Source: Phytomonospora endophytica (GTDB lineage: Bacteria; Actinomycetota; Actinomycetes; Mycobacteriales; Micromonosporaceae). Taken from it: a stretch of DNA of 64,000 bases. The stretch's first letter is position 1, and each line of letters begins with the position of its first letter. Positions 1-64,000 of this stretch are shown piece after piece. Under the pieces are notes generated by a model, which ran no database searches, had not been told where the DNA came from, and saw nothing but the letters and a program-made list of their open reading frames with translations. The position numbers and the translations under genes are program-made. The stretch is taken from assembly GCF_014202425.1 (NCBI RefSeq), contig NZ_JACHGT010000002.1, positions 62,001 to 126,000 on the forward strand. Direction: 5' to 3'.

Positions 1-306
1 TGCGAGGACGAGCCGAAGCCCGCGGTACCACCTCGCTTGACGCCGTTCCGGTGGAACGCCGTCCGCTCATCGAACGGCTGTGACGGGCCGCACCCGTCCG
101 GATCTACTGGGGCGCCGCGGGCGCCTGTTCTGCCGGAGGCTCACCGGTGATGGCCGGGTCGTAGCCGTGCTGGGGCCAGTGTAGCGGGAGGTTTCGGGCG
201 GAGCCGGGTGGTTTTTGGAAGGCGGCGGGGACCGGGGGGGCAAAGGTTCAGGTGCGAGCGCGAGGCGTGGCGGTGCCGGCCGCAGCGAGTCGGAGAACAC
301 CGGGCC
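1..306. other. No confident gene at window start
   Basis: This stretch lies downstream of the peptide importer operon, which ends at 307. A short plus-strand frame open from the window edge stops at 81-83 and could be the last 26 codons of a gene that starts outside the window. Its codon third positions are only moderately GC-rich and it matches no family I know. Other open frames here have proline/arginine-rich, shadow-like compositions. I see no clear terminator. Confidence 0.4.
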
Positions 307-1332
307 TCACAGAACGGTGGACACCGCCGCGTAGTGACAAGCCACTTCCGTCCCGCTGTACCGGTACTTCAGCTCGGGCACCTCGTCGATGCACCTCCGT
401 CGCCGGATCGTCGACAGTTCGTTCTCGAACTTCGGGCACCGGGTCCGGAAGCGGCATCCGGACGGTGGCTCGACGGCGCTTGGCACGTCTCCCGCCAGGA
501 TCACGCGGCGTCTGCGCCGTTCTCTGCGCGGGTCGGGCACCGGGATCGCCGACAGGAGTGCCTGCGTGTACGGGTGCGCCGGTGCTTCGAACACCGAGCC
601 GACATCGCCGACCTCGACGATCTTTCCCAGGTACATGACGGCGACGCGGTCGGCGATGTGGCGGACGACGGACAGGTCGTGTGACACGAAGAGGTAGGCG
701 AGTCCGAGCTCTTCCTGCAGGTCTTCGAGGAGGTTGATGACGCCGGCCTGGATGGACACGTCGAGGGCGGAGACGGGTTCGTCGAGGATGAGCACCTTCG
801 GGCGCAGCGCGAGGGCGCGGGCGACGCCGACGCGCTGTCTCTGCCCGCCGGAGAACTCATGGGGGTAGCGGTTGCGGTGTTCGGGGTCGAGTCCGACGGT
901 CGCCATGAGTTCTCGGACGGCTTCCCTTCCGCCGTAGGGGAACTGGCCGTGGACGCGGAGGGGTTCGGCGATGATCTCGAAGACGGTCATCCGCGGGTCG
1001 AGTGACGCGTAAGGGTCCTGGAACACCAGTTGGAGGTCGCGTCGCAGCGGCCGCATCTTCCGGCGGGACAGGCGGGTGATGTCGCGGCCCCGGTAGCGGA
1101 CCTCGCCCGCGGTCGGGCGGATCAGGTTGAGCAGGAGGCGCGCGGTGGTCGACTTGCCGCAGCCCGATTCGCCGACGAGGGCGAGGGTCTCCTCGGCGCG
1201 GATGTCGAGGGAGACGTCGCAGACGGCGTGCACCTCCCCGACCTTGCGGCGGAGCATTCCCCTGCCGCGCACGGGGAAGTGCTTGACGAGGTTCCTGGCC
1301 GACAGGACCGGCGGCACGGCCAGTTCGCTCAT
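307..1332 (-). CDS. Peptide ABC transporter ATP-binding protein (OppF/DppF type)
   Basis: This is one of two ATPases that power a dipeptide/oligopeptide importer at the cytoplasmic membrane. The 341-aa protein has a Walker A (GESGCGKST), the ABC signature [15 protein letters not shown], a Walker B ([13 protein letters not shown]) and a switch His in LFVSHDLSV. The C-terminal oligo/dipeptide extension carries a Cys pattern (GCRFRTRCP) typical of OppD/OppF. Its ATG overlaps the stop of the upstream oppD-like gene in an ATGA, so the two are probably translationally coupled. It is the last gene of a five-gene minus-strand operon. Family assignment is secure; the peptide specificity is not visible. 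Confidence 0.93.
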
Positions 1333-2414
1333 GTGCCCTCCCTTGTGGACTGTGGCGCGCCGGGGTCGGCGGCGACGGGGGCGAAGAGGTCCGACGGGGC
1401 GACTCCGGCGAGGCGTTCGGCGAAGTGGCAGGCGGCGGTGCGGGGCCCGCCGTCGACGGGCCGCAGTTCGGGTTCCTCTTCCCGGCAGCGGGTTTCGGCC
1501 ATCGGGCAGCGGGGTGCGAAGGGGCAGCCGGGCGGGAGGGTCACCATCGACGGCGGCGCCCCGAGGATCGGTGTGAGCCGGTGGTCGCGGGCCCGGTCGA
1601 GGCGCGGGAGGCTGCCCAGAAGCCCGAGTGTGTAGGGCATCCGGGGTGCGTAGAAGATCTCGTCGACGTCGCCGCCTTCGACCATCTTCCCGGCGTACAT
1701 GACCACGACCCGGTCGACGTGCCCGGCGATGACGCCGAGGTCGTGGGTGATCAGGACGAGGGCGGCGCCGGTCGCGGCGCGGGCGGTCTCCAGCGCTTCG
1801 AGGACCTGCGCCTGGACGGTGACGTCGAGGGCCGTGGTGGGTTCGTCGGCGATGATGATGTCGGGGTCGTTGGCCATGGCGATGGCGATGACGACCCGCT
1901 GGCGCATCCCGCCGGACAGCTCGTGTGGGTAGGCGTCGATCTGCCTGCGCGGGTTGGGGATCCCGACGACGCCGAGCAGCTCGACGGCCCGTTCGCGGGC
2001 GGCGTCGCGGCCGACGTCGTTGTGCACGAGCACGGCCTCGGCGAGTTGTTGACCGATCGTGTAGACGGGGTTCAGGGAGGTGAGCGGGTCCTGGAAGATC
2101 ATCGCGATCTTGTTGCCGCGCAGAGCACTGAGCCCGGCGTCGCCGAGCCCGAGCATCTCCTGCCCGAGGAGCCGGACGGAGCCGCCGGTGCGGGCGGTGC
2201 GCGGGAGCAGGCCCATCGCGGCGAGCGAGGTGACGCTCTTGCCGGAGCCCGATTCCCCGACGATGCCGACGGACTCGCCGCGGTGGACGCGGTAGGTGAC
2301 CCCGCGGACGGCGCGGACGAGCCCCGCGTCGCCGGGGAAGGCGACGGTGAGGCCGGCGACGTCGAGGACGGTCCCGTCGCCGGGCGGCTCGGGGCCGTCC
2401 GTGTCGAAGGTCAT
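1329..2414 (-). CDS. Peptide ABC transporter ATP-binding protein (OppD/DppD type)
   Basis: This is the second ATPase of the peptide importer, 361 aa. It has Walker A GESGSGKS, signature [16 protein letters not shown], Walker [14 protein letters not shown] and the C-terminal Cys-containing extension (GCPFAPRCP). The reading frame stays open far upstream, but the ATG at 2414 (MTFDTDG) is chosen. It overlaps the last codons of the oppC-like gene by 4 bp, and the upstream frame runs antisense-free through oppC as a shadow. The stop overlaps the start of the oppF-like gene. OppD-like and OppF-like ATPases normally pair as a heterodimer. Confidence 0.93.
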
Positions 2415-3319
2415 CGCCGCACCATGGTCTGGCGCGGGTCGAGCGCGTCGCGCAGCCCGTCGCCGATGAAGTTGACCGTCAGGCAGATCACGATGATGAA
2501 CACCCCCGGGAAGTAGAAGAGCCATGGCCTGGTGAAGGCCGCCGAGGTCGCCGAGCTGATGAGCAGCCCGAGGGAGGTGTCCGGTGGCTGGATTCCCAGT
2601 CCCACGAAGGACAGTCCGGCCTCGGCGAGGATCGCGGTGGCGACTTCGAGGGTCGCCGCGACGATGATGACGCCGGTCGTGTTGGGCACCAGGTGGCGGA
2701 AGATGATCCGCGGGTCGGAGGCGCCGACGGCCCGGGCTGCTTCGATGAACTCCTGTTCCCGCACCGACAGGACCATGGCGCGCACGACCCGGGCGGTGCC
2801 CATCCAGCCGACGAGTCCGAGGATCACCGCGATGTGGAACCACGTCACTCCCCCGCGGACGGCTCCCGACAGTGAGGCCGCGACGGCGAGGAAGGGGATG
2901 ACGAAGATGACGTCGACGATCCGCATCATGAGCGTGTCGATCCAACCGCGGTAGAAGCCGGCGACCGCGCCCCACACCGAGCCGATGCCGGTGGCCAGGA
3001 CGGCGACGGTGAGCGCGACCTTCAGCGACTGCTGGGTTCCGCGCATCACCTGCGCGAGGACGTCGTTGCCGGCGCGGGTCGTCCCGAAGGGATGGTCGGC
3101 GCTCGGGGAGGCGAGGCTGGGGATCTCGCGGTGCAGCAGGTGATCCCACTTCCACACCAGCGGCCCGATGAAGGCGAAGACGATCACGAGCAGGAACAGC
3201 ACGAGGCTCGCCACGGCGAGGCGGTGCCGCAGGAATCGGCGGAGTACGAGGCGCCACTGGCCGCGCTCGGCCGCGGCGAGCGCGTCGGCATCCAATATGG
3301 ACGGTATGGGTTCAGCCAT
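2411..3319 (-). CDS. Peptide ABC transporter permease (OppC/DppC type)
   Basis: This inner-membrane permease subunit has 302 aa. After a cytoplasmic N terminus it has a first membrane helix (about residues 27-50), a periplasmic segment, and a block of about five further helices. The permease EAA-type loop is visible as [21 protein letters not shown], the site that contacts the ATPases. It overlaps oppB by 8 bp and oppD by 4 bp, consistent with one polycistronic transcript. It pairs with the adjacent OppB-like permease to form the membrane channel. Confidence 0.92.
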
Positions 3320-4340
3320 AGCGGATCCTCGGGTCGAGTGCGGCGTAGAGGAGGTCGGCGGCGAGGTTGGCGGCGACGACGAGGGATCCGGCGAGGACGA
3401 GCCAGCCCATGACGGCGTAGGAGTCGTTGTTGATGATGGACTCCAGCAGGTATGTGCCCAGGCCGCGCCAGTTGAAGATGAACTCGACGATGACCACGCC
3501 GCTGAAGGCTCCGGCGATGGCGAGGGGCGCGAAGGTCGCGACGGGGATGAGGGCGGTGCGCAGGGCGTGACGGCGCATGACGACGTGGTTGCGGAGTCCT
3601 TTGGCGCGGGCGAGCCGGATGTAGTCGCTGTTGAGGACGTCGAGCATGGCCGAGCGCTGGTAGCGGCTGGCGGCGGCGTAGCCGGTGAGCATGAGGGCGA
3701 GGGTGGGCAGGATGAGGTGCCCGGCGATGTCGCCGAGGTTCTGGCCGAGGGTGAGGTCGCGGGTGTCGGGCGAGGTCGCGCCGATGGTGTAGAAGATGGT
3801 AGTGCCGACGCGCTGGTTGACCCAGATGCCGGTTTCCTTGATGAGGGCGGCGAGCCAGAAGGTGGGCATGGCCAGGGCGAGGAAGCCGATGAAGGTGAGG
3901 GTGTAGTCGGTCTTGCGGTACTGGCGGACGGCGCTGACGACGCCGGTGATGATCGCCAGGCCGATGGCCATGAACACGGCGATGAGGACGAGCCGGAGGG
4001 TGACGAGGAAGCGGGCGCCGATCTCGCCGCCGATGTCGTGGCCTTCGGCGCGTACCGAGGGTCCCCACTCGCCTTGCAGGAGTCCGATGTCGCCGTGGCC
4101 GCCGATCCCGGTGAGCCACAGCCAGTACCGCTCGGGCATGGAGCGGTCGAGGTAGAGGCGTTCGCGTTCGGCGTCGATGGTGGCCTGTGGGACCGTGCCG
4201 TCCGATGTGGACTGCTGGAGTCGCAGGATGAGGTCGGCGATGGGGTCGCCGCTCAGGTCGACGAGGGCGAAGGCCAGCATCGAGGCGGTGATGAGGATCG
4301 GGACCGCCAGCAGCAGCCGGCGGGCGATGTAGGCGTACAT
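3312..4340 (-). CDS. Peptide ABC transporter permease (OppB/DppB type)
   Basis: This first permease subunit of the importer has 342 aa. The N terminus MYAYIARRLLLAVPILITAS is the usual OppB/DppB opening helix. A long extracytoplasmic loop follows (about residues 30-110), then five helices with an EAA-like loop near YIRLARAKGLRNHVVMRRHA. It starts 75 bp downstream of the binding-protein gene, across a strong hairpin (4372-4409). That arrangement often lets the binding protein be made in excess over the membrane parts. Confidence 0.92.
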   Translation of the reverse strand: MYAYIARRLLLAVPILITASMLAFALVDLSGDPIADLILRLQQSTSDGTVPQATIDAERERLYLDRSMPERYWLWLTGIGGHGDIGLLQGEWGPSVRAEGHDIGGEIGARFLVTLRLVLIAVFMAIGLAIITGVVSAVRQYRKTDYTLTFIGFLALAMPTFWLAALIKETGIWVNQRVGTTIFYTIGATSPDTRDLTLGQNLGDIAGHLILPTLALMLTGYAAASRYQRSAMLDVLNSDYIRLARAKGLRNHVVMRRHALRTALIPVATFAPLAIAGAFSGVVIVEFIFNWRGLGTYLLESIINNDSYAVMGWLVLAGSLVVAANLAADLLYAALDPRIRYG

Positions 4341-4371
4341 CGTGGGGGACCTCCACAGTGCCCGGTCGGTC

Positions 4372-4409
4372 GGGTCCCGCGTCCGGCTTCGCGGCCGGGC
4401 GCGGGACCC
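4372..4409 (-). terminator. Intra-operon hairpin between binding protein and oppB
   Basis: Positions 4372-4381 and 4400-4409 are perfect 10-bp reverse complements, with an inner CCGGC/GCCGG pairing around a short TTCG-type loop. There is no T-run, so this is not a standard intrinsic terminator. Its place after the solute-binding protein and before the permeases fits a partial terminator or mRNA-stabilising element, as found in other ABC importer operons. Confidence 0.55.
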
Positions 4410-4415
4410 GCATTC

Positions 4416-6176
4416 CTACTGGGCCGCCAGGCCCCACTCCTCGTGGTTGTAGAGGGCTCTCAGCGGTGAGGCCGAGGTGTCGCGCACGTTGACGTACTTG
4501 TCGCTGACCAGCACGATCGACGGTGTCGTGACCAGCGGGAGGATGTAGGCGTCGCCGACGACCTTGGCGATGACCTCGTTGGTGCGGGCCGCGGCCTCGG
4601 CGGGGTCGACGGTCTGGCGGACGGTGGCGATGAGTTCGTCGATCGTCTTGTTCTCGTTGCCACCGAAGTTGCTGGCCGACGCGCTGCCCCAGAACTGCTT
4701 GGGCGCGGTGCTGAACTCCGGTGTCCCGCTCCAGCCGAACAGCACGATGTCGAAGTCGCGTTCGGCGAGGGCGCTGCCGAGTTTGTCGGCGGCGATGGGG
4801 TCGAGGGTGATCTCGATGCCGAGTTCGGCCAGGTAGGACTGGATCAGTTCGACGCTGATCTGCCGCATCGGGTGCCCGTCGAGCGAGCGCAGCCGCAACG
4901 GCCCGACGTTCTCGCCGTCTTTGGTGAGCTTCCCGTCGACGATCGAGTATCCGGCGGCGGTCAGGATCGCCTTGGCCTTCTCGATGTCGCCGCTGCCCTG
5001 TCCGCTGGCGGTGATCTGGTCGGTGAAGTAGGGGCTGGTCGCCTTGAACAGATGGTTGAGGCGCCGCTCGACCTGGTCGGTGACCTGTCCGTAGGTGCGG
5101 GCGTTGATGTCGTCGACGTTGATCGCGGTGAGGATCGCCGTGCGCAGCTGGAGGTCCGACAGCCACTTGTTGTGCACGTTGATGTCGACGTGCTCCCAGC
5201 TCGGTCCGGTGGCCAGGTCGCTGTAGAGGCCCTGGACACCCCCGGCCTGTTCGGCGACGTCGGCGTCGAGCGCGGCCGGGGCCGAGCCCTGAAGTTCGCC
5301 GTTCTCGATGCCGGGCAGCAGTGAGCGGGGGTCGGCGACGACCTTGACGATGAGCTTGTCGAGGGTGGGTTTCACGGCGCCGTACCACTTCTCGTTGGGG
5401 ACTTTCACGACCTGTTCACCGACGACGGCGGTGTCGATGCGGTAGGGGCCGCCCGACCAGGCGGGGACGGTCTCGGCGAAGTACTTCATCGAGGCGGCCA
5501 TCTGGGCGGGGTCGTTCTTCCAGTCGTGGCCGGCCGTGGCGGCGACGTGCGCGGGGTAGGACAGCGCGGTCGCCGTGCGCCACTCGGGGTTCTTTTCACC
5601 GTCTTTGAGGGTGATGGTGACGGTGCCCTTCTCCGTCTCGGTGATCGACGCGATCTGGCCGCCGTAGGTGGTCGCCGCCGGGCTGCACTCGGTGCAGAGC
5701 GACGCGTCGCCGGACAGGGCGTACCAGTACCAGGTGAAGTCGTCGACGCCGATGGGGGTGCCGTCGTCCCAGACGGCCTCGGGCCTGATCTTGTACTGCC
5801 AGGACTGCGGGTCCTCCGACAGCAGCTTGGGTTCCTCGACGAGCAGGTCGCGGCTCCATTGCCATGTCGCGTCGGGCTGGAAGCGGCCGGTGAGCGGGAA
5901 GACGCCGTGCAGGATCTGGTTGAGGTAGACGGAGTTCCCGCTGGAGGTGGTGTTGTTCCATTCCTCCCAGCCGTTGCTGATGGCCCAGACCATCTCGCCG
6001 CCGTCCGCGCGGTCGCCGGAGTTGCAGGCGTTGACGTTGGCGGCGCAGTCGGCGAGTCCACGGCCGGTGCCGGAGGTGCCGTCCTCGGATCCGGCGCAGG
6101 AGGCCAGGACCAGCAGCGCGGCCGCGCCGAGGACTGGAATGAGGGTGGTTAACGGGCGCTTTCGGGATAGCAGCAT
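4416..6176 (-). CDS. Peptide-binding lipoprotein of ABC transporter (SBP family 5)
   Basis: This extracytoplasmic receptor delivers peptides to the importer encoded downstream. The 586-aa protein has a lipoprotein signal peptide: charged N terminus RKR, hydrophobic stretch about 9-25, lipobox L-A-S-C with Cys27 as the lipidation site. The body is the two-lobed family 5 solute-binding fold (for example LLVEEPKLLSEDPQSWQYKI, where such proteins read out the start of lobe I). The ATG at 6176 has a GAGGAG ribosome site 5 nt upstream. It is the first gene of the operon, so its promoter lies between 6177 and about 6390, shared back to back with the trp leader. Confidence 0.92.
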   Translation of the reverse strand: MLLSRKRPLTTLIPVLGAAALLVLASCAGSEDGTSGTGRGLADCAANVNACNSGDRADGGEMVWAISNGWEEWNNTTSSGNSVYLNQILHGVFPLTGRFQPDATWQWSRDLLVEEPKLLSEDPQSWQYKIRPEAVWDDGTPIGVDDFTWYWYALSGDASLCTECSPAATTYGGQIASITETEKGTVTITLKDGEKNPEWRTATALSYPAHVAATAGHDWKNDPAQMAASMKYFAETVPAWSGGPYRIDTAVVGEQVVKVPNEKWYGAVKPTLDKLIVKVVADPRSLLPGIENGELQGSAPAALDADVAEQAGGVQGLYSDLATGPSWEHVDINVHNKWLSDLQLRTAILTAINVDDINARTYGQVTDQVERRLNHLFKATSPYFTDQITASGQGSGDIEKAKAILTAAGYSIVDGKLTKDGENVGPLRLRSLDGHPMRQISVELIQSYLAELGIEITLDPIAADKLGSALAERDFDIVLFGWSGTPEFSTAPKQFWGSASASNFGGNENKTIDELIATVRQTVDPAEAAARTNEVIAKVVGDAYILPLVTTPSIVLVSDKYVNVRDTSASPLRALYNHEEWGLAAQ

Positions 6177-6394
6177 GGGCGCTCCTCGAAGGGCCGAGCA
6201 CCCGGTGATCTGCTGTGGTCACGGGGTGCACCCGGGGTTTCCGCGGCGCGTCGCCGCGGTGACCATACGGTGGCATAGATTCTTGTCGATGCGCTGCCCC
6301 CGGATCGGTCGAATCCCTTTCGTGATTTATCCGTTATCACGGTGAGACACTCCGCTTCAGGGGCGGCCGGGAAGCCCGTGCTAAAGTCGCCGCC

Positions 6395-6433
6395 ATGCGA
6401 CCCGTGACCCATCGAAGCTGGTGGCGCCGCTGA
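6395..6433 (+). CDS. trpL: trp leader peptide of an attenuator (12 aa, tandem Trp codons)
   Basis: A short frame encodes MRPVTHRSWWRR and stops just before a set of competing hairpins. Two adjacent Trp codons (6419-6424) are the sensing element. With enough Trp-tRNA the ribosome runs through and lets the terminator at 6465-6490 form; a ribosome stalled at the Trp codons would favour an alternative fold. Candidate alternatives are a 1:2 hairpin (6425-6430 with 6437-6442) and an antiterminator pairing GGCGG at 6436-6440 with CCGCC at 6469-6473. No strong ribosome site is visible. A TAAAGT box at 6382-6387 could be a -10, which would make the leader leaderless or nearly so. Trp-rich leaders ahead of trpE are established in actinomycetes and rhizobia. 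Confidence 0.85.
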   Translation: MRPVTHRSWWRR

Positions 6434-6464
6434 CAGGCGGCGTGGATTTCGCATGTAGTCGTAC

Positions 6465-6495
6465 GCGACCGCCGGGGTGATGGCGGTCGCTTTTT
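6465..6495 (+). terminator. Trp attenuator terminator hairpin
   Basis: A perfect 9-bp stem (GCGACCGCC at 6465-6473, GGCGGTCGC at 6482-6490) closes an 8-nt loop and is followed directly by five T residues (6491-6495). This is a textbook intrinsic terminator. It lies 31 bp after the Trp-rich leader peptide and about 60 bp before the anthranilate synthase gene, which identifies it as the attenuator. Confidence 0.9.
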
Positions 6496-6557
6496 CCTTG
6501 GGCGGCCCGGCTCTCCGGTGGGATATCGATCGTTGAGAGCTATCGAGGGCTGTGGGC

Positions 6558-8690
6558 ATGACCAGTGAAGAGTTGACCGCCGGGGGCGCGCGCGTGACCC
6601 GGCACACCGAGGAGTTCGACCCGGCGGACCTGCCCGCGATCGTGGCGGCCGTTGAGCACGGGCGCGGGGGCGTGCTCAGTTCGGGCATGGAGTATCCCGG
6701 CCGCTACAGCCGCTGGAACCTCGCCTACCTGCATCCTTCCGTCGAGGTCGTCGCACGCGGCCGGACGCTGACCGTGCGTTCGCTCAACGCGCGCGGACTG
6801 GTGTTGCTCCCCCTGCTGCGGCGGGCGATCCTGCCCTGCGGGGAGACCGTCGCCGACGAGCCCGGGCTCGTCACCGTGCACGTCCCCGGCAGCGATGCCG
6901 TCGTCAGCGAGGAGCAACGGACCCGCCGCCCGTCGGTGTTCACCGCCCTGCGCGCGATGATGGCCGCGATGGCCGGCACCGATCCCCACCTCGGTTTCTA
7001 CGGCGCCTTCGGCTACGACCTGTCCTTCCAGTTCGAGCCGATCCGGACCGTCCTCGACCGCGCCCCCGGCGACCGCGACCTGGTCCTGCACCTCGCCGAC
7101 GAGATCTATGTCGTCGACCGCAAGCGGGAACGCGCGCACGTCCACCGCTACGAGTTCGAGGTCGACGGCGAGTCGACCGCCGGTCTCGCCCGCGAGGCCG
7201 AGCCCACGCCCTACTCCCCCGCGGCCGTCGTCCCGCCGCCGCCGACGCCCGGCGCCTACGCCGAGATCGTCGAAAAGGCCCGCGAGCGCTTCTACCAGGG
7301 CGATCTCTTCGAGGTCACACCGAGCCACACCATGCACGCCGCCTGCGACTCCCCGGGCGCGTTCTACGAGCGGCTGACCGCGGCCAATCCCGCGCCCTAC
7401 GAGTTCTTCTTCAACCTCGGCGACGGCGAGTACCTCGTCGGCGCCTCCCCGGAGATGTACGTGCGGGTCAGCGGCCCGCCCGGGCGCCGCCGGGTGGAGA
7501 CGTGCCCGATCGCCGGGACGATCCGCCGGGGCGCCGACCCGCTGGAGGACGCCGTGCGCATCGCCGAGCTGATCGGTTCGGCGAAGGAGGAGTCGGAGCT
7601 GACGATGTGCACCGACGTCGACCGCAACGACAAGTCGCGGGTCTGCGTGCCGGGCAGCGTCCAGGTGATCGGGCGCCGCCAGATCGAGCTGTACTCGCGG
7701 CTGATCCACACCGTCGACCATGTCGAGGGGACGCTGCGCCCGGAGTTCGACGCGCTCGACGCCTTCCTCACCCACACGTGGGCGGTGACCGTGACGGGTG
7801 CGCCGAAGACGTGGGCGATGCAGTTCATCGAGGAGCACGAGGCGACACCGCGCCGCTGGTACGGGGGCGCCGTCGGGTATCTGGGCTTCGACGGGACCGC
7901 CAACACCGGCCTGACGCTGCGGACCGCGCAGATCCGCGACGGTCTGGCGACCGTGCGGGCGGGGGCGACTTTGCTGTACGACTCCGACCCGGCGTCGGAG
8001 GAGCGCGAGACGCACCTGAAGGCCCGCGCGTTGCTGGAGTCGGTCGGCACGCCGCCCGCGCCGGCCGCCCCGGCGGCGGTGACCGAGCCGGTCGGCGCCG
8101 GGCGCCGGATCCTGCTCGTCGACCACCAGGACTCGTTCGTCAACACCCTCGCCGACTACTTCCGCCAGTACGGCGCCGACGTGACCACGCTGCGCTTCGG
8201 CTTCCCACCGTCCATGCTGGACACCGACCGGCCCGACCTCGTCGTGCTGTCCCCCGGGCCCGGCCGCCCGAAGGACTTCGACTGCGCGGGGCTGCTGTCC
8301 GAACTGGACGGCCGTGGCCTGCCCGCCTTCGGCGTGTGCCTCGGGCTGCAGGCGATGATCGAGCACGGTGGAGGGACCCTCGCGCTGCTGCCCGAACCCG
8401 TGCACGGCAAGCCCGGCGTCGTGAAGGTCCTCGGTGGACGGATGCTCGCCGGACTGCCCGACGAGTTCACCGCCGCCAGGTACCACTCGCTGCACGCGAA
8501 GGCCGACCAGGTCCGCGGCGGCTTCACCGCCACCGCCATGACCGACGACGTCGTCATGGCGATCGAGGACCACGAACGCCGGCGCTACGGCGTGCAGTTC
8601 CACCCCGAGTCGATCCTGACGGCGACCGGCCGGGCCGGGCACACGATCGTGGCGAACGTGCTGGGGCTGGTGGGCGAACGGGCCGGATAG
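6558..8690 (+). CDS. trpEG: Fused anthranilate synthase TrpE-TrpG
   Basis: This enzyme makes anthranilate from chorismate and glutamine, the first step of tryptophan synthesis. The 710-aa protein fuses the chorismate-binding TrpE part (about 1-500, with ELTMCTDVDRNDKSRVCVPG and RWYGGAVGYLGFDG) to a class I glutamine amidotransferase TrpG part (about 515-710). TrpG shows the nucleophile Cys in GVCLGLQ and the His/Glu pair in GVQFHPES. The ATG at 6558 has GAGGG 8 nt upstream; a GTG at 6552 is an in-frame alternative. The Trp attenuator just upstream confirms a tryptophan role, and argues against a related fused enzyme for phenazines or other secondary aromatics. Confidence 0.93.
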   Translation: MTSEELTAGGARVTRHTEEFDPADLPAIVAAVEHGRGGVLSSGMEYPGRYSRWNLAYLHPSVEVVARGRTLTVRSLNARGLVLLPLLRRAILPCGETVADEPGLVTVHVPGSDAVVSEEQRTRRPSVFTALRAMMAAMAGTDPHLGFYGAFGYDLSFQFEPIRTVLDRAPGDRDLVLHLADEIYVVDRKRERAHVHRYEFEVDGESTAGLAREAEPTPYSPAAVVPPPPTPGAYAEIVEKARERFYQGDLFEVTPSHTMHAACDSPGAFYERLTAANPAPYEFFFNLGDGEYLVGASPEMYVRVSGPPGRRRVETCPIAGTIRRGADPLEDAVRIAELIGSAKEESELTMCTDVDRNDKSRVCVPGSVQVIGRRQIELYSRLIHTVDHVEGTLRPEFDALDAFLTHTWAVTVTGAPKTWAMQFIEEHEATPRRWYGGAVGYLGFDGTANTGLTLRTAQIRDGLATVRAGATLLYDSDPASEERETHLKARALLESVGTPPAPAAPAAVTEPVGAGRRILLVDHQDSFVNTLADYFRQYGADVTTLRFGFPPSMLDTDRPDLVVLSPGPGRPKDFDCAGLLSELDGRGLPAFGVCLGLQAMIEHGGGTLALLPEPVHGKPGVVKVLGGRMLAGLPDEFTAARYHSLHAKADQVRGGFTATAMTDDVVMAIEDHERRRYGVQFHPESILTATGRAGHTIVANVLGLVGERAG

Positions 8691-8762
8691 GCCCGATTTT
8701 CCGGGACAGCGGGAAGGCTCCTCTCTTCGTTAGGCTGCGGGCGCGAGGAGAGGAGCGGGGCC

Positions 8763-9065
8763 ATGGAGATCCGGTACGGCGACGTCCGCGACTGCGCCAA
8801 GAAGGTCCGCGCGGTCGGTGAGGACGTGGCCGAGTTCCTCAACCGCGCCAAGAGCACCCTCGACAAGGCCGCCGAGGGCAACGAGGGGTTCACCGCCGTG
8901 AAGGCCTTCGGGGACGTCAACGACAAGCTGCACCGGCAGTCCACCGCCGTCGGCGAGGCCACCGCGAAGGCGGCCGGGGCTCTGAACGCCGCCGTCGACG
9001 ACCACGAGCGCACCGATCGCTCGGCCAAGAACAATCTCGACGCCGTCGTCGACGCGCTGGGCTGA
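8763..9065 (+). CDS. WXG100-like small helical protein
   Basis: This 100-aa protein is predicted to be almost wholly alpha-helical (a helix about 5-45, a turn around Gly39-Phe42, a helix about 50-98). It resembles ESX/type VII secretion-associated proteins of actinobacteria, though a clear W-x-G is not present. The ATG follows GGAGCGGGG. It ends 10 bp before a DUF1023 hydrolase gene whose N terminus has a similar helical domain, an arrangement common in actinobacteria. The two may form a heterodimer for export or function as a toxin/hydrolase pair, but this is inference. Confidence 0.6.
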   Translation: MEIRYGDVRDCAKKVRAVGEDVAEFLNRAKSTLDKAAEGNEGFTAVKAFGDVNDKLHRQSTAVGEATAKAAGALNAAVDDHERTDRSAKNNLDAVVDALG

Positions 9066-9075
9066 GGGAGCGCAC

Positions 9076-10704
9076 ATGGTGGACTACGCCGAACTCCGGG
9101 CCGCCCGGCCGGGCCCGCTGGTGACCGCCGGGGAGAAGGCCGCCTCCGTCGCCCGGGACCTCGACTCCTTCGCCGAGGACGTCCGGATCCAGCGCAAACG
9201 CCTGCCGGGACTGTGGTCGGGGAAGGACTCCGACGCCGCGCAGGCGGCGTTCACCACGCAGCAGCGGGACTACGAGCAGGCGACCGCGGCCTATGAGACC
9301 GTCGGCAACGCGCTGACCGAACTCGCCGCCGGCATCCAGCACGCCCAGAAGCTGCTCACGCAGGCCCACGAGATGGCGGCGTCGGTGCCGGCGAAGATCT
9401 CCGCGGACGGCACCGTCACCGCCGCACCGCCGCCCGAGGCCCGCAAGTCCGACGGCTGGATGGCCAACATCGCCACCGGAACCAAGGCCGTCGCCGACAA
9501 GATCGCCGAGGCGCTCAAGGCCGCCAACGAGGCCGACGGCCGCGCGAGCGGCAAGCTGGCCTCGGTGGTCACTCCCGACGCGGCGAACCTCAGCGACGCC
9601 GACCTCGCCGGCAAACTGCCCGGCAAGGACGTCGACACCCCGGCGGAGGTCGCCGCCTGGTGGAAGAGCCTGAGTCCCGCCGAGCAGGAGGCCCTGAAGA
9701 ACGAGTACCCCGGCAAGATCGGCGACCTCGACGGCGTCCCCGCCAAGGACCGCGACGACGCCAACCGCCTCAAGCTCGACAACCGCCAGCAGGAGATCGA
9801 AGACCGCGCCCGGCAGATCTACGACAAGCTCCACGACCCGGAGACCACCCCCGAGGAACGCGCGAAGCTCCAGCGCGAGCAACGAGAACTCGGCAAGGAG
9901 TGGGCGGCCCTCGACAAGCTGGAGAAGAAACTCGCCGAGGTCGACGCCAAGCCCGGCCCCGACACCCTCCTCCTCAAGTACGACACCGCCGACGACGGCA
10001 AGGCGATCGTGTCGATCGGCGACCCGGACAAGGCCGACAACGTCGTGACCTACGTGCCGGGCACGAAAGCCGACCTGGCGACCTTCGGCGAGGACCTCGA
10101 CCGCTCTTACACCACGCAGCAGGAGGCCGCCGCCGCCGACCCGAACAAGTCGACGGCGTCGATCACCTGGCTCGACTACGACGCCCCGGACAACCCGGCC
10201 CTCAACTCGCCGTCGGACTCCTACTTCAAGGCCGGCGCCAAGGATCTCGCCGACTTCCAAAACGGCCTGCGCGAGACCCACGAGGGCCCCGCGAAGTCGA
10301 ACAACACCGTCCTCGGCCACAGCTACGGCGGTTCGACCGTCGGCTACGCGGCCGACAAGTACGACCTCAAGGCCGACAACATCGTGCACGTCGCCTCACC
10401 CGGCAGCGGCCAGGAGGACCGCTCCGAGAAGGCCGACGGGTACGTCGGCAACCCGAAGGTCTACGCCACCCAGGGCGGCGGCGACCAGGTCGCCAACATC
10501 GACGTGCACGGACCGCGCACGATCTCACCTGAGTACGGGGCCAAGGTCTTCGACAGCGCCGACGCCGGGCACACCGGCTACTGGTCCAGCAAGGAGTTCA
10601 ACGACAACGTCGGCAAGATCGTGGTGGGCCGGGGCGACGAGGTGACCGCGCCGAAGGGGAAGGACTTCAACCCCTTCGACCAGCGGCCGATACCGCGGTG
10701 GTGA
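9076..10704 (+). CDS. DUF1023 alpha/beta hydrolase with WXG100-like N-terminal domain
   Basis: This 542-aa protein has two parts. Residues 1-110 are helical and include LPGLWSGKDSDAAQAAF, a W-x-G-like turn typical of type VII substrates. A long charged coiled linker follows (about 180-300). The C-terminal hydrolase (about 305-540) has the nucleophile elbow GHSYGG with Ser416, and plausible catalytic Asp470 (GGGDQV) and His499 (AGHTGY). DUF1023 proteins are an actinobacterial esterase/lipase-like family of largely unknown substrate. The ATG at 9076 has GAGGGAG upstream and follows the small helical gene in the same operon. Confidence 0.82.
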   Translation: MVDYAELRAARPGPLVTAGEKAASVARDLDSFAEDVRIQRKRLPGLWSGKDSDAAQAAFTTQQRDYEQATAAYETVGNALTELAAGIQHAQKLLTQAHEMAASVPAKISADGTVTAAPPPEARKSDGWMANIATGTKAVADKIAEALKAANEADGRASGKLASVVTPDAANLSDADLAGKLPGKDVDTPAEVAAWWKSLSPAEQEALKNEYPGKIGDLDGVPAKDRDDANRLKLDNRQQEIEDRARQIYDKLHDPETTPEERAKLQREQRELGKEWAALDKLEKKLAEVDAKPGPDTLLLKYDTADDGKAIVSIGDPDKADNVVTYVPGTKADLATFGEDLDRSYTTQQEAAAADPNKSTASITWLDYDAPDNPALNSPSDSYFKAGAKDLADFQNGLRETHEGPAKSNNTVLGHSYGGSTVGYAADKYDLKADNIVHVASPGSGQEDRSEKADGYVGNPKVYATQGGGDQVANIDVHGPRTISPEYGAKVFDSADAGHTGYWSSKEFNDNVGKIVVGRGDEVTAPKGKDFNPFDQRPIPRW

Positions 10705-10711
10705 ACCGGGT

Positions 10712-11116
10712 TCAGTCCTCGAACCACAACCCGATCTCCCGCTTCGCCGACTCCGGGGAGTCCGAGGCGTGGATCAGGTTCTCGCGGTTCGACAGCGACA
10801 GGTCGCCGCGGATCGTCCCGGGCGCGGCGGCGCGGCCGTCGGTCGCTCCGGCGAGGGCGCGCACGACGGTGATGGCCTCGTCGCCGGACACGATCAGCGA
10901 CACGAGGGGGCCGCTGGTCATGAACTCCTTCAGCGGCGGGTAGAACGGCTTCTCGACGTGCTCGGCGTAGTGCGCGTCGGCGAGCGCGGCGTCCATGGTG
11001 CGCAGCCGCATCGCCTCGATGCGCAGGCCCTTGCGCTCCAGCCGGCCGAGCACCTCGCCGACGAGGCCGCGGGCGACGGCGTCGGGCTTGATCAGGACCA
11101 GGGTCTGCTGGGACAC
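10712..11116 (-). CDS. ndk: Nucleoside diphosphate kinase
   Basis: Ndk transfers the gamma phosphate between nucleoside triphosphates and diphosphates. The 134-aa protein, close to the usual 136, starts SQQTLVLIKPDAVARG after the initiator and carries the phospho-acceptor His116 in NLIHASDS. The frame stays open upstream, but the GTG at 11116 is chosen because AAGGAGG lies 8 nt before it and the family begins at this point. In many actinobacteria ndk directly follows DUF4233 and folC; here about 3.3 kb of other genes separate them. Confidence 0.95.
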   Translation of the reverse strand: MSQQTLVLIKPDAVARGLVGEVLGRLERKGLRIEAMRLRTMDAALADAHYAEHVEKPFYPPLKEFMTSGPLVSLIVSGDEAITVVRALAGATDGRAAAPGTIRGDLSLSNRENLIHASDSPESAKREIGLWFED

Positions 11117-11356
11117 GGAAGTGGCCTCCTTGCGGCTTCGGTTGACCGTGGGCGGCCAGCTTAACCGGACGCGGCGGCCGGGCGGGGCCGCAGGGAGCGC
11201 TCGTCGAGGGATCGTGCCTGGTGAGGGGCTTGGTGAGACGTGGGCCACTCCGCCGGGCGCGCTCGCCGGGAGTGACCGGCAGGTTGCCCCCGGCGCGCGC
11301 GCCGATCTAAGCTGCGCGCAGGGCCCCGGAGGTCCTGTGTCCACAAGGGAGGGACC

Positions 11357-12271
11357 ATGGCGGTACGGCAGCGGCGGCCGGCTCGGCGGCCCATGTCCGG
11401 GCGCCTGCTGGGCGCGGGGCTGTTAATACTGCTCTCGCTGTTCACTCTCGCGCTGGCGGCGGGGAGCCGCAGCATCACGGCGGGCCTGCTGGCCTTCCTC
11501 CTGCTGGGCGGCGGTGTGGCGATCTTGACGCGTGAGCGCATCAGCAACAAACTGCGCCGGACCCCGCAGGCCGAGCCGCGCAATCCTCCCGGCCCGGTCG
11601 AGGAGTTCATCGCCGAGATGCGCGGTGACGACCCCGACGAAGAGGAAGAGGAGGAGGAGCCGCTCGACGAGAGCGAGCTCGCCTCGATCGACGATCTGGA
11701 GGCGCGGCTGCGCGTCGACGAGGATCCGTTGCCGCCGCCTCCGCCGCCCCCGGTGGCGCCGAGGCAGCGCCAGCCCGCCTGGGATCCCAAGCCGAAGCCC
11801 GGCGACCGCAACGAGCGCTACAGCGGCCATGTCGACGAGCTCGGTGGGCCGCTGGACGACTCGCGGGCCTTCGTGTCGGATGAGACCTTCCTGCCGGCGG
11901 CGTCGGTGCGCGACGTGGCGGCGACGCTGGTCGTCGCCGACATCGAGGTGTCGGTGGAGTTCTACACGGGTCTGCTGGGCCTGGTGGAGCTGGACCGTTC
12001 GGCCGACGCGGTGCTGCTGGAGGCCGGGTTCGGCCGGGTGCTGCTGGTCCGCCGTCGCGATGACACGCCGGAGCGGCACAGTCCGCTGATGCACCTGGCC
12101 CTTGAGGTGTCCGATGTGGACAACGCCTACCTGCAGTTGCAGGACCGGGGTGTGGTGTTCAGCCACGGTCCCCGGGCGGCGATCACCGGCGGGACCTACG
12201 AGGTCGTCGCGGCGTCCTTCAGCGACCCCGACGGGCACGGTCTGGCGATCACCGAGATACGGGAGCTGTGA
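11357..12271 (+). CDS. Membrane-anchored protein with C-terminal VOC (glyoxalase/bleomycin-resistance) domain
   Basis: This 304-aa protein starts with two membrane helices (about 16-35 and 40-58). A strongly acidic, proline-rich linker follows (about 75-165, with EEEEEEEPLDESE and PPPPPPPV). The last 115 residues form a VOC fold (ATLVVADIEVSVEFYTGLLG onward, ending DPDGHGLAITEI), the metal-binding class of glyoxalase I and fosfomycin/bleomycin resistance proteins. VOC proteins are usually soluble, so the anchor is odd. The ATG has GGAGGG upstream. The 3' end overlaps rarD on the other strand by 23 bp. Substrate unknown. Confidence 0.8.
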   Translation: MAVRQRRPARRPMSGRLLGAGLLILLSLFTLALAAGSRSITAGLLAFLLLGGGVAILTRERISNKLRRTPQAEPRNPPGPVEEFIAEMRGDDPDEEEEEEEPLDESELASIDDLEARLRVDEDPLPPPPPPPVAPRQRQPAWDPKPKPGDRNERYSGHVDELGGPLDDSRAFVSDETFLPAASVRDVAATLVVADIEVSVEFYTGLLGLVELDRSADAVLLEAGFGRVLLVRRRDDTPERHSPLMHLALEVSDVDNAYLQLQDRGVVFSHGPRAAITGGTYEVVAASFSDPDGHGLAITEIREL

Positions 12272-13205
12272 CCACGGCGGGCTCGGAGACCGGGCGCCGA
12301 AGCCGGCGCGAGCGGCGGAGGCCGTCGGCGCTGAAGATCAGCAGGGCCGCCCAGACCAGCCCGAAGCCGATCCACCGGCCGGGCGGCATCGCCTCGCCGA
12401 AGACGGTGACCCCGAAGACGAACTGGAGCACCGGCCCGACGTACTGGATCATGCCCAGCACCGACAGCGGCAGCCGGTTGGCCGCCGCGCCGAAGAACAG
12501 CAGCGGCACCGCCGTCACCACGCCGGCGCCGGCGAGCAGCAGCGACTGGGCCCAGGACACCGACGTGAACGTGCCCTCGCCGGCCGCCTCCAGCCAGCCG
12601 ATGAAGACCAGCGCGGGCAGCGCCATGAACACCGACTCCACGAACAGGCTCTCGGCCGGCGGGAGCCCCAGGCGCTTCTTCACCGCGCCGTAGGCGGCGA
12701 AGCTGAAGGCCAGGGTCAGCGCGATCCACGGCGGGTGCCCGTAGTCGATGGTGAGTACCCCGACGGCCAGCGCGCCGACCACCACGGCCGCCCACTGCCA
12801 CGTGCGCAGGCGCTCCCGGAAGAACAGCACGCCCAGGGCGACCGACACGAGCGGGTTGATGAAGTAGCCGAGCGAGGTCTCCACGACCCGGTCGGCGTTG
12901 ACGCCGTAGATGTAGACGCCCCAGTTGACCGTGATGACGGTGGCGGCGACGCCCACGCCGAAGAGCTTGCGGCGGTCGCGCAGAAGCGTGCGCAGCGCTC
13001 CCGGCCCGTTGAGTGGGTCGCGGCGGCGGCCGCGGAACCACACGCCGCACAGGAGCAGCCCGGTGAAGACCACCGACCAGAGGATGCGGTGGCCGAGGAT
13101 CTCGACGGGTCCTGCGGGCCGCAGGAGCTTCCAGTACAAGGGGACCAGGCCCCACAGGCCGTACGCCGCGAAGGCGAACGCGTAGCCACGGCGGGTGTCG
13201 CTCAC
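12249..13205 (-). CDS. rarD: RarD-type EamA transporter
   Basis: This 318-aa protein of the drug/metabolite transporter superfamily has about ten membrane helices as two EamA repeats. The opening GYAFAFAAYGLWGLVPLYWK and HRILWSVVFTGLL are hallmarks of RarD. RarD is named for chloramphenicol sensitivity; its real substrate is not settled. A GTG start at 13205 gives the family length. It converges on the VOC gene with a 23-bp overlap. Confidence 0.9.
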   Translation of the reverse strand: MSDTRRGYAFAFAAYGLWGLVPLYWKLLRPAGPVEILGHRILWSVVFTGLLLCGVWFRGRRRDPLNGPGALRTLLRDRRKLFGVGVAATVITVNWGVYIYGVNADRVVETSLGYFINPLVSVALGVLFFRERLRTWQWAAVVVGALAVGVLTIDYGHPPWIALTLAFSFAAYGAVKKRLGLPPAESLFVESVFMALPALVFIGWLEAAGEGTFTSVSWAQSLLLAGAGVVTAVPLLFFGAAANRLPLSVLGMIQYVGPVLQFVFGVTVFGEAMPPGRWIGFGLVWAALLIFSADGLRRSRRLRRPVSEPAVVTAPVSR

Positions 13206-13429
13206 CGCGCAAACGTACGGGGCGGTGTGGGTACCCGCAACTTACCGGCGGGCGCCGGTGAGGCCGCCTGCGAGGCTGGTGGCGGGCGGGACGCGGTGCC
13301 TGTGCCGAAGCTCACCGGGAGGCACGGCGAGGCTGCCCGCGCCCGACCGGAACACGCGCTTCCCTCGGCATCCCCAGGGGTCCCGACAAGCACGGTACGG
13401 ACGGATCGCGGCGTTCTCCGCCGGGGCGC

Positions 13430-14500
13430 CTACTTCTCGACGTCCTTGTTCACCAGGTCGGCGTGCTCGGCGAGGAAGGGTTCGAGGCCGTCGTCGGCGA
13501 TGGCCTTCCACAGGTCCTTCGCGGTGTCCTCGGCGACCAGCACCTCCGCCGCCCCGATGGTCTGCGGGGTCGTCGGCACCTTCACCATCGTCATCGCGCC
13601 CGGTTTGATGCCGCGCAGGGTGTAGGCGACGTCGGTCGGGCGCATCCCCGTCGGGCACTGCACGGTCAAGGTGGCGCCGACCTTCTCGATCAGCGTCGTG
13701 ATCTTGGTCGGATCCGACAGGTAGCCCTGCTCCTCGGCCCGCTTCAGCAGCGACTTGACGAAACGCTGCTGCATGCGCTGGCGCGCGAAGTCGCCGTCCG
13801 CGTACATCTTGCGCTGGCGGACGATGTCGAGCGCGTCCTTGGCCTGGTACTCCTTGCAGCCCTTCTTGAAGGTCTTGTAGCTGTGGATGGAGGTGATGGT
13901 CTCCTCAAGGCACAGCTCGACACCGCCGACGAGGTCGACGACCTCCTTGAAGCTGTTGAAGTTGATGATGGCCGCGCCGTCGAACTTCAGGTCGGTGAAA
14001 CCGCTGACGGTCTCGGCGAGGAGCTTGAAGCGCTTGGCGCGGGTGTCGCCGCCGAAGACGTAGGCGGCGTTGACGCGCTCCTCACAGCCGGTCTCGCCGT
14101 CCCAGCAGCGCGGGATCTTCACCCACAGGTCCCGTGGGATCGAGATCAGATAGGCCTTGTCGAGGCCCTTCGGGATGTGCAGGATCATGATCGTGTCGGT
14201 GCGCGCCTCGGCGTCGACGTCCTTGGCGTCGCGCGAGTCGGTGCCGATCATGAGGAAGTTCAGCGGCCCGTTCGTGGCGACGTAGTCGACGCCGGTCTGG
14301 ACGGCGGTCTCGCCGAGCAGGTCCTCCTCGACGACGGCGTCGTTGACCGTCTCGGTGAGCATGCGCGCGTAGACCACCGCGCCGCCCGAGGCGGCCATGA
14401 GCAGGACGCCGCAGAACACCAGGATCTTCGCCCACAGCGGACTTCTGCGCCGATCACGGCTCGTGCCGCGCTCGCCGTCACCACGACGCTTCCAGGCCAT
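13430..14500 (-). CDS. LytR-CpsA-Psr (LCP) family cell-wall ligase
   Basis: LCP proteins transfer lipid-linked glycopolymers onto peptidoglycan outside the membrane. The 356-aa protein has a basic cytoplasmic N terminus (1-22), one membrane helix (about 24-46) and an extracellular LCP domain (about 95-300). The domain has the conserved Asp/Arg segments GTDSRD, ARTDTIMILH and ISIPRDLWV that bind pyrophosphate. Four extracellular Cys (RCWDGETGC, and the pair around ELCLEE and KKGCKEY) may form disulfides. The gene is on the minus strand with 110 bp of upstream non-coding DNA before DUF4233. Confidence 0.92.
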   Translation of the reverse strand: MAWKRRGDGERGTSRDRRRSPLWAKILVFCGVLLMAASGGAVVYARMLTETVNDAVVEEDLLGETAVQTGVDYVATNGPLNFLMIGTDSRDAKDVDAEARTDTIMILHIPKGLDKAYLISIPRDLWVKIPRCWDGETGCEERVNAAYVFGGDTRAKRFKLLAETVSGFTDLKFDGAAIINFNSFKEVVDLVGGVELCLEETITSIHSYKTFKKGCKEYQAKDALDIVRQRKMYADGDFARQRMQQRFVKSLLKRAEEQGYLSDPTKITTLIEKVGATLTVQCPTGMRPTDVAYTLRGIKPGAMTMVKVPTTPQTIGAAEVLVAEDTAKDLWKAIADDGLEPFLAEHADLVNKDVEK

Positions 14501-14610
14501 GATCGTCCGTCCTCGATGAAGGTGAAAGTCTCTTCATGGAGGAAAACGCGTTCAGATGACGGATCGGTTGCGCCGGAGAGGACCGTGACCAATCCGACGC
14601 CGAGTCGAGA

Positions 14611-15036
14611 TCAAAGATCACGGACCGGCGGGCGCGACAGCACCCTCCGCACGTGCAGCGAGTACAGCCACACCAGGGCGAACACCACGCCGATCGCGGT
14701 GAGCATCCAGTGGAGGGGATAGCAGGCGAGCAGTGCGGCCTGGACGGCCCAGCCCGCGTGCCACGCCCACGGGCGTCGCATCATCCCGGCGAGCGCCATC
14801 GACGCGACCGACAGCGCGACCACGACACCGATCGCCAGGCCGACGTTGGGCACGTCGAGCATGTTCAAGGGCGCGATCGCCAGCAGGAGGACGAGCCCTT
14901 CCAGGGCGAGCACCATCGCGCCGAGACCGCGGACGGCCCGCTGGGGGTCGCGCAGGCCCGAGCGTGTCGCGTCGTCCGCGTCATTGGGCTCGGCCTGGTC
15001 GACGGCGTCTTCGCGCACCTGTTCCACGCCAGCCAT
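14611..15036 (-). CDS. DUF4233 membrane protein
   Basis: This 141-aa protein has about four membrane helices after a charged N terminus of about 30 residues. DUF4233 is an actinobacterial family of unknown function that typically sits just after folC and before ndk, as here with folC 19 bp upstream. The basic C terminus (HVRRVLSRPPVRDL) should be cytoplasmic. The ATG at 15036 lacks a clear ribosome site, so it may be translated by coupling to folC. Confidence 0.85.
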   Translation of the reverse strand: MAGVEQVREDAVDQAEPNDADDATRSGLRDPQRAVRGLGAMVLALEGLVLLLAIAPLNMLDVPNVGLAIGVVVALSVASMALAGMMRRPWAWHAGWAVQAALLACYPLHWMLTAIGVVFALVWLYSLHVRRVLSRPPVRDL

Positions 15037-15055
15037 GGTACGGGGGTGGGGGCGG

Positions 15056-16375
15056 TCACTCCCTGACGAGCAGGGTGCGGGCCTCCCCGACGAGGTAGGC
15101 CGAGCCGGTGATGAGGACGCCCGAGGCGCCGAGGGTGATGCCGGAGGCGTCCTCGGCGCGCTGGACGGCCAGTTCGATCGCCTCGGGCAGGGACGGCTCG
15201 GACTGCACGCGCTCCTCGCCCATGATGTCCTCGGCGATGCGGGTGAGCTTCGCCGGCGCCATCGCCCGGGGGTTGGTGCTGCGGGTGACGATGAGCTGGT
15301 CGGTGATGGGCTCCAGGAGCTCCAGCATGCCCGCGACGTCCTTGTCGGCGACGACGCCGATGACCACGACGAGGCGTTCGAAACCGAACTCCTCGCTGAC
15401 GGCCTTGACGGTGGCGGCCATGCCGTGCGGGTTGTGGGCGACGTCGAGGAGGACCGTCGGCGCGGTCCGGACGCGTTCCATCCGGCCCGGTGAGGTGACC
15501 TGTGCGAAGCCCTCGCGCACGACCTCGGCGTCGAGTCCGGCGCCGAGCAGCGACTCGACGGCGGCGAGCGCGATGGCCGCGTTCTGCGCCTGGTGGCCGC
15601 CGTGGAGGGGGACGAAGACCTCTTCGTAGCGTTCCCCGATGCCCTGGAGGGTGAGGACCTGGCCGCCGAAGGCGAGGTAGCGCTCGGTGACGCCGAAGTC
15701 CTTGCCTTCGCGCATCACGGTGGCGCCGACCTGGGCGGAGCGGCGCAGGAGGGGTTCGAGGGCCTCGGGTTCCTGTTCGGCGGTGACGAGGGTGGCGCCC
15801 TTGTGGATGATGCCGGCCTTCATGTCGGCGATGTCCTCGATGCGGTCGCCGAGCCATTCGGTGTGGTCGAGCCCGATGGGCGTGACGACCGCCACTTCGG
15901 CGCCGAGGACGTTGGTGGCGTCGGTCTCGCCGCCGAGACCGACCTCGATGACGCCGACGTCGACGGGCGCGTCGGCGAAGGCGGCGAAGGCGAGGGCCGT
16001 GGTGACGTCGAAGTAGGTGAGGCTCTCGTCGTACTTCTCGTCGGCCAGCTTCGCGAGGGGCGCGACCTCCCGGTAGACGCGGACGAAGTCGTCTTCGGAG
16101 ATGTACTCGCCGTCGATGCTGACGCGTTCGACGATGGAGCGCAGGTGGGGGCTGGTGTAGCGCCCGGTGCGCAGGCCGTGGGCCCGCAGCAGCGACTCGA
16201 TCATGCGCGCGGTCGTGGTCTTGCCGTTGGTCCCGGTGATGTGGATCGAACGGAACGCGCGCTCGGGGTTGCCGAGAAGGTCGAGGAGCGCTTTGATGCG
16301 TTCGAGCTTGAAGACCCAGCGGCTGAAGCCGCGAGCCTCCAGCTCGGCGTTGACGGCGGCGAAGTCTTCGGTCAC
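15056..16375 (-). CDS. folC: Folylpolyglutamate/dihydrofolate synthase
   Basis: FolC makes dihydrofolate and adds glutamates to folates in the cytoplasm. The 439-aa protein has a P-loop (ITGTNGKTTTARMIES), the following YTSPHL that binds the substrate, and the Mur-ligase C-terminal motif LLDVAHNPHG. It starts with GTG at 16375. Folate synthesis and tRNA charging genes (folC and valS) are neighbours in many actinobacteria; here efeUOB and an MFS gene sit between them. Confidence 0.95.
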   Translation of the reverse strand: MTEDFAAVNAELEARGFSRWVFKLERIKALLDLLGNPERAFRSIHITGTNGKTTTARMIESLLRAHGLRTGRYTSPHLRSIVERVSIDGEYISEDDFVRVYREVAPLAKLADEKYDESLTYFDVTTALAFAAFADAPVDVGVIEVGLGGETDATNVLGAEVAVVTPIGLDHTEWLGDRIEDIADMKAGIIHKGATLVTAEQEPEALEPLLRRSAQVGATVMREGKDFGVTERYLAFGGQVLTLQGIGERYEEVFVPLHGGHQAQNAAIALAAVESLLGAGLDAEVVREGFAQVTSPGRMERVRTAPTVLLDVAHNPHGMAATVKAVSEEFGFERLVVVIGVVADKDVAGMLELLEPITDQLIVTRSTNPRAMAPAKLTRIAEDIMGEERVQSEPSLPEAIELAVQRAEDASGITLGASGVLITGSAYLVGEARTLLVRE

Positions 16376-16412
16376 CTGGTCAGGGTAGACGCGGCTTCCG
16401 GCGCCCGCACTC

Positions 16413-17687
16413 CTACCCGAACAACCCTTCGCCCCAGAACCCGCCGGGCCCCTTCACCCCCGGCGGGCAGGCGAACAAACCGCTGCCCACGTGCCGGATG
16501 TACTCGTTGAGCACGTCCGAGGCCAGATTGAGCTGCACCGGCACGAACCCGGTCCGCGGGTCACGCTGGTAGGCGATGAAGAACAGCCCCGCGTCCAGCC
16601 TGCCCAGCCCGTCCGAGCCGTCGGTGAAGTTGTACCCCCGCCGCAGCATGCGCGCGCCGTTGGTCGTCGAGTGGTGGGCGAGCCGGACGTGGGCCTGCAT
16701 GGGGATGGCCGGGGTCCCGTCGGCGCCGGCCTTGCCGAAGTCGAGCTCGTCGAACTCCTTGACGCCGCCGAGGGGCGCGCCCGAGCCCTTGGTCCGGCCG
16801 ATGATCGTCTCCTGCTCGCCGAGGGGCGTCCGGTCCCAGGTCTCGATCGTCATCCGGATGCGGCGGGTGACCACATAGGACCCGCCGGCCATCCACGCCG
16901 GGCCTTCGCCTTCGGGCACCCACACGTGCTCGCCGAGCAGCGCGGTGTCCTCGGCCTTGAGGTTGTTGGTCCCGTCCTTGAAGCCCATCATGTTGCGCGG
17001 GGTCGTCTGCTCCCGCGAGGTCGCCGAGGTCCGGCCGAAACCGAGCTGCGACCAGCGCACCGAGACCTTCCCGAAGCCGATCCGCGCGAGGTTGCGGATC
17101 GCGTGCACGGCGACCTGCGGGTCGTAGGCGCAGGCCTGGACGCACAGGTCGCCGTCGGAGATCTCGGGCCGCAGGGCATCGCCGACGAAGTGCGGCAGCT
17201 CGGCGAGCGCCTCGGGTTTGCGGTCGGCGAGGCCGAAGCGGTCGCGGCCTTCGGCGTCGACGAACAGCGAGGGCCCGAAACCGATGGTCAGCGTCAGCCC
17301 GCCGGGCGGCAGGTCGAGGGCCTCGCCGGTGTCGTCGGGCGGCGCCGCGGGGTGGCCGTCGACGGCGCCGGTCGCCCCCGCGGGGCGACCGGCGGTCATC
17401 TGTGCGGCGGCCTCGCTCCAGGCGCGCAGCAGTGCGACCAGGTCGTCCCTCGACTCGGTGATCAGGTCGAAGGCCGCGAAGTGCAGACGGTCCTGCGCGG
17501 GCGTGACGATCCCGGCCTGGTGCTCGCCGTAGAACTCGATCGGCCCGTCCACGTCGGCCGCGTGCGCGGTCCCTTGTGGACCGTAGGCGATCGAGGCGCC
17601 CGCGACGCCGACGGCGACACCCGCGCCGCCGACGACCCCGAGCATCGCCCGGCGTGACAGTCCGCTCTGGTCGGTGCTGCTGCTCAT
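16413..17687 (-). CDS. efeB: EfeB-like Tat-exported DyP-type heme peroxidase
   Basis: This is the deferrochelatase/peroxidase part of the EfeUOB iron-uptake system, acting outside the membrane. The 424-aa protein has a twin-arginine signal (SRRAML, then a hydrophobic segment about 18-40), the DyP motif GFKDGTNN with its catalytic Asp, and a likely proximal heme His in QAHVRLAHHS followed by the RRGYNF segment. It lies 10 bp after efeO on the same strand. The order U-O-B and the iron boxes upstream of efeU support co-regulation by iron. Confidence 0.93.
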   Translation of the reverse strand: MSSSTDQSGLSRRAMLGVVGGAGVAVGVAGASIAYGPQGTAHAADVDGPIEFYGEHQAGIVTPAQDRLHFAAFDLITESRDDLVALLRAWSEAAAQMTAGRPAGATGAVDGHPAAPPDDTGEALDLPPGGLTLTIGFGPSLFVDAEGRDRFGLADRKPEALAELPHFVGDALRPEISDGDLCVQACAYDPQVAVHAIRNLARIGFGKVSVRWSQLGFGRTSATSREQTTPRNMMGFKDGTNNLKAEDTALLGEHVWVPEGEGPAWMAGGSYVVTRRIRMTIETWDRTPLGEQETIIGRTKGSGAPLGGVKEFDELDFGKAGADGTPAIPMQAHVRLAHHSTTNGARMLRRGYNFTDGSDGLGRLDAGLFFIAYQRDPRTGFVPVQLNLASDVLNEYIRHVGSGLFACPPGVKGPGGFWGEGLFG

Positions 17688-17697
17688 GTCGTTTCCC

Positions 17698-18846
17698 CTA
17701 CTGGGTCGGCAGGACCTTGGCGCCGACGTGGCTCAGCGGCTCGGCGAGCGCGTTGATCACGTCGGACAGCTCCTTGAGGTCGGCGTCGGTCAGCTCGGTG
17801 TGCAGCTTCCAGCCGTCGCCCTTCCTGTGCTGCGCCAGGGTGTCGTTGACGTTCTTGAAGGCGGTGTCGAGGGTGCCGAGGAAGGCCGCGTCGCGTGCGG
17901 CGAGGACCGGGCGCAGCGCCTCGATGGCCTGCTGGGCACCGCTGATGTTGGCGTTGAAGTCCCACAGGTCGGTGTGCGAGAACTCGTCCTCCTCACCGGT
18001 CATCTTGGTGCTGGCGACCTCGTCGAGGAGTTCCTTGGCGCCGTTGCCGACCTGGGCGGCGGTCAGTTCGGCGCCCTTGGCCTTCTCGGCGATCTCCTTG
18101 ACGTCGGTGAGCAGCTTGTCGGCCATCTCACCGGACTTGGAGATGTCCTTGGTCTCCCACAGGTCCTTCTCCAGCTTGTGGAAGCCGGTGAACTCGCCGC
18201 CCTCGGGCACGTCGCCTTCGCGGCCGTCGATGATCGGGTCGAGGTCGCCGAAGATCTCGGCGACGGGCTCGATGCGCTCCCACGGCTCGCGGGCGAGCGG
18301 GAAGAGGCGCTTGGCCTCGTCGGCGTCGCCCTTCTTGACGGCCTCGGTGAACTGGCCGGTCAGGGTGACGAGCTCGTCGGCCTGGGTGGCGACGTACTGC
18401 TTGTAGGTAGCCACGGCGGCGGCCAGTTCGGCGTCGTCGGCCGCGGCGGCGTCGTCACCGGTGACGGTGAGGGTCTGGCGGATGCCGTCGCCGACCATGC
18501 CGGGCTTGCAGGTGCCCTGGTAGGAGCCCGACTTCAGCGGCACGGTGAGCTTGCGGGACAGGCCGGGGGCGATGTTCTCCACCTCACCGACGATGAGGTC
18601 GTCGGGTCCGTAGACGTAGAACTCGGTGACCTGCGTGCCCTTGTTCTCGACCGCGAAGGTGTAGTTGCCGGTGGTCAGGTCGGTCTTGGAGAGCGTGCAC
18701 TCGGTGTCGGTGGCGGTGACCGCGATCTCGTTGCCGGCGGGCGTTTCGCCGCCGCCGGCGTCGTCACCGCCGCAGCCGGCGAGTGCCAGGGCGACCGTCG
18801 CGGCGAGTGCGCCGCCGATCATCAGCCGGTTGTGGGGGGCGTTCAT
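17698..18846 (-). CDS. efeO: EfeO iron-binding lipoprotein
   Basis: EfeO is thought to deliver iron to the EfeU permease. The 382-aa protein has a lipobox (L-A-G-C, Cys25), an N-terminal cupredoxin-like domain (about 40-145) and a C-terminal M75 imelysin-like domain with the metal motif GFHKLEKDLW (HxxE). The frame is open farther upstream, but the ATG at 18846 is right: it makes a signal peptide and overlaps the efeU stop by 4 bp. Confidence 0.93.
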   Translation of the reverse strand: MNAPHNRLMIGGALAATVALALAGCGGDDAGGGETPAGNEIAVTATDTECTLSKTDLTTGNYTFAVENKGTQVTEFYVYGPDDLIVGEVENIAPGLSRKLTVPLKSGSYQGTCKPGMVGDGIRQTLTVTGDDAAAADDAELAAAVATYKQYVATQADELVTLTGQFTEAVKKGDADEAKRLFPLAREPWERIEPVAEIFGDLDPIIDGREGDVPEGGEFTGFHKLEKDLWETKDISKSGEMADKLLTDVKEIAEKAKGAELTAAQVGNGAKELLDEVASTKMTGEEDEFSHTDLWDFNANISGAQQAIEALRPVLAARDAAFLGTLDTAFKNVNDTLAQHRKGDGWKLHTELTDADLKELSDVINALAEPLSHVGAKVLPTQ

Positions 18847-19715
18847 TTCTGCGCGGTCTCCTTCGTGGACGTCGCGTCGTCGGCGACGGGTTCTGCGGCG
18901 GGGGCGGACGGCTTGGCCGGCCAGAGGAAGAAGACGAGCACGACCACCACGTAGGCGGCCCAGGCGATCGTCTCCAGGACGGTGGGCGCGGGCGTGAAGT
19001 TGAACAGGCCGCGCACGAGTTCGGCGTACCACTCGGTGGGCGGGAAGCTCGCCGAGATGTCGAAGGCGTGGTCGTTGAGTCCGGGGAGGACGTTGGCCTC
19101 CTGGAAGTCGTGCACGCCGTACTTGAGGATCCCGCCGGCCACGAAGACCAGCAGGACGCCGGTCCAGGTGAAGAACCTGCCGAGGTTGATCCGCACGGCG
19201 CCGAGGTAGAGCAGGACCCCGATGACGACGGAGGTCGCCACCCCGCCGGTCAGCGCGAGCAGCGGCCCGTTGCCGCCGGTGTTCTGCGCGGCGGCGTAGA
19301 AGATCAGGCTCGTCTCGATGCCTTCGCGGACGACGGCGAGGAAGGCCATCACCAGGACGGCGAAGCCGCCGACGGCGATGGCCTCGGCGAGTTTGGCGGT
19401 GAGGTCGCCCTTGAGCCGGCGGGAGACCTTGCGCATCCAGAAGATCATCCAGGTCACGAACAGCACGGCCAGGACCGAGGTGATCGCCTCGAAGAGCTCC
19501 CGGTCGCTCGGATCGGCCAGCAGGCTCGTCTCGGTGTAGCTCAGCAGGTACCCGAAGAGGACGGAGACCGCGACGGCGGCGCCGACGCCGAGCCAGATGA
19601 GGGGCAGGCGGTTGCGCCGGTCGGCTTTGACGACGAAGGCGACGAGGATGGAGACGACGAGGGTCGCCTCCAGGCCTTCGCGCAGGCCGATGAGGTAGAT
19701 CCCGAGGTTCGGCAC
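18843..19715 (-). CDS. efeU: EfeU iron permease (FTR1 family)
   Basis: This 290-aa membrane protein has about seven helices and the two iron-binding motifs of the FTR1 family: LREGLEATL in the first helix and VREGIETSL in the fourth (REGxE). It moves ferric or ferrous iron into the cell with EfeO and EfeB, encoded directly downstream. The basic-acidic C terminus after residue 270 is cytoplasmic. Two DtxR/IdeR-type boxes lie 38-76 bp upstream of the start. Confidence 0.94.
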   Translation of the reverse strand: MPNLGIYLIGLREGLEATLVVSILVAFVVKADRRNRLPLIWLGVGAAVAVSVLFGYLLSYTETSLLADPSDRELFEAITSVLAVLFVTWMIFWMRKVSRRLKGDLTAKLAEAIAVGGFAVLVMAFLAVVREGIETSLIFYAAAQNTGGNGPLLALTGGVATSVVIGVLLYLGAVRINLGRFFTWTGVLLVFVAGGILKYGVHDFQEANVLPGLNDHAFDISASFPPTEWYAELVRGLFNFTPAPTVLETIAWAAYVVVVLVFFLWPAKPSAPAAEPVADDATSTKETAQK

Positions 19716-19752
19716 GACTGGCTCCGGGGATGACGGCGGATGTTCGGGGAAG

Positions 19753-19791
19753 CTCGGTAAGGCTCACCATTGCTAGGTAAGCCTTGCCTTG
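19753..19791 (-). promoter_or_regulatory. Two adjacent DtxR/IdeR-type iron boxes upstream of efeUOB
   Basis: The known DtxR/IdeR/DmdR box is TWAGGTWAGSCTWACCTWA. Positions 19773-19791 match it at 16 of 19 bases, and 19753-19771 at 14 of 19, with cores AGGTAAGCCTTGCCT and GGTAAGGCTCACC. The two sites are adjacent, 20 bp centre to centre (about two helical turns), a spacing suited to binding of two repressor dimers. Repression of efeUOB by an iron-loaded regulator is the natural reading. Confidence 0.8.
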
Positions 19792-20193
19792 GTCACCTTA
19801 GTGACGGTTCGGGTGAGCATGTCAAGCTGAGATCCGCCTGAGAGCACAGAAGGAGCCGAATCGTTACCCGGCGATCACGGAAAGCGGTTTCATTTCGCGA
19901 TCCGGAGTGCCGTGGGGACACAGGGGACGGTCGCGCGACCGGCGGCACGATCGGGGCGGGCACCGTGCCGCAAGCGTCCGCCTCACCGTGACCAAGCCCA
20001 CCGAGGGGCGGCGCCCGACCCGCCCGGCCGATCACGGTCCGCACGCGCCGCCCGCACTGTCCGTGCGCGCGACCGGACCACGTCGTGGCATTTGCCGGAC
20101 GAGTCCCGGTTCGGCTCCCACCGGGACCGGTCGGCGAGGGTCCGGCGGTGAACGGCCGCCGGGCACCCGGCCCGTCGTGGCCGTGAAAATAAG
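19792..20193. other. Intergenic region between efeU and the MFS gene
   Basis: About 400 bp without a convincing gene. Short open frames here have Arg/Pro-rich shadow compositions. The left end holds the efeU promoter area. I see no tRNA, no terminator and no repeat. Confidence 0.5.
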
Positions 20194-21576
20194 GTGGCGC
20201 CCGCCGCGCGACCTGCCGAGAATCCCCCGGTGACGTTCTCCGCCCTGCTCGGCCATGCCCGCCCGCCTTCGCGGCTGGCCGGCCGCCTCTCCCTCCAGTC
20301 GCTGCTGTTCGCCCTCGGCGACGGCGCGTTCATGACCGGGTCGGCGGTGTTCTTCACCAAGATCGTCGGCCTGTCGCCCGCCCAGGTCGGCATCGGCCTG
20401 ACGATCGCGGGCGTCGCCGCCTTCCTCGCCGCCGTACCGATGGGCAAGCTCGTCGACCGCTTCGGGCCGAAGCGGATGTGGGCGGTGAGCGCCGCCGCGC
20501 TGGCGTGCGTGTTCGCGGTCTGGCCGTTCGTCACCGACTTCACGGGCTTCGTCGTGCTGGCCGTGTGCATCGAGGTGATCGGCGCGCTCGGCTTCTCCGC
20601 GCAAGGGGCGTACACGCTCGACGTGCTGCCGCCGGACGAGCGGGTCCGGTCGCGCGCCTACATGTACTCCGCACTCAACCTCGGCTTCACCCTCGGCGCC
20701 GCGATCGGCGGGGTCGCGCTCGCCTTCCGCTCCACCGACGTCCTGCACGCGCTGCCCTGGTTCACCGCCGCGGTGTCCCTGGTCAACGCGGTCGCGGTCA
20801 CCCGGCTGCCTCGTGCCCCGCACGACCTGCGCACCCCGACGGAACGCAAGACGCGCATCCCCGGGCCCGGTCCGCTGCGCAACCCCGGCTGGCTGTTCAC
20901 CGGGTTCCTGACCGGCGTGTTCTGGACCAACCAGGCGGTGCTGAACGTCGTCATCCCGCTGTGGCTGGTCCAGCAGACCGACGCCCCGCCCGTGCTGCTG
21001 GCCTTCCTGTTCGGCACCAACACGGTGATGTGCATCGTCCTGCCGATGGCCGCCGCCCGCGGGGTCAAGAACATCCCGACAGCGCTGAAGGCCATTCGGC
21101 TGTCCTCGACCCTGTTCGTCGTCTCCTGCCTGATCACGCTCGCGACGCACGAGACCATCGGCTGGGCGACGATCGCGCTGGTCTGGCTGGGCCACATCGC
21201 CCTGACCGGCGCCGAGCTCTACATGTCGGCGGCGACCTGGACCTTCGAGGCCGAGCTCATGGACCCGCGCCGGCGGGGCGCCTACCAGGGCGCCGCCGAA
21301 CTGACCATCACCCTCGGCAAGGTCGGGGCACCCGCGGCCTACACCTTCCTCGCGTTGAGCTGGGGAGCCGCCGGCTGGCTGGTGATCGCCGGGGTCATCG
21401 TGGTGGCGACCGTCTTCATCCACCCGGCCACCCGGATGGCCCGCCGCTTCCTGGAACGGCACGTCCCCGCCGACGTGCTGGCCGCCGCCAGTGCCTCCGG
21501 CGGCGACGACGGCGAACCGGCCGCAACGCCGTCGCCGAAGGGCGACGTGGTGGTCGCCGCGGGAGACGGCCGCTAG
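20194..21576 (+). CDS. MFS transporter
   Basis: This protein of up to 460 aa has about twelve membrane helices in two halves. The loop after helix 2 reads GKLVDRFGPKRMWA, the motif A of major facilitator proteins. A hydrophilic tail follows the last helix (about residues 420-460). The start is uncertain: GTG at 20194 after AAAATAAGG, or GTG at 20230. No close functional neighbour reveals the substrate; a drug or metabolite exporter is plausible. Confidence 0.85.
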   Translation: MAPAARPAENPPVTFSALLGHARPPSRLAGRLSLQSLLFALGDGAFMTGSAVFFTKIVGLSPAQVGIGLTIAGVAAFLAAVPMGKLVDRFGPKRMWAVSAAALACVFAVWPFVTDFTGFVVLAVCIEVIGALGFSAQGAYTLDVLPPDERVRSRAYMYSALNLGFTLGAAIGGVALAFRSTDVLHALPWFTAAVSLVNAVAVTRLPRAPHDLRTPTERKTRIPGPGPLRNPGWLFTGFLTGVFWTNQAVLNVVIPLWLVQQTDAPPVLLAFLFGTNTVMCIVLPMAAARGVKNIPTALKAIRLSSTLFVVSCLITLATHETIGWATIALVWLGHIALTGAELYMSAATWTFEAELMDPRRRGAYQGAAELTITLGKVGAPAAYTFLALSWGAAGWLVIAGVIVVATVFIHPATRMARRFLERHVPADVLAAASASGGDDGEPAATPSPKGDVVVAAGDGR

Positions 21577-21690
21577 CGACCGACGATCGGGGCGGCGGGG
21601 AGAGCGTCCCCTCCGCCGCCGCGATGCGTCGAGAAGGCCCGGGCCGAGTCCGGTGTCACCCGCGACCAGTGCCTCCGGCAGCGTCGCCGA

Positions 21691-21741
21691 CGGCAGCGGC
21701 AGCGGCAGCGGCAGCGGCAGCGGCAGCGGCAGCGGCAGCGG
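21691..21741. repeat. Hexanucleotide tandem repeat (CGGCAG)8
   Basis: Eight perfect copies of CGGCAG run from 21691 to 21738, followed by CGG. In the frames it crosses it would read Gly-Ser or Pro-Leu repeats, but no gene start or family supports translation. Such tracts can change copy number by slippage. Confidence 0.9.
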
Positions 21742-21755
21742 GTGGAGGGTGACCT

Positions 21756-21877
21756 CCGGCCGCTCCCGGCAGGCGCCGAGCACGACGTCGCACGGACCGA
21801 AGCGGCCCTCCCTCCACACCGCCGCGCGTGCCCGGCCGCTCCCGGCAGGCGCCGAGCACGACGTCGCACGGACCGAA
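21756..21877. repeat. Pair of identical 46-bp direct repeats
   Basis: Positions 21756-21801 and 21832-21877 are identical over 46 bp, with a 30-bp unique spacer. The repeat unit carries internal short palindromes such as CGACGTCG and GGCGCC. It is intergenic between convergent genes. Its function is unknown. Confidence 0.9.
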
Positions 21878-21948
21878 CGGGCCCCGGGCACCCGTGCGGT
21901 GGGTCGCGATCCGCCCGGCGCGAGGAAACGTCCTCTCCCCCACGAAGG

Positions 21949-21978
21949 AACGGCCCCCGCCCGAAGGCGGAGGCCGTC
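21949..21978 (-). terminator. Hairpin at the 3' end of valS
   Basis: An inverted repeat (ACGGCC-CCCGCC, loop CGAA, GGCGG-AGGCCGT) lies just downstream of the valS stop, read on the minus strand. One or two bulges interrupt the stem and no clean T-run follows. It could also end MFS transcripts from the other side. Confidence 0.5.
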
Positions 21979-21996
21979 CCCTGTGCTCGGTGCGCG

Positions 21997-24642
<2,646 letters not shown>

Positions 24643-24785
24643 GGCCTGAGTTTACGTACGGGCGAAGTGGGCGGTCACCCCGGTTTCGGTGCCGCGAGGG
24701 CCCCCCGGCGAGTTCTGCCGCCGATGGGGACACGATGGGTCATATCCTCACCGAAACCGCCGGACACGACCCACAGGAGGCCCCG

Positions 24786-25751
24786 GTGACCGACGCCCCG
24801 CCCACCGTCAGCGAGGAAAGCGTCGGCACGGTCGTGCTGGCCGGTGCGATGAACCTCGCCATCGCGGTGGCGAAGGCCGTCGCGGGCCTGATCAGCGGAT
24901 CCTCCGCGATGCTCTCCGAGGCCGCGCACTCCCTGGCCGACACCGCCACCGAGGTGTTCCTGTACGTGGCGCTGCGCCGCTCGGGCAAGCCCGCGAGCAG
25001 GCGCCACCCGCTGGGCTACGGGCGGGAGGCGTACTTCTGGGCCTTCATCGCCGCGGCCTTCACCTTCATCGCGGGTGGCGGCTTCTCCATCGGGCACGGC
25101 ATCCAGGAGATGGGTTCCGACCACGAGCCCGGCGACTACGTCATCTCCTACGCGGTCCTCGCGATCTCCTTCGTGCTGGAGACGATCTCGCTGATCAGGG
25201 GGATCCGGCAGACCCGCGACGAGGCGCGGCGGTGGCGGACGGGCATGCGCCGTTTCCTCAAGCTGACGCCGGACACCTCGCTGAAGGCCGTCGTCCTCGA
25301 AGACAGCGCGGCCCTCGCGGGCCTCGTCATCGCCGCGGCCGGGCTCGCGCTGACCGAGATCACCGGCAGCCCGGTCTACGACGGTGCCGCCTCCGTCGTC
25401 ATCGGGCTCATGCTCATCGGCGTCGCCGTGACGCTCGCCGTGGCGAACATGTCGCTGCTGGTCGGCCAGACGGTTCCGGCGAGCCTGCGGAAGATGATCA
25501 TCGGCGAGCTGGAGGCGCTGCCGGAGGTCGAGGGCGTGCGCGAACTCGTCGCGGTGCACCTCGGCCCGGCCGAGGTCCTGGTCGCGGCGAAGGTCGACTT
25601 CGTCGACTCGGTGACCGCCGGGCGCGTCGAGCGGGCCGCCGACGCCGCCGAGAAGCGGTTGCGGGCGCGGTATCCGTCGATCACGTACCTCTTCCTGGAT
25701 CCGACGCCGGGCCCGGCCGCTAAGGAGACGGGCGCCGCCTCCCCGGACTGA
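24786..25751 (+). CDS. Cation diffusion facilitator (CDF) metal transporter
   Basis: CDF proteins export divalent metals such as Zn or Fe/Mn by proton antiport. The 321-aa protein has about six helices with the metal-site pattern SEAAHSLADTATE (HxxxD) in helix II and EDSAALAGL in helix V, the family stretch HPLGYGREAYFWAF, and a cytoplasmic C-terminal domain (about 225-300). GTG at 24786 is preferred because AGGAGG lies 6 nt before it; ATG at 24735 is an in-frame alternative. Its 3' end is overlapped antisense by the next gene. Confidence 0.9.
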   Translation: MTDAPPTVSEESVGTVVLAGAMNLAIAVAKAVAGLISGSSAMLSEAAHSLADTATEVFLYVALRRSGKPASRRHPLGYGREAYFWAFIAAAFTFIAGGGFSIGHGIQEMGSDHEPGDYVISYAVLAISFVLETISLIRGIRQTRDEARRWRTGMRRFLKLTPDTSLKAVVLEDSAALAGLVIAAAGLALTEITGSPVYDGAASVVIGLMLIGVAVTLAVANMSLLVGQTVPASLRKMIIGELEALPEVEGVRELVAVHLGPAEVLVAAKVDFVDSVTAGRVERAADAAEKRLRARYPSITYLFLDPTPGPAAKETGAASPD

Positions 25752-27040
25752 AGCGGCGGCGGGACGCGGACGAGGACTTCGAGGGCGAGCACGATCAGCG
25801 TCACCCACACCGCGGTCCAGATCACGCCCGGAGCGCTCGGCCTGCCCACGAGGAGCAGGATCACGACGCCGCCGAGCACGACGGCGACCTGGGCGGGCCG
25901 GTACCAGCGGGCGAGCGCCTGTCCGGCGCGGCCGAGGGGCGGCCACAGGTGGCCGAGCGAGCGAGCGAGCCATTCGCAGCCGTGGACGACGGCTCCGCGC
26001 AGCGCGGCGGCGGGACGGCTCGGCCCGGCCAGGAACGCGGCGACGACCCAGATGGCGGCGGCGACGAGCAGAGCCTTGAAGGCGTCGGCGAGCGGTCCGA
26101 CGACCTGGTCGTAGACGACGGCGGCGGCGTCGGGTGAGACGCCGTCGGGCAGGTGGTTCAGGTAGAAGGTGCGGGCGGCGGGGAGGGTGACGACGAGTAT
26201 CGCCGCCCAGATCAGCAGCATGATTCCGGCGATGAGGATCGCGGTGCGACGTTTGGGCGCGGCGGCCACGGCGGCGATGAAGAGGATGAGCACGAGCCAG
26301 GGCAGCCAGGTGGCGAGCGTGTCGAGGAGTTTCGTCAGGCGCTGCGCCTTGGCGAGGTCGGGCGAGTCGAAGACGGTGAACTGGATCGACACGGCGGGAA
26401 CTTTCCCGGCGAGGGCGAAGCCGCCGTCGACGAGCCGCTGTTTGACGACTTCGAGGAAGGCGCCGAGGTCGACCGAGACGGTGGTGCCGCTGGTGGCGAC
26501 GAGCTTGGTGTCCTGGCCGGTGAGGACGGCGTCGAGCTGGGTGTGGGCGACGCGGTTGGCGTCGGCCCAGGCCTGGGCGAAGGCGTCGGAGGCGACGATC
26601 TGGCTCACCTTGGTGCCGATGAAGCCCTCGATGGCGTCGGCGACGGTGCCGACGAGGGAGTCGAGGACCTTGGGCGCGCCGATGCGTTCGAGGGCGGCGA
26701 CGGTCTGGTCGGTGATGCCGTCGAAGTCGACGGCGTTGACGATCTCGGTGGTGAGCCGGTTGGAGACGGCCGTCTGCACGGCCGGGTCCTTCGCGAGGGG
26801 CGCGACGGTGGCGACGTAGGTGTCGGTGTCGAGAAGTTCATGACGGACGAAGACGGCGACCATCGCGACTCCGGCGAGGAGTGTCGCGACGACGAGCAGC
26901 ACCGTCGCCCCGAGCCAGCGGCCGCCGTCGCGCCAACGCCGGCCCGCGCCTCCGCCACCGGTCGTACGCAGGCGCTCGACCTCCAGGCGCAGCGCGTCGA
27001 GTTCCTCGTCGCGCCCGCCGGAGGGCGCGGCGGCGGTCAT
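25376..27040 (-). CDS. Multi-pass membrane protein; C-terminal end uncertain
   Basis: This actinobacterial-type membrane protein has a coiled N terminus (LDALRLEVERLRTT), one helix (about 45-72), a large extracytoplasmic domain (about 73-245), then four or five helices (about 250-440). From about residue 430 onward the frame runs antisense through the CDF gene to a stop at 25376. This 125-residue tail is low-complexity in character (Ser/Thr/Arg-rich, with a TTA codon) and looks non-biological. Either the natural stop was lost by a frameshift near 25740, or there is a real 376-bp antisense overlap. Function unknown. Confidence 0.6.
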   Translation of the reverse strand: MTAAAPSGGRDEELDALRLEVERLRTTGGGGAGRRWRDGGRWLGATVLLVVATLLAGVAMVAVFVRHELLDTDTYVATVAPLAKDPAVQTAVSNRLTTEIVNAVDFDGITDQTVAALERIGAPKVLDSLVGTVADAIEGFIGTKVSQIVASDAFAQAWADANRVAHTQLDAVLTGQDTKLVATSGTTVSVDLGAFLEVVKQRLVDGGFALAGKVPAVSIQFTVFDSPDLAKAQRLTKLLDTLATWLPWLVLILFIAAVAAAPKRRTAILIAGIMLLIWAAILVVTLPAARTFYLNHLPDGVSPDAAAVVYDQVVGPLADAFKALLVAAAIWVVAAFLAGPSRPAAALRGAVVHGCEWLARSLGHLWPPLGRAGQALARWYRPAQVAVVLGGVVILLLVGRPSAPGVIWTAVWVTLIVLALEVLVRVPPPLQSGEAAPVSLAAGPGVGSRKRYVIDGYRARNRFSAASAARSTRPAVTESTKSTFAATRTSAGPRCTATSSRTPSTSGSASSSPMIIFRRLAGTVWPTSSDMFATASVTATPMSMSPMTTEAAPS

Positions 27041-27148
27041 GACCCGTTCCGACGGCTCGCACCATATGTCTTCATCGCCCTATTTTGCAGGCGGCGTAGT
27101 CAGGGACTCACGCGTTCGCGCAAACAGGGCGCGGACGGTTCCGCGGGG

Positions 27149-27167
27149 GTGACATGACGTAGGTCAC
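27149..27167. promoter_or_regulatory. Inverted repeat upstream of the symporter operon
   Basis: GTGAC at 27149-27153 and GTCAC at 27163-27167 form an inverted repeat, with an inner TGAC/GTCA pair (27155-27158, 27163-27166). It lies 61 bp before the DUF3311 gene, in an otherwise gene-free promoter stretch. It is a candidate operator for a carbon-source regulator; it resembles a CRP-like half-site but the spacing is wider. Confidence 0.4.
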
Positions 27168-27227
27168 GTGATAGAAGTGCTGCACATCACAGAATCCTGT
27201 CCAGCCCCTCGTATTGGAGTCACGGTC

Positions 27228-27449
27228 TTGACCACCCGGCAACCGACGCCCCGCTCCGATCGCAGCCCTTGGAACTGGCTGCTGATCGTGCCCGTGGTGC
27301 TACCCCTGCTGACGTTCCTGTTCAACAGCGACGAACCCCGGCTCTTCGGATTCCCCTTGTTCTACTGGCTCCAGCTGGCGTTCATCGCCGTCGGCGTCGC
27401 CACCACCACCCTCGTCTACCAGATGACGAAGAAGAAGGGGGGTGAGTGA
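27228..27449 (+). CDS. DUF3311 small membrane protein
   Basis: This 73-aa protein has two membrane helices (about 14-28 and 40-62) and a lysine-rich end. DUF3311 proteins are typically encoded just before a sodium:solute symporter, as here with a GTGA overlap, and may be accessory subunits. TTG at 27228 is preferred because GGAG lies 8 nt upstream; a GTG at 27168 would add a leader that looks unnatural. Confidence 0.78.
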   Translation: MTTRQPTPRSDRSPWNWLLIVPVVLPLLTFLFNSDEPRLFGFPLFYWLQLAFIAVGVATTTLVYQMTKKKGGE

Positions 27450-29065
27450 CGATGCAGTGGACCGAGATCATCATCTTCGGCATCCTGTTCCTTGGCGTGT
27501 CCGGAATGGGCTTCGTCGCCGCCCGCTGGCGTCGCCCGAAGGACATGGAGCACCTCGACGAGTGGGGTCTGGGCGGCCGGAACTTCGGCGGCTGGATCAC
27601 CTGGTTCCTCATCGGCGGCGACCTCTACACCGCTTACACCTTCGTGGCCGTCCCCGCGCTCGTCTTCGGCGCGGGTGCGATGGGCTTCTTCGCCGTCCCG
27701 TACACGGTGGTCATCTACCCGATGCTGTTCCTGGTGCTGATCCGGCTGTGGTCGGTCTCGCACAAGCACGGCTTCGTGACCCCCGCCGACTTCGTGCGGG
27801 CACGGTTCGGCTCGCCGACCCTGGCGCTGATCATCGCCATCACCGGCATCGTCGCGACGATGCCGTACATCGCGCTGCAACTCGTCGGGATCGAGGCGGT
27901 CCTGAAGTCGATGGGCGTGTCCGGGCACTGGCCGATCCTGGTGGCCTTCGCGATCCTCGCGGCGTACACCTACCAGTCGGGCCTGCGCGCTCCGGCGCTG
28001 ATCGCCTTCGTCAAGGACGTGCTGATCTACATCGTCATCCTGGCCGCGGTCATCTACATCCCGATGGAACTCGGCGGCTGGGGAGTCGTGTTCTCCGACG
28101 CCGCCGCGAAGTTCGACGCCACGGCCAACCCCGGCGACGGGATCCTGCTCAACGCCAACAACCAGCTCCAGTACGCGACCCTCGCGCTCGGTTCGGCGCT
28201 GGCGCTGTTCCTGTACCCGCACTCGGTCACCGGCGTGCTCGCCAGCAAGAACCGCGGTGTCATCAAGCGCAACATGTCGGCGCTCCCGGCGTACTCGCTG
28301 CTGCTCGGCCTGATCGCGCTGCTCGGCTTCATGGCCATCTCGGCCGAGATCACGCCCATCGGCACCGACATGAACACCGTCGTGCCGAACCTCTTCGACA
28401 AGATGTTCCCCGACTGGTTCACCGGCGTCGCCTTCGCCGCGATCGGGATCGGCGCGCTCGTGCCCGCCGCGATCATGTCGATCGCCGCGTCGAACCTGTT
28501 CACCCGCAACATCTACAAGGAGTACCTGAAGAAGGACGCCAGCCCCGCGCAGGAGGCGAAGATCAGCAAGATCGTCTCGCTGGTCGTGAAGGTCGGCGCG
28601 GTCCTGTGCATCCTGCTGCTGGACCCGTCGTTCTCCATCGACCTCCAGCTCATCGGCGGCGTGATCATCCTGCAGACCCTCCCGTCGGTCGGCATCGGCC
28701 TGTACACGCGCTGGTTCCACCGGGGCGCGCTCATCACCGGCTGGGTGGCCGGCATGGGCATGGGCCTGTGGATGCTCTACAACATCAGCGCGCCCGCCAC
28801 GGCGACGAAGGCCGCCAAACCGCACTGGGCCGGCTCGAACTTCCCCCTGGAGAAGTTCGGCCTCGACACGAAGATGACGATCTACGTCGGACTCGTCGCG
28901 GTCCTCGTCAACGTGGTCGTGACGGTCCTCGCGACCTTCGTCCTCAAGGCGATGAAGACCACGGACGGCGCCGACGCCACCGCCCGCGACGACTACTTCG
29001 TCGACGAGGGCGACAAGGACGTGGACACCACCGACCCCGAGAAGGAGCCGGTGTCGTCGACCTGA
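27446..29065 (+). CDS. Sodium:solute symporter, monocarboxylate type
   Basis: This 539-aa protein of the SSS family (SLC5-like) has about thirteen helices. The N terminus WGLGGRNFGGWITWFLIGGDLYT and the SPTLALIIAITG region match the monocarboxylate/MctP-type branch rather than proline or pantothenate transporters. It probably takes up short organic acids with sodium. The GTG start overlaps the DUF3311 stop by 4 bp. Two strong hairpins follow the gene. Confidence 0.88.
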   Translation: MTMQWTEIIIFGILFLGVSGMGFVAARWRRPKDMEHLDEWGLGGRNFGGWITWFLIGGDLYTAYTFVAVPALVFGAGAMGFFAVPYTVVIYPMLFLVLIRLWSVSHKHGFVTPADFVRARFGSPTLALIIAITGIVATMPYIALQLVGIEAVLKSMGVSGHWPILVAFAILAAYTYQSGLRAPALIAFVKDVLIYIVILAAVIYIPMELGGWGVVFSDAAAKFDATANPGDGILLNANNQLQYATLALGSALALFLYPHSVTGVLASKNRGVIKRNMSALPAYSLLLGLIALLGFMAISAEITPIGTDMNTVVPNLFDKMFPDWFTGVAFAAIGIGALVPAAIMSIAASNLFTRNIYKEYLKKDASPAQEAKISKIVSLVVKVGAVLCILLLDPSFSIDLQLIGGVIILQTLPSVGIGLYTRWFHRGALITGWVAGMGMGLWMLYNISAPATATKAAKPHWAGSNFPLEKFGLDTKMTIYVGLVAVLVNVVVTVLATFVLKAMKTTDGADATARDDYFVDEGDKDVDTTDPEKEPVSST

Positions 29066-29082
29066 CGCGTCGAACGAACCGA

Positions 29083-29160
29083 CGGCGGCGGCCCGGATTC
29101 CGGGCCGCCGCCGCGACCCCGGGGGCGGGGTGCGATGGGGCGGGCCGCCGGGCCCGCCCC
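29083..29160 (+). terminator. Two tandem strong hairpins after the symporter gene
   Basis: First hairpin: a perfect 14-bp stem (29083-29096 with 29100-29113) with a 3-nt ATT loop. Second: GGGGCGGGCC (29137-29146) with GGCCCGCCCC (29151-29160) and a 4-nt loop. No T-run follows, as usual for many GC-rich actinobacterial terminators. Confidence 0.75.
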
Positions 29161-29250
29161 ACGCGTGTGTGGGCGGGTTCGCGCGTGCCGCCGTCCCGCA
29201 CCGCCTAATCTCGAAGCCGTCCGGGTAGCCGCACATCCGAAGGAGTCCAC

Positions 29251-29676
29251 ATGGCCACGGTCCGCAAAGCACGCACCCTCTGGGAAGGCGACCTCGCCGG
29301 CGGCAAGGGCGTCGTCAACTTCGAGTCCTCCAATCTCCCGCCGACCGACGTCACGTGGGCCGCGCGCTCGCAGGAGGCCAACGGCAAGACCAGCCCCGAA
29401 GAGCTCATCGCCGCCGCGCACTCGTCGTGCTTCTCGATGGCGCTGTCGGCCGGGCTCGGCAAGGCCGGCACGCCGCCGGAGAGCCTGGAGACCAGCGCCG
29501 AGGTGACCTTCGTGCCGGGCACGGGCATCACCGGGATCCACCTGACCGTCGTCGGGCGGGTCCCCGGAATGAGCGAAGAGGACTTCGTCGCCGCCGCCGA
29601 GGGCGCCAAGACCGGCTGCCCCGTCAGCCAGGCCCTCACCGGCACCACGATCACGCTGACGGCCAGCCTCGCCTGA
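29251..29676 (+). CDS. OsmC-type peroxiredoxin
   Basis: OsmC proteins reduce organic hydroperoxides with two conserved Cys. Here Cys60 (HSSCFSMAL) and Cys123 (KTGCPVSQAL) occupy the expected places in a 141-aa protein of usual length. The Arg that helps catalysis is not obvious in the extract. The ATG has GAAGGAG 7 nt upstream. It stands as a single gene between the symporter terminator and an SDR. Confidence 0.92.
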   Translation: MATVRKARTLWEGDLAGGKGVVNFESSNLPPTDVTWAARSQEANGKTSPEELIAAAHSSCFSMALSAGLGKAGTPPESLETSAEVTFVPGTGITGIHLTVVGRVPGMSEEDFVAAAEGAKTGCPVSQALTGTTITLTASLA

Positions 29677-29731
29677 GGAACCTCGCACGGGACACGGCTC
29701 ACGCGCTACCGTCGGCTGACGGAGGTGGCAC

Positions 29732-30517
29732 GTGAGCCGTTCCTATGTGGTCACCGGTGGCGGACGCGGAGTCGGGCGCGCCATCGTGGAGAGACTGGCT
29801 TCCGACAGCAACGCCGACGGCGGCCACGTCGTCGTCCTCGAACGCGACCCCGCGGCCCTCGACTGGCTCGGCCGCCACCCCCTCCGCGAGCGCGTGTCGG
29901 CGCTGACCGGCAGCGCCGGCGACGAGTCGGTGTGCGAGCGCGCGGTGGAGCTGGCGGCTTCGGCGGGCGTGTTCACGGGATGGGTCAACAACGCCGCGGT
30001 GTTCCGCGACGCGTCGGTCCACAGTGCTCCCGCCGCGGAGATCCTCGCGCTGGTCAACGCGAACCTGGGGCCCGCGGTGGTGGGCGCGGCGGTCGCGGTC
30101 CGGGGTTTCCTCGCGCGCGGCGACGGCGGCGCGATCGTCAACGTCTCCTCCCACCAGGCCCAGCGAGCCGTCCCCGGCTGCCTGCCGTACGTCACCGCGA
30201 AGGCCGCGATCGAGGGCATGACGCGGGCGCTGGCCGTGGAGTACGGGCCACACGGGATCCGGGTCAACACCGTCGCGCTGGGGTCGATCGCGACCGAGCG
30301 GTACCAGGCGTTCCTGGACGAGTCCTCGGCCGCCGACCGGGCCCGCACGGCCGAGGAGATGCGCCGCCTGCACCCGCTGGGCCGCGTCGGGGAACCCGCC
30401 GAGGCCGCCGACGCCGTCGCCTACCTGCTGTCGCCGGACGCGAGCTTCGTCAACGGCGTGACGCTGGCCGTCGACGGTGGACGCGCGGCACTGGGCGCCG
30501 ACCCCGAAGCGCACTAG
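29732..30517 (+). CDS. Short-chain dehydrogenase/reductase
   Basis: The 261-aa protein is a classical SDR: nucleotide-binding TGGGRGVGRAI at the N terminus, NNAA (about 87-90), catalytic Ser in NVSSHQ, and Tyr-x-x-x-Lys in PYVTAKAAIEG. It starts with GTG after GGAGG. The substrate cannot be inferred from neighbours. Confidence 0.9.
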   Translation: MSRSYVVTGGGRGVGRAIVERLASDSNADGGHVVVLERDPAALDWLGRHPLRERVSALTGSAGDESVCERAVELAASAGVFTGWVNNAAVFRDASVHSAPAAEILALVNANLGPAVVGAAVAVRGFLARGDGGAIVNVSSHQAQRAVPGCLPYVTAKAAIEGMTRALAVEYGPHGIRVNTVALGSIATERYQAFLDESSAADRARTAEEMRRLHPLGRVGEPAEAADAVAYLLSPDASFVNGVTLAVDGGRAALGADPEAH

Positions 30518-30558
30518 ACTTTCGGCGCCCGCAGACTCTTGATCAGAATGGCGACCCC

Positions 30559-31044
30559 ATGCTCTTCACCAATGTCGTGCTCATCGCCGCCGGAGTCACC
30601 AGCACGCTGATCACGGGGCTGTTCTTCGGTTTCTCGACGGCCGTCAACGGCGCCTTGAACAAGCTGACCGACCGCGAGTACCTGCGCGCGATGCAGTCGA
30701 TCAACCGCGTGATCCTCAACCCGGTGTTCATGCTGTGCTTCGTGGGCTCGCCGGTCCTGCTGATCCTGTCGGTGGTCCTGCACTTCGACGACACCGATTC
30801 GGCGCGCTTCTGGTTCCTGGCGGCGGCCGCCGCGATCTACACCGTCGGACTGTTCTTCGTCACGATCGGCGCGAACGTGCCGCTCAACAACCGCCTGGAG
30901 GCCACCGACGTCGAGTCCCTCGACGACGCGGGCCTCGCCGAGGCGCGCGGCTGGTTCGAGAAGCCGTGGAACGCCCGGCACGCCGTGCGGACCGTCGCCG
31001 GTGTCATCGCCTCGATCCTGACCTTCTGGGCCCTGCTCGTATGA
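30559..31044 (+). CDS. DUF1772 (anthrone oxygenase-like) membrane protein
   Basis: This 161-aa protein has four membrane helices: about 5-27, 52-75, 86-108 and 142-160. It fits the DUF1772 family, whose fungal members include anthrone oxygenases; bacterial members are mostly uncharacterised. Conserved features seen are the N-x-P-L-N-N motif (ANVPLNN) and W-x3-N-x2-R (WNARHAVR). It overlaps the next gene by an ATGA, so they are probably an operon. Confidence 0.8.
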   Translation: MLFTNVVLIAAGVTSTLITGLFFGFSTAVNGALNKLTDREYLRAMQSINRVILNPVFMLCFVGSPVLLILSVVLHFDDTDSARFWFLAAAAAIYTVGLFFVTIGANVPLNNRLEATDVESLDDAGLAEARGWFEKPWNARHAVRTVAGVIASILTFWALLV

Positions 31045-31940
31045 GCACGGGAACCGACCGGCGCGCCCTCGCCGCCGCCGGTGTCACGGTCCTGCTGTGG
31101 TCGTCGGCCTTCGTGGCGATCCGCGGCGCCGGGGAGTACTTCAGTCCCGGCGCGCTCGCCCTGGGAAGGCTGGCCTCGGGCGCGATCGTGCTGATGGCGA
31201 TCGTGCTGATCCGCCGGGCCGGGGTGCCGCCGAAGGCGGCGTGGCCGGGGATCGCCGTGTCGGGCGTGTTCTGGTTCGGCGTGTACATGGTGGCGCTGAA
31301 CTGGGGCGAGCAGCAGGTCGACGCGGGGACCGCGGCGATGGTCGTCAACGTCGGGCCGGTCCTGATCGCGTTGCTGAGCGGCTGGCTGCTCAAGGAGGGT
31401 TTCCCGCCCAAACTGATGGCGGGGATGGCGGTTTCCTTCGCGGGGGCGGTCGTCGTCGGCATCTCGATGTCGAGCGGTGGGAAGGCGACGATCCTCGGGG
31501 TCGGGCTGTGCCTGGTCGCGGCGGCGACGTGGGCCGTCGGCGTCGTGGCGCAGAAGCCGGCGCTACGGCACGCGTCGGCGCTGCAGGTGACGGCCTACGG
31601 GTGCCTGATCGGGGCCGTGGCGTGCCTGCCGTTCGCCGGGCAGCTCGTCGGCGAGGTCGCGAAGGCGCCGCTGTCGGCGACGCTGAACATGGTCTACCTG
31701 GGCGTCTTCCCGACTGCGGTGGCTTTCACGACCTGGGCGTACGCGCTGGCGCGGACGACGGCCGGGAAGATGGGCGCGACGACCTACGTCGTGCCGGCCG
31801 TGGTCGTCGTGATGTCGTGGATCGCGCTGCGTGAGGTGCCGGGCTGGCTCACCCTCGCCGGCGGCGTGCTGTGCCTGGCCGGCGTCGCCGTCTCGCGCGC
31901 GAAGAAGCGGGAGACGATCACGGTGGACGCGACGGTCTAA
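31041..31940 (+). CDS. EamA (DMT superfamily) transporter
   Basis: This 299-aa protein has about ten helices as two EamA repeats; the first begins LLWSSAFVAIRGAGEYFSPG. Such transporters export amino acids, nucleotides or other metabolites. The ATG overlaps the DUF1772 stop by 4 bp. Specificity is unknown. Confidence 0.9.
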   Translation: MSTGTDRRALAAAGVTVLLWSSAFVAIRGAGEYFSPGALALGRLASGAIVLMAIVLIRRAGVPPKAAWPGIAVSGVFWFGVYMVALNWGEQQVDAGTAAMVVNVGPVLIALLSGWLLKEGFPPKLMAGMAVSFAGAVVVGISMSSGGKATILGVGLCLVAAATWAVGVVAQKPALRHASALQVTAYGCLIGAVACLPFAGQLVGEVAKAPLSATLNMVYLGVFPTAVAFTTWAYALARTTAGKMGATTYVVPAVVVVMSWIALREVPGWLTLAGGVLCLAGVAVSRAKKRETITVDATV

Positions 31941-31949
31941 CCTCGCGGG

Positions 31950-32408
31950 ATGGTGGACTGCGACCTGCCCGACTGCGGGGACTGTGGCGACTGCGGCAAC
32001 GGCTGCGACTGGTCGAGCAACGGTAGGAAGAAGAAAAAGAACAAGCACCGCCCCGACGCCCCGCACCCCGACTGGCAGCCCCGCAAACGCGGCGGCGGCC
32101 CGGTCCACAGGTTCATGGAGACGATCGCCCTCGACCGCTTCCCCGAACGCGTGAAGGCGATGCACTGGTGGTCGGCCCCGCGCTGGTTCGGGATCGCGGC
32201 GATCAGGGGATACCAGCGCTGGCTGTCGCCGCGACTGCCGTTCCACTGCCGCTTCCGGCCCTCATGCAGCCAGTACGGGCTCGACGCCGTCCGCGCGTAC
32301 GGCCTCGTACGCGGCACACGCCTCGCGGCGGGCCGGATCCTGCGCTGCAACGGGACGGTCAGGCGGGGGACGGTGGACCGGGTGCCGGTGGGGGTGGTGG
32401 GGGTTTAG
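31950..32408 (+). CDS. yidD: YidD membrane-insertion efficiency factor with Cys-rich N terminus
   Basis: YidD helps the YidC/Sec machinery insert membrane proteins. The 152-aa protein ends with the YidD core (about 75-145): IRGYQRWLSPRLPFHCRFRP-SCSQYGLDA-YGLVRGTRLAAGRILRC. It is longer than the usual 70-90 aa. The extra N terminus has five Cys in 19 residues (C4, C9, C12, C15, C19), then a lysine stretch, suggesting a metal- or membrane-binding segment. It is not beside rnpA/yidC, where yidD usually lies, so it is an orphan or second copy. Confidence 0.88.
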   Translation: MVDCDLPDCGDCGDCGNGCDWSSNGRKKKKNKHRPDAPHPDWQPRKRGGGPVHRFMETIALDRFPERVKAMHWWSAPRWFGIAAIRGYQRWLSPRLPFHCRFRPSCSQYGLDAVRAYGLVRGTRLAAGRILRCNGTVRRGTVDRVPVGVVGV

Positions 32409-34396
32409 GGGGTGAACTTCGTGGGGGCGAAGGCACGAAGCGCGGCGACGACCTCGGCGCGATCGGCCTTGAGGTTGTTCAGCGAGACGACGGCGACGCG
32501 GTCGAGCTTGGGGATGTAGCGCGGGCCGGTGTTGCCGACGTCGGTCCGCGGGAAGGCCGCCGCGCCTGAACACGCGACGGTGATATGCGGAATCGCGCCC
32601 ACGTTATGTACGGCGACGTCCTGCACGCACTCCCAAGGGAACCAGGCGGTCTTCTTGCGCCCGAAGAACTGGATGCCCTGCTCCCCCATCTCCAGGCGGA
32701 TCGGCGAGCGGGCGCTCTGCAGCGCACCGAACGCGGCCGTGCACACGAGGACCGCCAATACCGCCAGGACCACGCGTGCCCACACCGCGATGTCGGCGAG
32801 GAACGCGGCGAGCCCGAGGCCCGGCACCGCGAAGACCGCCACGACGGTCATGGCCACGGCGAATCCGTGGTTCTCGCTGAATGCGGCCGAAGGCCCGGCG
32901 TTGGCCCGGTCACCGCGTTCGACGTCCCAGGAAGGAGCAGCGGGCGCACCTGTCGAGACCACCGGCGTGTCACTGGAGGGACTCGCCCACGGGCGTGGCG
33001 CGAGGGTATGGGGCTCAGGGGGCGCTGGTGCGGTCGCGACGGTGATCGACGGCCGCGAGGCAGGAACCGGCGCGTCCAGGACCTCGGGCACATGGACCTG
33101 GATGACGGTGTGCGCCGATCGCGCGGCGCTGTCGTCACGAACGGTCAGCAGCAGCCGGTCGCCGTCAATGAACCCCCGGAAGACGATCTCGCGCCCAAAG
33201 CGCAGGACCTGGGTGAACCGCCGGTCCGCGAAGTCGCCGACGGCCAGGACCAGAACGTCGTCATCGTCGCGTCCAACCACGACGACACGGCCGTCCCCCA
33301 GGGACCTGACCCGTTCGAGCGACAGCTCGGTGGACACGTCTCCCTCCGCCGAGTGCCACAGGTGCCGGCCACGGACGCCGAGCACGTCCTCACCGTCCCA
33401 GCACAGGTCGGTGAATCCGGGACCCGCGACGGTGACCGCGTGCTCGACCTGTTCGGCCAGTGACGGGCCCATGTCGAGCAGGCGGTAGCCACCGTCGCCG
33501 TCGGTCAGCGCCTGCAGACCGGCGCCCGTCCGGCGCAGCCGTACCACGTCACCAAGCCCGCCACCGACCGCCACCGGACCGCCGCTCACGCCGACCCGTG
33601 CGACGCCCGCACCCCTGGCGACGTGCGCCGTCCCGTCGGCGCCACCGAGCAGATCCCGGAAGGGCCCGGCGAGCGCGATCCGGCGGGTGAGCGCCGTCGT
33701 AGCCGGGTCGGCTTCGAAGACGCCGCCGTCGGTGGCAAGGAGCAGCGAGCTGCCGCTTCCCGCCGCGACGCAGAGACTCCGCGTTGCGCGAACCGTCAAC
33801 ACGGTATCGGCCTTCGCGCCCGCGAGCGGCGTGGCGAGGGTGTCGGTGAGCGCGTCACCGAAGTCGATGGCAGGCTCATCCGCACCACCGGCCAGGAGGA
33901 CATCGACCGGCGTATAGGGGTCGCCGTGGAAGGCCGCGCGGTCGTGGACCGCGTGGAACAGCTCCTCGGCGGAGGTGATGCCGCTGAGGATCGCCTCGAA
34001 GTGGGATCGGTCGAGGAGGAGGGTCTCCAGCCTCTGCCCGTCTTTGAGGTCGGCCAGCGCGTCGGGCGTGTAGCCGGACATGGACAGGAAGACGCCCGAC
34101 ACTCCGTTCAGGCGCTGCTGCACGCGCTTGTGCAGCTTCGCCAGAGGGCCGGTGTCGACCTTCCCCGCCAGCCATTTCGCCTCCAGCAGGTGGCGCTGGT
34201 TCACGCCTGAAGTGAAGACCACGTCGATCTCGCCTCGCCCGCGCTGGGACGCGCGTGCCGTCAAGCCCCATGCCTTGAAGGTCTCGGCGATGAAATGGTC
34301 GAAACGCTGTCCCCGCGTCTGCGTGGTGTGTCCGACGAGCCGTTCTAAGCGCCCGTACTCTTCGAGCAGCCGCCGCTGCGACGCGATGTCATGCAT
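32405..34396 (-). CDS. Membrane-anchored Mrr-like restriction endonuclease fold protein
   Basis: This 663-aa protein has several parts. Residues about 25-145 are a PD-(D/E)xK nuclease fold with Asp58 (GEID) and Glu72-Ala-Lys74 (LLEAKW), so the active site looks intact. Residues about 175-460 are beta-rich with repeated GxV-type strands, possibly a propeller. About 510-560 are two membrane helices. The last 100 residues resemble a bacterial PH-like domain (FFGRKKTAWFPWECVQDV). The ATG at 34396 (MHDIASQ) is preferred over 34432. It may cut or sense DNA near the membrane; role unknown. Confidence 0.65.
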   Translation of the reverse strand: MHDIASQRRLLEEYGRLERLVGHTTQTRGQRFDHFIAETFKAWGLTARASQRGRGEIDVVFTSGVNQRHLLEAKWLAGKVDTGPLAKLHKRVQQRLNGVSGVFLSMSGYTPDALADLKDGQRLETLLLDRSHFEAILSGITSAEELFHAVHDRAAFHGDPYTPVDVLLAGGADEPAIDFGDALTDTLATPLAGAKADTVLTVRATRSLCVAAGSGSSLLLATDGGVFEADPATTALTRRIALAGPFRDLLGGADGTAHVARGAGVARVGVSGGPVAVGGGLGDVVRLRRTGAGLQALTDGDGGYRLLDMGPSLAEQVEHAVTVAGPGFTDLCWDGEDVLGVRGRHLWHSAEGDVSTELSLERVRSLGDGRVVVVGRDDDDVLVLAVGDFADRRFTQVLRFGREIVFRGFIDGDRLLLTVRDDSAARSAHTVIQVHVPEVLDAPVPASRPSITVATAPAPPEPHTLAPRPWASPSSDTPVVSTGAPAAPSWDVERGDRANAGPSAAFSENHGFAVAMTVVAVFAVPGLGLAAFLADIAVWARVVLAVLAVLVCTAAFGALQSARSPIRLEMGEQGIQFFGRKKTAWFPWECVQDVAVHNVGAIPHITVACSGAAAFPRTDVGNTGPRYIPKLDRVAVVSLNNLKADRAEVVAALRAFAPTKFTP

Positions 34397-34472
34397 CCAC
34401 CAAGTCTGGAACGCGGGACCACGGTGCCTCATCGTCCGACCGGCTCATCCATCATCCCGGTACCTCGCCTCC

Positions 34473-35573
34473 ATGCACCTCCTCCTCGCCCGCCTCCGCG
34501 CTCTTCTTCCCGCCAGCTGGCGGCTACCGCCCGGGGCGAGCCCGGTGCCGGGATCCCGGTCGGCCTGGCGCATCTGTACCGCTTGTCGTGGGCGCCGCGG
34601 CTCAGGGACGCGCGTTTCCTAGACGGCGACGAACTCGCGTCGCCGGAGGAGGTCGCCGACGACTTCAGCGAGTGGGGGCTGCGCGTCGACGGGCGGTGGG
34701 CGCGGGTGGCGACGACGGCGCAGCCGAGCGCGTACGAGAACATGCGCGGCGGCGAGATCGCCGTCCACAGCGCCGACAACCTCAAGGAGGGCCGTCTGCG
34801 CCTACGGACGCTCGCGCCGGACATGGAGTCCTTCCTGACACCGAGGTCGTCCTCGGCACCCGCTATCCGCTGCTGGGCTTCGATCCCGCCGTGGAGGAGC
34901 TGTCACCCGACGACTGGACGCCGTTCCTGATCTACGCCGGACTCGTCGACCCCGCCGAGGCCGCGGCGCTACGCGAGAAGTGGCGGTCGAGGCCCGAACC
35001 GGCGACGACGGTCGCGCCGCTCCCCCGCAAGGCCCTGTCGCCGAGAAGCTGCGTCGGCTCGGCAGGATCGGGGCGAAGGTGCTCGTGTCGTCGGGCGCGC
35101 TCGGCGGCTGGGACCTCGACCTCCTGGGCTTCGGCGTCACTAAGGGCGGCGAACCGCGCCGGATCACCGACGTCACAACGGCTCTGCGGCGCCTGCGGCG
35201 CCTCACCGGCACCGCGCACCTCAGCACGCTGTTCCCGTTCAACGAGACCGAGACGATCGCCGCGACCGCGGACCTGGGCACCGCCTTCGCCCACACGGGC
35301 CTCGACCCGGACGGGGCGGCGAACTGGTTCGCCGTCGGCCGGTACCACCAACGCGCGGCGCTGCTCCCCCTGCACCGCCAGAGCGGCGCCGTCGCAGGCC
35401 TCGAACCCGTGCCCGCCCACCGGCCGCGACCGCTGCACGACGACGTCGTCGCGTTCGTCGGCGAGTTCGGACTCGGCCCGCGTCAGCGCGAACTCGCCTT
35501 CGACGCCGCCGACTCCGCGCACGCCGAAGCTGCCGAGCGGTGGCTGGCCTTCCTGGCAGCCTGCGGGCTCTGA
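34473..35573 (+). pseudogene. Frameshifted gene, function unknown
   Basis: A continuous protein-like signal crosses three frames. It starts MHLLLARLRALLPASW in one frame, continues as GLAHLYRLSWAPRLRDARFL then SAYENMRGGEIAVHSADNLK in the next, as VVLGTRYPLLGFDPAVEELS then TPFLIYAGLV in the third, and ends from KLRRLGRIGAKVLVSSGALG back in the first frame to the stop at 35573. The breaks fall near 34530-34570, 34830-34845 and 35005-35040, and all three shift as if one base were missing. Either the gene is decayed or bases were lost in G/C runs in the assembly. The joined protein of about 365 aa is not one I recognise. It diverges from the nuclease gene. Confidence 0.6.
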
Positions 35574-35576
35574 CGG

Positions 35577-36653
35577 CTACAACCCCCACTCCTCCACGAC
35601 CTCAGCCGCCTCGCCCGTCGTGCTCAGCGGCGGGTCGGCCGTCGGGCGGTCGACGGCGAAGTACTCGTCGAAGGTCGAACTGCGCTCGTGCGACATGAGC
35701 GCGATCGTCGCGTCCCACGTGCCGCCGTCGGGGCCGGCCCAGAGGTCGAGGAGGGCGCCGGCGACGCGGCCCTGGACGGCGTCACCGGTGTCCCAGCTGG
35801 CGTCGGGGTCGATGGCGACGGCGTTGCCGTCCTCGTGGACGAAGCGGCGATCGCCGAGGGTGTAGGCGGCGAGGGCGTCGGGGAAGCCCTCGACCCAGGC
35901 GCACGTCGGCGAACTGCGCGACTCGACGAAGTGGACCTGGCAGTTGTCGGCCTCGGGCAGCCAGTGGCCGTACAGCTCCCACTGGAACCAGTGCCCCGCC
36001 TCGTGCAGCACGACGTGCTCCGAGTCGGGCATGTCCCCGGCGAGGATCACCGCGTCGGTGCCGCCCTGGTCGAAGTAGCCCGCGTCGTCCGACGGCGCCG
36101 GCCCCCACACGACCGTCAGCCGCTCGCACTGGCGGGTCCAGCACGACGAGGTGCCGGCCCGCTTCGCATAGAGCAGGCCGAGAGTGTCGATGATGTGCCA
36201 CGCGCTCGCCATCTTCTTCGGCACCTCGACGACCCCGACATCGCGGCGCCCGACGACGTCGGTGACCGTCGCGGAGTCGAAGGTGTGGCGCGCCCGCTTC
36301 GTGCGGTCGGTGACGACCTCCGACAGATCGCCCGACGCCGAGGGGAAACGCAACCGCATGTCGGCGTACGACGACTCGCCGCCGCACGCGACGAAGGTCC
36401 CGTCGGCGTCGGTCCGGCCGGTCGCCAGCTGCGAGGTGCCGCTCCACAACTCCCAGTCGGCGGCCGACGCCGTCTCGGTCGCCCACGGCTTCTCCGGCCC
36501 GGCCTCGGCGTCGCGATGCTCGAACTTCAGGACCCCGGCGAGACACGCCGGGTCGGCCGCGGGCTTCCGCGCGCACGCCGCACCGGCCGGGAAGAGCAGC
36601 GCGAGGGCCAACGCGGCCGCCATCGCCGACGGCCTGCGACGGCGGCGCGGCAT
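35577..36653 (-). CDS. Secreted zincin-like metallopeptidase
   Basis: This 358-aa protein has a basic start, a hydrophobic signal about 11-26 and a Cys27 that could be either a lipobox or mature residue. The zinc motif HEAGH (His217, Glu218, His221) is followed by a probable third ligand Glu255 in WVEGFPDAL, the gluzincin arrangement. It has paired Cys residues expected to form disulfides. No close family name is certain. It ends 3 bp from the broken gene on the other strand. Confidence 0.7.
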   Translation of the reverse strand: MPRRRRRPSAMAAALALALLFPAGAACARKPAADPACLAGVLKFEHRDAEAGPEKPWATETASAADWELWSGTSQLATGRTDADGTFVACGGESSYADMRLRFPSASGDLSEVVTDRTKRARHTFDSATVTDVVGRRDVGVVEVPKKMASAWHIIDTLGLLYAKRAGTSSCWTRQCERLTVVWGPAPSDDAGYFDQGGTDAVILAGDMPDSEHVVLHEAGHWFQWELYGHWLPEADNCQVHFVESRSSPTCAWVEGFPDALAAYTLGDRRFVHEDGNAVAIDPDASWDTGDAVQGRVAGALLDLWAGPDGGTWDATIALMSHERSSTFDEYFAVDRPTADPPLSTTGEAAEVVEEWGL

Positions 36654-36731
36654 GGCGGACTCCTCTCGGCTACTGAGGACAGTTGATCAAGGAGTCGGGG
36701 GTCGGGGAGGGGAAACGGCGACAGATTCGTG

Positions 36732-37430
36732 CTAGTCGACGGTGGACGCGAGAACCTTTCCCATCCGGCAGAGCCCGTCGATGTCGGTGACCACGATCCG
36801 CCGGTAGCCGGTGCCGACCTGCCCGGCTGAACGCAGGGTTCGCAGCGCGCGCTGGACCGTGATGTCGGAGACCCCGATGAGGGTCGCCAGCTCCGGCTGG
36901 GTCAGCTCGATGCCGATCTCGATGCCGTCGGCGGTACGGGTCCCGTAGGTCACCGCCATTTCGACCAGGACCCGGGCGAGCCGTGTGGCCGCCGAGTACG
37001 TGGAGGCGTCAACCCGCCGCTGGTTCGCCCAGCGCAGCCGGTCGGCGACCATCCCGGCCAGCTGGACCGCGGCACCCGGGTGCTCCCCGAGGAACCTACG
37101 CAGCTGTGCCTCGGGCACGATGCGGACGACCGCGACACCGCACGCGGTGACGGTCGCCGACCGTGGTCGTCCGTTGAGGACCGCCATCTCCCCGAGCAGA
37201 TCTCCCGGCACCCTGATCGCCAGGAGTGACTCGCGCCCGCCGGCGGTGGGCACCGAGATCTTCACGAAGCCCTGTTGGACCAGCAGCACGTGCATGTTCA
37301 TCTCACCCGCGCGGATCAACACGTCCCGATCGGCCCGGCGCAGCGCGCCCAAGCCGAGCAGGTCACGACGGTCTCGTTCATCGAGCCGATACAGGTACGT
37401 TCCGACCGGCCACTTCTCCTGATACTCCAC
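36732..37430 (-). CDS. Crp/Fnr-family regulator with intact cyclic-nucleotide pocket
   Basis: The 232-aa protein has an N-terminal cyclic-nucleotide-binding domain and a C-terminal winged helix (about 165-225, TQPELATLIGVSDITVQRAL). The phosphate-binding cassette reads GDLLGEMAVLNGRPRSATV, with the Gly-Glu and Arg that contact a cyclic nucleotide. The GTG at 37430 has GGAGG 5 nt upstream. It follows the PycTM-like gene by 70 bp on the same strand, and a class III cyclase lies just beyond. This suggests a ligand made by that cyclase. Confidence 0.88.
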   Translation of the reverse strand: MEYQEKWPVGTYLYRLDERDRRDLLGLGALRRADRDVLIRAGEMNMHVLLVQQGFVKISVPTAGGRESLLAIRVPGDLLGEMAVLNGRPRSATVTACGVAVVRIVPEAQLRRFLGEHPGAAVQLAGMVADRLRWANQRRVDASTYSAATRLARVLVEMAVTYGTRTADGIEIGIELTQPELATLIGVSDITVQRALRTLRSAGQVGTGYRRIVVTDIDGLCRMGKVLASTVD

Positions 37431-37500
37431 TGGGCCTCCGTGCTGGCGGTATTACACCGTGGCGCATCCGCACCGCCGTGAGTGACGGGAAGCCGACAGG

Positions 37501-37980
37501 TCAGTTCGCCAGCGCCGCGAGGAGACACCAGAGGAAGGCCGCGCCCGCGGCGAGGCCGAGCCAGGGGACCCCGCTTCGGATCCTGCGGTACTTGGCCGCG
37601 ACAAGTCCGGTGGTGAGCACCGAGAGCCGGCGCAGTTCGTCCACAAGAGCCTCGCCGGAATCGTCATGACAACCGGAGCGATCGGCTCCGCGGCAGGCGG
37701 TCACCGCTGAGATGAACCGCCAGCCGGCCAGGGCGGTGCCGAGCGCGAAGGTCGACGCGAGAGCCAGTACCACGAGTGCTCCCCAGACTCCGAGGCTCCA
37801 CAGCGTCGTGACGGGTGACTCGACGGTCCCGACCACCCCCGTGACCGAGGTCAAGACCGCGATCAAGGCGGTCGCGGACTGGTCCGCGCGCCTGAGTTCC
37901 GACCGGCTCGCCGCCATCGCCGCGAGGGAGACGGACAGAGCGTGCGCGGCTTCCGTGCTTCGGAGGACTGGATGCGTCAT
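37501..37980 (-). CDS. PycTM-like (Pycsar effector, DUF5706-type) membrane protein
   Basis: In Pycsar defence, a phage-triggered cyclase makes cCMP or cUMP that opens or activates a membrane effector. This 159-aa protein has the family pattern: helix with LRRADQSATALIAVL, helices at about 37-52 and 60-87, an amphipathic segment ELRRLSVLTTGLVAAKYRR, and a final helix (138-157). The ATG at 37980 is inferred from family length, without a strong ribosome site; the frame is open farther upstream into cyclase promoter DNA. It diverges from the cyclase by 136 bp. Assignment is from pattern, not a search. Confidence 0.68.
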   Translation of the reverse strand: MTHPVLRSTEAAHALSVSLAAMAASRSELRRADQSATALIAVLTSVTGVVGTVESPVTTLWSLGVWGALVVLALASTFALGTALAGWRFISAVTACRGADRSGCHDDSGEALVDELRRLSVLTTGLVAAKYRRIRSGVPWLGLAAGAAFLWCLLAALAN

Positions 37981-38116
37981 GGCCAAAGGACACCGCGAAC
38001 GGGCCTGCCACACCACATCACCGGACGGGATCCGCCGAACCTGGTCATTTGACGTGGTCCGGGCCCCGTGTCGGGGCGTACACCGGACGTCGACCCGAAA
38101 ACCGATAGGAGAAACC

Positions 38117-38887
38117 ATGACCGCGTCGCGCTCGGCACACCGCAGGCTGCTCGTCACCGTCGACATGGAACGCTACAGCCGAAAGGACAACCGCTCGCAG
38201 TTCGAAGCCCAGCTGACTTTCCGGCGAGCGCTGGATTCGGCTCTCGCCGAGTACGGCGTGACCGTGCCCGAGTGGGACGTGCAGCGAGCCGGGGACAGTG
38301 TGCTGGCACTGCTCCGCGCGGAGATCATCGAGATCGCGACGATCGTCGGACCCGTATCGGCGCGGATCGACGAGTTGCTCAGGGAACACAACCGCGACCG
38401 CAACGATCTCGGGCGGGTGCGCCTTCGCATGGCCGTCCACGAAGGTGCCGTCCACCCGAACGGGCCGAACGGTGTTCCCGGCGACGCGGTCAACCTCGTC
38501 TGCCGTCTGCGGGATGCCCAGGTGCTGAAGAGGATCCTCAAGGCGTTCCCGGATGCGGCGCTGGCCCTCATGGTCTCGCCGCGCGTATACGACGACGTCG
38601 TACATCCCCAGTACTGCGGAATTCGACGTGACCGCTTCCGGAAGGTCGCGGTCGTTGACGACGAGCACGACCTTCGCACCGAGGGCTGGCTCAGCGTCGT
38701 CGGCGAGGATGTGAGCCGTCTCGTCGAGCCCTCGACACCCCCGGGCGCCGCAAGCCGCGAACCCGCGCCGGGCCGGTCGGTCCCACGCGCGACCTACTAC
38801 GCCGAACGCGTCGACAACAACGGAGCCTTCGCGTTCGGGGAAGGCGCGCGGGCCTTCAACCACGGGACGGACGAGGCCGAACGATGA
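38117..38887 (+). CDS. Class III nucleotide cyclase (Pycsar PycC-like)
   Basis: This 256-aa cytosolic protein has one cyclase homology domain. Both metal Asp are present (Asp16 in VTVDMERYS and Asp60 in RAGDSVLAL), as are the transition-state Asn126 and Arg130 in PGDAVNLVCRL. The Asp that marks adenylate cyclases three residues before the GD is Gly here, so ATP may not be the substrate. The last 26 residues carry a Gly/Ala-rich motif (about 231-250) also found in the next protein. ATG at 38117 has GGAG 5 nt upstream. The stop overlaps the next start (ATGA). Confidence 0.82.
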   Translation: MTASRSAHRRLLVTVDMERYSRKDNRSQFEAQLTFRRALDSALAEYGVTVPEWDVQRAGDSVLALLRAEIIEIATIVGPVSARIDELLREHNRDRNDLGRVRLRMAVHEGAVHPNGPNGVPGDAVNLVCRLRDAQVLKRILKAFPDAALALMVSPRVYDDVVHPQYCGIRRDRFRKVAVVDDEHDLRTEGWLSVVGEDVSRLVEPSTPPGAASREPAPGRSVPRATYYAERVDNNGAFAFGEGARAFNHGTDEAER

Positions 38888-41181
38888 CGAGCCCGCAGCC
38901 TCCCGCGCCCGCTCCGAAGGTGGAGAATCCGCCCCCGGACGAGGCGGAGTCGCCCAAGAGGCAACCGAAGACCGACGAACCACCTGCCAAGGACGAGCCG
39001 CGATCACCGGACGAGGAGGGGAAGTCCGGTGGCACGGACAAGAATAACGGCGAACCGGAGAAGAGCGAGCCACGCCGAAACGCGGAGGACGCCCGTGCAC
39101 CCGGCCCGGACGAGCGGAGCATTCCCGAGAATCTGATCGAGGCGCTCCTCAACGCGACCGGGTACCGCGCCGACCGGATCAACTCCCACGGCCCCATGGC
39201 CTACGGCGAAGGCGCCACGGCGAACCAGTACTTCGGTGTGGAACGGCCCGACTTCCGTCTCGAACCACGCACCGAGGAAAGCGTGCGCGAGGAGCTGGAC
39301 GCCTACGTCGCGGGTCCGAGCGACGAACTCCTCAACGAGCGCCTGCGCGATCAGCATCTCGTGTGCCTGCTCGGCGAGCCGCGCAGCGGCCGGACGCACG
39401 CCGCGCTCTCGGCGCTCGCCCAGCGCCATGGAGCGGGAGGGCTCGCCGACCTCATCGGTCCCGCGGACGCACCTCTCGCCGCCGCGACCCGGGAAGCGGA
39501 CCTGCTCCGCCACGGTTGCGGCCACCTGCTCAGGCTGGAGGCGTCGAAACTCAGCCGACGGGAGCTCACCGACCTCGAAAGCATCGCCCGAACGCACAAC
39601 GCGAGGGTCGTGGTGATCGCCGACCAGACCGGGCAGCACGGCGAACTGGCCCGGTTCGTGGTCGATCACATGTCTCCGGATCCGGCCGAAGTGTTCCAGG
39701 CGCATCTACGGCGCCTGCTCGTCCGGGACGGTAAATGCGCTCCCCGCTGCAGTTGCGCGACCGTTGAGTGCCCGGCGTTCTGTGTCGAGGCGTACGGCGT
39801 GTGGTGCCTCGACGATCAAGGGCTGCGGGCCGAGTTGTCGGCGATCCGCAACCCGCAGGAGGCCACGATGCTGGCATCGGCGGTCGCAACCAGGCGGATC
39901 GCCGACGACATCGGCCTGCGGGAGGTGACGGCCGGGCTGTCCACGCGTCGCGTCGACACGGCTCGAAGCCTGCTGGCGGCCACGTCGGAGACGGACCCGG
40001 TCAAGCGGCGATGGCTGCGAGCCTTCCGGATCGCCTACACGGTGCTCAGCGACTGTCCCCGCGTTGCCGTGATGGAGGCGGCCTCGGACCTCTTCCAGAA
40101 GATGAGACCGGTCGAGACCACCGCGGTGACGACGAATCCGGTGCTACCGGGGCAGGCTGCCGAGACGTCCCCCGAACAGCTTCCCGACATCACCTTCGAC
40201 AAGCTGATCCCGCCGGACATGCGCGACCGGCACGACGGCGACGACGAGAACCGGACTCCGAGCACGAACCGCATCATGCCGGCGCTCCTCGATGTCGCCT
40301 GGAACGACTATCCGTCCTCGCCGCGGATCCTCACCTCCTGGCTCGATGAGCTGGTTCTCGATCGCAGCCCGAAGGTGCGGTCCCGGGCCGCGGTCGTCGC
40401 GGGCTATTTCTCCGGCTTCGACCGCGAGCTCATCTTCAGCGAACTGATCAGCGGCTGGGCGCGACACGACCGAGGCGGTGTCCGGCAGGCGGCGGCACTC
40501 ACCTGCGTGTTCGCCATGGAGGACAAGCACCCCAAGCAGATCGTCACCGACCATGTCCGGCGGTGGAGCCGGAACACCTCCTCCCTGGTGCTCGACACCG
40601 TGGCCCGCGCGTACGCGGCCGGCCTCAGCGAACGGGTCTCCATGCGGAAGGCCCTGCAGGATCTGCGCCGGATCGCGTCAAAGGACTGGTACTGGTACAG
40701 CCCGATGGTCGGGCTAGCGATGAGGCGGCTGCTCAGCAAGGAGACCGCGCCGGTCCTGGTCGGCCAGTTGCTCGACTGGCTGCACGACGGCCTGGCCGTC
40801 ACAACGGTCCACGCCGCGCGGACGATGGTCGAACTCGCCGAGCACAACACGCAGACCTCGCTGACCCCGTGGCCGACGGTGCTGAGGTGGAGCGGAGGCG
40901 ACCGGGAGGACCTGAATCACATCGCCGAACTGTGGTGCAACGCCCTGCTGCTGCCGCCTTCGGCCTTCGCCGCCTGGCGGGCTCTCGAAGGATGGGTACA
41001 CGCGGCCGGCTTCGATCCCGCCCTCGAAGAGATCGTCCTGGCGGTCGTCGGACGGCTCTGCGCCGTCGCGCCGCTTCGGGTGCGCATGCGCTTCCACCTC
41101 GAACGGGTGTGGTCTCAGCGTGAACCCCGGTACCCGACGGCCGTCAAGGTCGCAGAAATCCTCAAGGAGGCGGATCGGTGA
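38884..41181 (+). CDS. Large P-loop/HEAT-like protein of the cyclase operon
   Basis: This 765-aa protein begins with a Pro/Glu/Lys-rich disordered region (1-80), then a short recruitment-like motif (about 98-118, MAYGEGATANQYFG). A STAND-like NTPase portion follows, with a P-loop variant GEPRSGRT (164-171, Arg for the usual Lys) and IADQ where a Walker B acid would lie. A Cys cluster sits at about 285-302. The C-terminal half (about 470-740) is helical and HEAT-like. Neighbours on both sides overlap by 4 bp. It may be a sensor/scaffold for the cyclase; no exact family recognised. Confidence 0.6.
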   Translation: MTSPQPPAPAPKVENPPPDEAESPKRQPKTDEPPAKDEPRSPDEEGKSGGTDKNNGEPEKSEPRRNAEDARAPGPDERSIPENLIEALLNATGYRADRINSHGPMAYGEGATANQYFGVERPDFRLEPRTEESVREELDAYVAGPSDELLNERLRDQHLVCLLGEPRSGRTHAALSALAQRHGAGGLADLIGPADAPLAAATREADLLRHGCGHLLRLEASKLSRRELTDLESIARTHNARVVVIADQTGQHGELARFVVDHMSPDPAEVFQAHLRRLLVRDGKCAPRCSCATVECPAFCVEAYGVWCLDDQGLRAELSAIRNPQEATMLASAVATRRIADDIGLREVTAGLSTRRVDTARSLLAATSETDPVKRRWLRAFRIAYTVLSDCPRVAVMEAASDLFQKMRPVETTAVTTNPVLPGQAAETSPEQLPDITFDKLIPPDMRDRHDGDDENRTPSTNRIMPALLDVAWNDYPSSPRILTSWLDELVLDRSPKVRSRAAVVAGYFSGFDRELIFSELISGWARHDRGGVRQAAALTCVFAMEDKHPKQIVTDHVRRWSRNTSSLVLDTVARAYAAGLSERVSMRKALQDLRRIASKDWYWYSPMVGLAMRRLLSKETAPVLVGQLLDWLHDGLAVTTVHAARTMVELAEHNTQTSLTPWPTVLRWSGGDREDLNHIAELWCNALLLPPSAFAAWRALEGWVHAAGFDPALEEIVLAVVGRLCAVAPLRVRMRFHLERVWSQREPRYPTAVKVAEILKEADR

Positions 41182-41966
41182 TACATCCCTGGAGATGGCT
41201 CACGAGGAAGGCCGCTCTGTTCGCCACCGCGTGGCGGGCGGCGAGCAGTCCCGTGGGCGTCCTCGGTGCGAGCCACACGGCGAACCTGCCCGGGTTCCTC
41301 TCGGCGAGCGCGCTCGGCAACGTCTTTCCGCTGCACGCGCGGGTGACGCTCACCTGGACGGCGAGCGGCCTCAGCGACGCGCGGCTGGCCGACGCCGCGA
41401 ACGCGCATCAGGCGACCGTCCGGACCTTCGTCCAGCTGCAGCTCAGCGAGCTGGCCCGGGAACGGCATCCGCACCAGGCGCGTGAGCTCGAACTCGAACT
41501 GAACCAGGCACTGGAGAACGCGGTGCTCCAGTACCGATGGGGCGGTTGTGCCGTCTCGTGTCGTCCCGTCGCCCGGATCGTTCTCGATCCAAGGGTCCGG
41601 AACGCGTTGCGGCCTGCGGTGATCGACCGGATGACGGTCGAGTACCGCCACGATTCCGGCATGCGCCGGGCCGAGATGATCGACGACCACATCAGACGAT
41701 GGTCCACACTCATCGGCGAACTGCGCGGGGACCCGCTTCTCGCCACCGCCGCGAGGCTGGCGTGGGGCGAGGACTTCCATCACGTGCTCAACGACATGAC
41801 CGCCGAGCATGCCACCGAACTTCGGACGGTGAGTCAGCTACTCGGGAAGGCGATCAACGACTTCCCGCGCATGGGCATCGGCGGCTTCGAATGGGCCGAG
41901 ACCTACGAGGAGAGTCTGCGCGCCCTGCTCAAGCAGACGCACGTTCAGCCGGTCGATGATTCGTGA
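41178..41966 (+). CDS. Unknown protein, third gene of the cyclase operon
   Basis: This 262-aa protein starts with GTG overlapping the previous stop. The N-terminal 30 residues are basic and amphipathic; then a predicted alpha/beta segment (about 45-150) with VRTFVQLQLSELARER and ELELELNQALENAVLQY recalls SPFH-type proteins only weakly. The rest is helical. I do not recognise it. Its tight coupling implies a shared job with the cyclase and P-loop protein. Its 3' end overlaps the AfsR-like gene by 38 bp antisense. Confidence 0.6.
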   Translation: MIHPWRWLTRKAALFATAWRAASSPVGVLGASHTANLPGFLSASALGNVFPLHARVTLTWTASGLSDARLADAANAHQATVRTFVQLQLSELARERHPHQARELELELNQALENAVLQYRWGGCAVSCRPVARIVLDPRVRNALRPAVIDRMTVEYRHDSGMRRAEMIDDHIRRWSTLIGELRGDPLLATAARLAWGEDFHHVLNDMTAEHATELRTVSQLLGKAINDFPRMGIGGFEWAETYEESLRALLKQTHVQPVDDS

Positions 41967-44886
41967 GGCGGCGCGGCGCGTCCCACCCCACCCCTAACCC
42001 CTCCCCACCCCCCTCGTCCCCGACCGCCGCGACGGCGGAGCCGAAGGCCGCGACCTGTTCCAGCGCGCGGGTGCGCAGGTCTTCGCGGCCGAGGCGGCGC
42101 CAGGCGTGGGCGGCTTCGGTGAGGAGGGCCTGGGCTTCACCGTTGCGACCGAGGCGGGCGGCGGCCTCGCTGAGTTCGACGAGGCTGCGCGCGACGCCCG
42201 ACTCCGACTTCATCCGGCGGTTGGTCTCCAGGGCCGCCGTCAGGGCGCGGTAGGCGTCCGCGAGGCGGCCGAGTTCCAGGTAGGCGCCACCGGCGAGGCG
42301 TTGTCCGACGGCGACACCGCGGTCGTCTCCGGCGCGCCGGCAGAGCGTCTGCATCCGCTGGGCGGCCTCCAGGGAGCCCCGGTGGTCCCCCAGTTCGCGC
42401 AGGCCGTGGTGCAACGCCATGCAGCATCCGGCCTGCCCGATGAGGTCGCCGTTGACGACGAACCACTCCGCGGCGATCCTGGCCTGCGCGCAGGCGTCCT
42501 CGGCGTACTTCGGCTGCCTGGCCATCGTGTTGGCCAGCGCCTGCCGTGAGAAGGCCGCGCAGTGCTCGTCGCCGACCTCCTCGAAACGTTCGAGGGACCG
42601 CCCGGCGAGGTCGTAGGCCAGGTCGATCCTGCCCTGGAAACCCGCCACATAGGTCTGCACGGACAGGCTGTGCGCGAGCCCGGCGGTGTCGCCGTGCGCG
42701 ACGGCCAGGTCGTGGGCGGTGCGGCTGCGGTGCTCGGCGAGCTCCAGCCGGTCGGCGCTGTAGTCGGCCGCGGCCGCCAGGCACAGCGCCCGGATGCGCA
42801 GCACCGGCTCGGCTCGCGCGATGACCGGTTCGAGCGCGACGACCATCGCGTCCCACTCGGTGAACGCCGACCGCAGTTCGCAGTACGCGCTGGCGTATTC
42901 GGCGAGGGCCACGGCGTCGGCGTCGCGCCCCAGCCGGACCGCCTGCTCGACGAGGCCGGGCAGCACGTGCCGTTCGGCGTCGAACCAGGGCAGCGCGGTG
43001 GGGTCGTCCTCCCTGCCGACGTGCACGCCGAGCCGCCGGATCGGCAGCGCCGCCGCCGCGGAGCGGGCGCGGCGCACCCAGTCGGCGAGCATGTCGGCGA
43101 CGACGGCGTCGCCCGCCGGTTCGGTGCGGCGCACAAAGAGCCTGACCAGGTCGTGGAGGGTGTAGCGGCGCCGCCCGTCGGCGCCGGTGCCGGCGGCTTC
43201 GAGCCAGTGCCGGCCGGTCAGCGAGTCGAGGCGGTCGGTCGCCTCGGCTTCCGCGGGCGGGTCGCCGGAGATGAGACCGCCGACGGCGGCCGCGCTGAAG
43301 CTCGACACGTCGAGCGCGGCCATGACCCCGAGCACCCGCCGGTCCGGTTCGGACAGTTCGGCCCAGCTCACCGCGAGGCTCGTCCGCACGCTCATCGCGG
43401 GCACGGACAGCTCGTCGAGGCGGCGGCGCTGGTCGTACAGGCGATCGCGCAGCTCGCTCAGGGTCCGCGGCGGGTAGCCGCTCGCCTTCGCGGCGACGAC
43501 CCGCAGGGCGAGGGGAAGGTATCCGCACAGGTCGGCGACCTCCGCGGCGACGCCGGGCGGGTGCTCGGCGCCTTCGGCGATCAGCTGGATCGCGGCGTCG
43601 GGGGTGAGGACGTCGAGGTGGACGGAGGACGCGTCGGTGAGTCCGCTCAGCCACTCGCGCGCGGTCATCATCACCGCGCTCCCGGGCGTGCCCGGAAGCA
43701 GTGGCCGCACCTGTGTCTCGCTCACGGCGTTGTCGAGCACGACCAGCATCCGCCGGTCGGCCATCACCGACCGGTAGAGCGCCGAACGCTCGTCGACGTC
43801 CTCGGGCAGGCTCGCCGAGGGCACTCCGAGCGCCCGCAGGAAGCGGCCGAGCGCGTCGAGCGGCAGGACCGGGCGGGTGTCGGCGGAGCGCAGGTCGATC
43901 CACAGCTGCCCGTCGGGGAATCGCGGGCGGAGCCGGTGCGCGACGCTGAGCGCCAGGGCGGTCTTGCCGACGCCGGCCATGCCGTGGACGACGCAGACCG
44001 GCATCCGGCCGGTCTCGGTCAGTGTCGCGGTCACCTCGGCGGTCACCCGGTCCCGGCCGCGCAGCACCGGCGGGGGCGGCAGCTGGGCGGGCGCGACGAC
44101 GGCCGCCGCGTGGCCGGGGTCGGTGCCCGCGGCGACGTCGGCGAGCTCGGGATCCGCGGCGAGCATGCGCTGGTGCAGGCTCTGCAGTTCGGCACCGGGT
44201 TCCACACCGAGTTCGTCGACGAAACGCGCGCGGGTGTCGCGGAAGACGGTGAGCGCGTCGGCGCGCCGACCGCTGCGGTACAGGGCGAGCATGCGCAGTC
44301 GCCAGAGCCCTTCCCGGAAGGGATGCCGCTCGGTGAGGACCTGCAGTTCACCCGCGAGCAGGGCGTACCGGCCGCAGGCGAGGTCGGCCTCGATCCGCAG
44401 CTCCAGCGCGGCCAGCCGCTGCTCCTCCAGCCGCGCCGCCGCCGACTGGACCGCCGCGGTCGCGGGCACGTCGGCGAAGGCCGGGCCGCGCCACCAGGCG
44501 AGGGCCTCGTGCAGCCGGACCGACGCGGTCCTGGCGTCGCCGGAGACCAGCGCCTCCCGGCCGGCCGCGACCGCGTCGGTGAACCGGTGCGCGTCGATCA
44601 TCGAGGGTTCGAGCAGTAACTGGTAGCCGGGCGCGCGGGTGACGAGCATCCGCCCGTCGACGTCGCCGATGGCGCGGCGCAGCCGGGCGATCTGGCCGTG
44701 CACCTGGTTGGCGACCGTCTTCGGCGGGACGTCGCCCCAGAGTTCGTGGGCGATCTGGTCGGTCGGCACGATATGGCCGACGTCGATCAGCAGGGTCGCC
44801 AGCAGCGCCCGGGATTTCGCCGTGCCGACCGAGACCCACCGTGTCGTGTCGAAGACTTCGAGGGGACCGAGAACACGGAACTTCAC
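41929..44886 (-). CDS. AfsR-type SARP regulator with NB-ARC and TPR domains
   Basis: This 985-aa regulator has a SARP winged-helix DNA-binding domain (about 1-95), a BTAD domain (about 96-245), an NB-ARC/AAA ATPase (about 270-560, P-loop VVHGMAGVGKTALAL) and helical TPR repeats to the end. SARPs switch on specialised-metabolite genes. GTG at 44886 with GGAGG upstream. It is last in line after the Cys-rich peptide cassette on the same strand, 86 bp from it, so it likely controls that cassette. Confidence 0.9.
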   Translation of the reverse strand: MKFRVLGPLEVFDTTRWVSVGTAKSRALLATLLIDVGHIVPTDQIAHELWGDVPPKTVANQVHGQIARLRRAIGDVDGRMLVTRAPGYQLLLEPSMIDAHRFTDAVAAGREALVSGDARTASVRLHEALAWWRGPAFADVPATAAVQSAAARLEEQRLAALELRIEADLACGRYALLAGELQVLTERHPFREGLWRLRMLALYRSGRRADALTVFRDTRARFVDELGVEPGAELQSLHQRMLAADPELADVAAGTDPGHAAAVVAPAQLPPPPVLRGRDRVTAEVTATLTETGRMPVCVVHGMAGVGKTALALSVAHRLRPRFPDGQLWIDLRSADTRPVLPLDALGRFLRALGVPSASLPEDVDERSALYRSVMADRRMLVVLDNAVSETQVRPLLPGTPGSAVMMTAREWLSGLTDASSVHLDVLTPDAAIQLIAEGAEHPPGVAAEVADLCGYLPLALRVVAAKASGYPPRTLSELRDRLYDQRRRLDELSVPAMSVRTSLAVSWAELSEPDRRVLGVMAALDVSSFSAAAVGGLISGDPPAEAEATDRLDSLTGRHWLEAAGTGADGRRRYTLHDLVRLFVRRTEPAGDAVVADMLADWVRRARSAAAALPIRRLGVHVGREDDPTALPWFDAERHVLPGLVEQAVRLGRDADAVALAEYASAYCELRSAFTEWDAMVVALEPVIARAEPVLRIRALCLAAAADYSADRLELAEHRSRTAHDLAVAHGDTAGLAHSLSVQTYVAGFQGRIDLAYDLAGRSLERFEEVGDEHCAAFSRQALANTMARQPKYAEDACAQARIAAEWFVVNGDLIGQAGCCMALHHGLRELGDHRGSLEAAQRMQTLCRRAGDDRGVAVGQRLAGGAYLELGRLADAYRALTAALETNRRMKSESGVARSLVELSEAAARLGRNGEAQALLTEAAHAWRRLGREDLRTRALEQVAAFGSAVAAVGDEGGGEGLGVGWDAPRRLTNHRPAERASA

Positions 44887-44972
44887 GCGGCGCCTCCAGG
44901 TGGACGGCGATCACTGCATGATCGGAGGGACCACGCATTCTCGCACGCGATCATGACGCGATCGCCGTCCGA

Positions 44973-45383
44973 TCAGGACCGTCGCCGCCTGCCCGGAGCC
45001 ACACCGAGAACGCTCGTGAGCGATACGTACCCGAACCCCCGCGAATCGGAGCTGCGCGGATTGTCGCCGAGCACGAGCATCGAGCCCTCGGGCACGAGCA
45101 CATCGCCGCCGACCACCGCACGCAGGCCCGCCGGCACCGGATCGCCGGGCAACGCCAGTACGCGCTTGATCATCCAGGGCGGGTCGCCCGGCAGCCCGCG
45201 CGGAACCATCGCGAAGACCACGACGTCACCGAGCCTCGGCGACCGGCCGACCCACGCCAGGATCCGCTGCCCGTCGTTGAGGGTCGGCATCATGCTGACA
45301 CCGTCGACCTCGATCAGCCGCAGGCGGCTGCGCGCGAGGACGAGAAGCACGACGGCGAGCACCGCGACGGTGACGGCGATCAC
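44973..45383 (-). CDS. S26 signal peptidase (short, cassette type)
   Basis: Signal peptidase I cleaves exported precursors with a Ser-Lys pair. The 136-aa protein has one membrane helix (about 2-18), Ser30 in GVSMMPTL, Lys73 in IKRVLALPGD and the later box GDNPRSSDSR. It is shorter than a housekeeping enzyme, as is typical of peptides' dedicated peptidases. It overlaps the ABC exporter stop by 4 bp. It may process the Cys-rich precursor, which ends its leader in Ala-Gly-Ala, a favourable cleavage context. Confidence 0.88.
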   Translation of the reverse strand: MIAVTVAVLAVVLLVLARSRLRLIEVDGVSMMPTLNDGQRILAWVGRSPRLGDVVVFAMVPRGLPGDPPWMIKRVLALPGDPVPAGLRAVVGGDVLVPEGSMLVLGDNPRSSDSRGFGYVSLTSVLGVAPGRRRRS

Positions 45384-47185
45384 GAGCCCACCCGCGCGTC
45401 CTGGTAGTCGGCGGCCTGGAGTTCGAAGAGGCGGGCGTACTCACCGCCGAGGGTCATGAGGGCGTCGTGGTCGCCGTTCTCGATGACCACTCCCCCGTCG
45501 AGGACGACGATCTCGTCGCACCGCCGCAGAGCGCTGAGCCGGTGCGACACCATTAGACTGGCGCGGCCCCGGCGCAGGTGGCGCAGGACTTCGGAGACCT
45601 GTTGCGCGGCCTCGGCGTCCAGGCTCGCGGTCGGCTCGTCGAGGATCAGCAGGTCGGCGTCCTCGCGCAGCAGCGAACGCGCCAGCGCGACCCGCTGCCA
45701 CTGCCCGCCCGACAGGGCCGCACCGTCGTCGGCCTCGTCGTCCTGGAAGGAGCGGCTCAGCATCGTCCGGTACGCCTTCGGCAGCCGTTCCAGCGCCTCG
45801 TCGATGCGCGCGAGTCCCGCGGCCGTCCTGATCCGGGGCAGGTCGTCGAGGTACCGGAGGTCGCCGAGCCCGATGTTCTCCGAGGCGATCAGGTCGTAGG
45901 CCATGAAGTCCTGGAAGACCGCGCCCATCCGCCGCCGCAGCGCGGCGACGTCCAGTTCGCGCAGATCGACGCCGTCCCACAGGACCCGGCCGCGTTCGGG
46001 ATCGTAGAAGCGGCAGGCGAGTTTGACCAGGGTGGACTTGCCCGCGCCGTTGACGCCGACGAGCCCCATCGACGACCCGGCCGCGACGGTGAAGCTGACA
46101 CCGCGCAGGATCCACGGGCCGTCAGGGGTGTAACGGAACCACACGTCCTCGAAGGTGAGCCCGGTGTGCAACGGCTCCACGGGACGCGCCCCGTCGGCCT
46201 GCTCGCCCGGCGACGGCTCGCGAGGGTGGACGAGGGACACGTAGTTCCCGAACAGCCGCATCCCGGTGCCCACATCGCCGAGCTGGGACATGATCCCCGA
46301 CAGTCCACTTTGGAGCGACGCCATCGCGCCCAGGTACAGGACCACGTCGCCGAGGGTCAGCTCGCCGCGCAGGACCCCGCGCACGGCGACGACCGTCCCG
46401 GCCAGCAGCACCAGCGCGCTCGCCACCGACAGTCCCGACTGCGCCGTCGCGGTGCGCCGCCCGGCGCGAAGCTCGATCCCGTTCGCCCGCCGCAGAGCCG
46501 ACAGCATCCGGCCGCGGAACAGGTCGCCGAGGCCGAACAGCCGCAGTTCCCGCGCCGCCCGCACGTCGGTGAGCAGCACCTGGAACATGTAGCGGGTACG
46601 GAAGATCGAGGTCGCCTCCTCCGTCGCCCGCGCGCGCTGCCGCGCCAGGCCCACCTGGATCACCAGCTCGGGCAGGGCCGCGGCCAGCAACAGCCACCCG
46701 ACGGTCGGCTCCACCGCGAACAGCACGCCCGCGAAACCGACGACGCTCACGAAACCGTGCGCGGTCGCCATGGCGAAGGTCAGCAACGCGAACGGGGCCT
46801 GCTCGGCGGCCTGCTGCGCCAGTTCGAGGCGGTCGCGGAAAGACGGGTTCTCGAAGGGCGCGATGCCCACGAAGGAGTTGACCCGCCGGTACAGGTCGTC
46901 GCCCGCCACCAGGCCGATCGCGGCCTGCGCGACCGTCATCAGGTGCCCGAGCGCGTACCCGACGGCCCCGCCCAGCGCGACCGCCACCGCGCTCGCCACG
47001 GCGACGAGGAGCGCGCGCTCCCCGTCGGCCTGCTGGCCCCGGCTCAGTTCGTCGAAGAGGAGCTTGCTCGCCCACGCGCCGGCCACCGGCAGCATGCCGC
47101 CGGCCACGGTCAACACCGAGATCGCGAGCAACGCGCCCTTGTGGCCGCGCCAGGCGAGCCGGAGCGCGACCAGAGCCGCCCTCAT
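45380..47185 (-). CDS. ABC exporter (fused membrane and ATPase domains)
   Basis: This 601-aa half-transporter has six helices in the first about 310 residues and an ATPase with Walker A GVNGAGKSTL, signature LSGGQWQRVALARSL and Walker B DLLILDEPTASLD. It lacks the C39 peptidase found in many bacteriocin exporters, so leader removal must be by another enzyme, such as the adjacent S26 peptidase. ATG at 47185 overlaps the thioredoxin-like stop by one base. Probably exports the Cys-rich peptide. Confidence 0.88.
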   Translation of the reverse strand: MRAALVALRLAWRGHKGALLAISVLTVAGGMLPVAGAWASKLLFDELSRGQQADGERALLVAVASAVAVALGGAVGYALGHLMTVAQAAIGLVAGDDLYRRVNSFVGIAPFENPSFRDRLELAQQAAEQAPFALLTFAMATAHGFVSVVGFAGVLFAVEPTVGWLLLAAALPELVIQVGLARQRARATEEATSIFRTRYMFQVLLTDVRAARELRLFGLGDLFRGRMLSALRRANGIELRAGRRTATAQSGLSVASALVLLAGTVVAVRGVLRGELTLGDVVLYLGAMASLQSGLSGIMSQLGDVGTGMRLFGNYVSLVHPREPSPGEQADGARPVEPLHTGLTFEDVWFRYTPDGPWILRGVSFTVAAGSSMGLVGVNGAGKSTLVKLACRFYDPERGRVLWDGVDLRELDVAALRRRMGAVFQDFMAYDLIASENIGLGDLRYLDDLPRIRTAAGLARIDEALERLPKAYRTMLSRSFQDDEADDGAALSGGQWQRVALARSLLREDADLLILDEPTASLDAEAAQQVSEVLRHLRRGRASLMVSHRLSALRRCDEIVVLDGGVVIENGDHDALMTLGGEYARLFELQAADYQDARVGS

Positions 47186-47709
47186 CAGGCCGCGCTGCGC
47201 GCCCGCGCGCGTTTCGGCAGGCCGTGCGACGCGGCCGTGACCTTGCCGTCGACGAGGGTCAGGACGGCGGGATAGGCGCCGACGGAGAGGACGTCCATGT
47301 GGACCTCGTCGCGGTCGAGGCCGACCTTCAGCCCGGAGGGCAGGGTCGCGGCGAGCGCCCGGGAGTCCTCGTCGGCTCCGACGACCAGCGCCACGGCGCC
47401 GGGCTCGGCGAGCGCGGGGTCGTCGACGAGACGGGCGATGAGGTCCCGGCACGGCTCGCAACCCGGTGACACCACGAAGATCTGGCGCCTGCCGTGCGCG
47501 AGGGCGGCGGCGTCGATGGTCTCGCCGTCGGTGGTCGTGGTGTGGAAGCCCTCGATCGTGCTGCCGATCTCGGGAAGGGTGTCGCCGCCGCCTCCGGACT
47601 GGCCCTGCTCGATGGTGCGCAGCTTCTTGATCACCGCGAGGGTGAGGCTGAGGTTGAGCACGGCGACGCAGGCGACCAGGACGAGGCCGGCGGTAAGGAC
47701 AACGGTCAT
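47185..47709 (-). CDS. TlpA/MauD-like membrane-tethered thioredoxin
   Basis: This 174-aa protein has an N-terminal helix (about 3-27), a Gly-rich tether and a thioredoxin fold with the Cys84-Glu-Pro-Cys87 active site (SPGCEPCRDL). The fold faces outside the membrane, where disulfides form. It sits between the Cys-rich precursor and the exporter, so a role in pairing or reshuffling the peptide's cysteines is likely. ATG at 47709. Confidence 0.85.
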   Translation of the reverse strand: MTVVLTAGLVLVACVAVLNLSLTLAVIKKLRTIEQGQSGGGGDTLPEIGSTIEGFHTTTTDGETIDAAALAHGRRQIFVVSPGCEPCRDLIARLVDDPALAEPGAVALVVGADEDSRALAATLPSGLKVGLDRDEVHMDVLSVGAYPAVLTLVDGKVTAASHGLPKRARARSAA

Positions 47710-47765
47710 GACGACTCCTCGCAGAAGAGCAGGTGGGACGGACGTGCCGTCCCACCTGGGGGGTT

Positions 47766-47990
47766 CTAACAGACCGCGCCGGTGCCCTGCTTGTCGCACT
47801 GGGAACCGGTCTTGTTGGTGCAGGGGCCGTTGCAGCTGATGGTGCCGTACTTGTAGACGCGGTAGACGCGGCCGCTCTGGCAGACGCTGGTGGCGTAGCC
47901 GCAGCAGCGGCTGCCGTGCTCCGGGACGCAGGCGCCGGCCTTCTCGGTCTTGAGAAGGAAGGAGAGCATCTTGGTGCCGAGCTTCGTCAT
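47766..47990 (-). CDS. Small eight-cysteine peptide precursor
   Basis: This 74-aa protein has a 20-residue basic leader ending Ala-Gly-Ala, then a 54-residue core with Cys at 21, 29, 30, 37, 53, 57, 65 and 74, enough for four disulfides. The core is Gly/Ser/Thr/Tyr-rich and basic. ATG at 47990 has GGAGG 6 nt upstream. Thioredoxin, exporter and peptidase genes follow on the same strand. I do not recognise the family; a secreted bacteriocin or toxin-like disulfide peptide is possible. Confidence 0.75.
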   Translation of the reverse strand: MTKLGTKMLSFLLKTEKAGACVPEHGSRCCGYATSVCQSGRVYRVYKYGTISCNGPCTNKTGSQCDKQGTGAVC

Positions 47991-48423
47991 GCGAGACCTC
48001 CGGGGAGTGGGGCTGAGTTCGTGCGGCTAGACGATCTCTCTCGCACCTGTCGTGGGGCTGTACAAGTTCTGTAATCGGGGGTGGGAGGGGGCAGCGGCAG
48101 GGAAGTGGTCCGCCGGTGCCGTCCCGGGCGCTCGACGACACGGACCGACAGGTTCTCCAGTCGATCGATCGCCGCATGAGCATGTCAACCAGCCCGCGCC
48201 GGTCCGGGGCACGGAGTTTCGGAGGTCGATGACGCGCCGGCATCCCACCACCGCTTCGATCCGCATCCATATCGCCTGCATGGCGATAGCAGACACTTCC
48301 ATACACCGAACCGGATGAACCCGATGAAACCCACAAAAACTACCAGCCTAGCATTTACAGGCAGTGAACCCTTTCGCACAAACTGTCCAGATCTATTCGA
48401 CTCGACACCAAGAAAGAACCACC
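47991..48423. other. Divergent promoter region between peptide cassette and Lsr2-tail gene
   Basis: About 430 bp without a gene. Its right part (48300-48420) is clearly AT-richer than the surrounding DNA, a common mark of acquired islands and of Lsr2-type binding. Positions 48270-48276 and 48282-48288 form a perfect 7-bp inverted repeat (TATCGCC/GGCGATA) with a 5-bp spacer, a candidate operator. Confidence 0.6.
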
Positions 48424-50598
48424 ATGGCTGAGATACCCGCCACGAAGCCTTGGCGGCACCGCGCCAGTGCCATGCCGTGGGTGCCGGGCAACACGGCGCA
48501 GATCCTGCCTCATCTGCGCGCGCTGCTGGAGGACATCGAACGCCAGCCGTACCTGGACCGACCTTTCACCTGGCCGATCACAGGATCCACAACGACCATT
48601 CGACAGGCTCTGCAGAGCCTGGGCGGGTCCGGACTCGTCGAAAAGGGCAACGGCGTGGCGACGTTGACTCCGGAAGCGGGAACCTTCCTGGAGACGAACG
48701 ACAGTTCATATCTCCTGATGGTGTTCCACGCCAACGTACGTTTCGTGGGTGAAGCGATCCACTCCTTGGACACCCCACGGACTCACGAGCAGCTGAACGA
48801 CATCGCAGCCGCTGAGTATCAGATGGCCTGGACATCAATGGATCAGGTCCGACGGCGGACGGCTTGGGCCCGCGCCGCTGAACTCGTGGAACTCTGGCGT
48901 TCGGGGAACCAGCTCGTGCTGACCGAACTGGGCCATGAGTTTCGATCCAGGATCCGAATCGCGAGTTCAGACGATCTTCCAACGGTCTCGGCCACAACAG
49001 TGGAGACCCCGACCATCGCTGCGCCCGGCCCGGAGATCGCGGCACTCGTTTCCAGTCTCGACACACAGGCGCTCGCCAACCGCAAGAGCGCGGTCGGGTA
49101 CGTTCCCGGCAACGGACTGCACGACAGTCTGCGAGACCTGGTCAACATCTCGTCGCCGTCGATCACCTTCGAGGACTTCCATCGCTCATGCGTGGAGAAC
49201 TTCGGCATCGCCGACAACTCCGCGAGGCAGACACTGGTCAACCTGCGCTCACTGGGGATTCTCGAACAGACCGCTCTCGACACCGTTGGTCCGACAGGCT
49301 GCGGTCAGGAGTGGATGGCCTCCGACGAGCCCGCCGACCTGGTGAGAATCATCCACAGCAAGGTCTCGCTGGTCGCCGAGGTCCTGCTGGCCCTGTCCAC
49401 CACGGACAAGGTCGACACGGCCTCCATCCACGCCTGGCTCACCAGTCGCTACGGAACCGCGGCGGTGACGCGCAGCGAACTCACCACCCGCCTCGTGCTG
49501 CTTCGTGAGTGCGGAATGGTCGAGCGAATCACCCATCTCACGTACCGCCTATCCCCGCGGGGTCTCGCCTTCCGGAACTCGATCCCCCTGTGGCAGCCGG
49601 CCGCCGACCCGGGCTCGGCGGCCGACGATCTCAAGCCCGCCGAGGCGGAGTCTCTCGCCGCAAAGCTGCTCGTCTCATCGGTCGGCGGCGACAGTAACCG
49701 CTTCGAGAGTCTGACCGCCGAAGCCTTCGGGCGGCTGGGTGCGAGCATCGAGTACACCTCGGACCGTGACTATCCGGTCTTCGTAGCGACGTTCTGGTTG
49801 TCCCCCACGCAAAGGTCACGACTGCTCATCGCCGCTCGTTCAGCACAGCCAGGCGAGCTCGGCGAGGACTTCGTCCTCGACAGACTGGAGACGTACCGAC
49901 GGCAGTACAGGGCGAAGATGGCCGCGATCGTCGCCCCCGCCTTCGCCCGGGAGCTGTCTTCCTGGGCGAAGGAAAAGGGCGTCTTGTCGATCACGGCCGG
50001 TGAACTCGGGCTTCTGGTCGATCGGCACGCCGAGATTCCGGTCCACGCCGAACGGACCCTTGAACTCCTGGGCTCTTCGGATACAGACGCGATCTGGGCC
50101 TCCGAAGAGCGCTCGTTCACCGTCCTGAGCCGAGTCGTACGAACCTTGTGGGACAGCGGCAATGACCCTGAAGAGGTCAAGTACAACAGCGGAAGCCTCA
50201 GCTTGAACGAGATCTGGCGCGCCGCGAGGAAGGACCTGGATGCGCCGCTGGACAAGCTCGAGGTCACCGAGGTGCTTCAACTGCTGTCGCACCCGAACGT
50301 CCAGGGCGTCGTCGAATCCGCAGGCGGAGGATTCAGCATGGCCGACACGCCGACACATGTCGCCGCCCGGCTGCGAGCGATGGCCGCCAAACTGGAACTC
50401 ATATCCCCTTCGACGAGGCCACCAACGCGTCCATCCCCACCACGCACGATCCCCGCACCACGAGTATCGAGCCCGGTGCGCGCCGGCCGCATCAGAGCCT
50501 GGGCGCTTGAGAACGGCTTCCGTGTCGGAAAGCTGGGAAAGCTGCCCAAGAGCGTCGTCGAAGCGTTCCACGCGCACCACTCAACGGATTCGCCGTAG
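48424..50598 (+). CDS. Winged-helix/nuclease-fold protein with Lsr2-like DNA-binding tail
   Basis: This 724-aa protein has two duplicated N-terminal halves of winged-helix type, each starting WVPGN or YVPGN (about 20-160 and 227-370). A PD-(D/E)xK-like fold follows (about 420-540), but the usual D-x-K motif reads IAARSA, so catalytic residues may be lost. The last about 37 residues match the Lsr2 DNA-binding domain (IRAWALENGFRVGKLGKLPK). Lsr2 silences AT-rich foreign DNA. ATG at 48424 is preferred over GTG 48364. It lies in a defence island; its role is unknown. Confidence 0.7.
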   Translation: MAEIPATKPWRHRASAMPWVPGNTAQILPHLRALLEDIERQPYLDRPFTWPITGSTTTIRQALQSLGGSGLVEKGNGVATLTPEAGTFLETNDSSYLLMVFHANVRFVGEAIHSLDTPRTHEQLNDIAAAEYQMAWTSMDQVRRRTAWARAAELVELWRSGNQLVLTELGHEFRSRIRIASSDDLPTVSATTVETPTIAAPGPEIAALVSSLDTQALANRKSAVGYVPGNGLHDSLRDLVNISSPSITFEDFHRSCVENFGIADNSARQTLVNLRSLGILEQTALDTVGPTGCGQEWMASDEPADLVRIIHSKVSLVAEVLLALSTTDKVDTASIHAWLTSRYGTAAVTRSELTTRLVLLRECGMVERITHLTYRLSPRGLAFRNSIPLWQPAADPGSAADDLKPAEAESLAAKLLVSSVGGDSNRFESLTAEAFGRLGASIEYTSDRDYPVFVATFWLSPTQRSRLLIAARSAQPGELGEDFVLDRLETYRRQYRAKMAAIVAPAFARELSSWAKEKGVLSITAGELGLLVDRHAEIPVHAERTLELLGSSDTDAIWASEERSFTVLSRVVRTLWDSGNDPEEVKYNSGSLSLNEIWRAARKDLDAPLDKLEVTEVLQLLSHPNVQGVVESAGGGFSMADTPTHVAARLRAMAAKLELISPSTRPPTRPSPPRTIPAPRVSSPVRAGRIRAWALENGFRVGKLGKLPKSVVEAFHAHHSTDSP

Positions 50599-50733
50599 GC
50601 ACCGGTCGACCAGTGCCCACTCACAGATCCGGACGCCCAGCGCCTGGAACCGCGCCGGGTCGCGGTTCCGCGATGTACACCATGCCGATCGTCGCGGCCT
50701 GACTTCTACCGCCACACGACGGTGCGACCACGG

Positions 50734-52149
50734 TCAGCGCCAAGCTTCGACAAGCTCGTCGGGCCCATAGGCCGCATGCAGACCGGCACTGGTGACGCCG
50801 CTGCGAGAAACCGCGACAAGCGGAAGCGGCTCGACACCGTACGCGACACGATGGCGTTGGAGCGCCACGAGATCATGGTTGTCGAACGGGGAGTTCTCCA
50901 GCCATTTGATCGATCCGAGGAAATGGACCTGCTTCGCGATCGGTGCCCGGTCCGCACCGACCAGGTCGATCTCGACGTCGTTTCCCCGGGTCCAGTAGGC
51001 TCCGACCACCGCGGACGCGGGCAGACCGTCGATGGGCTGCAACCGGGCCAAGCTCTCTCGGATAAGGGGTTCGACGGCTCGACCACGCCATGACGTCCAT
51101 CCGACGCGGATCCTCCGCAACGCCAGGTCCCCACGCATCCGCTCGATCTCAGCCATGTGGGGTTCCAGGAACGTCAGCCAGAACCGCAGGTACGGGTCGA
51201 CGATCCGGTACCGCCGCTCCTTCGAGGGACGGGTGGACAGTGGCAGTTCACCGATGACGATCCGCTTCCCGATCAACAGGTCCGTCGCACGGGTGAGGGT
51301 GGAATGTGCGATACCGCCGGCCGCCCGGGCGATGTTGGTGAACGTCCTCTCACCCGACCCGATCGCCCGCAACACCTCCCCGGCCATGGCCTGCGGCGGG
51401 AACTCCGCCGCGAGCGACCGCTCCGCCGAGACCAGCAACGCCGACGTCGGGTTGTCGAGAGCGGTTCCGAGAAATTCCCATACCGACGTCCCCGGCAGCC
51501 AGTCGCGCGCGACCAACGGCAGTCCGCCCGTGATCAGGGCGGCATCGAACGCCGTGGCGGCGTCAAGATCGAGCATCTCGGCCAGATCAGCGGGCCCCAG
51601 GGGTCCGAGAACCATTTCGGTGCCCCGCTGGTGGAACGGACGGCGATATTCGTTGAGCGCCTCCATCATCGACAGGTCGGATCCGACCAGCAACAGCAGA
51701 ACGGGCTTGCGCCGAAGATGCCGGTCCCACAGCCGTTGAAGCTGTCCCTCAAAGGCGTCGACACTGTCCATGAGATACGGAACCTCATCGATGACGACTA
51801 CGGAAGGACGGTCGTCGGGCAGGATGTCGGCGAGGAGCCGAAGCGCCGCGTTCCACTGACCGGGCGCCTCGTCGATGAACAGACCACGTTCCGGGAGGCC
51901 GGACTGCGCGACCGCGTCGCACAGTTCGGCAAGCTCCGCGTCAGCCGATCCCCCGGCCGCCGTGAAGTACACCGAAGGCGCCCCACTGACGCGGAGAAAC
52001 TCCTCGACGAGGCTCGACTTACCCACCCGGCGTCTTCCTCGGATCAGCAGGCAACGCCCCGGCTCCGACGAGCCGATCCCGTCACTGACACGATCGAAGG
52101 CTTCCCGCAGAACCGCGAGTTCACGACGCCTGCCGATGAATGCTTGCAC
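50734..52149 (-). CDS. Archaeal-type AAA ATPase with DUF234 nuclease-like domain
   Basis: This 471-aa protein joins a P-loop ATPase (FIGRRRELAVL, then LLIRGRRRVGKSSLVEEF and VVVIDEVPYLMD) to a C-terminal DUF234 domain (about 340-471). DUF234 is nuclease-like: EIDLVG is present, but the expected Glu-x-Lys reads SIKW with Ser for Glu, so cutting activity may be lost. GTG at 52149 is only 7 nt after TAGTAT, suggesting a leaderless start. It diverges from the DISARM-like operon. Confidence 0.8.
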   Translation of the reverse strand: MQAFIGRRRELAVLREAFDRVSDGIGSSEPGRCLLIRGRRRVGKSSLVEEFLRVSGAPSVYFTAAGGSADAELAELCDAVAQSGLPERGLFIDEAPGQWNAALRLLADILPDDRPSVVVIDEVPYLMDSVDAFEGQLQRLWDRHLRRKPVLLLLVGSDLSMMEALNEYRRPFHQRGTEMVLGPLGPADLAEMLDLDAATAFDAALITGGLPLVARDWLPGTSVWEFLGTALDNPTSALLVSAERSLAAEFPPQAMAGEVLRAIGSGERTFTNIARAAGGIAHSTLTRATDLLIGKRIVIGELPLSTRPSKERRYRIVDPYLRFWLTFLEPHMAEIERMRGDLALRRIRVGWTSWRGRAVEPLIRESLARLQPIDGLPASAVVGAYWTRGNDVEIDLVGADRAPIAKQVHFLGSIKWLENSPFDNHDLVALQRHRVAYGVEPLPLVAVSRSGVTSAGLHAAYGPDELVEAWR

Positions 52150-52154
52150 CCAGC

Positions 52155-52178
52155 GATACTACCAGTTGCGATAGTATC
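52155..52178. promoter_or_regulatory. Inverted repeat in the divergent promoter
   Basis: GATACTA (52155-52161) and TAGTATC (52172-52178) form an inverted repeat with a 10-bp spacer; CGATAGTATCG inside it is also nearly palindromic. It covers the presumed -10 of the AAA/DUF234 gene and lies about 190 bp before the DISARM-like operon. It is a likely operator. Confidence 0.45.
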
Positions 52179-52369
52179 GGTGCCGATAGCATTGGGGCCT
52201 AGAACCGCGCCGGCTCCCGGTTGCAGGTTTGGCACCACCACCACACTGCGCCAGCCCGCGCCCGCCCGTGTGTACTAGATTCACACCTGCCCAGCCATCG
52301 TCCTGCCTGACAACGAATCCACATGCAGCATGATGGACAGGCATCACCGATTGTGGAGGCGGAGGGCGT

Positions 52370-55300
52370 ATGGCATCGGGTGATCTCGTCGGGGGACGCT
52401 ACCGCAGGCTCGAACTACGCGGTGGCGGAATGGGCACTGTGTACCGCGCCGCGGACGTGACGAAGTCCACGGGCGAAGCCGACTCGATCGTGGCGCTGAA
52501 AGTCGTCCTGCCCCTTCACGAACCCGTCGATGCCATCAAACGGCATGGAGCCGCCAAGGACCTGGAGCGCTTCCAGCGCGAGATCCGGATCATGCAACGA
52601 CTCGACGCCCCAGGTCTGCCCCGCGTTCTGGACTCCGGCCACGATGAAGCCAGCGGTCAACCCTACCTGATCATGGAGTACATCGACGGACTGACCCTGA
52701 ATGATCTGGTGGGCGACGCACTCCCGGTCGGACCCGTCGCAGCCATCGGCGCGCAGCTCGCCGACGCCCTCGCGGTCGCGCACCGAGCGGACATCCTTCA
52801 CCGCGACCTCAAGCGCAGCAACGTCATGCTCCTGCCGAACGGCCGGGTCAAGCTCATCGACTTCGGAGTAGGCCTGCCACTGGACCTTCCCGGCATCACC
52901 AGCAGCGGCACAGTGGTGGGCTCGAAGAACTACATGGCTCCCGAACAGCTGTCCGGCGGGAATCTGGATGGCCGAACAGACCTGTACGGCCTTGGTTGCC
53001 TCCTCTACGAACTTCTGTGCGAGCCCTCCGCCTCACCGTTCACCGCTCGTCGGGCCGAGCAGCTGGCTGTCGGGATCGACGTGCCGATCCCGGCACTCAC
53101 GGATCTGCGTGGAGACGTCCCTCCCCGTCTCGCCATCCTTGTGGCCGCCCTCCTCGATCCCGCTTTGGCCGGACGTCCCGAAACCGCCGAGGCGGTGGCC
53201 GAGGCCCTGTGGGAAGTCGTCAGGACCACTGCGGCCACGGCTCTGCCCGCGCGCTTCCGAACCGGCGACCCCGCCGCCTTCCTGCCCGACACGCCGACAG
53301 CGGACCACCCGTCGTACGCCGTCAACGACGAGGCCACCTCTGACGCCTCCTTCCTCAACGTCTTCGAGCAACGCACCAGACTCGTCGAGGAGTACGCGAA
53401 CTTCACGGGCGGCGGCGTGATCATCGATGACCCCCGCATCCAGAAGTACCTCGACAAAGGAGCCGAGGACCGCGAGCAGTGGCCCGACCCGTACGTGGCG
53501 CTCAATCCCGCTTTCGCCGCTGGTGGAACCGTCCCCGAACTGATTGCCGATGGCCTCCTACACGACGGCTGCGATGCGATCTTCCGCTTCGACAAGAAGT
53601 CGGGGGTAGACAAGCCGCTGGGTCTCTACCGCCACCAGCGCGAAGCCCTTGAGGTCGCCTCCCGCGAGGACCGGCCCTCCTACGTCCTCACCACCGGCAC
53701 CGGCTCCGGCAAGTCGCTGTCATACCTGTTGCCGATCGTCGACCGGGTCCTGAAGGGCAAGAAGGGTCCAGACGACAAGCGCATCCGCGCGATCCTCGTC
53801 TACCCGATGAACGCCCTTGTCAACAGTCAGATGGAGGAGCTGGAACGATTCCTCGGAGACGGCTTCGGCGAAGGCGCCGAACCGGTCACCTTCGCTCGCT
53901 ACACCGGTCAGGAGGGTCAAGAGAAGCGGACCGAGATCCGCGCGAATCCACCCGACATCCTGCTCACTAACTACGTGATGCTGGAACTGATGCTGACCCG
54001 CAGAGAGGACCGCAAGGTCATCGCGGCCGCGAAAGGACTGGAGTTCCTCGTATTCGACGAACTACACACCTACCGAGGCCGCCAGGGCGCAGATGTCGCG
54101 TGGCTGATCCGCCGCCTCAAGCAAGCCTGCGAGGCCCCCGACGTGCAGTGTGTGGGAACCTCGGCGACCATGTCCACCGGCGGAACCGGCCGGCAGGAAC
54201 GCAAGAAGGAGGTCGCAGGCGTCGCCGGCCTCATCTTCGGCCGCGAGATCCGCCCCGAGCACGTCATCGAGGAGACCCTCGTCCGTGTGACCGTTCCCGA
54301 CGCCGAACCGGTCACCGCACAGCATGTGCACGCCACCGTCCTCCCGCCGAAGTACGAGGATCTGCGTGCCCATCCACTCGCCGCCTGGATCGAGGACGAG
54401 TTCGGTCTGGCCCGCGCTTCGGACGGCACCTATGAACGGCGTCCGCCGATCACGGTCGAGGCCGCCGCGGAAGAACTCGCCAGCCAGACCGGCACCTCCG
54501 TCGAAGAGTGCGACGCCGCGATCCGCCGCCTCCTGCTCCATGGCGCCAAGACGCCCGGAAGGCCGCTGTTCGCTTTCAAGTTGCACCAGTTCCTGTCCAA
54601 AGGCGACCACGTCTACGCCACCCTCGACACCGAGAACCGCCGGTACTTCACCCGCGACTATCAAGTGGAACGGCCCGGTGGAGAGCAGGAGATCTACGTC
54701 CCGCTCTCGTTTTGCCGAACCTGCGGCCGCGATTACTACTCGGTCTGGCGCGATACCAGCGGCCCGGTACCCCGCTACACGGCCCGCTACCAGATCGAAG
54801 TGGCCGAAGACGACCACATCGCCGAGGGCTACCTGCACATCCGCTCCGATGAGGAGTGGCCGGCCGCAGACACCGACGAACTCCTGGAACGACTCCCCGA
54901 CTCCTGGATCGAATTCGCCGCCGGTGGGAAACCGGTGGTCAAGAAGGCACGGGTCGGCGACGTTCCCCGAGCCGTGGCGGTGACCCCGCAGGGCTTCGAG
55001 ATCGCCGACGGCGCCTCCGCCACCTGGATTCCGGGGCGCTTCCGCTTCTGCCTGTCCTGCGGGGTCGTCAACGAGCGCCGCCGATCCGGCGACTTCGCGG
55101 TTCTGGCAACGCTCAACCAGGAGGGGAGGTCGACCGCGACGTCGGTTCTGTCCGCGGCCATCCTGCGCGAGCTGCGGAACATGCCCAAGGCGGACCAGAA
55201 GTTGCTGTCCTTCGTGGACAACCGGCAGGACGCCTCGCTCCAAGCCGGGCACTTCAACGACCTCGTACGCCACGTCCTGCAACGCGCCGCGCTGCACCTC

Positions 55301-58300
55301 GCGCTCAAGGACCGACCCGCCGATGAGCCGTACCTCCGCAGCGAGGACGTGGCGACCGCGGTCGCCACCGCCATGGGGCTGAACCACGCCGACTACGCCG
55401 AGAACACCGGCGAGTACTCCAGCGCACGCCAGGAGACCACGGGGGTGTTCCGGCGACGACTGGACCTGCTCCTGCACGCCGACCTCGGCGGCGGTTGGCG
55501 CATCACCCTGCCGAACCTCGAACAGGTCGACCTGCTGCACGTCCACTACGCCGACCTAGACGAGCTCTGCGCCGACGAACCCCGCTGGGCCGGCGTGCAC
55601 CTGCTAGCCGACGCCACCGCAGCCAAGCGGGCCGAGATCGTCACCACCGTCCTCGACGCGATGCGCCGGGAACTGGCCATCGAAGTGGACTGCTTCCGGC
55701 AAGAGAGCTTCGAGCAACTCGCCGCCGCCACGAACCGCCGCCTGAGCGAGCGCTGGAGACTGACGCCTTCCGATCGTCCACAGCAGACCATCGTCTACCC
55801 GGGATCCGGCGGGGGCTTCGATGACCGCCTGCTGAAGTTCTTCTCTTCACGCGGCAAGGTCGGCGCCTACCTCCAGCGAACCCTCAACGAGAAAATCAAG
55901 CTGGAGGACCGCGACCTCATCATCGCGCAACTCCTGCGTCTGCTCGCCGAGGTGGGAATCCTGACCGAGACCGCGCCAGCGCCTCGGCGCTTCGTGCGGG
56001 GAGCGACCCGACAGGCGCACACACCCGACCGCAACGGCTACCGTCTCAACGCCGCCTGCCTGCGCTGGCGGCTCGGCCCGGGTCTGTACGGCATCCACGA
56101 CCGGCTCACCACGACCCGGCCCGACGACAGCCGCCCCGAAGTCAACCGCTTCTTCCTGAACCTGTACCGACGGCCGACCGACACCCTGAACCACCTGTGG
56201 GCGCGTGAGCACACCGCTCAGGTACCGGCGGATCTGCGAGAGAAGCGGGAGAAGGACTTCCGGTCCGCCGACCTGCCGGTGATGTACTGCTCCCCGACGA
56301 TGGAACTCGGCGTCGACATCGCGTACCTGAACGCCGTACTGATGAGAAACGTACCGCCGACCCCGGCCAATTACGCGCAGCGCTCGGGCCGAGCCGGGCG
56401 CCACGGGCAACCGGCGCTGATCGTCACCTACTGCGCGACGGGAAACTCCCACGACCAGTACTACTTCAAGAACCGGACGAAGATGGTCTCCGGCTCGGTC
56501 ACTCCACCCCGCCTCGACCTGTGCAACGAGGATCTGATCACCTCGCATATCCAATCGATCTGGCTCACCGAAGCAGACATCTCCCCGGGCAAGGACATCC
56601 CGTCGACAGTGGACACTTCTGCCTTCGACGACGAGGACTTCGCCCCCGACGCGAAGATGCCCCTCTTCGACGATCTGAAGGAGAAGAGCCGGCAACGGGC
56701 GCCCCTGGACAGGACCAGACGCAAGGCCTCAGAGCTTCTGGAGCCGCTGAGGTCCGCTCTCGTAGGGACGACCTGGTGGGACGAAGCCTGGCTGGACGGC
56801 GTCGTGAAGCGAATCCCCACAGACTTCGACCACGCCTTCGAACGCTGGCGAGGTCTGTACCGAGCGGCGAGCACCGACGTCCGTGAACAGTTCAACCGAA
56901 GTATCGGCTGGCAGCTACGCCAGCGGGAACGCGACGAGGCGGCCCGACGTGAGCGCGAGGCCCGCGCCCAGCTGAGGCTGCTACGCAACGGTGGCGGGGA
57001 CCGGAACACGATGAGCGCCGACTTCAACCCGTTCCGATACCTGGCCAGTGAGGGATTCCTGCCGGGATACTCCTTCCCCAGGCTCCCGCTCGCCGCGTTC
57101 ATCCCTGGCGGGGACCGGCGCGAGGGCGACTACATTCAGCGCTCGCGTTTCATCGCCATCACCGAGTTCGGTCCCAGCGCCCTCATCTATCACGAGGGCG
57201 AGCGTTTCGAGGTCCGCAGAGTGCAAACGGACAGCGACAGCAACGGGGAGCTCGTCCTGCGGAGAATGCGTCGCTGCGGGGTGTGCGGCTGCGCGCACCT
57301 GCCCGACGAACTGGCCGACCGCTGCGAAGTATGCCGCGCCGACCTGACCGAGTTGGACACCAATCTCCTGGAACTCAAGACCGTCTACACCGAGAAGCGC
57401 GACCGGATCACCTCCGACGAGGAGGAGCGGCACCGGGTCGGCTACGTCGTGGAGACCGCGTTCAAGTTCGTCGACCACGGCGAGCGCCCGGGCCGCGTGG
57501 AGGCGCGTGTACGGGACCGCGACGGCGGTGACGTGGCGACCTACATCTACGGTGACGCCGCCCTGGTGCGCCGGGTCAACCGGCGCCGGCGCACGCAGAA
57601 GGACGATGGCTACTTCATCGACCCGGTGACGGGCCGCTGGCTGGGCAAGGGCGCGGCTGATCGCGCGGTCGGCGACGCCAGCGAGGTCGACGACGAGGAC
57701 AAGACCACGGTCCGCAAGCGCGTGATCCCGTTCGTTGAGGACACCCACAACATCGCGCTGCTTCGCCTGGCCGAGCCGGTGGACCGCGAGACCGCGCTGT
57801 CGGTCATGTATGCCCTGGAACGCGGCATCGAAGCGGCGTACCAGCTGGAAGACGTGGAGTTGTCCGCCGAGCTGCCCAGCGGAGACGATCGCACCGAGTT
57901 CCTGCTGTTCGTGGAGTCCAGCGAGGGCGGCGCCGGTGTCTTGCGCCAGTTCGAGAACGACCCGCCGGCGCTGGCGCGCGCGGCCCGGGCCGCCTTGGAG
58001 ATCTGTCATTTCGATCCTGACGCGCAAGCCATGACCGACCGGAACCCCGACGGGTGCGCCAAGGCCTGCTACGACTGCCTGCTGTCCTACGGGAATCAGT
58101 TCCATCACCGGCTCATCGACCGGCACTCTGCCTACGAGCTGCTACGGCGGCTGGCGGAAGGCACTGCTCTGAGTTCCGGGAAGGGCGAGTCCCGCACCGG
58201 CCGACATCAGCGCCTGACGAATGCAGCGGAGTCGAGTCTCGAACGGCACTTCCTGGACGAGGTGAAGCGGCACGGTTTCCGGCTGCCCACCGAGGCGCAG

Positions 58301-58573
58301 GTGAGTCTGCCGGAACTGGGCTGCCGCCCCGATTTCGTGTACCGCCTCGACGGTGTCGATGTCGCGGTGTTCGTCGACGGTCCCCATCACGCCGGCGCGA
58401 GCCGAATCCACCGCGACACCGAGGCGGAGAACCGCCTCATCGACGTCGGCTGGGAGGTGATCCGTTTCAGTCACAAGGAAGTCGACGACTGGATCGGCGT
58501 CTTCCGCCGGCACCGCAACGTCTTCGGTCCCGGCTTGACCGACACGCCCGAACCCAGCGAAGGAACCCGATGA
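52370..58573 (+). CDS. Kinase-helicase-DUF1998-nuclease fusion of a DISARM-like operon
   Basis: This 2067-aa protein has an N-terminal Ser/Thr kinase (about 8-285) with Lys44, His-Arg-Asp (144-146), Asp-Phe-Gly (164-166) and Ala-Pro-Glu (190-192) intact. A superfamily 2 helicase (about 415-1400) has TTGTGSGKS (441-449), DELH (563-566), zinc-like Cys pairs (about 783 and 895) and QRSGRAGR (about 1340). A zinc ribbon follows at about 1636-1658, a DUF1998 four-Cys cluster at about 1880-1905, and a DUF559/Vsr-type nuclease at about 1960-2050 (CRPDFVYRLDGVDVAVFVDG). All catalytic residues of the kinase look functional. ATG at 52370; stop overlaps the next start. Confidence 0.85.
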   Translation: MASGDLVGGRYRRLELRGGGMGTVYRAADVTKSTGEADSIVALKVVLPLHEPVDAIKRHGAAKDLERFQREIRIMQRLDAPGLPRVLDSGHDEASGQPYLIMEYIDGLTLNDLVGDALPVGPVAAIGAQLADALAVAHRADILHRDLKRSNVMLLPNGRVKLIDFGVGLPLDLPGITSSGTVVGSKNYMAPEQLSGGNLDGRTDLYGLGCLLYELLCEPSASPFTARRAEQLAVGIDVPIPALTDLRGDVPPRLAILVAALLDPALAGRPETAEAVAEALWEVVRTTAATALPARFRTGDPAAFLPDTPTADHPSYAVNDEATSDASFLNVFEQRTRLVEEYANFTGGGVIIDDPRIQKYLDKGAEDREQWPDPYVALNPAFAAGGTVPELIADGLLHDGCDAIFRFDKKSGVDKPLGLYRHQREALEVASREDRPSYVLTTGTGSGKSLSYLLPIVDRVLKGKKGPDDKRIRAILVYPMNALVNSQMEELERFLGDGFGEGAEPVTFARYTGQEGQEKRTEIRANPPDILLTNYVMLELMLTRREDRKVIAAAKGLEFLVFDELHTYRGRQGADVAWLIRRLKQACEAPDVQCVGTSATMSTGGTGRQERKKEVAGVAGLIFGREIRPEHVIEETLVRVTVPDAEPVTAQHVHATVLPPKYEDLRAHPLAAWIEDEFGLARASDGTYERRPPITVEAAAEELASQTGTSVEECDAAIRRLLLHGAKTPGRPLFAFKLHQFLSKGDHVYATLDTENRRYFTRDYQVERPGGEQEIYVPLSFCRTCGRDYYSVWRDTSGPVPRYTARYQIEVAEDDHIAEGYLHIRSDEEWPAADTDELLERLPDSWIEFAAGGKPVVKKARVGDVPRAVAVTPQGFEIADGASATWIPGRFRFCLSCGVVNERRRSGDFAVLATLNQEGRSTATSVLSAAILRELRNMPKADQKLLSFVDNRQDASLQAGHFNDLVRHVLQRAALHLALKDRPADEPYLRSEDVATAVATAMGLNHADYAENTGEYSSARQETTGVFRRRLDLLLHADLGGGWRITLPNLEQVDLLHVHYADLDELCADEPRWAGVHLLADATAAKRAEIVTTVLDAMRRELAIEVDCFRQESFEQLAAATNRRLSERWRLTPSDRPQQTIVYPGSGGGFDDRLLKFFSSRGKVGAYLQRTLNEKIKLEDRDLIIAQLLRLLAEVGILTETAPAPRRFVRGATRQAHTPDRNGYRLNAACLRWRLGPGLYGIHDRLTTTRPDDSRPEVNRFFLNLYRRPTDTLNHLWAREHTAQVPADLREKREKDFRSADLPVMYCSPTMELGVDIAYLNAVLMRNVPPTPANYAQRSGRAGRHGQPALIVTYCATGNSHDQYYFKNRTKMVSGSVTPPRLDLCNEDLITSHIQSIWLTEADISPGKDIPSTVDTSAFDDEDFAPDAKMPLFDDLKEKSRQRAPLDRTRRKASELLEPLRSALVGTTWWDEAWLDGVVKRIPTDFDHAFERWRGLYRAASTDVREQFNRSIGWQLRQRERDEAARREREARAQLRLLRNGGGDRNTMSADFNPFRYLASEGFLPGYSFPRLPLAAFIPGGDRREGDYIQRSRFIAITEFGPSALIYHEGERFEVRRVQTDSDSNGELVLRRMRRCGVCGCAHLPDELADRCEVCRADLTELDTNLLELKTVYTEKRDRITSDEEERHRVGYVVETAFKFVDHGERPGRVEARVRDRDGGDVATYIYGDAALVRRVNRRRRTQKDDGYFIDPVTGRWLGKGAADRAVGDASEVDDEDKTTVRKRVIPFVEDTHNIALLRLAEPVDRETALSVMYALERGIEAAYQLEDVELSAELPSGDDRTEFLLFVESSEGGAGVLRQFENDPPALARAARAALEICHFDPDAQAMTDRNPDGCAKACYDCLLSYGNQFHHRLIDRHSAYELLRRLAEGTALSSGKGESRTGRHQRLTNAAESSLERHFLDEVKRHGFRLPTEAQVSLPELGCRPDFVYRLDGVDVAVFVDGPHHAGASRIHRDTEAENRLIDVGWEVIRFSHKEVDDWIGVFRRHRNVFGPGLTDTPEPSEGTR

Positions 58574-61452
58574 CCGTGTACACCCCGGGCACCTTGGTCA
58601 CCACCCGCGCCCGCGACTGGGTGGTCCTCCCCGAGTCGACATCCGAGATGCTGGTCCTGCGGCCCCTCGGCGGTTCCGACGACGACATCGCTGCGGTCTT
58701 CCCGGACCTGGAGCCGGGCGGGGTCGCCGAAGCGACCTTCGCGCCGCCCACGCCCGGCGACCTGGGCGACGCGGCCTCGGCGGGTCTGCTGCGCACGGCG
58801 ATGCGAGTGGGTTTCCGTTCTTCCGCGGGACCGTTCCGCGCCCTGGCAGGCCTTGCGGTGGACCCACGCGCCTATCAGCTCGTTCCACTGCTGATGGCCC
58901 TGAGGCAGGAAACGGCCCGGCTGCTCATCGCAGATGACGTCGGTGTCGGCAAGACCGTGGAGGCCGGACTCATCGCCACCGAGCTCCTGGCCTCAGGAGA
59001 GGCCTCCGGTCTGGCCGTCCTGTGCTCGCCGGCGCTGGCCGAACAGTGGCAGGACGAACTGCGGCAGAAGTTCAACATCGACACCGAGTTGGTCCTCGCC
59101 TCGACGGTGAACCGGTTGCGGAGGACCCTCGACCTCGGGCAGACCATCTTCCAGAAGTACCGGCACGTCGTGGTCTCCACCGATCTGATCAAGAACCCCA
59201 AATACCGTGCGGAGTTCCTGAAGAACTGCCCGGACCTGGTGATCGTGGACGAGGCGCACGGCTGCGTGGCCTCCGACGACGACAAATCCACCCAACGCAA
59301 CCAGCTGCGCTACGAACTCCTCCAGCAGGTCGCCGCCGACACCGGCCGGCACCTCCTGCTGCTGACCGCCACCCCGCACAGCGGGAAGTCGGCCGCGTTC
59401 CGCAACCTCCTCGGCCTCCTCCACCCTCGCCTGTCGAATGTGGACATCGACACGGATGCGGGCCGACGGCTCCTGGCGGAGTACTTCGTGCAGCGCAAAC
59501 GCGCCGACATCCGCCACTACCTTGACGAGGACACCGAGTTCCCAGCCGACAGGCTCTTCAAGGACGAAACCTACAAGCTCACCCCCGGCTACCGTGCCCT
59601 CCTGGACGCCGCCATCGACCACGCGCGCGGCAAGGTCACCGGCGCCAGGGGACGCGCCGACCGGCGCTCCGAGCGCATCGCCTGGTGGTCGGCGATCGCG
59701 CTGCTGCGGTCCCTGGTGTCCTCACCGAGGGCCGCTGAACTGACCCTGCGCACCCGCTCGGCGGCGGCGATGGCCGAGACCGCCGAGGAAGCCGACCTCC
59801 TCGGCCGTCCGATCACTTTGGACAGCGTCGACGACGATCGCCTGGAGGGCATCGACCTCGCACCTGGAGCCGACTACGACGAGGCCGCCGCCGAGGTCCT
59901 GAAGCAGCTCGCCGACCAGGCCGCCGCGCTCGAAGGCCCAGACGCCGACGCCAAGCTCGCCGCCCTCATCAAGCACGTGAAGCGGCTGCTCGCCGAGGGC
60001 TACAGCCCCATCGTGTTCTGCCACTACATTCCCACCGCCGAGTACGTCGCGGAGCACCTGCGCGAGGCACTGCCCGGCAAGGTCCTGGTCGAGGCCGTCA
60101 CCGGCACCCTGTCGCCGCAGCAGCGGCTCCAGCGCATCGCCGACCTGGCCACCGCGAGCATGGAGAACCCCTCCGCGCGCAAAGTACTCGTCGCGACCGA
60201 CTGCCTGTCGGAGGGCGTGAACCTCCAGCACCATTTCGACGCCGTCGTCCACTACGACCTCGCATGGAACCCGACCCGCCACGACCAGCGCGAAGGCCGC
60301 GTCGACCGCTTCGGGCAGACGCGGGACCAGGTTAAGGTCGTGACGGTCTACGGAGCCGACAACGGCATCGACGGCAAGGTCCTCGACGTCCTGATCACCA
60401 AACACCGCAGGATCCGCAAGGAACTCGGCATCAGTGTCTCGGTGCCCGACGAGGCCTCAGCCGGCGTCACCGACGCCATCGTGGAATGGCTGGTGCTGAC
60501 CGACCGCGACGACCGCGCCGACCAGCCTGGCCTCTTCGAACTCGCCGACGTCGAGCAGACCCTCGACAAGGAGTGGCAGTCGGCCGCCGACCGCGAGAAG
60601 CGCACTCGCGCACGGTACGCGCAGAACGCGATCAAGCCCGATGAGGTGAAGACCGAGATCGACACCGTCCGCGATGTCCTCGGCGCCGCCGCCGACGTGG
60701 ACCTGTTCACCCGCCGGGCGCTGCGCGCCTACGGCGGGCTCATCACCGATACCCCCGAAGGCTTCACCGCCGACGTCACCACCACCCCCGTCGGGCTGCG
60801 CGACACCCTCGGCACCGCCCTCGGCGGCGACACCATCGACAAGGGCAAGCCGGTGGTGTTCCGCGTCAACCCGGCTGTCCCGCGCGGGGAGGCGGCCCTG
60901 GTTCGGACGGATCCGGCGATCTCCGCGCTCGCCGCTTACACACTCGATACCGCATTGGACAAAGACCTGCCGAGCAACGAACGCCCGGCCCGGCGTACCG
61001 GCGTGATGCGAACCGACGCGGTGAGCGTCCGTACGACTCTGCTGTTGGCGCGGTTCCGCTTCCAGCTCGTCCTGCCGTCCCGGCACGGCGTCCGCGACCT
61101 TGTGGCGGAGGACGTGCGACTGCTGGCCTTCACCGGCTCGCCGGACAGGGCTGTGTGGCTCGATCACGGCGATACTCTGAAACTCCTCAACGCCGAACCG
61201 AAGGCCAATGTGGACCGGAGTTTCGCGGAGAACTCAGTCGCACGCATCCTGGACACCCGCGACGCCCTCGACGAGCACCTCGCCGAGACTGCCGACCGGC
61301 TCGCCGAAGAGCTGTACAGCGCGCACCGGCGGGTGCGCGAGGTCGGCGGTGCGGGCCAGCGGAGGCTCGGCGGCCTGCGAGTGACGCCCCAGGGCACGGC
61401 CGACCTGCTCGGTGTGTACGTATACCTGCCCGTCTCGCCCGGAGGCGCCTGA
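58570..61452 (+). CDS. drmD: DrmD-like SNF2 helicase (DISARM class 1)
   Basis: In DISARM, DrmD is a SNF2-family translocase. This 960-aa protein has a Walker A LIADDVGVGKTVEAG (about 119-133), DEAH (227-230), SAT-equivalent LTATPHSGKS, and the C-terminal helicase motif GVNLQHHFDAVVHYDL then QREGRVDRFGQ. The N terminus MTVYTPGTLV and the LRPLGGSDDD run are those I associate with DrmD. ATG at 58570 overlaps the fusion gene stop; a methylase follows. Identification is by memory of the family, not a search. Confidence 0.85.
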   Translation: MTVYTPGTLVTTRARDWVVLPESTSEMLVLRPLGGSDDDIAAVFPDLEPGGVAEATFAPPTPGDLGDAASAGLLRTAMRVGFRSSAGPFRALAGLAVDPRAYQLVPLLMALRQETARLLIADDVGVGKTVEAGLIATELLASGEASGLAVLCSPALAEQWQDELRQKFNIDTELVLASTVNRLRRTLDLGQTIFQKYRHVVVSTDLIKNPKYRAEFLKNCPDLVIVDEAHGCVASDDDKSTQRNQLRYELLQQVAADTGRHLLLLTATPHSGKSAAFRNLLGLLHPRLSNVDIDTDAGRRLLAEYFVQRKRADIRHYLDEDTEFPADRLFKDETYKLTPGYRALLDAAIDHARGKVTGARGRADRRSERIAWWSAIALLRSLVSSPRAAELTLRTRSAAAMAETAEEADLLGRPITLDSVDDDRLEGIDLAPGADYDEAAAEVLKQLADQAAALEGPDADAKLAALIKHVKRLLAEGYSPIVFCHYIPTAEYVAEHLREALPGKVLVEAVTGTLSPQQRLQRIADLATASMENPSARKVLVATDCLSEGVNLQHHFDAVVHYDLAWNPTRHDQREGRVDRFGQTRDQVKVVTVYGADNGIDGKVLDVLITKHRRIRKELGISVSVPDEASAGVTDAIVEWLVLTDRDDRADQPGLFELADVEQTLDKEWQSAADREKRTRARYAQNAIKPDEVKTEIDTVRDVLGAAADVDLFTRRALRAYGGLITDTPEGFTADVTTTPVGLRDTLGTALGGDTIDKGKPVVFRVNPAVPRGEAALVRTDPAISALAAYTLDTALDKDLPSNERPARRTGVMRTDAVSVRTTLLLARFRFQLVLPSRHGVRDLVAEDVRLLAFTGSPDRAVWLDHGDTLKLLNAEPKANVDRSFAENSVARILDTRDALDEHLAETADRLAEELYSAHRRVREVGGAGQRRLGGLRVTPQGTADLLGVYVYLPVSPGGA

Positions 61453-64000
61453 TGGCCACTGTCTCGACACAGTTCACCTCGCTCACGACCGTTGGAGGGC
61501 TGCTGCCCGCGGACTTCCTACTGCGGGTCGCTGAGGGGCGCGGGCTGGCGCACACAGCGCCGGCGGACTACCGGGTGGTGGGGTCGCGCGGGGTGGACGA
61601 CGCGGCGGAGCGGCGCTGGTCGTACCTGCTGTCGGCCTGGCGCGAACTCCGTAAGGCGGGAATGAAGCTCCCCGCAGAGTTGAAGGAGGGCGAGGCACTT
61701 TCCGATCCTTCGGGCAGGGCTCGCGACGAGTGGCTACTGCCGCTGTTCGACGAGCTCGGGTACGGCGGACTGCCGACGGTGGCGGGCGGCGGGATCGCCG
61801 CCTCTGACGACGACGGGCGTACGAGTTTCCCGATCACCCACCAGTGGGGGCATGTGCCCATTCAATTGGTGAACTGGGCGACCGACATCGACGACCGATC
61901 GGCCTACGCGCTGACGCAGGAGTGCCTGAACAGGTCCGATGACAATCTGTGGGGCATCGTCTCCAATGGACGGACCCTGCGACTGCTGCGGGACAACTCG
62001 GCGCTGTCCGGACCGGCCTATGTGGAGTTCAACCTCGCGGACATCTTCGAGGGCGAACTGGTCGCGGACTTCGTGCTGCTGTACCGGCTGCTGCACGCGA
62101 CCCGGTTCCGGACTGAAGGGGATGCGCCGGCCTCGACGTGTGTTCTGGAGACCTGGCGCGGGGAGGCGATCCGCACGGGAGTGCGGGCCCTGGACCAGTT
62201 GCGGGACGGGGTCGAGACGGCGATCCAGACCCTGGGGACAGGGTTCCTCGCCCATCGTGCGAACAAGTTGGACCCAGACGACACCAGGCTCGACAAGGAC
62301 GAGTTCCACCACGCGGTGCTGAGGTTGACCTACCGACTGCTGTTCTGGTTCGTCGCGGAGGAGCGGGGGGTTCTGCACACCGAGGACACCGATTCCGCCG
62401 TGCTGGAACGGTACCGGGAGTACTTCTCCAGTGCCCGACTGCGGAGCCACGCCCGGAAACGGCGCGGGAGCAGGCACGTGGACCTGTTCCAGGGGGTGCG
62501 GTTCGTCCTCGACGGACTCGGTGATGAGGAAGGGCTGGAGACACTCGGGCTGCCGGGGCTCGGCGGGATCTTCGACCGGACCGAGGGCGACCGGCTGCTC
62601 ATCGGGAAAGAACTCTCCAACGAAGCGCTGCTGGCTGCCGTGCGATCCCTGGCGGCGGTGTACGACAAGGGTGCGCGGAGATGGCGGGCGATCGACTACC
62701 GGCACCTGGACGCCGAGGAACTGGGGTCGGTCTACGAGTCGCTGCTGGAGCGGGTGCCGCAGTTCGTGCCAGGTGAGCGGCGGTTTGTGCTGGAGACTCT
62801 GGCGGGGAACGAGCGGAAGACGACGGGGTCGTACTACACGCCGTCCTCGCTGATCGAAAAGCTTCTGGATACGACGCTCGACCCGGTGATCGACGCGGCG
62901 GAGAAGAAAGGCGGGGACGACCGGAAGGCGATCATCCGGGAGCTCCTGAGCCTGAAGGTCTGCGACCCGGCATGCGGGTCGGGGCATTTCCTAGTGGCGT
63001 CGGCGCGGCGGATCGCGAAGCGGGTGGCGTCGGTGAGGCATGAGACGCCGGAGCCGACGCTTGAGGAGACGCGGGAGGCACTGCGGGAGGTCATCGGGCG
63101 GTGCATCTACGGGGTCGACCTGAACCCGATGGCGGTGGAGCTGGCGAAGGTGGCGCTGTGGATGGAAGCCATGGTGCCGGGGATGCCGCTGGGGTTCCTG
63201 GACGCGCATGTGAAGCGAGGGAACGCACTGATCGGGGCTTACCCGAAGCTGATGAATGAGGGAATCCCGGACGATGCATGGACCGCGATCGAGGGGGATG
63301 ACAAGGCCGTCGCGCGGGAGCTGAAGAGAGACAACCGGAAGCAACGGGCATCGGGGCAGATCGGCCTCTTCGGAATCGGGGCTGCGAGCGCAGACGCTTC
63401 GAACACTGGAATCGCGGCCGAACTGCTGAAGATCACCCAGGCTCCGGCACGAGACCTCAGGGCGGTACACGCCCAAGAGGCCGACTATCGGATATGGAAA
63501 GCTTCGCAGGAAGTCGCCAAGAGGCGGCTCCTCGCAGACACATGGTGCGCAGCCTTCTTCTGGCCGAAGCAGGACGACGGGATGTATGCACCGACGGAAC
63601 AGCGGTACCGGGAACTTGCGGCGGACATTAAGTTGCCGATGGACACCGAGGCGGAGGTCCGTCGGCTCGCGGAGGAATACGCGTTCTTCCATTGGCATCT
63701 GGAGTTCCCGGAGGTGTTCGAGGTACCTGACCATGGGCTCGGGGCCGAAGAACAGACGGGGTGGACTGGGGGGTTCTCAGCGGTGGTGGGGAACCCGCCG
63801 TGGGAACGAATCAAGCTTCAGGAGCAGGAGTTCTTCTCCCAGCGGCACGCGGAGATCGCCGAGGCACCGAATGCGGCCGCCCGCAAGCGGATGATCGCAA
63901 CACTGTCCGAGACCAACTCAACGCTCTACCAGGAGTTCGAGAGAGCGAAGCGGGAAGCGTCGGGACAGTCGCACTTCACGAAGGCCTCGAAGCGATTCCC
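61452..64000 (+). CDS. drmMI: DrmMI-like adenine-specific DNA methylase (partial)
   Basis: Only 849 codons are in the window; the gene runs off the right edge. It has an Eco57I-type N6-adenine methylase core: SAM-binding DPACGSGHFL (Asp505 onward), GVDLNPMAVELAKVALW, and catalytic NPPW (Asn781 onward). The N-terminal about 400 residues are typical of type IIL/DISARM methylases. ATG at 61452 overlaps the drmD stop by one base. In DISARM this enzyme marks host DNA as self. Any target-recognition domain lies mainly beyond the window. Confidence 0.85.
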   Translation, partial: MATVSTQFTSLTTVGGLLPADFLLRVAEGRGLAHTAPADYRVVGSRGVDDAAERRWSYLLSAWRELRKAGMKLPAELKEGEALSDPSGRARDEWLLPLFDELGYGGLPTVAGGGIAASDDDGRTSFPITHQWGHVPIQLVNWATDIDDRSAYALTQECLNRSDDNLWGIVSNGRTLRLLRDNSALSGPAYVEFNLADIFEGELVADFVLLYRLLHATRFRTEGDAPASTCVLETWRGEAIRTGVRALDQLRDGVETAIQTLGTGFLAHRANKLDPDDTRLDKDEFHHAVLRLTYRLLFWFVAEERGVLHTEDTDSAVLERYREYFSSARLRSHARKRRGSRHVDLFQGVRFVLDGLGDEEGLETLGLPGLGGIFDRTEGDRLLIGKELSNEALLAAVRSLAAVYDKGARRWRAIDYRHLDAEELGSVYESLLERVPQFVPGERRFVLETLAGNERKTTGSYYTPSSLIEKLLDTTLDPVIDAAEKKGGDDRKAIIRELLSLKVCDPACGSGHFLVASARRIAKRVASVRHETPEPTLEETREALREVIGRCIYGVDLNPMAVELAKVALWMEAMVPGMPLGFLDAHVKRGNALIGAYPKLMNEGIPDDAWTAIEGDDKAVARELKRDNRKQRASGQIGLFGIGAASADASNTGIAAELLKITQAPARDLRAVHAQEADYRIWKASQEVAKRRLLADTWCAAFFWPKQDDGMYAPTEQRYRELAADIKLPMDTEAEVRRLAEEYAFFHWHLEFPEVFEVPDHGLGAEEQTGWTGGFSAVVGNPPWERIKLQEQEFFSQRHAEIAEAPNAAARKRMIATLSETNSTLYQEFERAKREASGQSHFTKASKRF

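What the first reader, a model, noticed from the sequence alone, without database searches (positions are those of the whole stretch)
52370..64000. DISARM-like operon headed by a kinase-helicase-DUF1998-nuclease fusion
A 2067-aa protein combines an intact Ser/Thr kinase, an SF2 helicase, a DUF1998 domain and a DUF559-type nuclease, then drmD-like and drmMI-like genes follow with 1-4 bp overlaps. Canonical DISARM has separate drmA (helicase) and drmB (DUF1998). Here a single protein with added kinase and nuclease heads the operon, as if phosphorylation controlled the complex.
Basis: partly seen in the sequence, partly recalled or inferred. Interest (0 to 1): 0.85.

Follow-up and report, generated by a model that had tools for sequence, protein, structure and literature searches.

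The report
Kinase-fused ARMADA phage defence operon
A three-gene bacterial anti-phage operon of the recently described ARMADA kind carries a complete, strictly conserved protein kinase welded onto its main helicase-nuclease, a fusion found in a whole branch of actinomycete systems, suggesting that phosphorylation controls this DNA-destroying machine.

Summary
One 2067-aa frame (52370-58573) joins an intact Hanks kinase, an SF2 helicase with its DUF1998/MZB domain, and a C-terminal Vsr-like nuclease. A Snf2/RapA-type helicase (58570-61452) and an Eco57I/PglX-type methyltransferase (61452-65408, ending outside the window) follow with 4-bp and 1-bp overlaps.

It is not DISARM. By gene order, content and profile similarity it is ARMADA Type I (Bell et al. 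2025, PMC12458937), where helicase and DUF1998 are normally one protein with a C-terminal Vsr nuclease. The same genome has a real split drmA-drmB pair elsewhere, almost unrelated to this protein.

What is unusual is the kinase. Among 87 compared relatives (window included), 46 carry it in frame. They form one clade with two exceptions: one clean loss and one frameshift at a 26-C tract. In all 46, seven catalytic positions are invariant although kinase identity falls to 37%. Trees of the other two genes split at the same place. The word 'kinase' does not occur in the main text of the ARMADA paper.

Best reading: a kinase-gated ARMADA Type I subtype, controlled rather like Pgl/BREX-2, whose kinase is essential for resistance. 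No substrate was identified and nothing was tested at the bench.

The parts
52370..58573 (+). Gene 1: kinase - YprA/ArmC-type SF2 helicase - MZB/DUF1998 - Vsr-like nuclease, 2067 aa
52382..53245 (+). N-terminal Hanks-type Ser/Thr kinase (aa 5-292); K44, E71, HRD D146, N151, DFG D164, APE E192
   Evidence: residues invariant in 46 of 46 kinase-bearing rows
53612..54229 (+). Helicase RecA1 (aa 415-620), Walker A K448, DELH 563-566
54191..55369 (+). Insert between RecA1 and RecA2 (aa 608-1000): helical part plus Cys-rich beta part; the place of the BrxA-like/ZBM inserts in ARMADA
   Evidence: model pLDDT 84; fold search inconclusive
56207..56407 (+). Helicase_C (RecA2) core (aa 1280-1346)
57806..58081 (+). 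MZB/DUF1998 zinc-binding domain (aa 1813-1904); C1896, C1900, C1903
58142..58570 (+). Vsr-like PD-(D/E)xK nuclease (aa 1925-2067); E1958, D1988, D2003, H2007
58570..61452 (+). Gene 2: Snf2/RapA-like (BrxHII/ArmA/DrmD-type) helicase, 960 aa
61452..64000 (+). Gene 3: Eco57I/PglX/DrmMI-type N6-adenine methyltransferase, 1318 aa; continues to window position 65408 (L004:3452-7408)

Best explanation
An ARMADA Type I anti-phage system in which the YprA-like helicase-nuclease acquired, apparently once in an actinomycete ancestor, an N-terminal Hanks kinase with a complete active site. Inferred mechanism: gene 3 methylates host DNA for self-recognition. Genes 1 and 2 form a helicase/translocase complex that loads on unmodified or replicating phage DNA, unwinds it and cuts it with the Vsr-like nuclease. 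The kinase gates this step: when several gene-1 proteins assemble on phage DNA, their tethered kinases come together, phosphorylate each other and/or genes 2 and 3, and switch the complex from idle to attack. Shown here: architecture, operon, family placement, clade distribution, catalytic conservation. Inferred: defence activity of this copy, kinase activity, the substrate, and the direction of control.
For: Placement: gene order helicase-BrxHII-PglX is the published general Type I order (PMC12458937). Among 80 named loci, gene 2 follows gene 1 in 39 of 40 kinase loci and 35 of 40 kinase-less loci, and gene 3 follows as well in 36 and 31; the misses lie at contig ends except L054. The family profile scores ArmC_II 311 bits, DruE_III 242, own DrmA 13. 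The alignment to ArmC runs through the nuclease (profile columns 429-2057); that to DruE stops at column 1956. Gene 2 resembles ArmA (149 bits) and gene 3 ArmB (89 and 69 bits). Kinase: 46 of 46 rows keep K44, E71, D146, N151, D164, G166, E192 at pairwise identity down to 37%. One clade with two exceptions on the helicase tree (3 changes against 29.2 in shuffles); one kinase clade (98*) apart from 25 rows of the genome's own kinases. Gene-2 and gene-3 trees split kinase systems from the rest on one branch (100*). Precedent: PglW kinase activity is essential in Pgl, where PglX is a methyltransferase (PMC4365076); DruE assembles into higher-order forms on long ssDNA (PMC13192584).
Against: No experiment. 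Most ARMADA-I-like relatives in the phylum sample lack the kinase (2 of 16 genomes with a match carry it, own genome included), so it is not needed for the core mechanism. One close relative (L048) has lost it. Ser/Thr columns specific to the kinase clade show no clear enrichment: 4 of 58 specific columns in gene 1 (at two of these the window itself has Gly), 4 of 40 in gene 2, 0 of 20 in gene 3. Nuclease residues E1958 (27 of 44 aligned) and H2007 (31 of 44) decay in part of the kinase clade, while kinase-less rows keep them in 38 of 40 and 33 of 36. The BrxA-like insert was not confirmed by fold search. The published Type I reference protein was not available, so membership rests on Type II proteins and published descriptions.
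Confidence: 0.6

Rival explanations
1. The kinase is an off-switch or maintenance control: it phosphorylates the complex constantly to hold the nuclease or methyltransferase silent, and infection (for example ATP loss or phage factors) releases it.
For: PglX is toxic without its antitoxin PglZ in Pgl, so such operons may need restraint (PMC4365076). Kinase strictly conserved.
Against: One relative, L048, keeps the operon without the kinase, and most relatives in the phylum sample manage without one.
Confidence: 0.17
2. The kinase is an abortive effector: on DNA sensing by the helicase it phosphorylates host proteins and stops the cell, like Stk2 in Staphylococcus.
For: Stk2 precedent (review passage, PMC12926258). 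In 13 of 44 aligned kinase rows the nuclease His is lost while the kinase is intact, as if the kinase were the more important output there.
Against: ARMADA Type II protects without cell death or metabolic shutdown (PMC12458937). The nuclease aspartates stay conserved, 44 of 44 aligned.
Confidence: 0.13
3. A DISARM operon with fused drmA-drmB.
For: Genes 2 and 3 are related to DrmD and DrmMI; ARMADA itself shares these two genes with DISARM.
Against: Family profile against the genome's own DrmA 13 bits and DrmB -4, against ArmC 311. No drmC-type PLD gene among the scanned neighbours. Vsr-like C-terminus.
Confidence: 0.03
4. The kinase is a passenger: an accidental fusion without function.
For: Most relatives in the phylum sample lack it; one loss.
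Against: Seven catalytic residues invariant in 46 of 46 rows; retained across six named actinomycete orders.
Confidence: 0.05

Closest known systems
ARMADA Type I (Bell et al. 2025, PMC12458937)
   Same: Order YprA-like helicase, BrxHII-like helicase, PglX-like methyltransferase; DUF1998 in the same protein; Vsr nuclease at the C-terminus; abundant in Actinomycetota.
   Different: N-terminal kinase, not mentioned in that paper's main text (0 occurrences of 'kinase'; its supplements could not be read).
ARMADA Type II (E. coli ATCC 8739, L108)
   Same: Homologous genes ArmC, ArmA, ArmB.
   Different: Another gene order and a fourth gene ArmD; no kinase hit.
Druantia III DruE
   Same: Same helicase branch, colinear up to about the end of the MZB domain.
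   Different: DruE carries PLD nucleases and has partner DruH (PMC13192584).
DISARM class I
   Same: Relatives of drmD and drmMI.
   Different: drmA and drmB are separate genes, plus drmC (PMC12458937); helicase only remotely similar.
Pgl / BREX type 2 (PglW, PglX)
   Same: A Hanks kinase and a PglX-type methyltransferase in one actinomycete defence system; kinase Lys essential (PMC4365076).
   Different: PglW is a NERD nuclease plus tandem kinases with wHTH and iSTAND domains (PMC12839542), not a YprA helicase; Pgl needs PglY and PglZ, for which no gene was recognised here.
Mokosh (MkoA)
   Same: From memory: kinase domain joined to a helicase in a defence protein. PADLOC's MkoA model hits our kinase part (106 bits).
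   Different: The match lies in the kinase only; from memory its helicase is of another family and its partner is a PLD protein.

Membership tests
ARMADA Type I | YprA-family helicase of the ARMADA/Druantia branch | tested here: met
   Profile: ArmC 311, DruE 242, own DrmA 13 bits; hhalign to ArmC E 7e-54
ARMADA Type I | Gene order helicase, BrxHII-like, PglX-like; no GajB-like fourth gene | tested here: met
   the ORF after gene 3 is a shadow of its end, then an XRE regulator
ARMADA Type I | C-terminal Vsr-type nuclease on the helicase | tested here: met
   (Vsr Z 8.4 and 8.1; I-Bth0305I Z 9.3); by sequence profile 1cw0 only at E 0.033; Foldseek nothing at E<=0.001
ARMADA Type I | BrxA-like insert after RecA1 and Zn-binding barrel in RecA2 | tested here: inconclusive
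   Insert present with conserved CxxC pairs; no convincing fold match
ARMADA Type I | Position in the published tree next to WP_108720193.1 | not testable with these tools
   no look-up of that protein by accession was at hand; not attempted by other means
ARMADA Type I | Protects against phage | not testable with these tools
   bench test needed; the published test was on Type II
DISARM class I | Separate drmA and drmB genes | tested here: not met
   One fused protein; a real drmA-drmB pair is elsewhere in the genome
DISARM class I | DrmA-type helicase | tested here: not met
   13 bits against own DrmA; no DrmA among the best 25 of 71 PADLOC families for gene 1
Druantia III | DruE with C-terminal PLD nucleases and a DruH partner | tested here: not met
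   Vsr-like end; alignment to DruE stops before the nuclease; neighbours are gene 2 and gene 3
Pgl/BREX type 2 | PglW, PglY/BrxC and PglZ | tested here: inconclusive
   None recognised among the ORFs scanned from about 10 kb upstream to about 28 kb downstream of the operon, but not every ORF was scanned and genes elsewhere in the genome were not sought
Active Hanks kinases | Complete catalytic motifs | tested here: met
Active Hanks kinases | Measured kinase activity | not testable with these tools
   needs purified protein

The most novel reading that the evidence does not exclude
A separate ARMADA subtype in which DNA-templated assembly of the helicase-nuclease brings tethered kinases together, so that trans-autophosphorylation is the infection sensor and licenses the nuclease and methyltransferase: a phospho-gated restriction complex, with control analogous to PglW but built independently, and in at least one lineage perhaps switchable at a poly-C tract between kinase and helicase.
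Probability: 0.3. Interest if true: 0.82.

Novelty: new variant of a known kind. Interest (0 to 1): 0.6.

Why it matters
How helicase-methyltransferase defence systems are kept quiet until phage DNA arrives is open; a 2026 review still lists ARMADA, DISARM, BREX and Druantia as restricting DNA by unknown mechanisms (PMC12904381, passage). A kinase in cis with the helicase-nuclease gives a single residue (K44) with which to test whether phosphorylation is the switch. The subtype occurs in 12 named actinomycete genera, including Streptomyces and Micromonospora, so it can be tested in ordinary laboratory strains. It would also be a second route, beside PglW, by which a kinase entered a DNA-attack system with a PglX-type methyltransferase.

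Tried and rejected
Fused DrmA+DrmB as the novelty: rejected, since fusion is the normal state in this helicase branch and the profile speaks against DISARM.

'PD-T4-6' as the kinase's family: rejected as a generic label; three of the genome's own kinases score higher on those models (best 276, 294 and 463 bits against 205).

A phospho-substrate by comparative conservation: no clear enrichment of Ser/Thr specific to the kinase clade (no statistical test was made); null result.

A separate kinase gene beside kinase-less relatives as the ancestral state: kinases near L064, L066 and L022 fall outside the fused clade, with low support around them; not supported.

L013 as an independent stand-alone kinase: rejected; its two halves are in different frames at a 26-C run, so phase variation or sequencing error. 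No other of the loci searched has a run of 9 or more equal bases inside gene 1.

A fourth operon gene (L004:7059-7859): shadow ORF of gene 3.

BrxA-like fold of the insert: Foldseek gave nothing at E<=0.001; VIA-align best Z 4.0. Profile search for it in solved structures: 0 matches. Profile-profile comparison of this insert alone with ArmC and DruE was also weak (probability 9 and 7).

Carriage on phages: 1 partial match in 50,697 phage records, starting at query residue 327, so without the kinase. tRNA genes: none in the window, L004 or L005.

Class-wide genome counts: the search failed twice; order and phylum samples were used.

Rows dropped or special: L014 (same record as L091) and L015-L017 (split or contig-edge pieces) left out of the 87. 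Among the 46, L082 has gene 1 in two frames and L043 ends with its contig. L013, L048 and L083 were left out of the kinase-less group; L082 is missing from the gene-1 profile; 18 and 25 rows too short were missing from the gene-2 and gene-3 trees. Among the own-genome kinases, L109 and L116 appear to be the same kinase taken twice.

Full report
WHAT IS THERE. The kinase part has coding-type base composition in the same frame as the rest and is closest among solved structures to PknB, StkP and PknA. Its catalytic motifs are complete. The C-terminal domain is below Pfam cut-offs but models well (pLDDT 88); the best structural matches are I-Bth0305I and Vsr (Z 9.3, 8.4, 8.1). Foldseek alone gave nothing at E<=0.001.

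THE OPERON. Gene 2 (58570-61452, 960 aa) overlaps gene 1 by 4 bp and gene 3 (61452-65408, 1318 aa) overlaps gene 2 by 1 bp. Gene 3 ends 1408 bases outside the window; its end was read from the window's own contig. The window is G000:C2:62001-126000. An apparent fourth ORF is a shadow of gene 3. Further on come an XRE/DUF5753 regulator, a methylase-specificity fusion and a pPIWI-RE set: a defence island. Upstream lies a divergent AAA ATPase gene.

WHICH FAMILY. Bell et al. (PMC12458937; [quoted passage not shown] Type II has the other order and adds a GajB-like gene. Their ARMADA helicases carry DUF1998 in the same protein and a C-terminal Vsr nuclease. I took the E. coli ATCC 8739 proteins used in that paper (L108) as references. 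A profile of 86 relatives of our helicase (45 with kinase, 41 without) scores ArmC 311 bits, DruE 242, and the window genome's own DrmA and DrmB 13 and -4. Profile-profile alignment to ArmC runs through the nuclease, that to DruE stops before it. Genes 2 and 3 match ArmA (149 bits) and ArmB (89 and 69 bits). So I file the locus as ARMADA Type I, not DISARM. The BrxA-like insert that Bell et al. describe could not be confirmed by fold or by comparing that region alone, and I had no Type I reference protein.

THE KINASE IS A CLADE TRAIT. Forty of these 80 carry the kinase; with the window and five relatives the set holds 46 kinase-bearing among 87 rows. The 80 are biased towards kinase carriers, because the query held the kinase. 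Less biased samples: in 101 near relatives 10 genomes have a match: 6 with kinase in frame, 2 full-length without (one of them L013, the frameshift), 1 split, 1 at a contig edge. In 150 genomes of the order 11 have a match: 4 with kinase, 6 without, 1 partial. In 198 of the phylum 16 have a match, 2 with kinase. Own genome is counted in each, and three carriers (G174, G167, G181) lie on contigs of the same length as L018, L052 and L039, so they are not new. On plasmids, 1 of the 40 listed records (71 matched) shows the kinase.

On a tree of helicase columns only, the 46 kinase rows and two kinase-less rows form one clade (100*), needing 3 changes against 29.2 in shuffles (FastTree, with a long-branch warning that includes the window). 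The two exceptions are L048, where the kinase is gone, and L013, where a 26-C run at the kinase-helicase junction puts the two halves in different frames. The kinase tree puts all 46 plus the L013 half in one clade (98*), apart from 25 rows of the genome's own kinases. Trees of gene 2 (38 against 31 rows, L048 counted with the kinase side) and gene 3 (36 against 26) split the two kinds on a single branch (100*). The three genes have thus travelled together since the fusion. L027, labelled Melainabacteria, is a 9.9-kb contig of a MAG and probably a mis-bin.

SELECTION. K44, E71, D146, N151, D164, G166 and E192 are identical in 46 of 46 kinases, whose pairwise identity falls to 37% (median 62%); the window's kinase is 40-48% identical to the others. 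Nuclease residues are looser: D1988 and D2003 in 44 of 44 aligned, E1958 in 27 of 44, H2007 in 31 of 44. The kinase active site is therefore more strictly kept than two of the four nuclease positions.

HOW IT MAY WORK. In Pgl of Streptomyces coelicolor, PglW's kinase lysine is needed for phage resistance and for autophosphorylation, and the authors propose that it signals to the methyltransferase PglX (PMC4365076, abstract and passages). DruE, a relative of our helicase, engages 3'-tailed DNA as dimers and assembles further on long ssDNA (PMC13192584, passages). Joining the two: kinases tethered to a helicase that multimerises on phage DNA would be activated by proximity. This is inference. 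A search for kinase-clade-specific Ser/Thr positions gave no clear enrichment (4 of 58 specific columns in gene 1, 4 of 40 in gene 2, 0 of 20 in gene 3), so no substrate is proposed; positions 397, 515, 624 and 634 of gene 2 are only candidates.

NOVELTY. In the library, three papers hold both 'YprA family helicases' and 'ARMADA' (the same three). In the other two, PMC13192584 has 0 occurrences of 'kinase' and PMC12904381 has 3, those shown being about phage-encoded kinases, in text and reference list. ARMADA with defense system, kinase, helicase and methyltransferase gave 1 paper, by its title on Bacillus biocontrol (listing only). YprA with 'kinase domain' and phage gave 0. Serine threonine kinase, helicase, phage defense, Streptomyces and DUF1998 (4 of 5) gave 2 reviews: one seen only in the listing, the other, PMC12926258, by passages on other terms. 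Protein kinase, fused, helicase, anti-phage, DISARM and Actinobacteria gave 2: PMC13316683, checked by passages, has one 'kinase' hit, in the reference list, the other was seen only in the listing. Kinases in defence are known (PglW; Stk2 in a review passage; Mokosh from memory). I therefore rate it a new variant of a known kind.

Noticed in passing
L144:3923-8996 (G000:C8): The same genome carries a genuine split drmA-drmB pair (PADLOC DrmA 637 bits, DrmB 220 bits), next to genes with UvrD/NERD-like and type IV restriction-like matches; the rest of that system was not worked out.
   Followed up: partly
window 58570-61452: PADLOC model PDLC02853, named DpdE, gives gene 2 1303 bits though no Dpd gene was recognised in the neighbouring ORFs scanned; the model probably holds ARMADA-type helicases, so automatic calls of Dpd may be wrong here.
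   Followed up: partly
L004:16741-19602 and L005:2-5494 (about window 74741-83494): pPIWI-RE set (PprPIWI, PprDinG, PprRE, PprPDDEXK) with N6-methylases on both sides, downstream of the ARMADA operon.
   Followed up: partly
L013:1519-1544: A run of 26 C at the kinase-helicase junction of one relative puts the two in different frames; reminiscent of the phase-variable G tract of pglX. Could be sequencing error.
   Followed up: partly
window 52154-52179: Perfect inverted repeat CGATACTA-N10-TAGTATCG between the divergent ATPase gene and gene 1; possible operator.
   Followed up: no
window 50734-52149 (-): Divergent AAA/DUF234 ATPase, weak match to the candidate defence family PDC-S27 (77 bits).
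   Followed up: no
L054:988-6345: Kinase-less helicase with 6 kb downstream but no detectable gene 2 or gene 3; exception to the operon rule.
   Followed up: no
L064:7797-8828, L066:7839-8921 (both -): A stand-alone Ser/Thr kinase divergently next to a kinase-less ARMADA helicase in two close Streptomyces; outside the fused kinase clade.
   Followed up: partly
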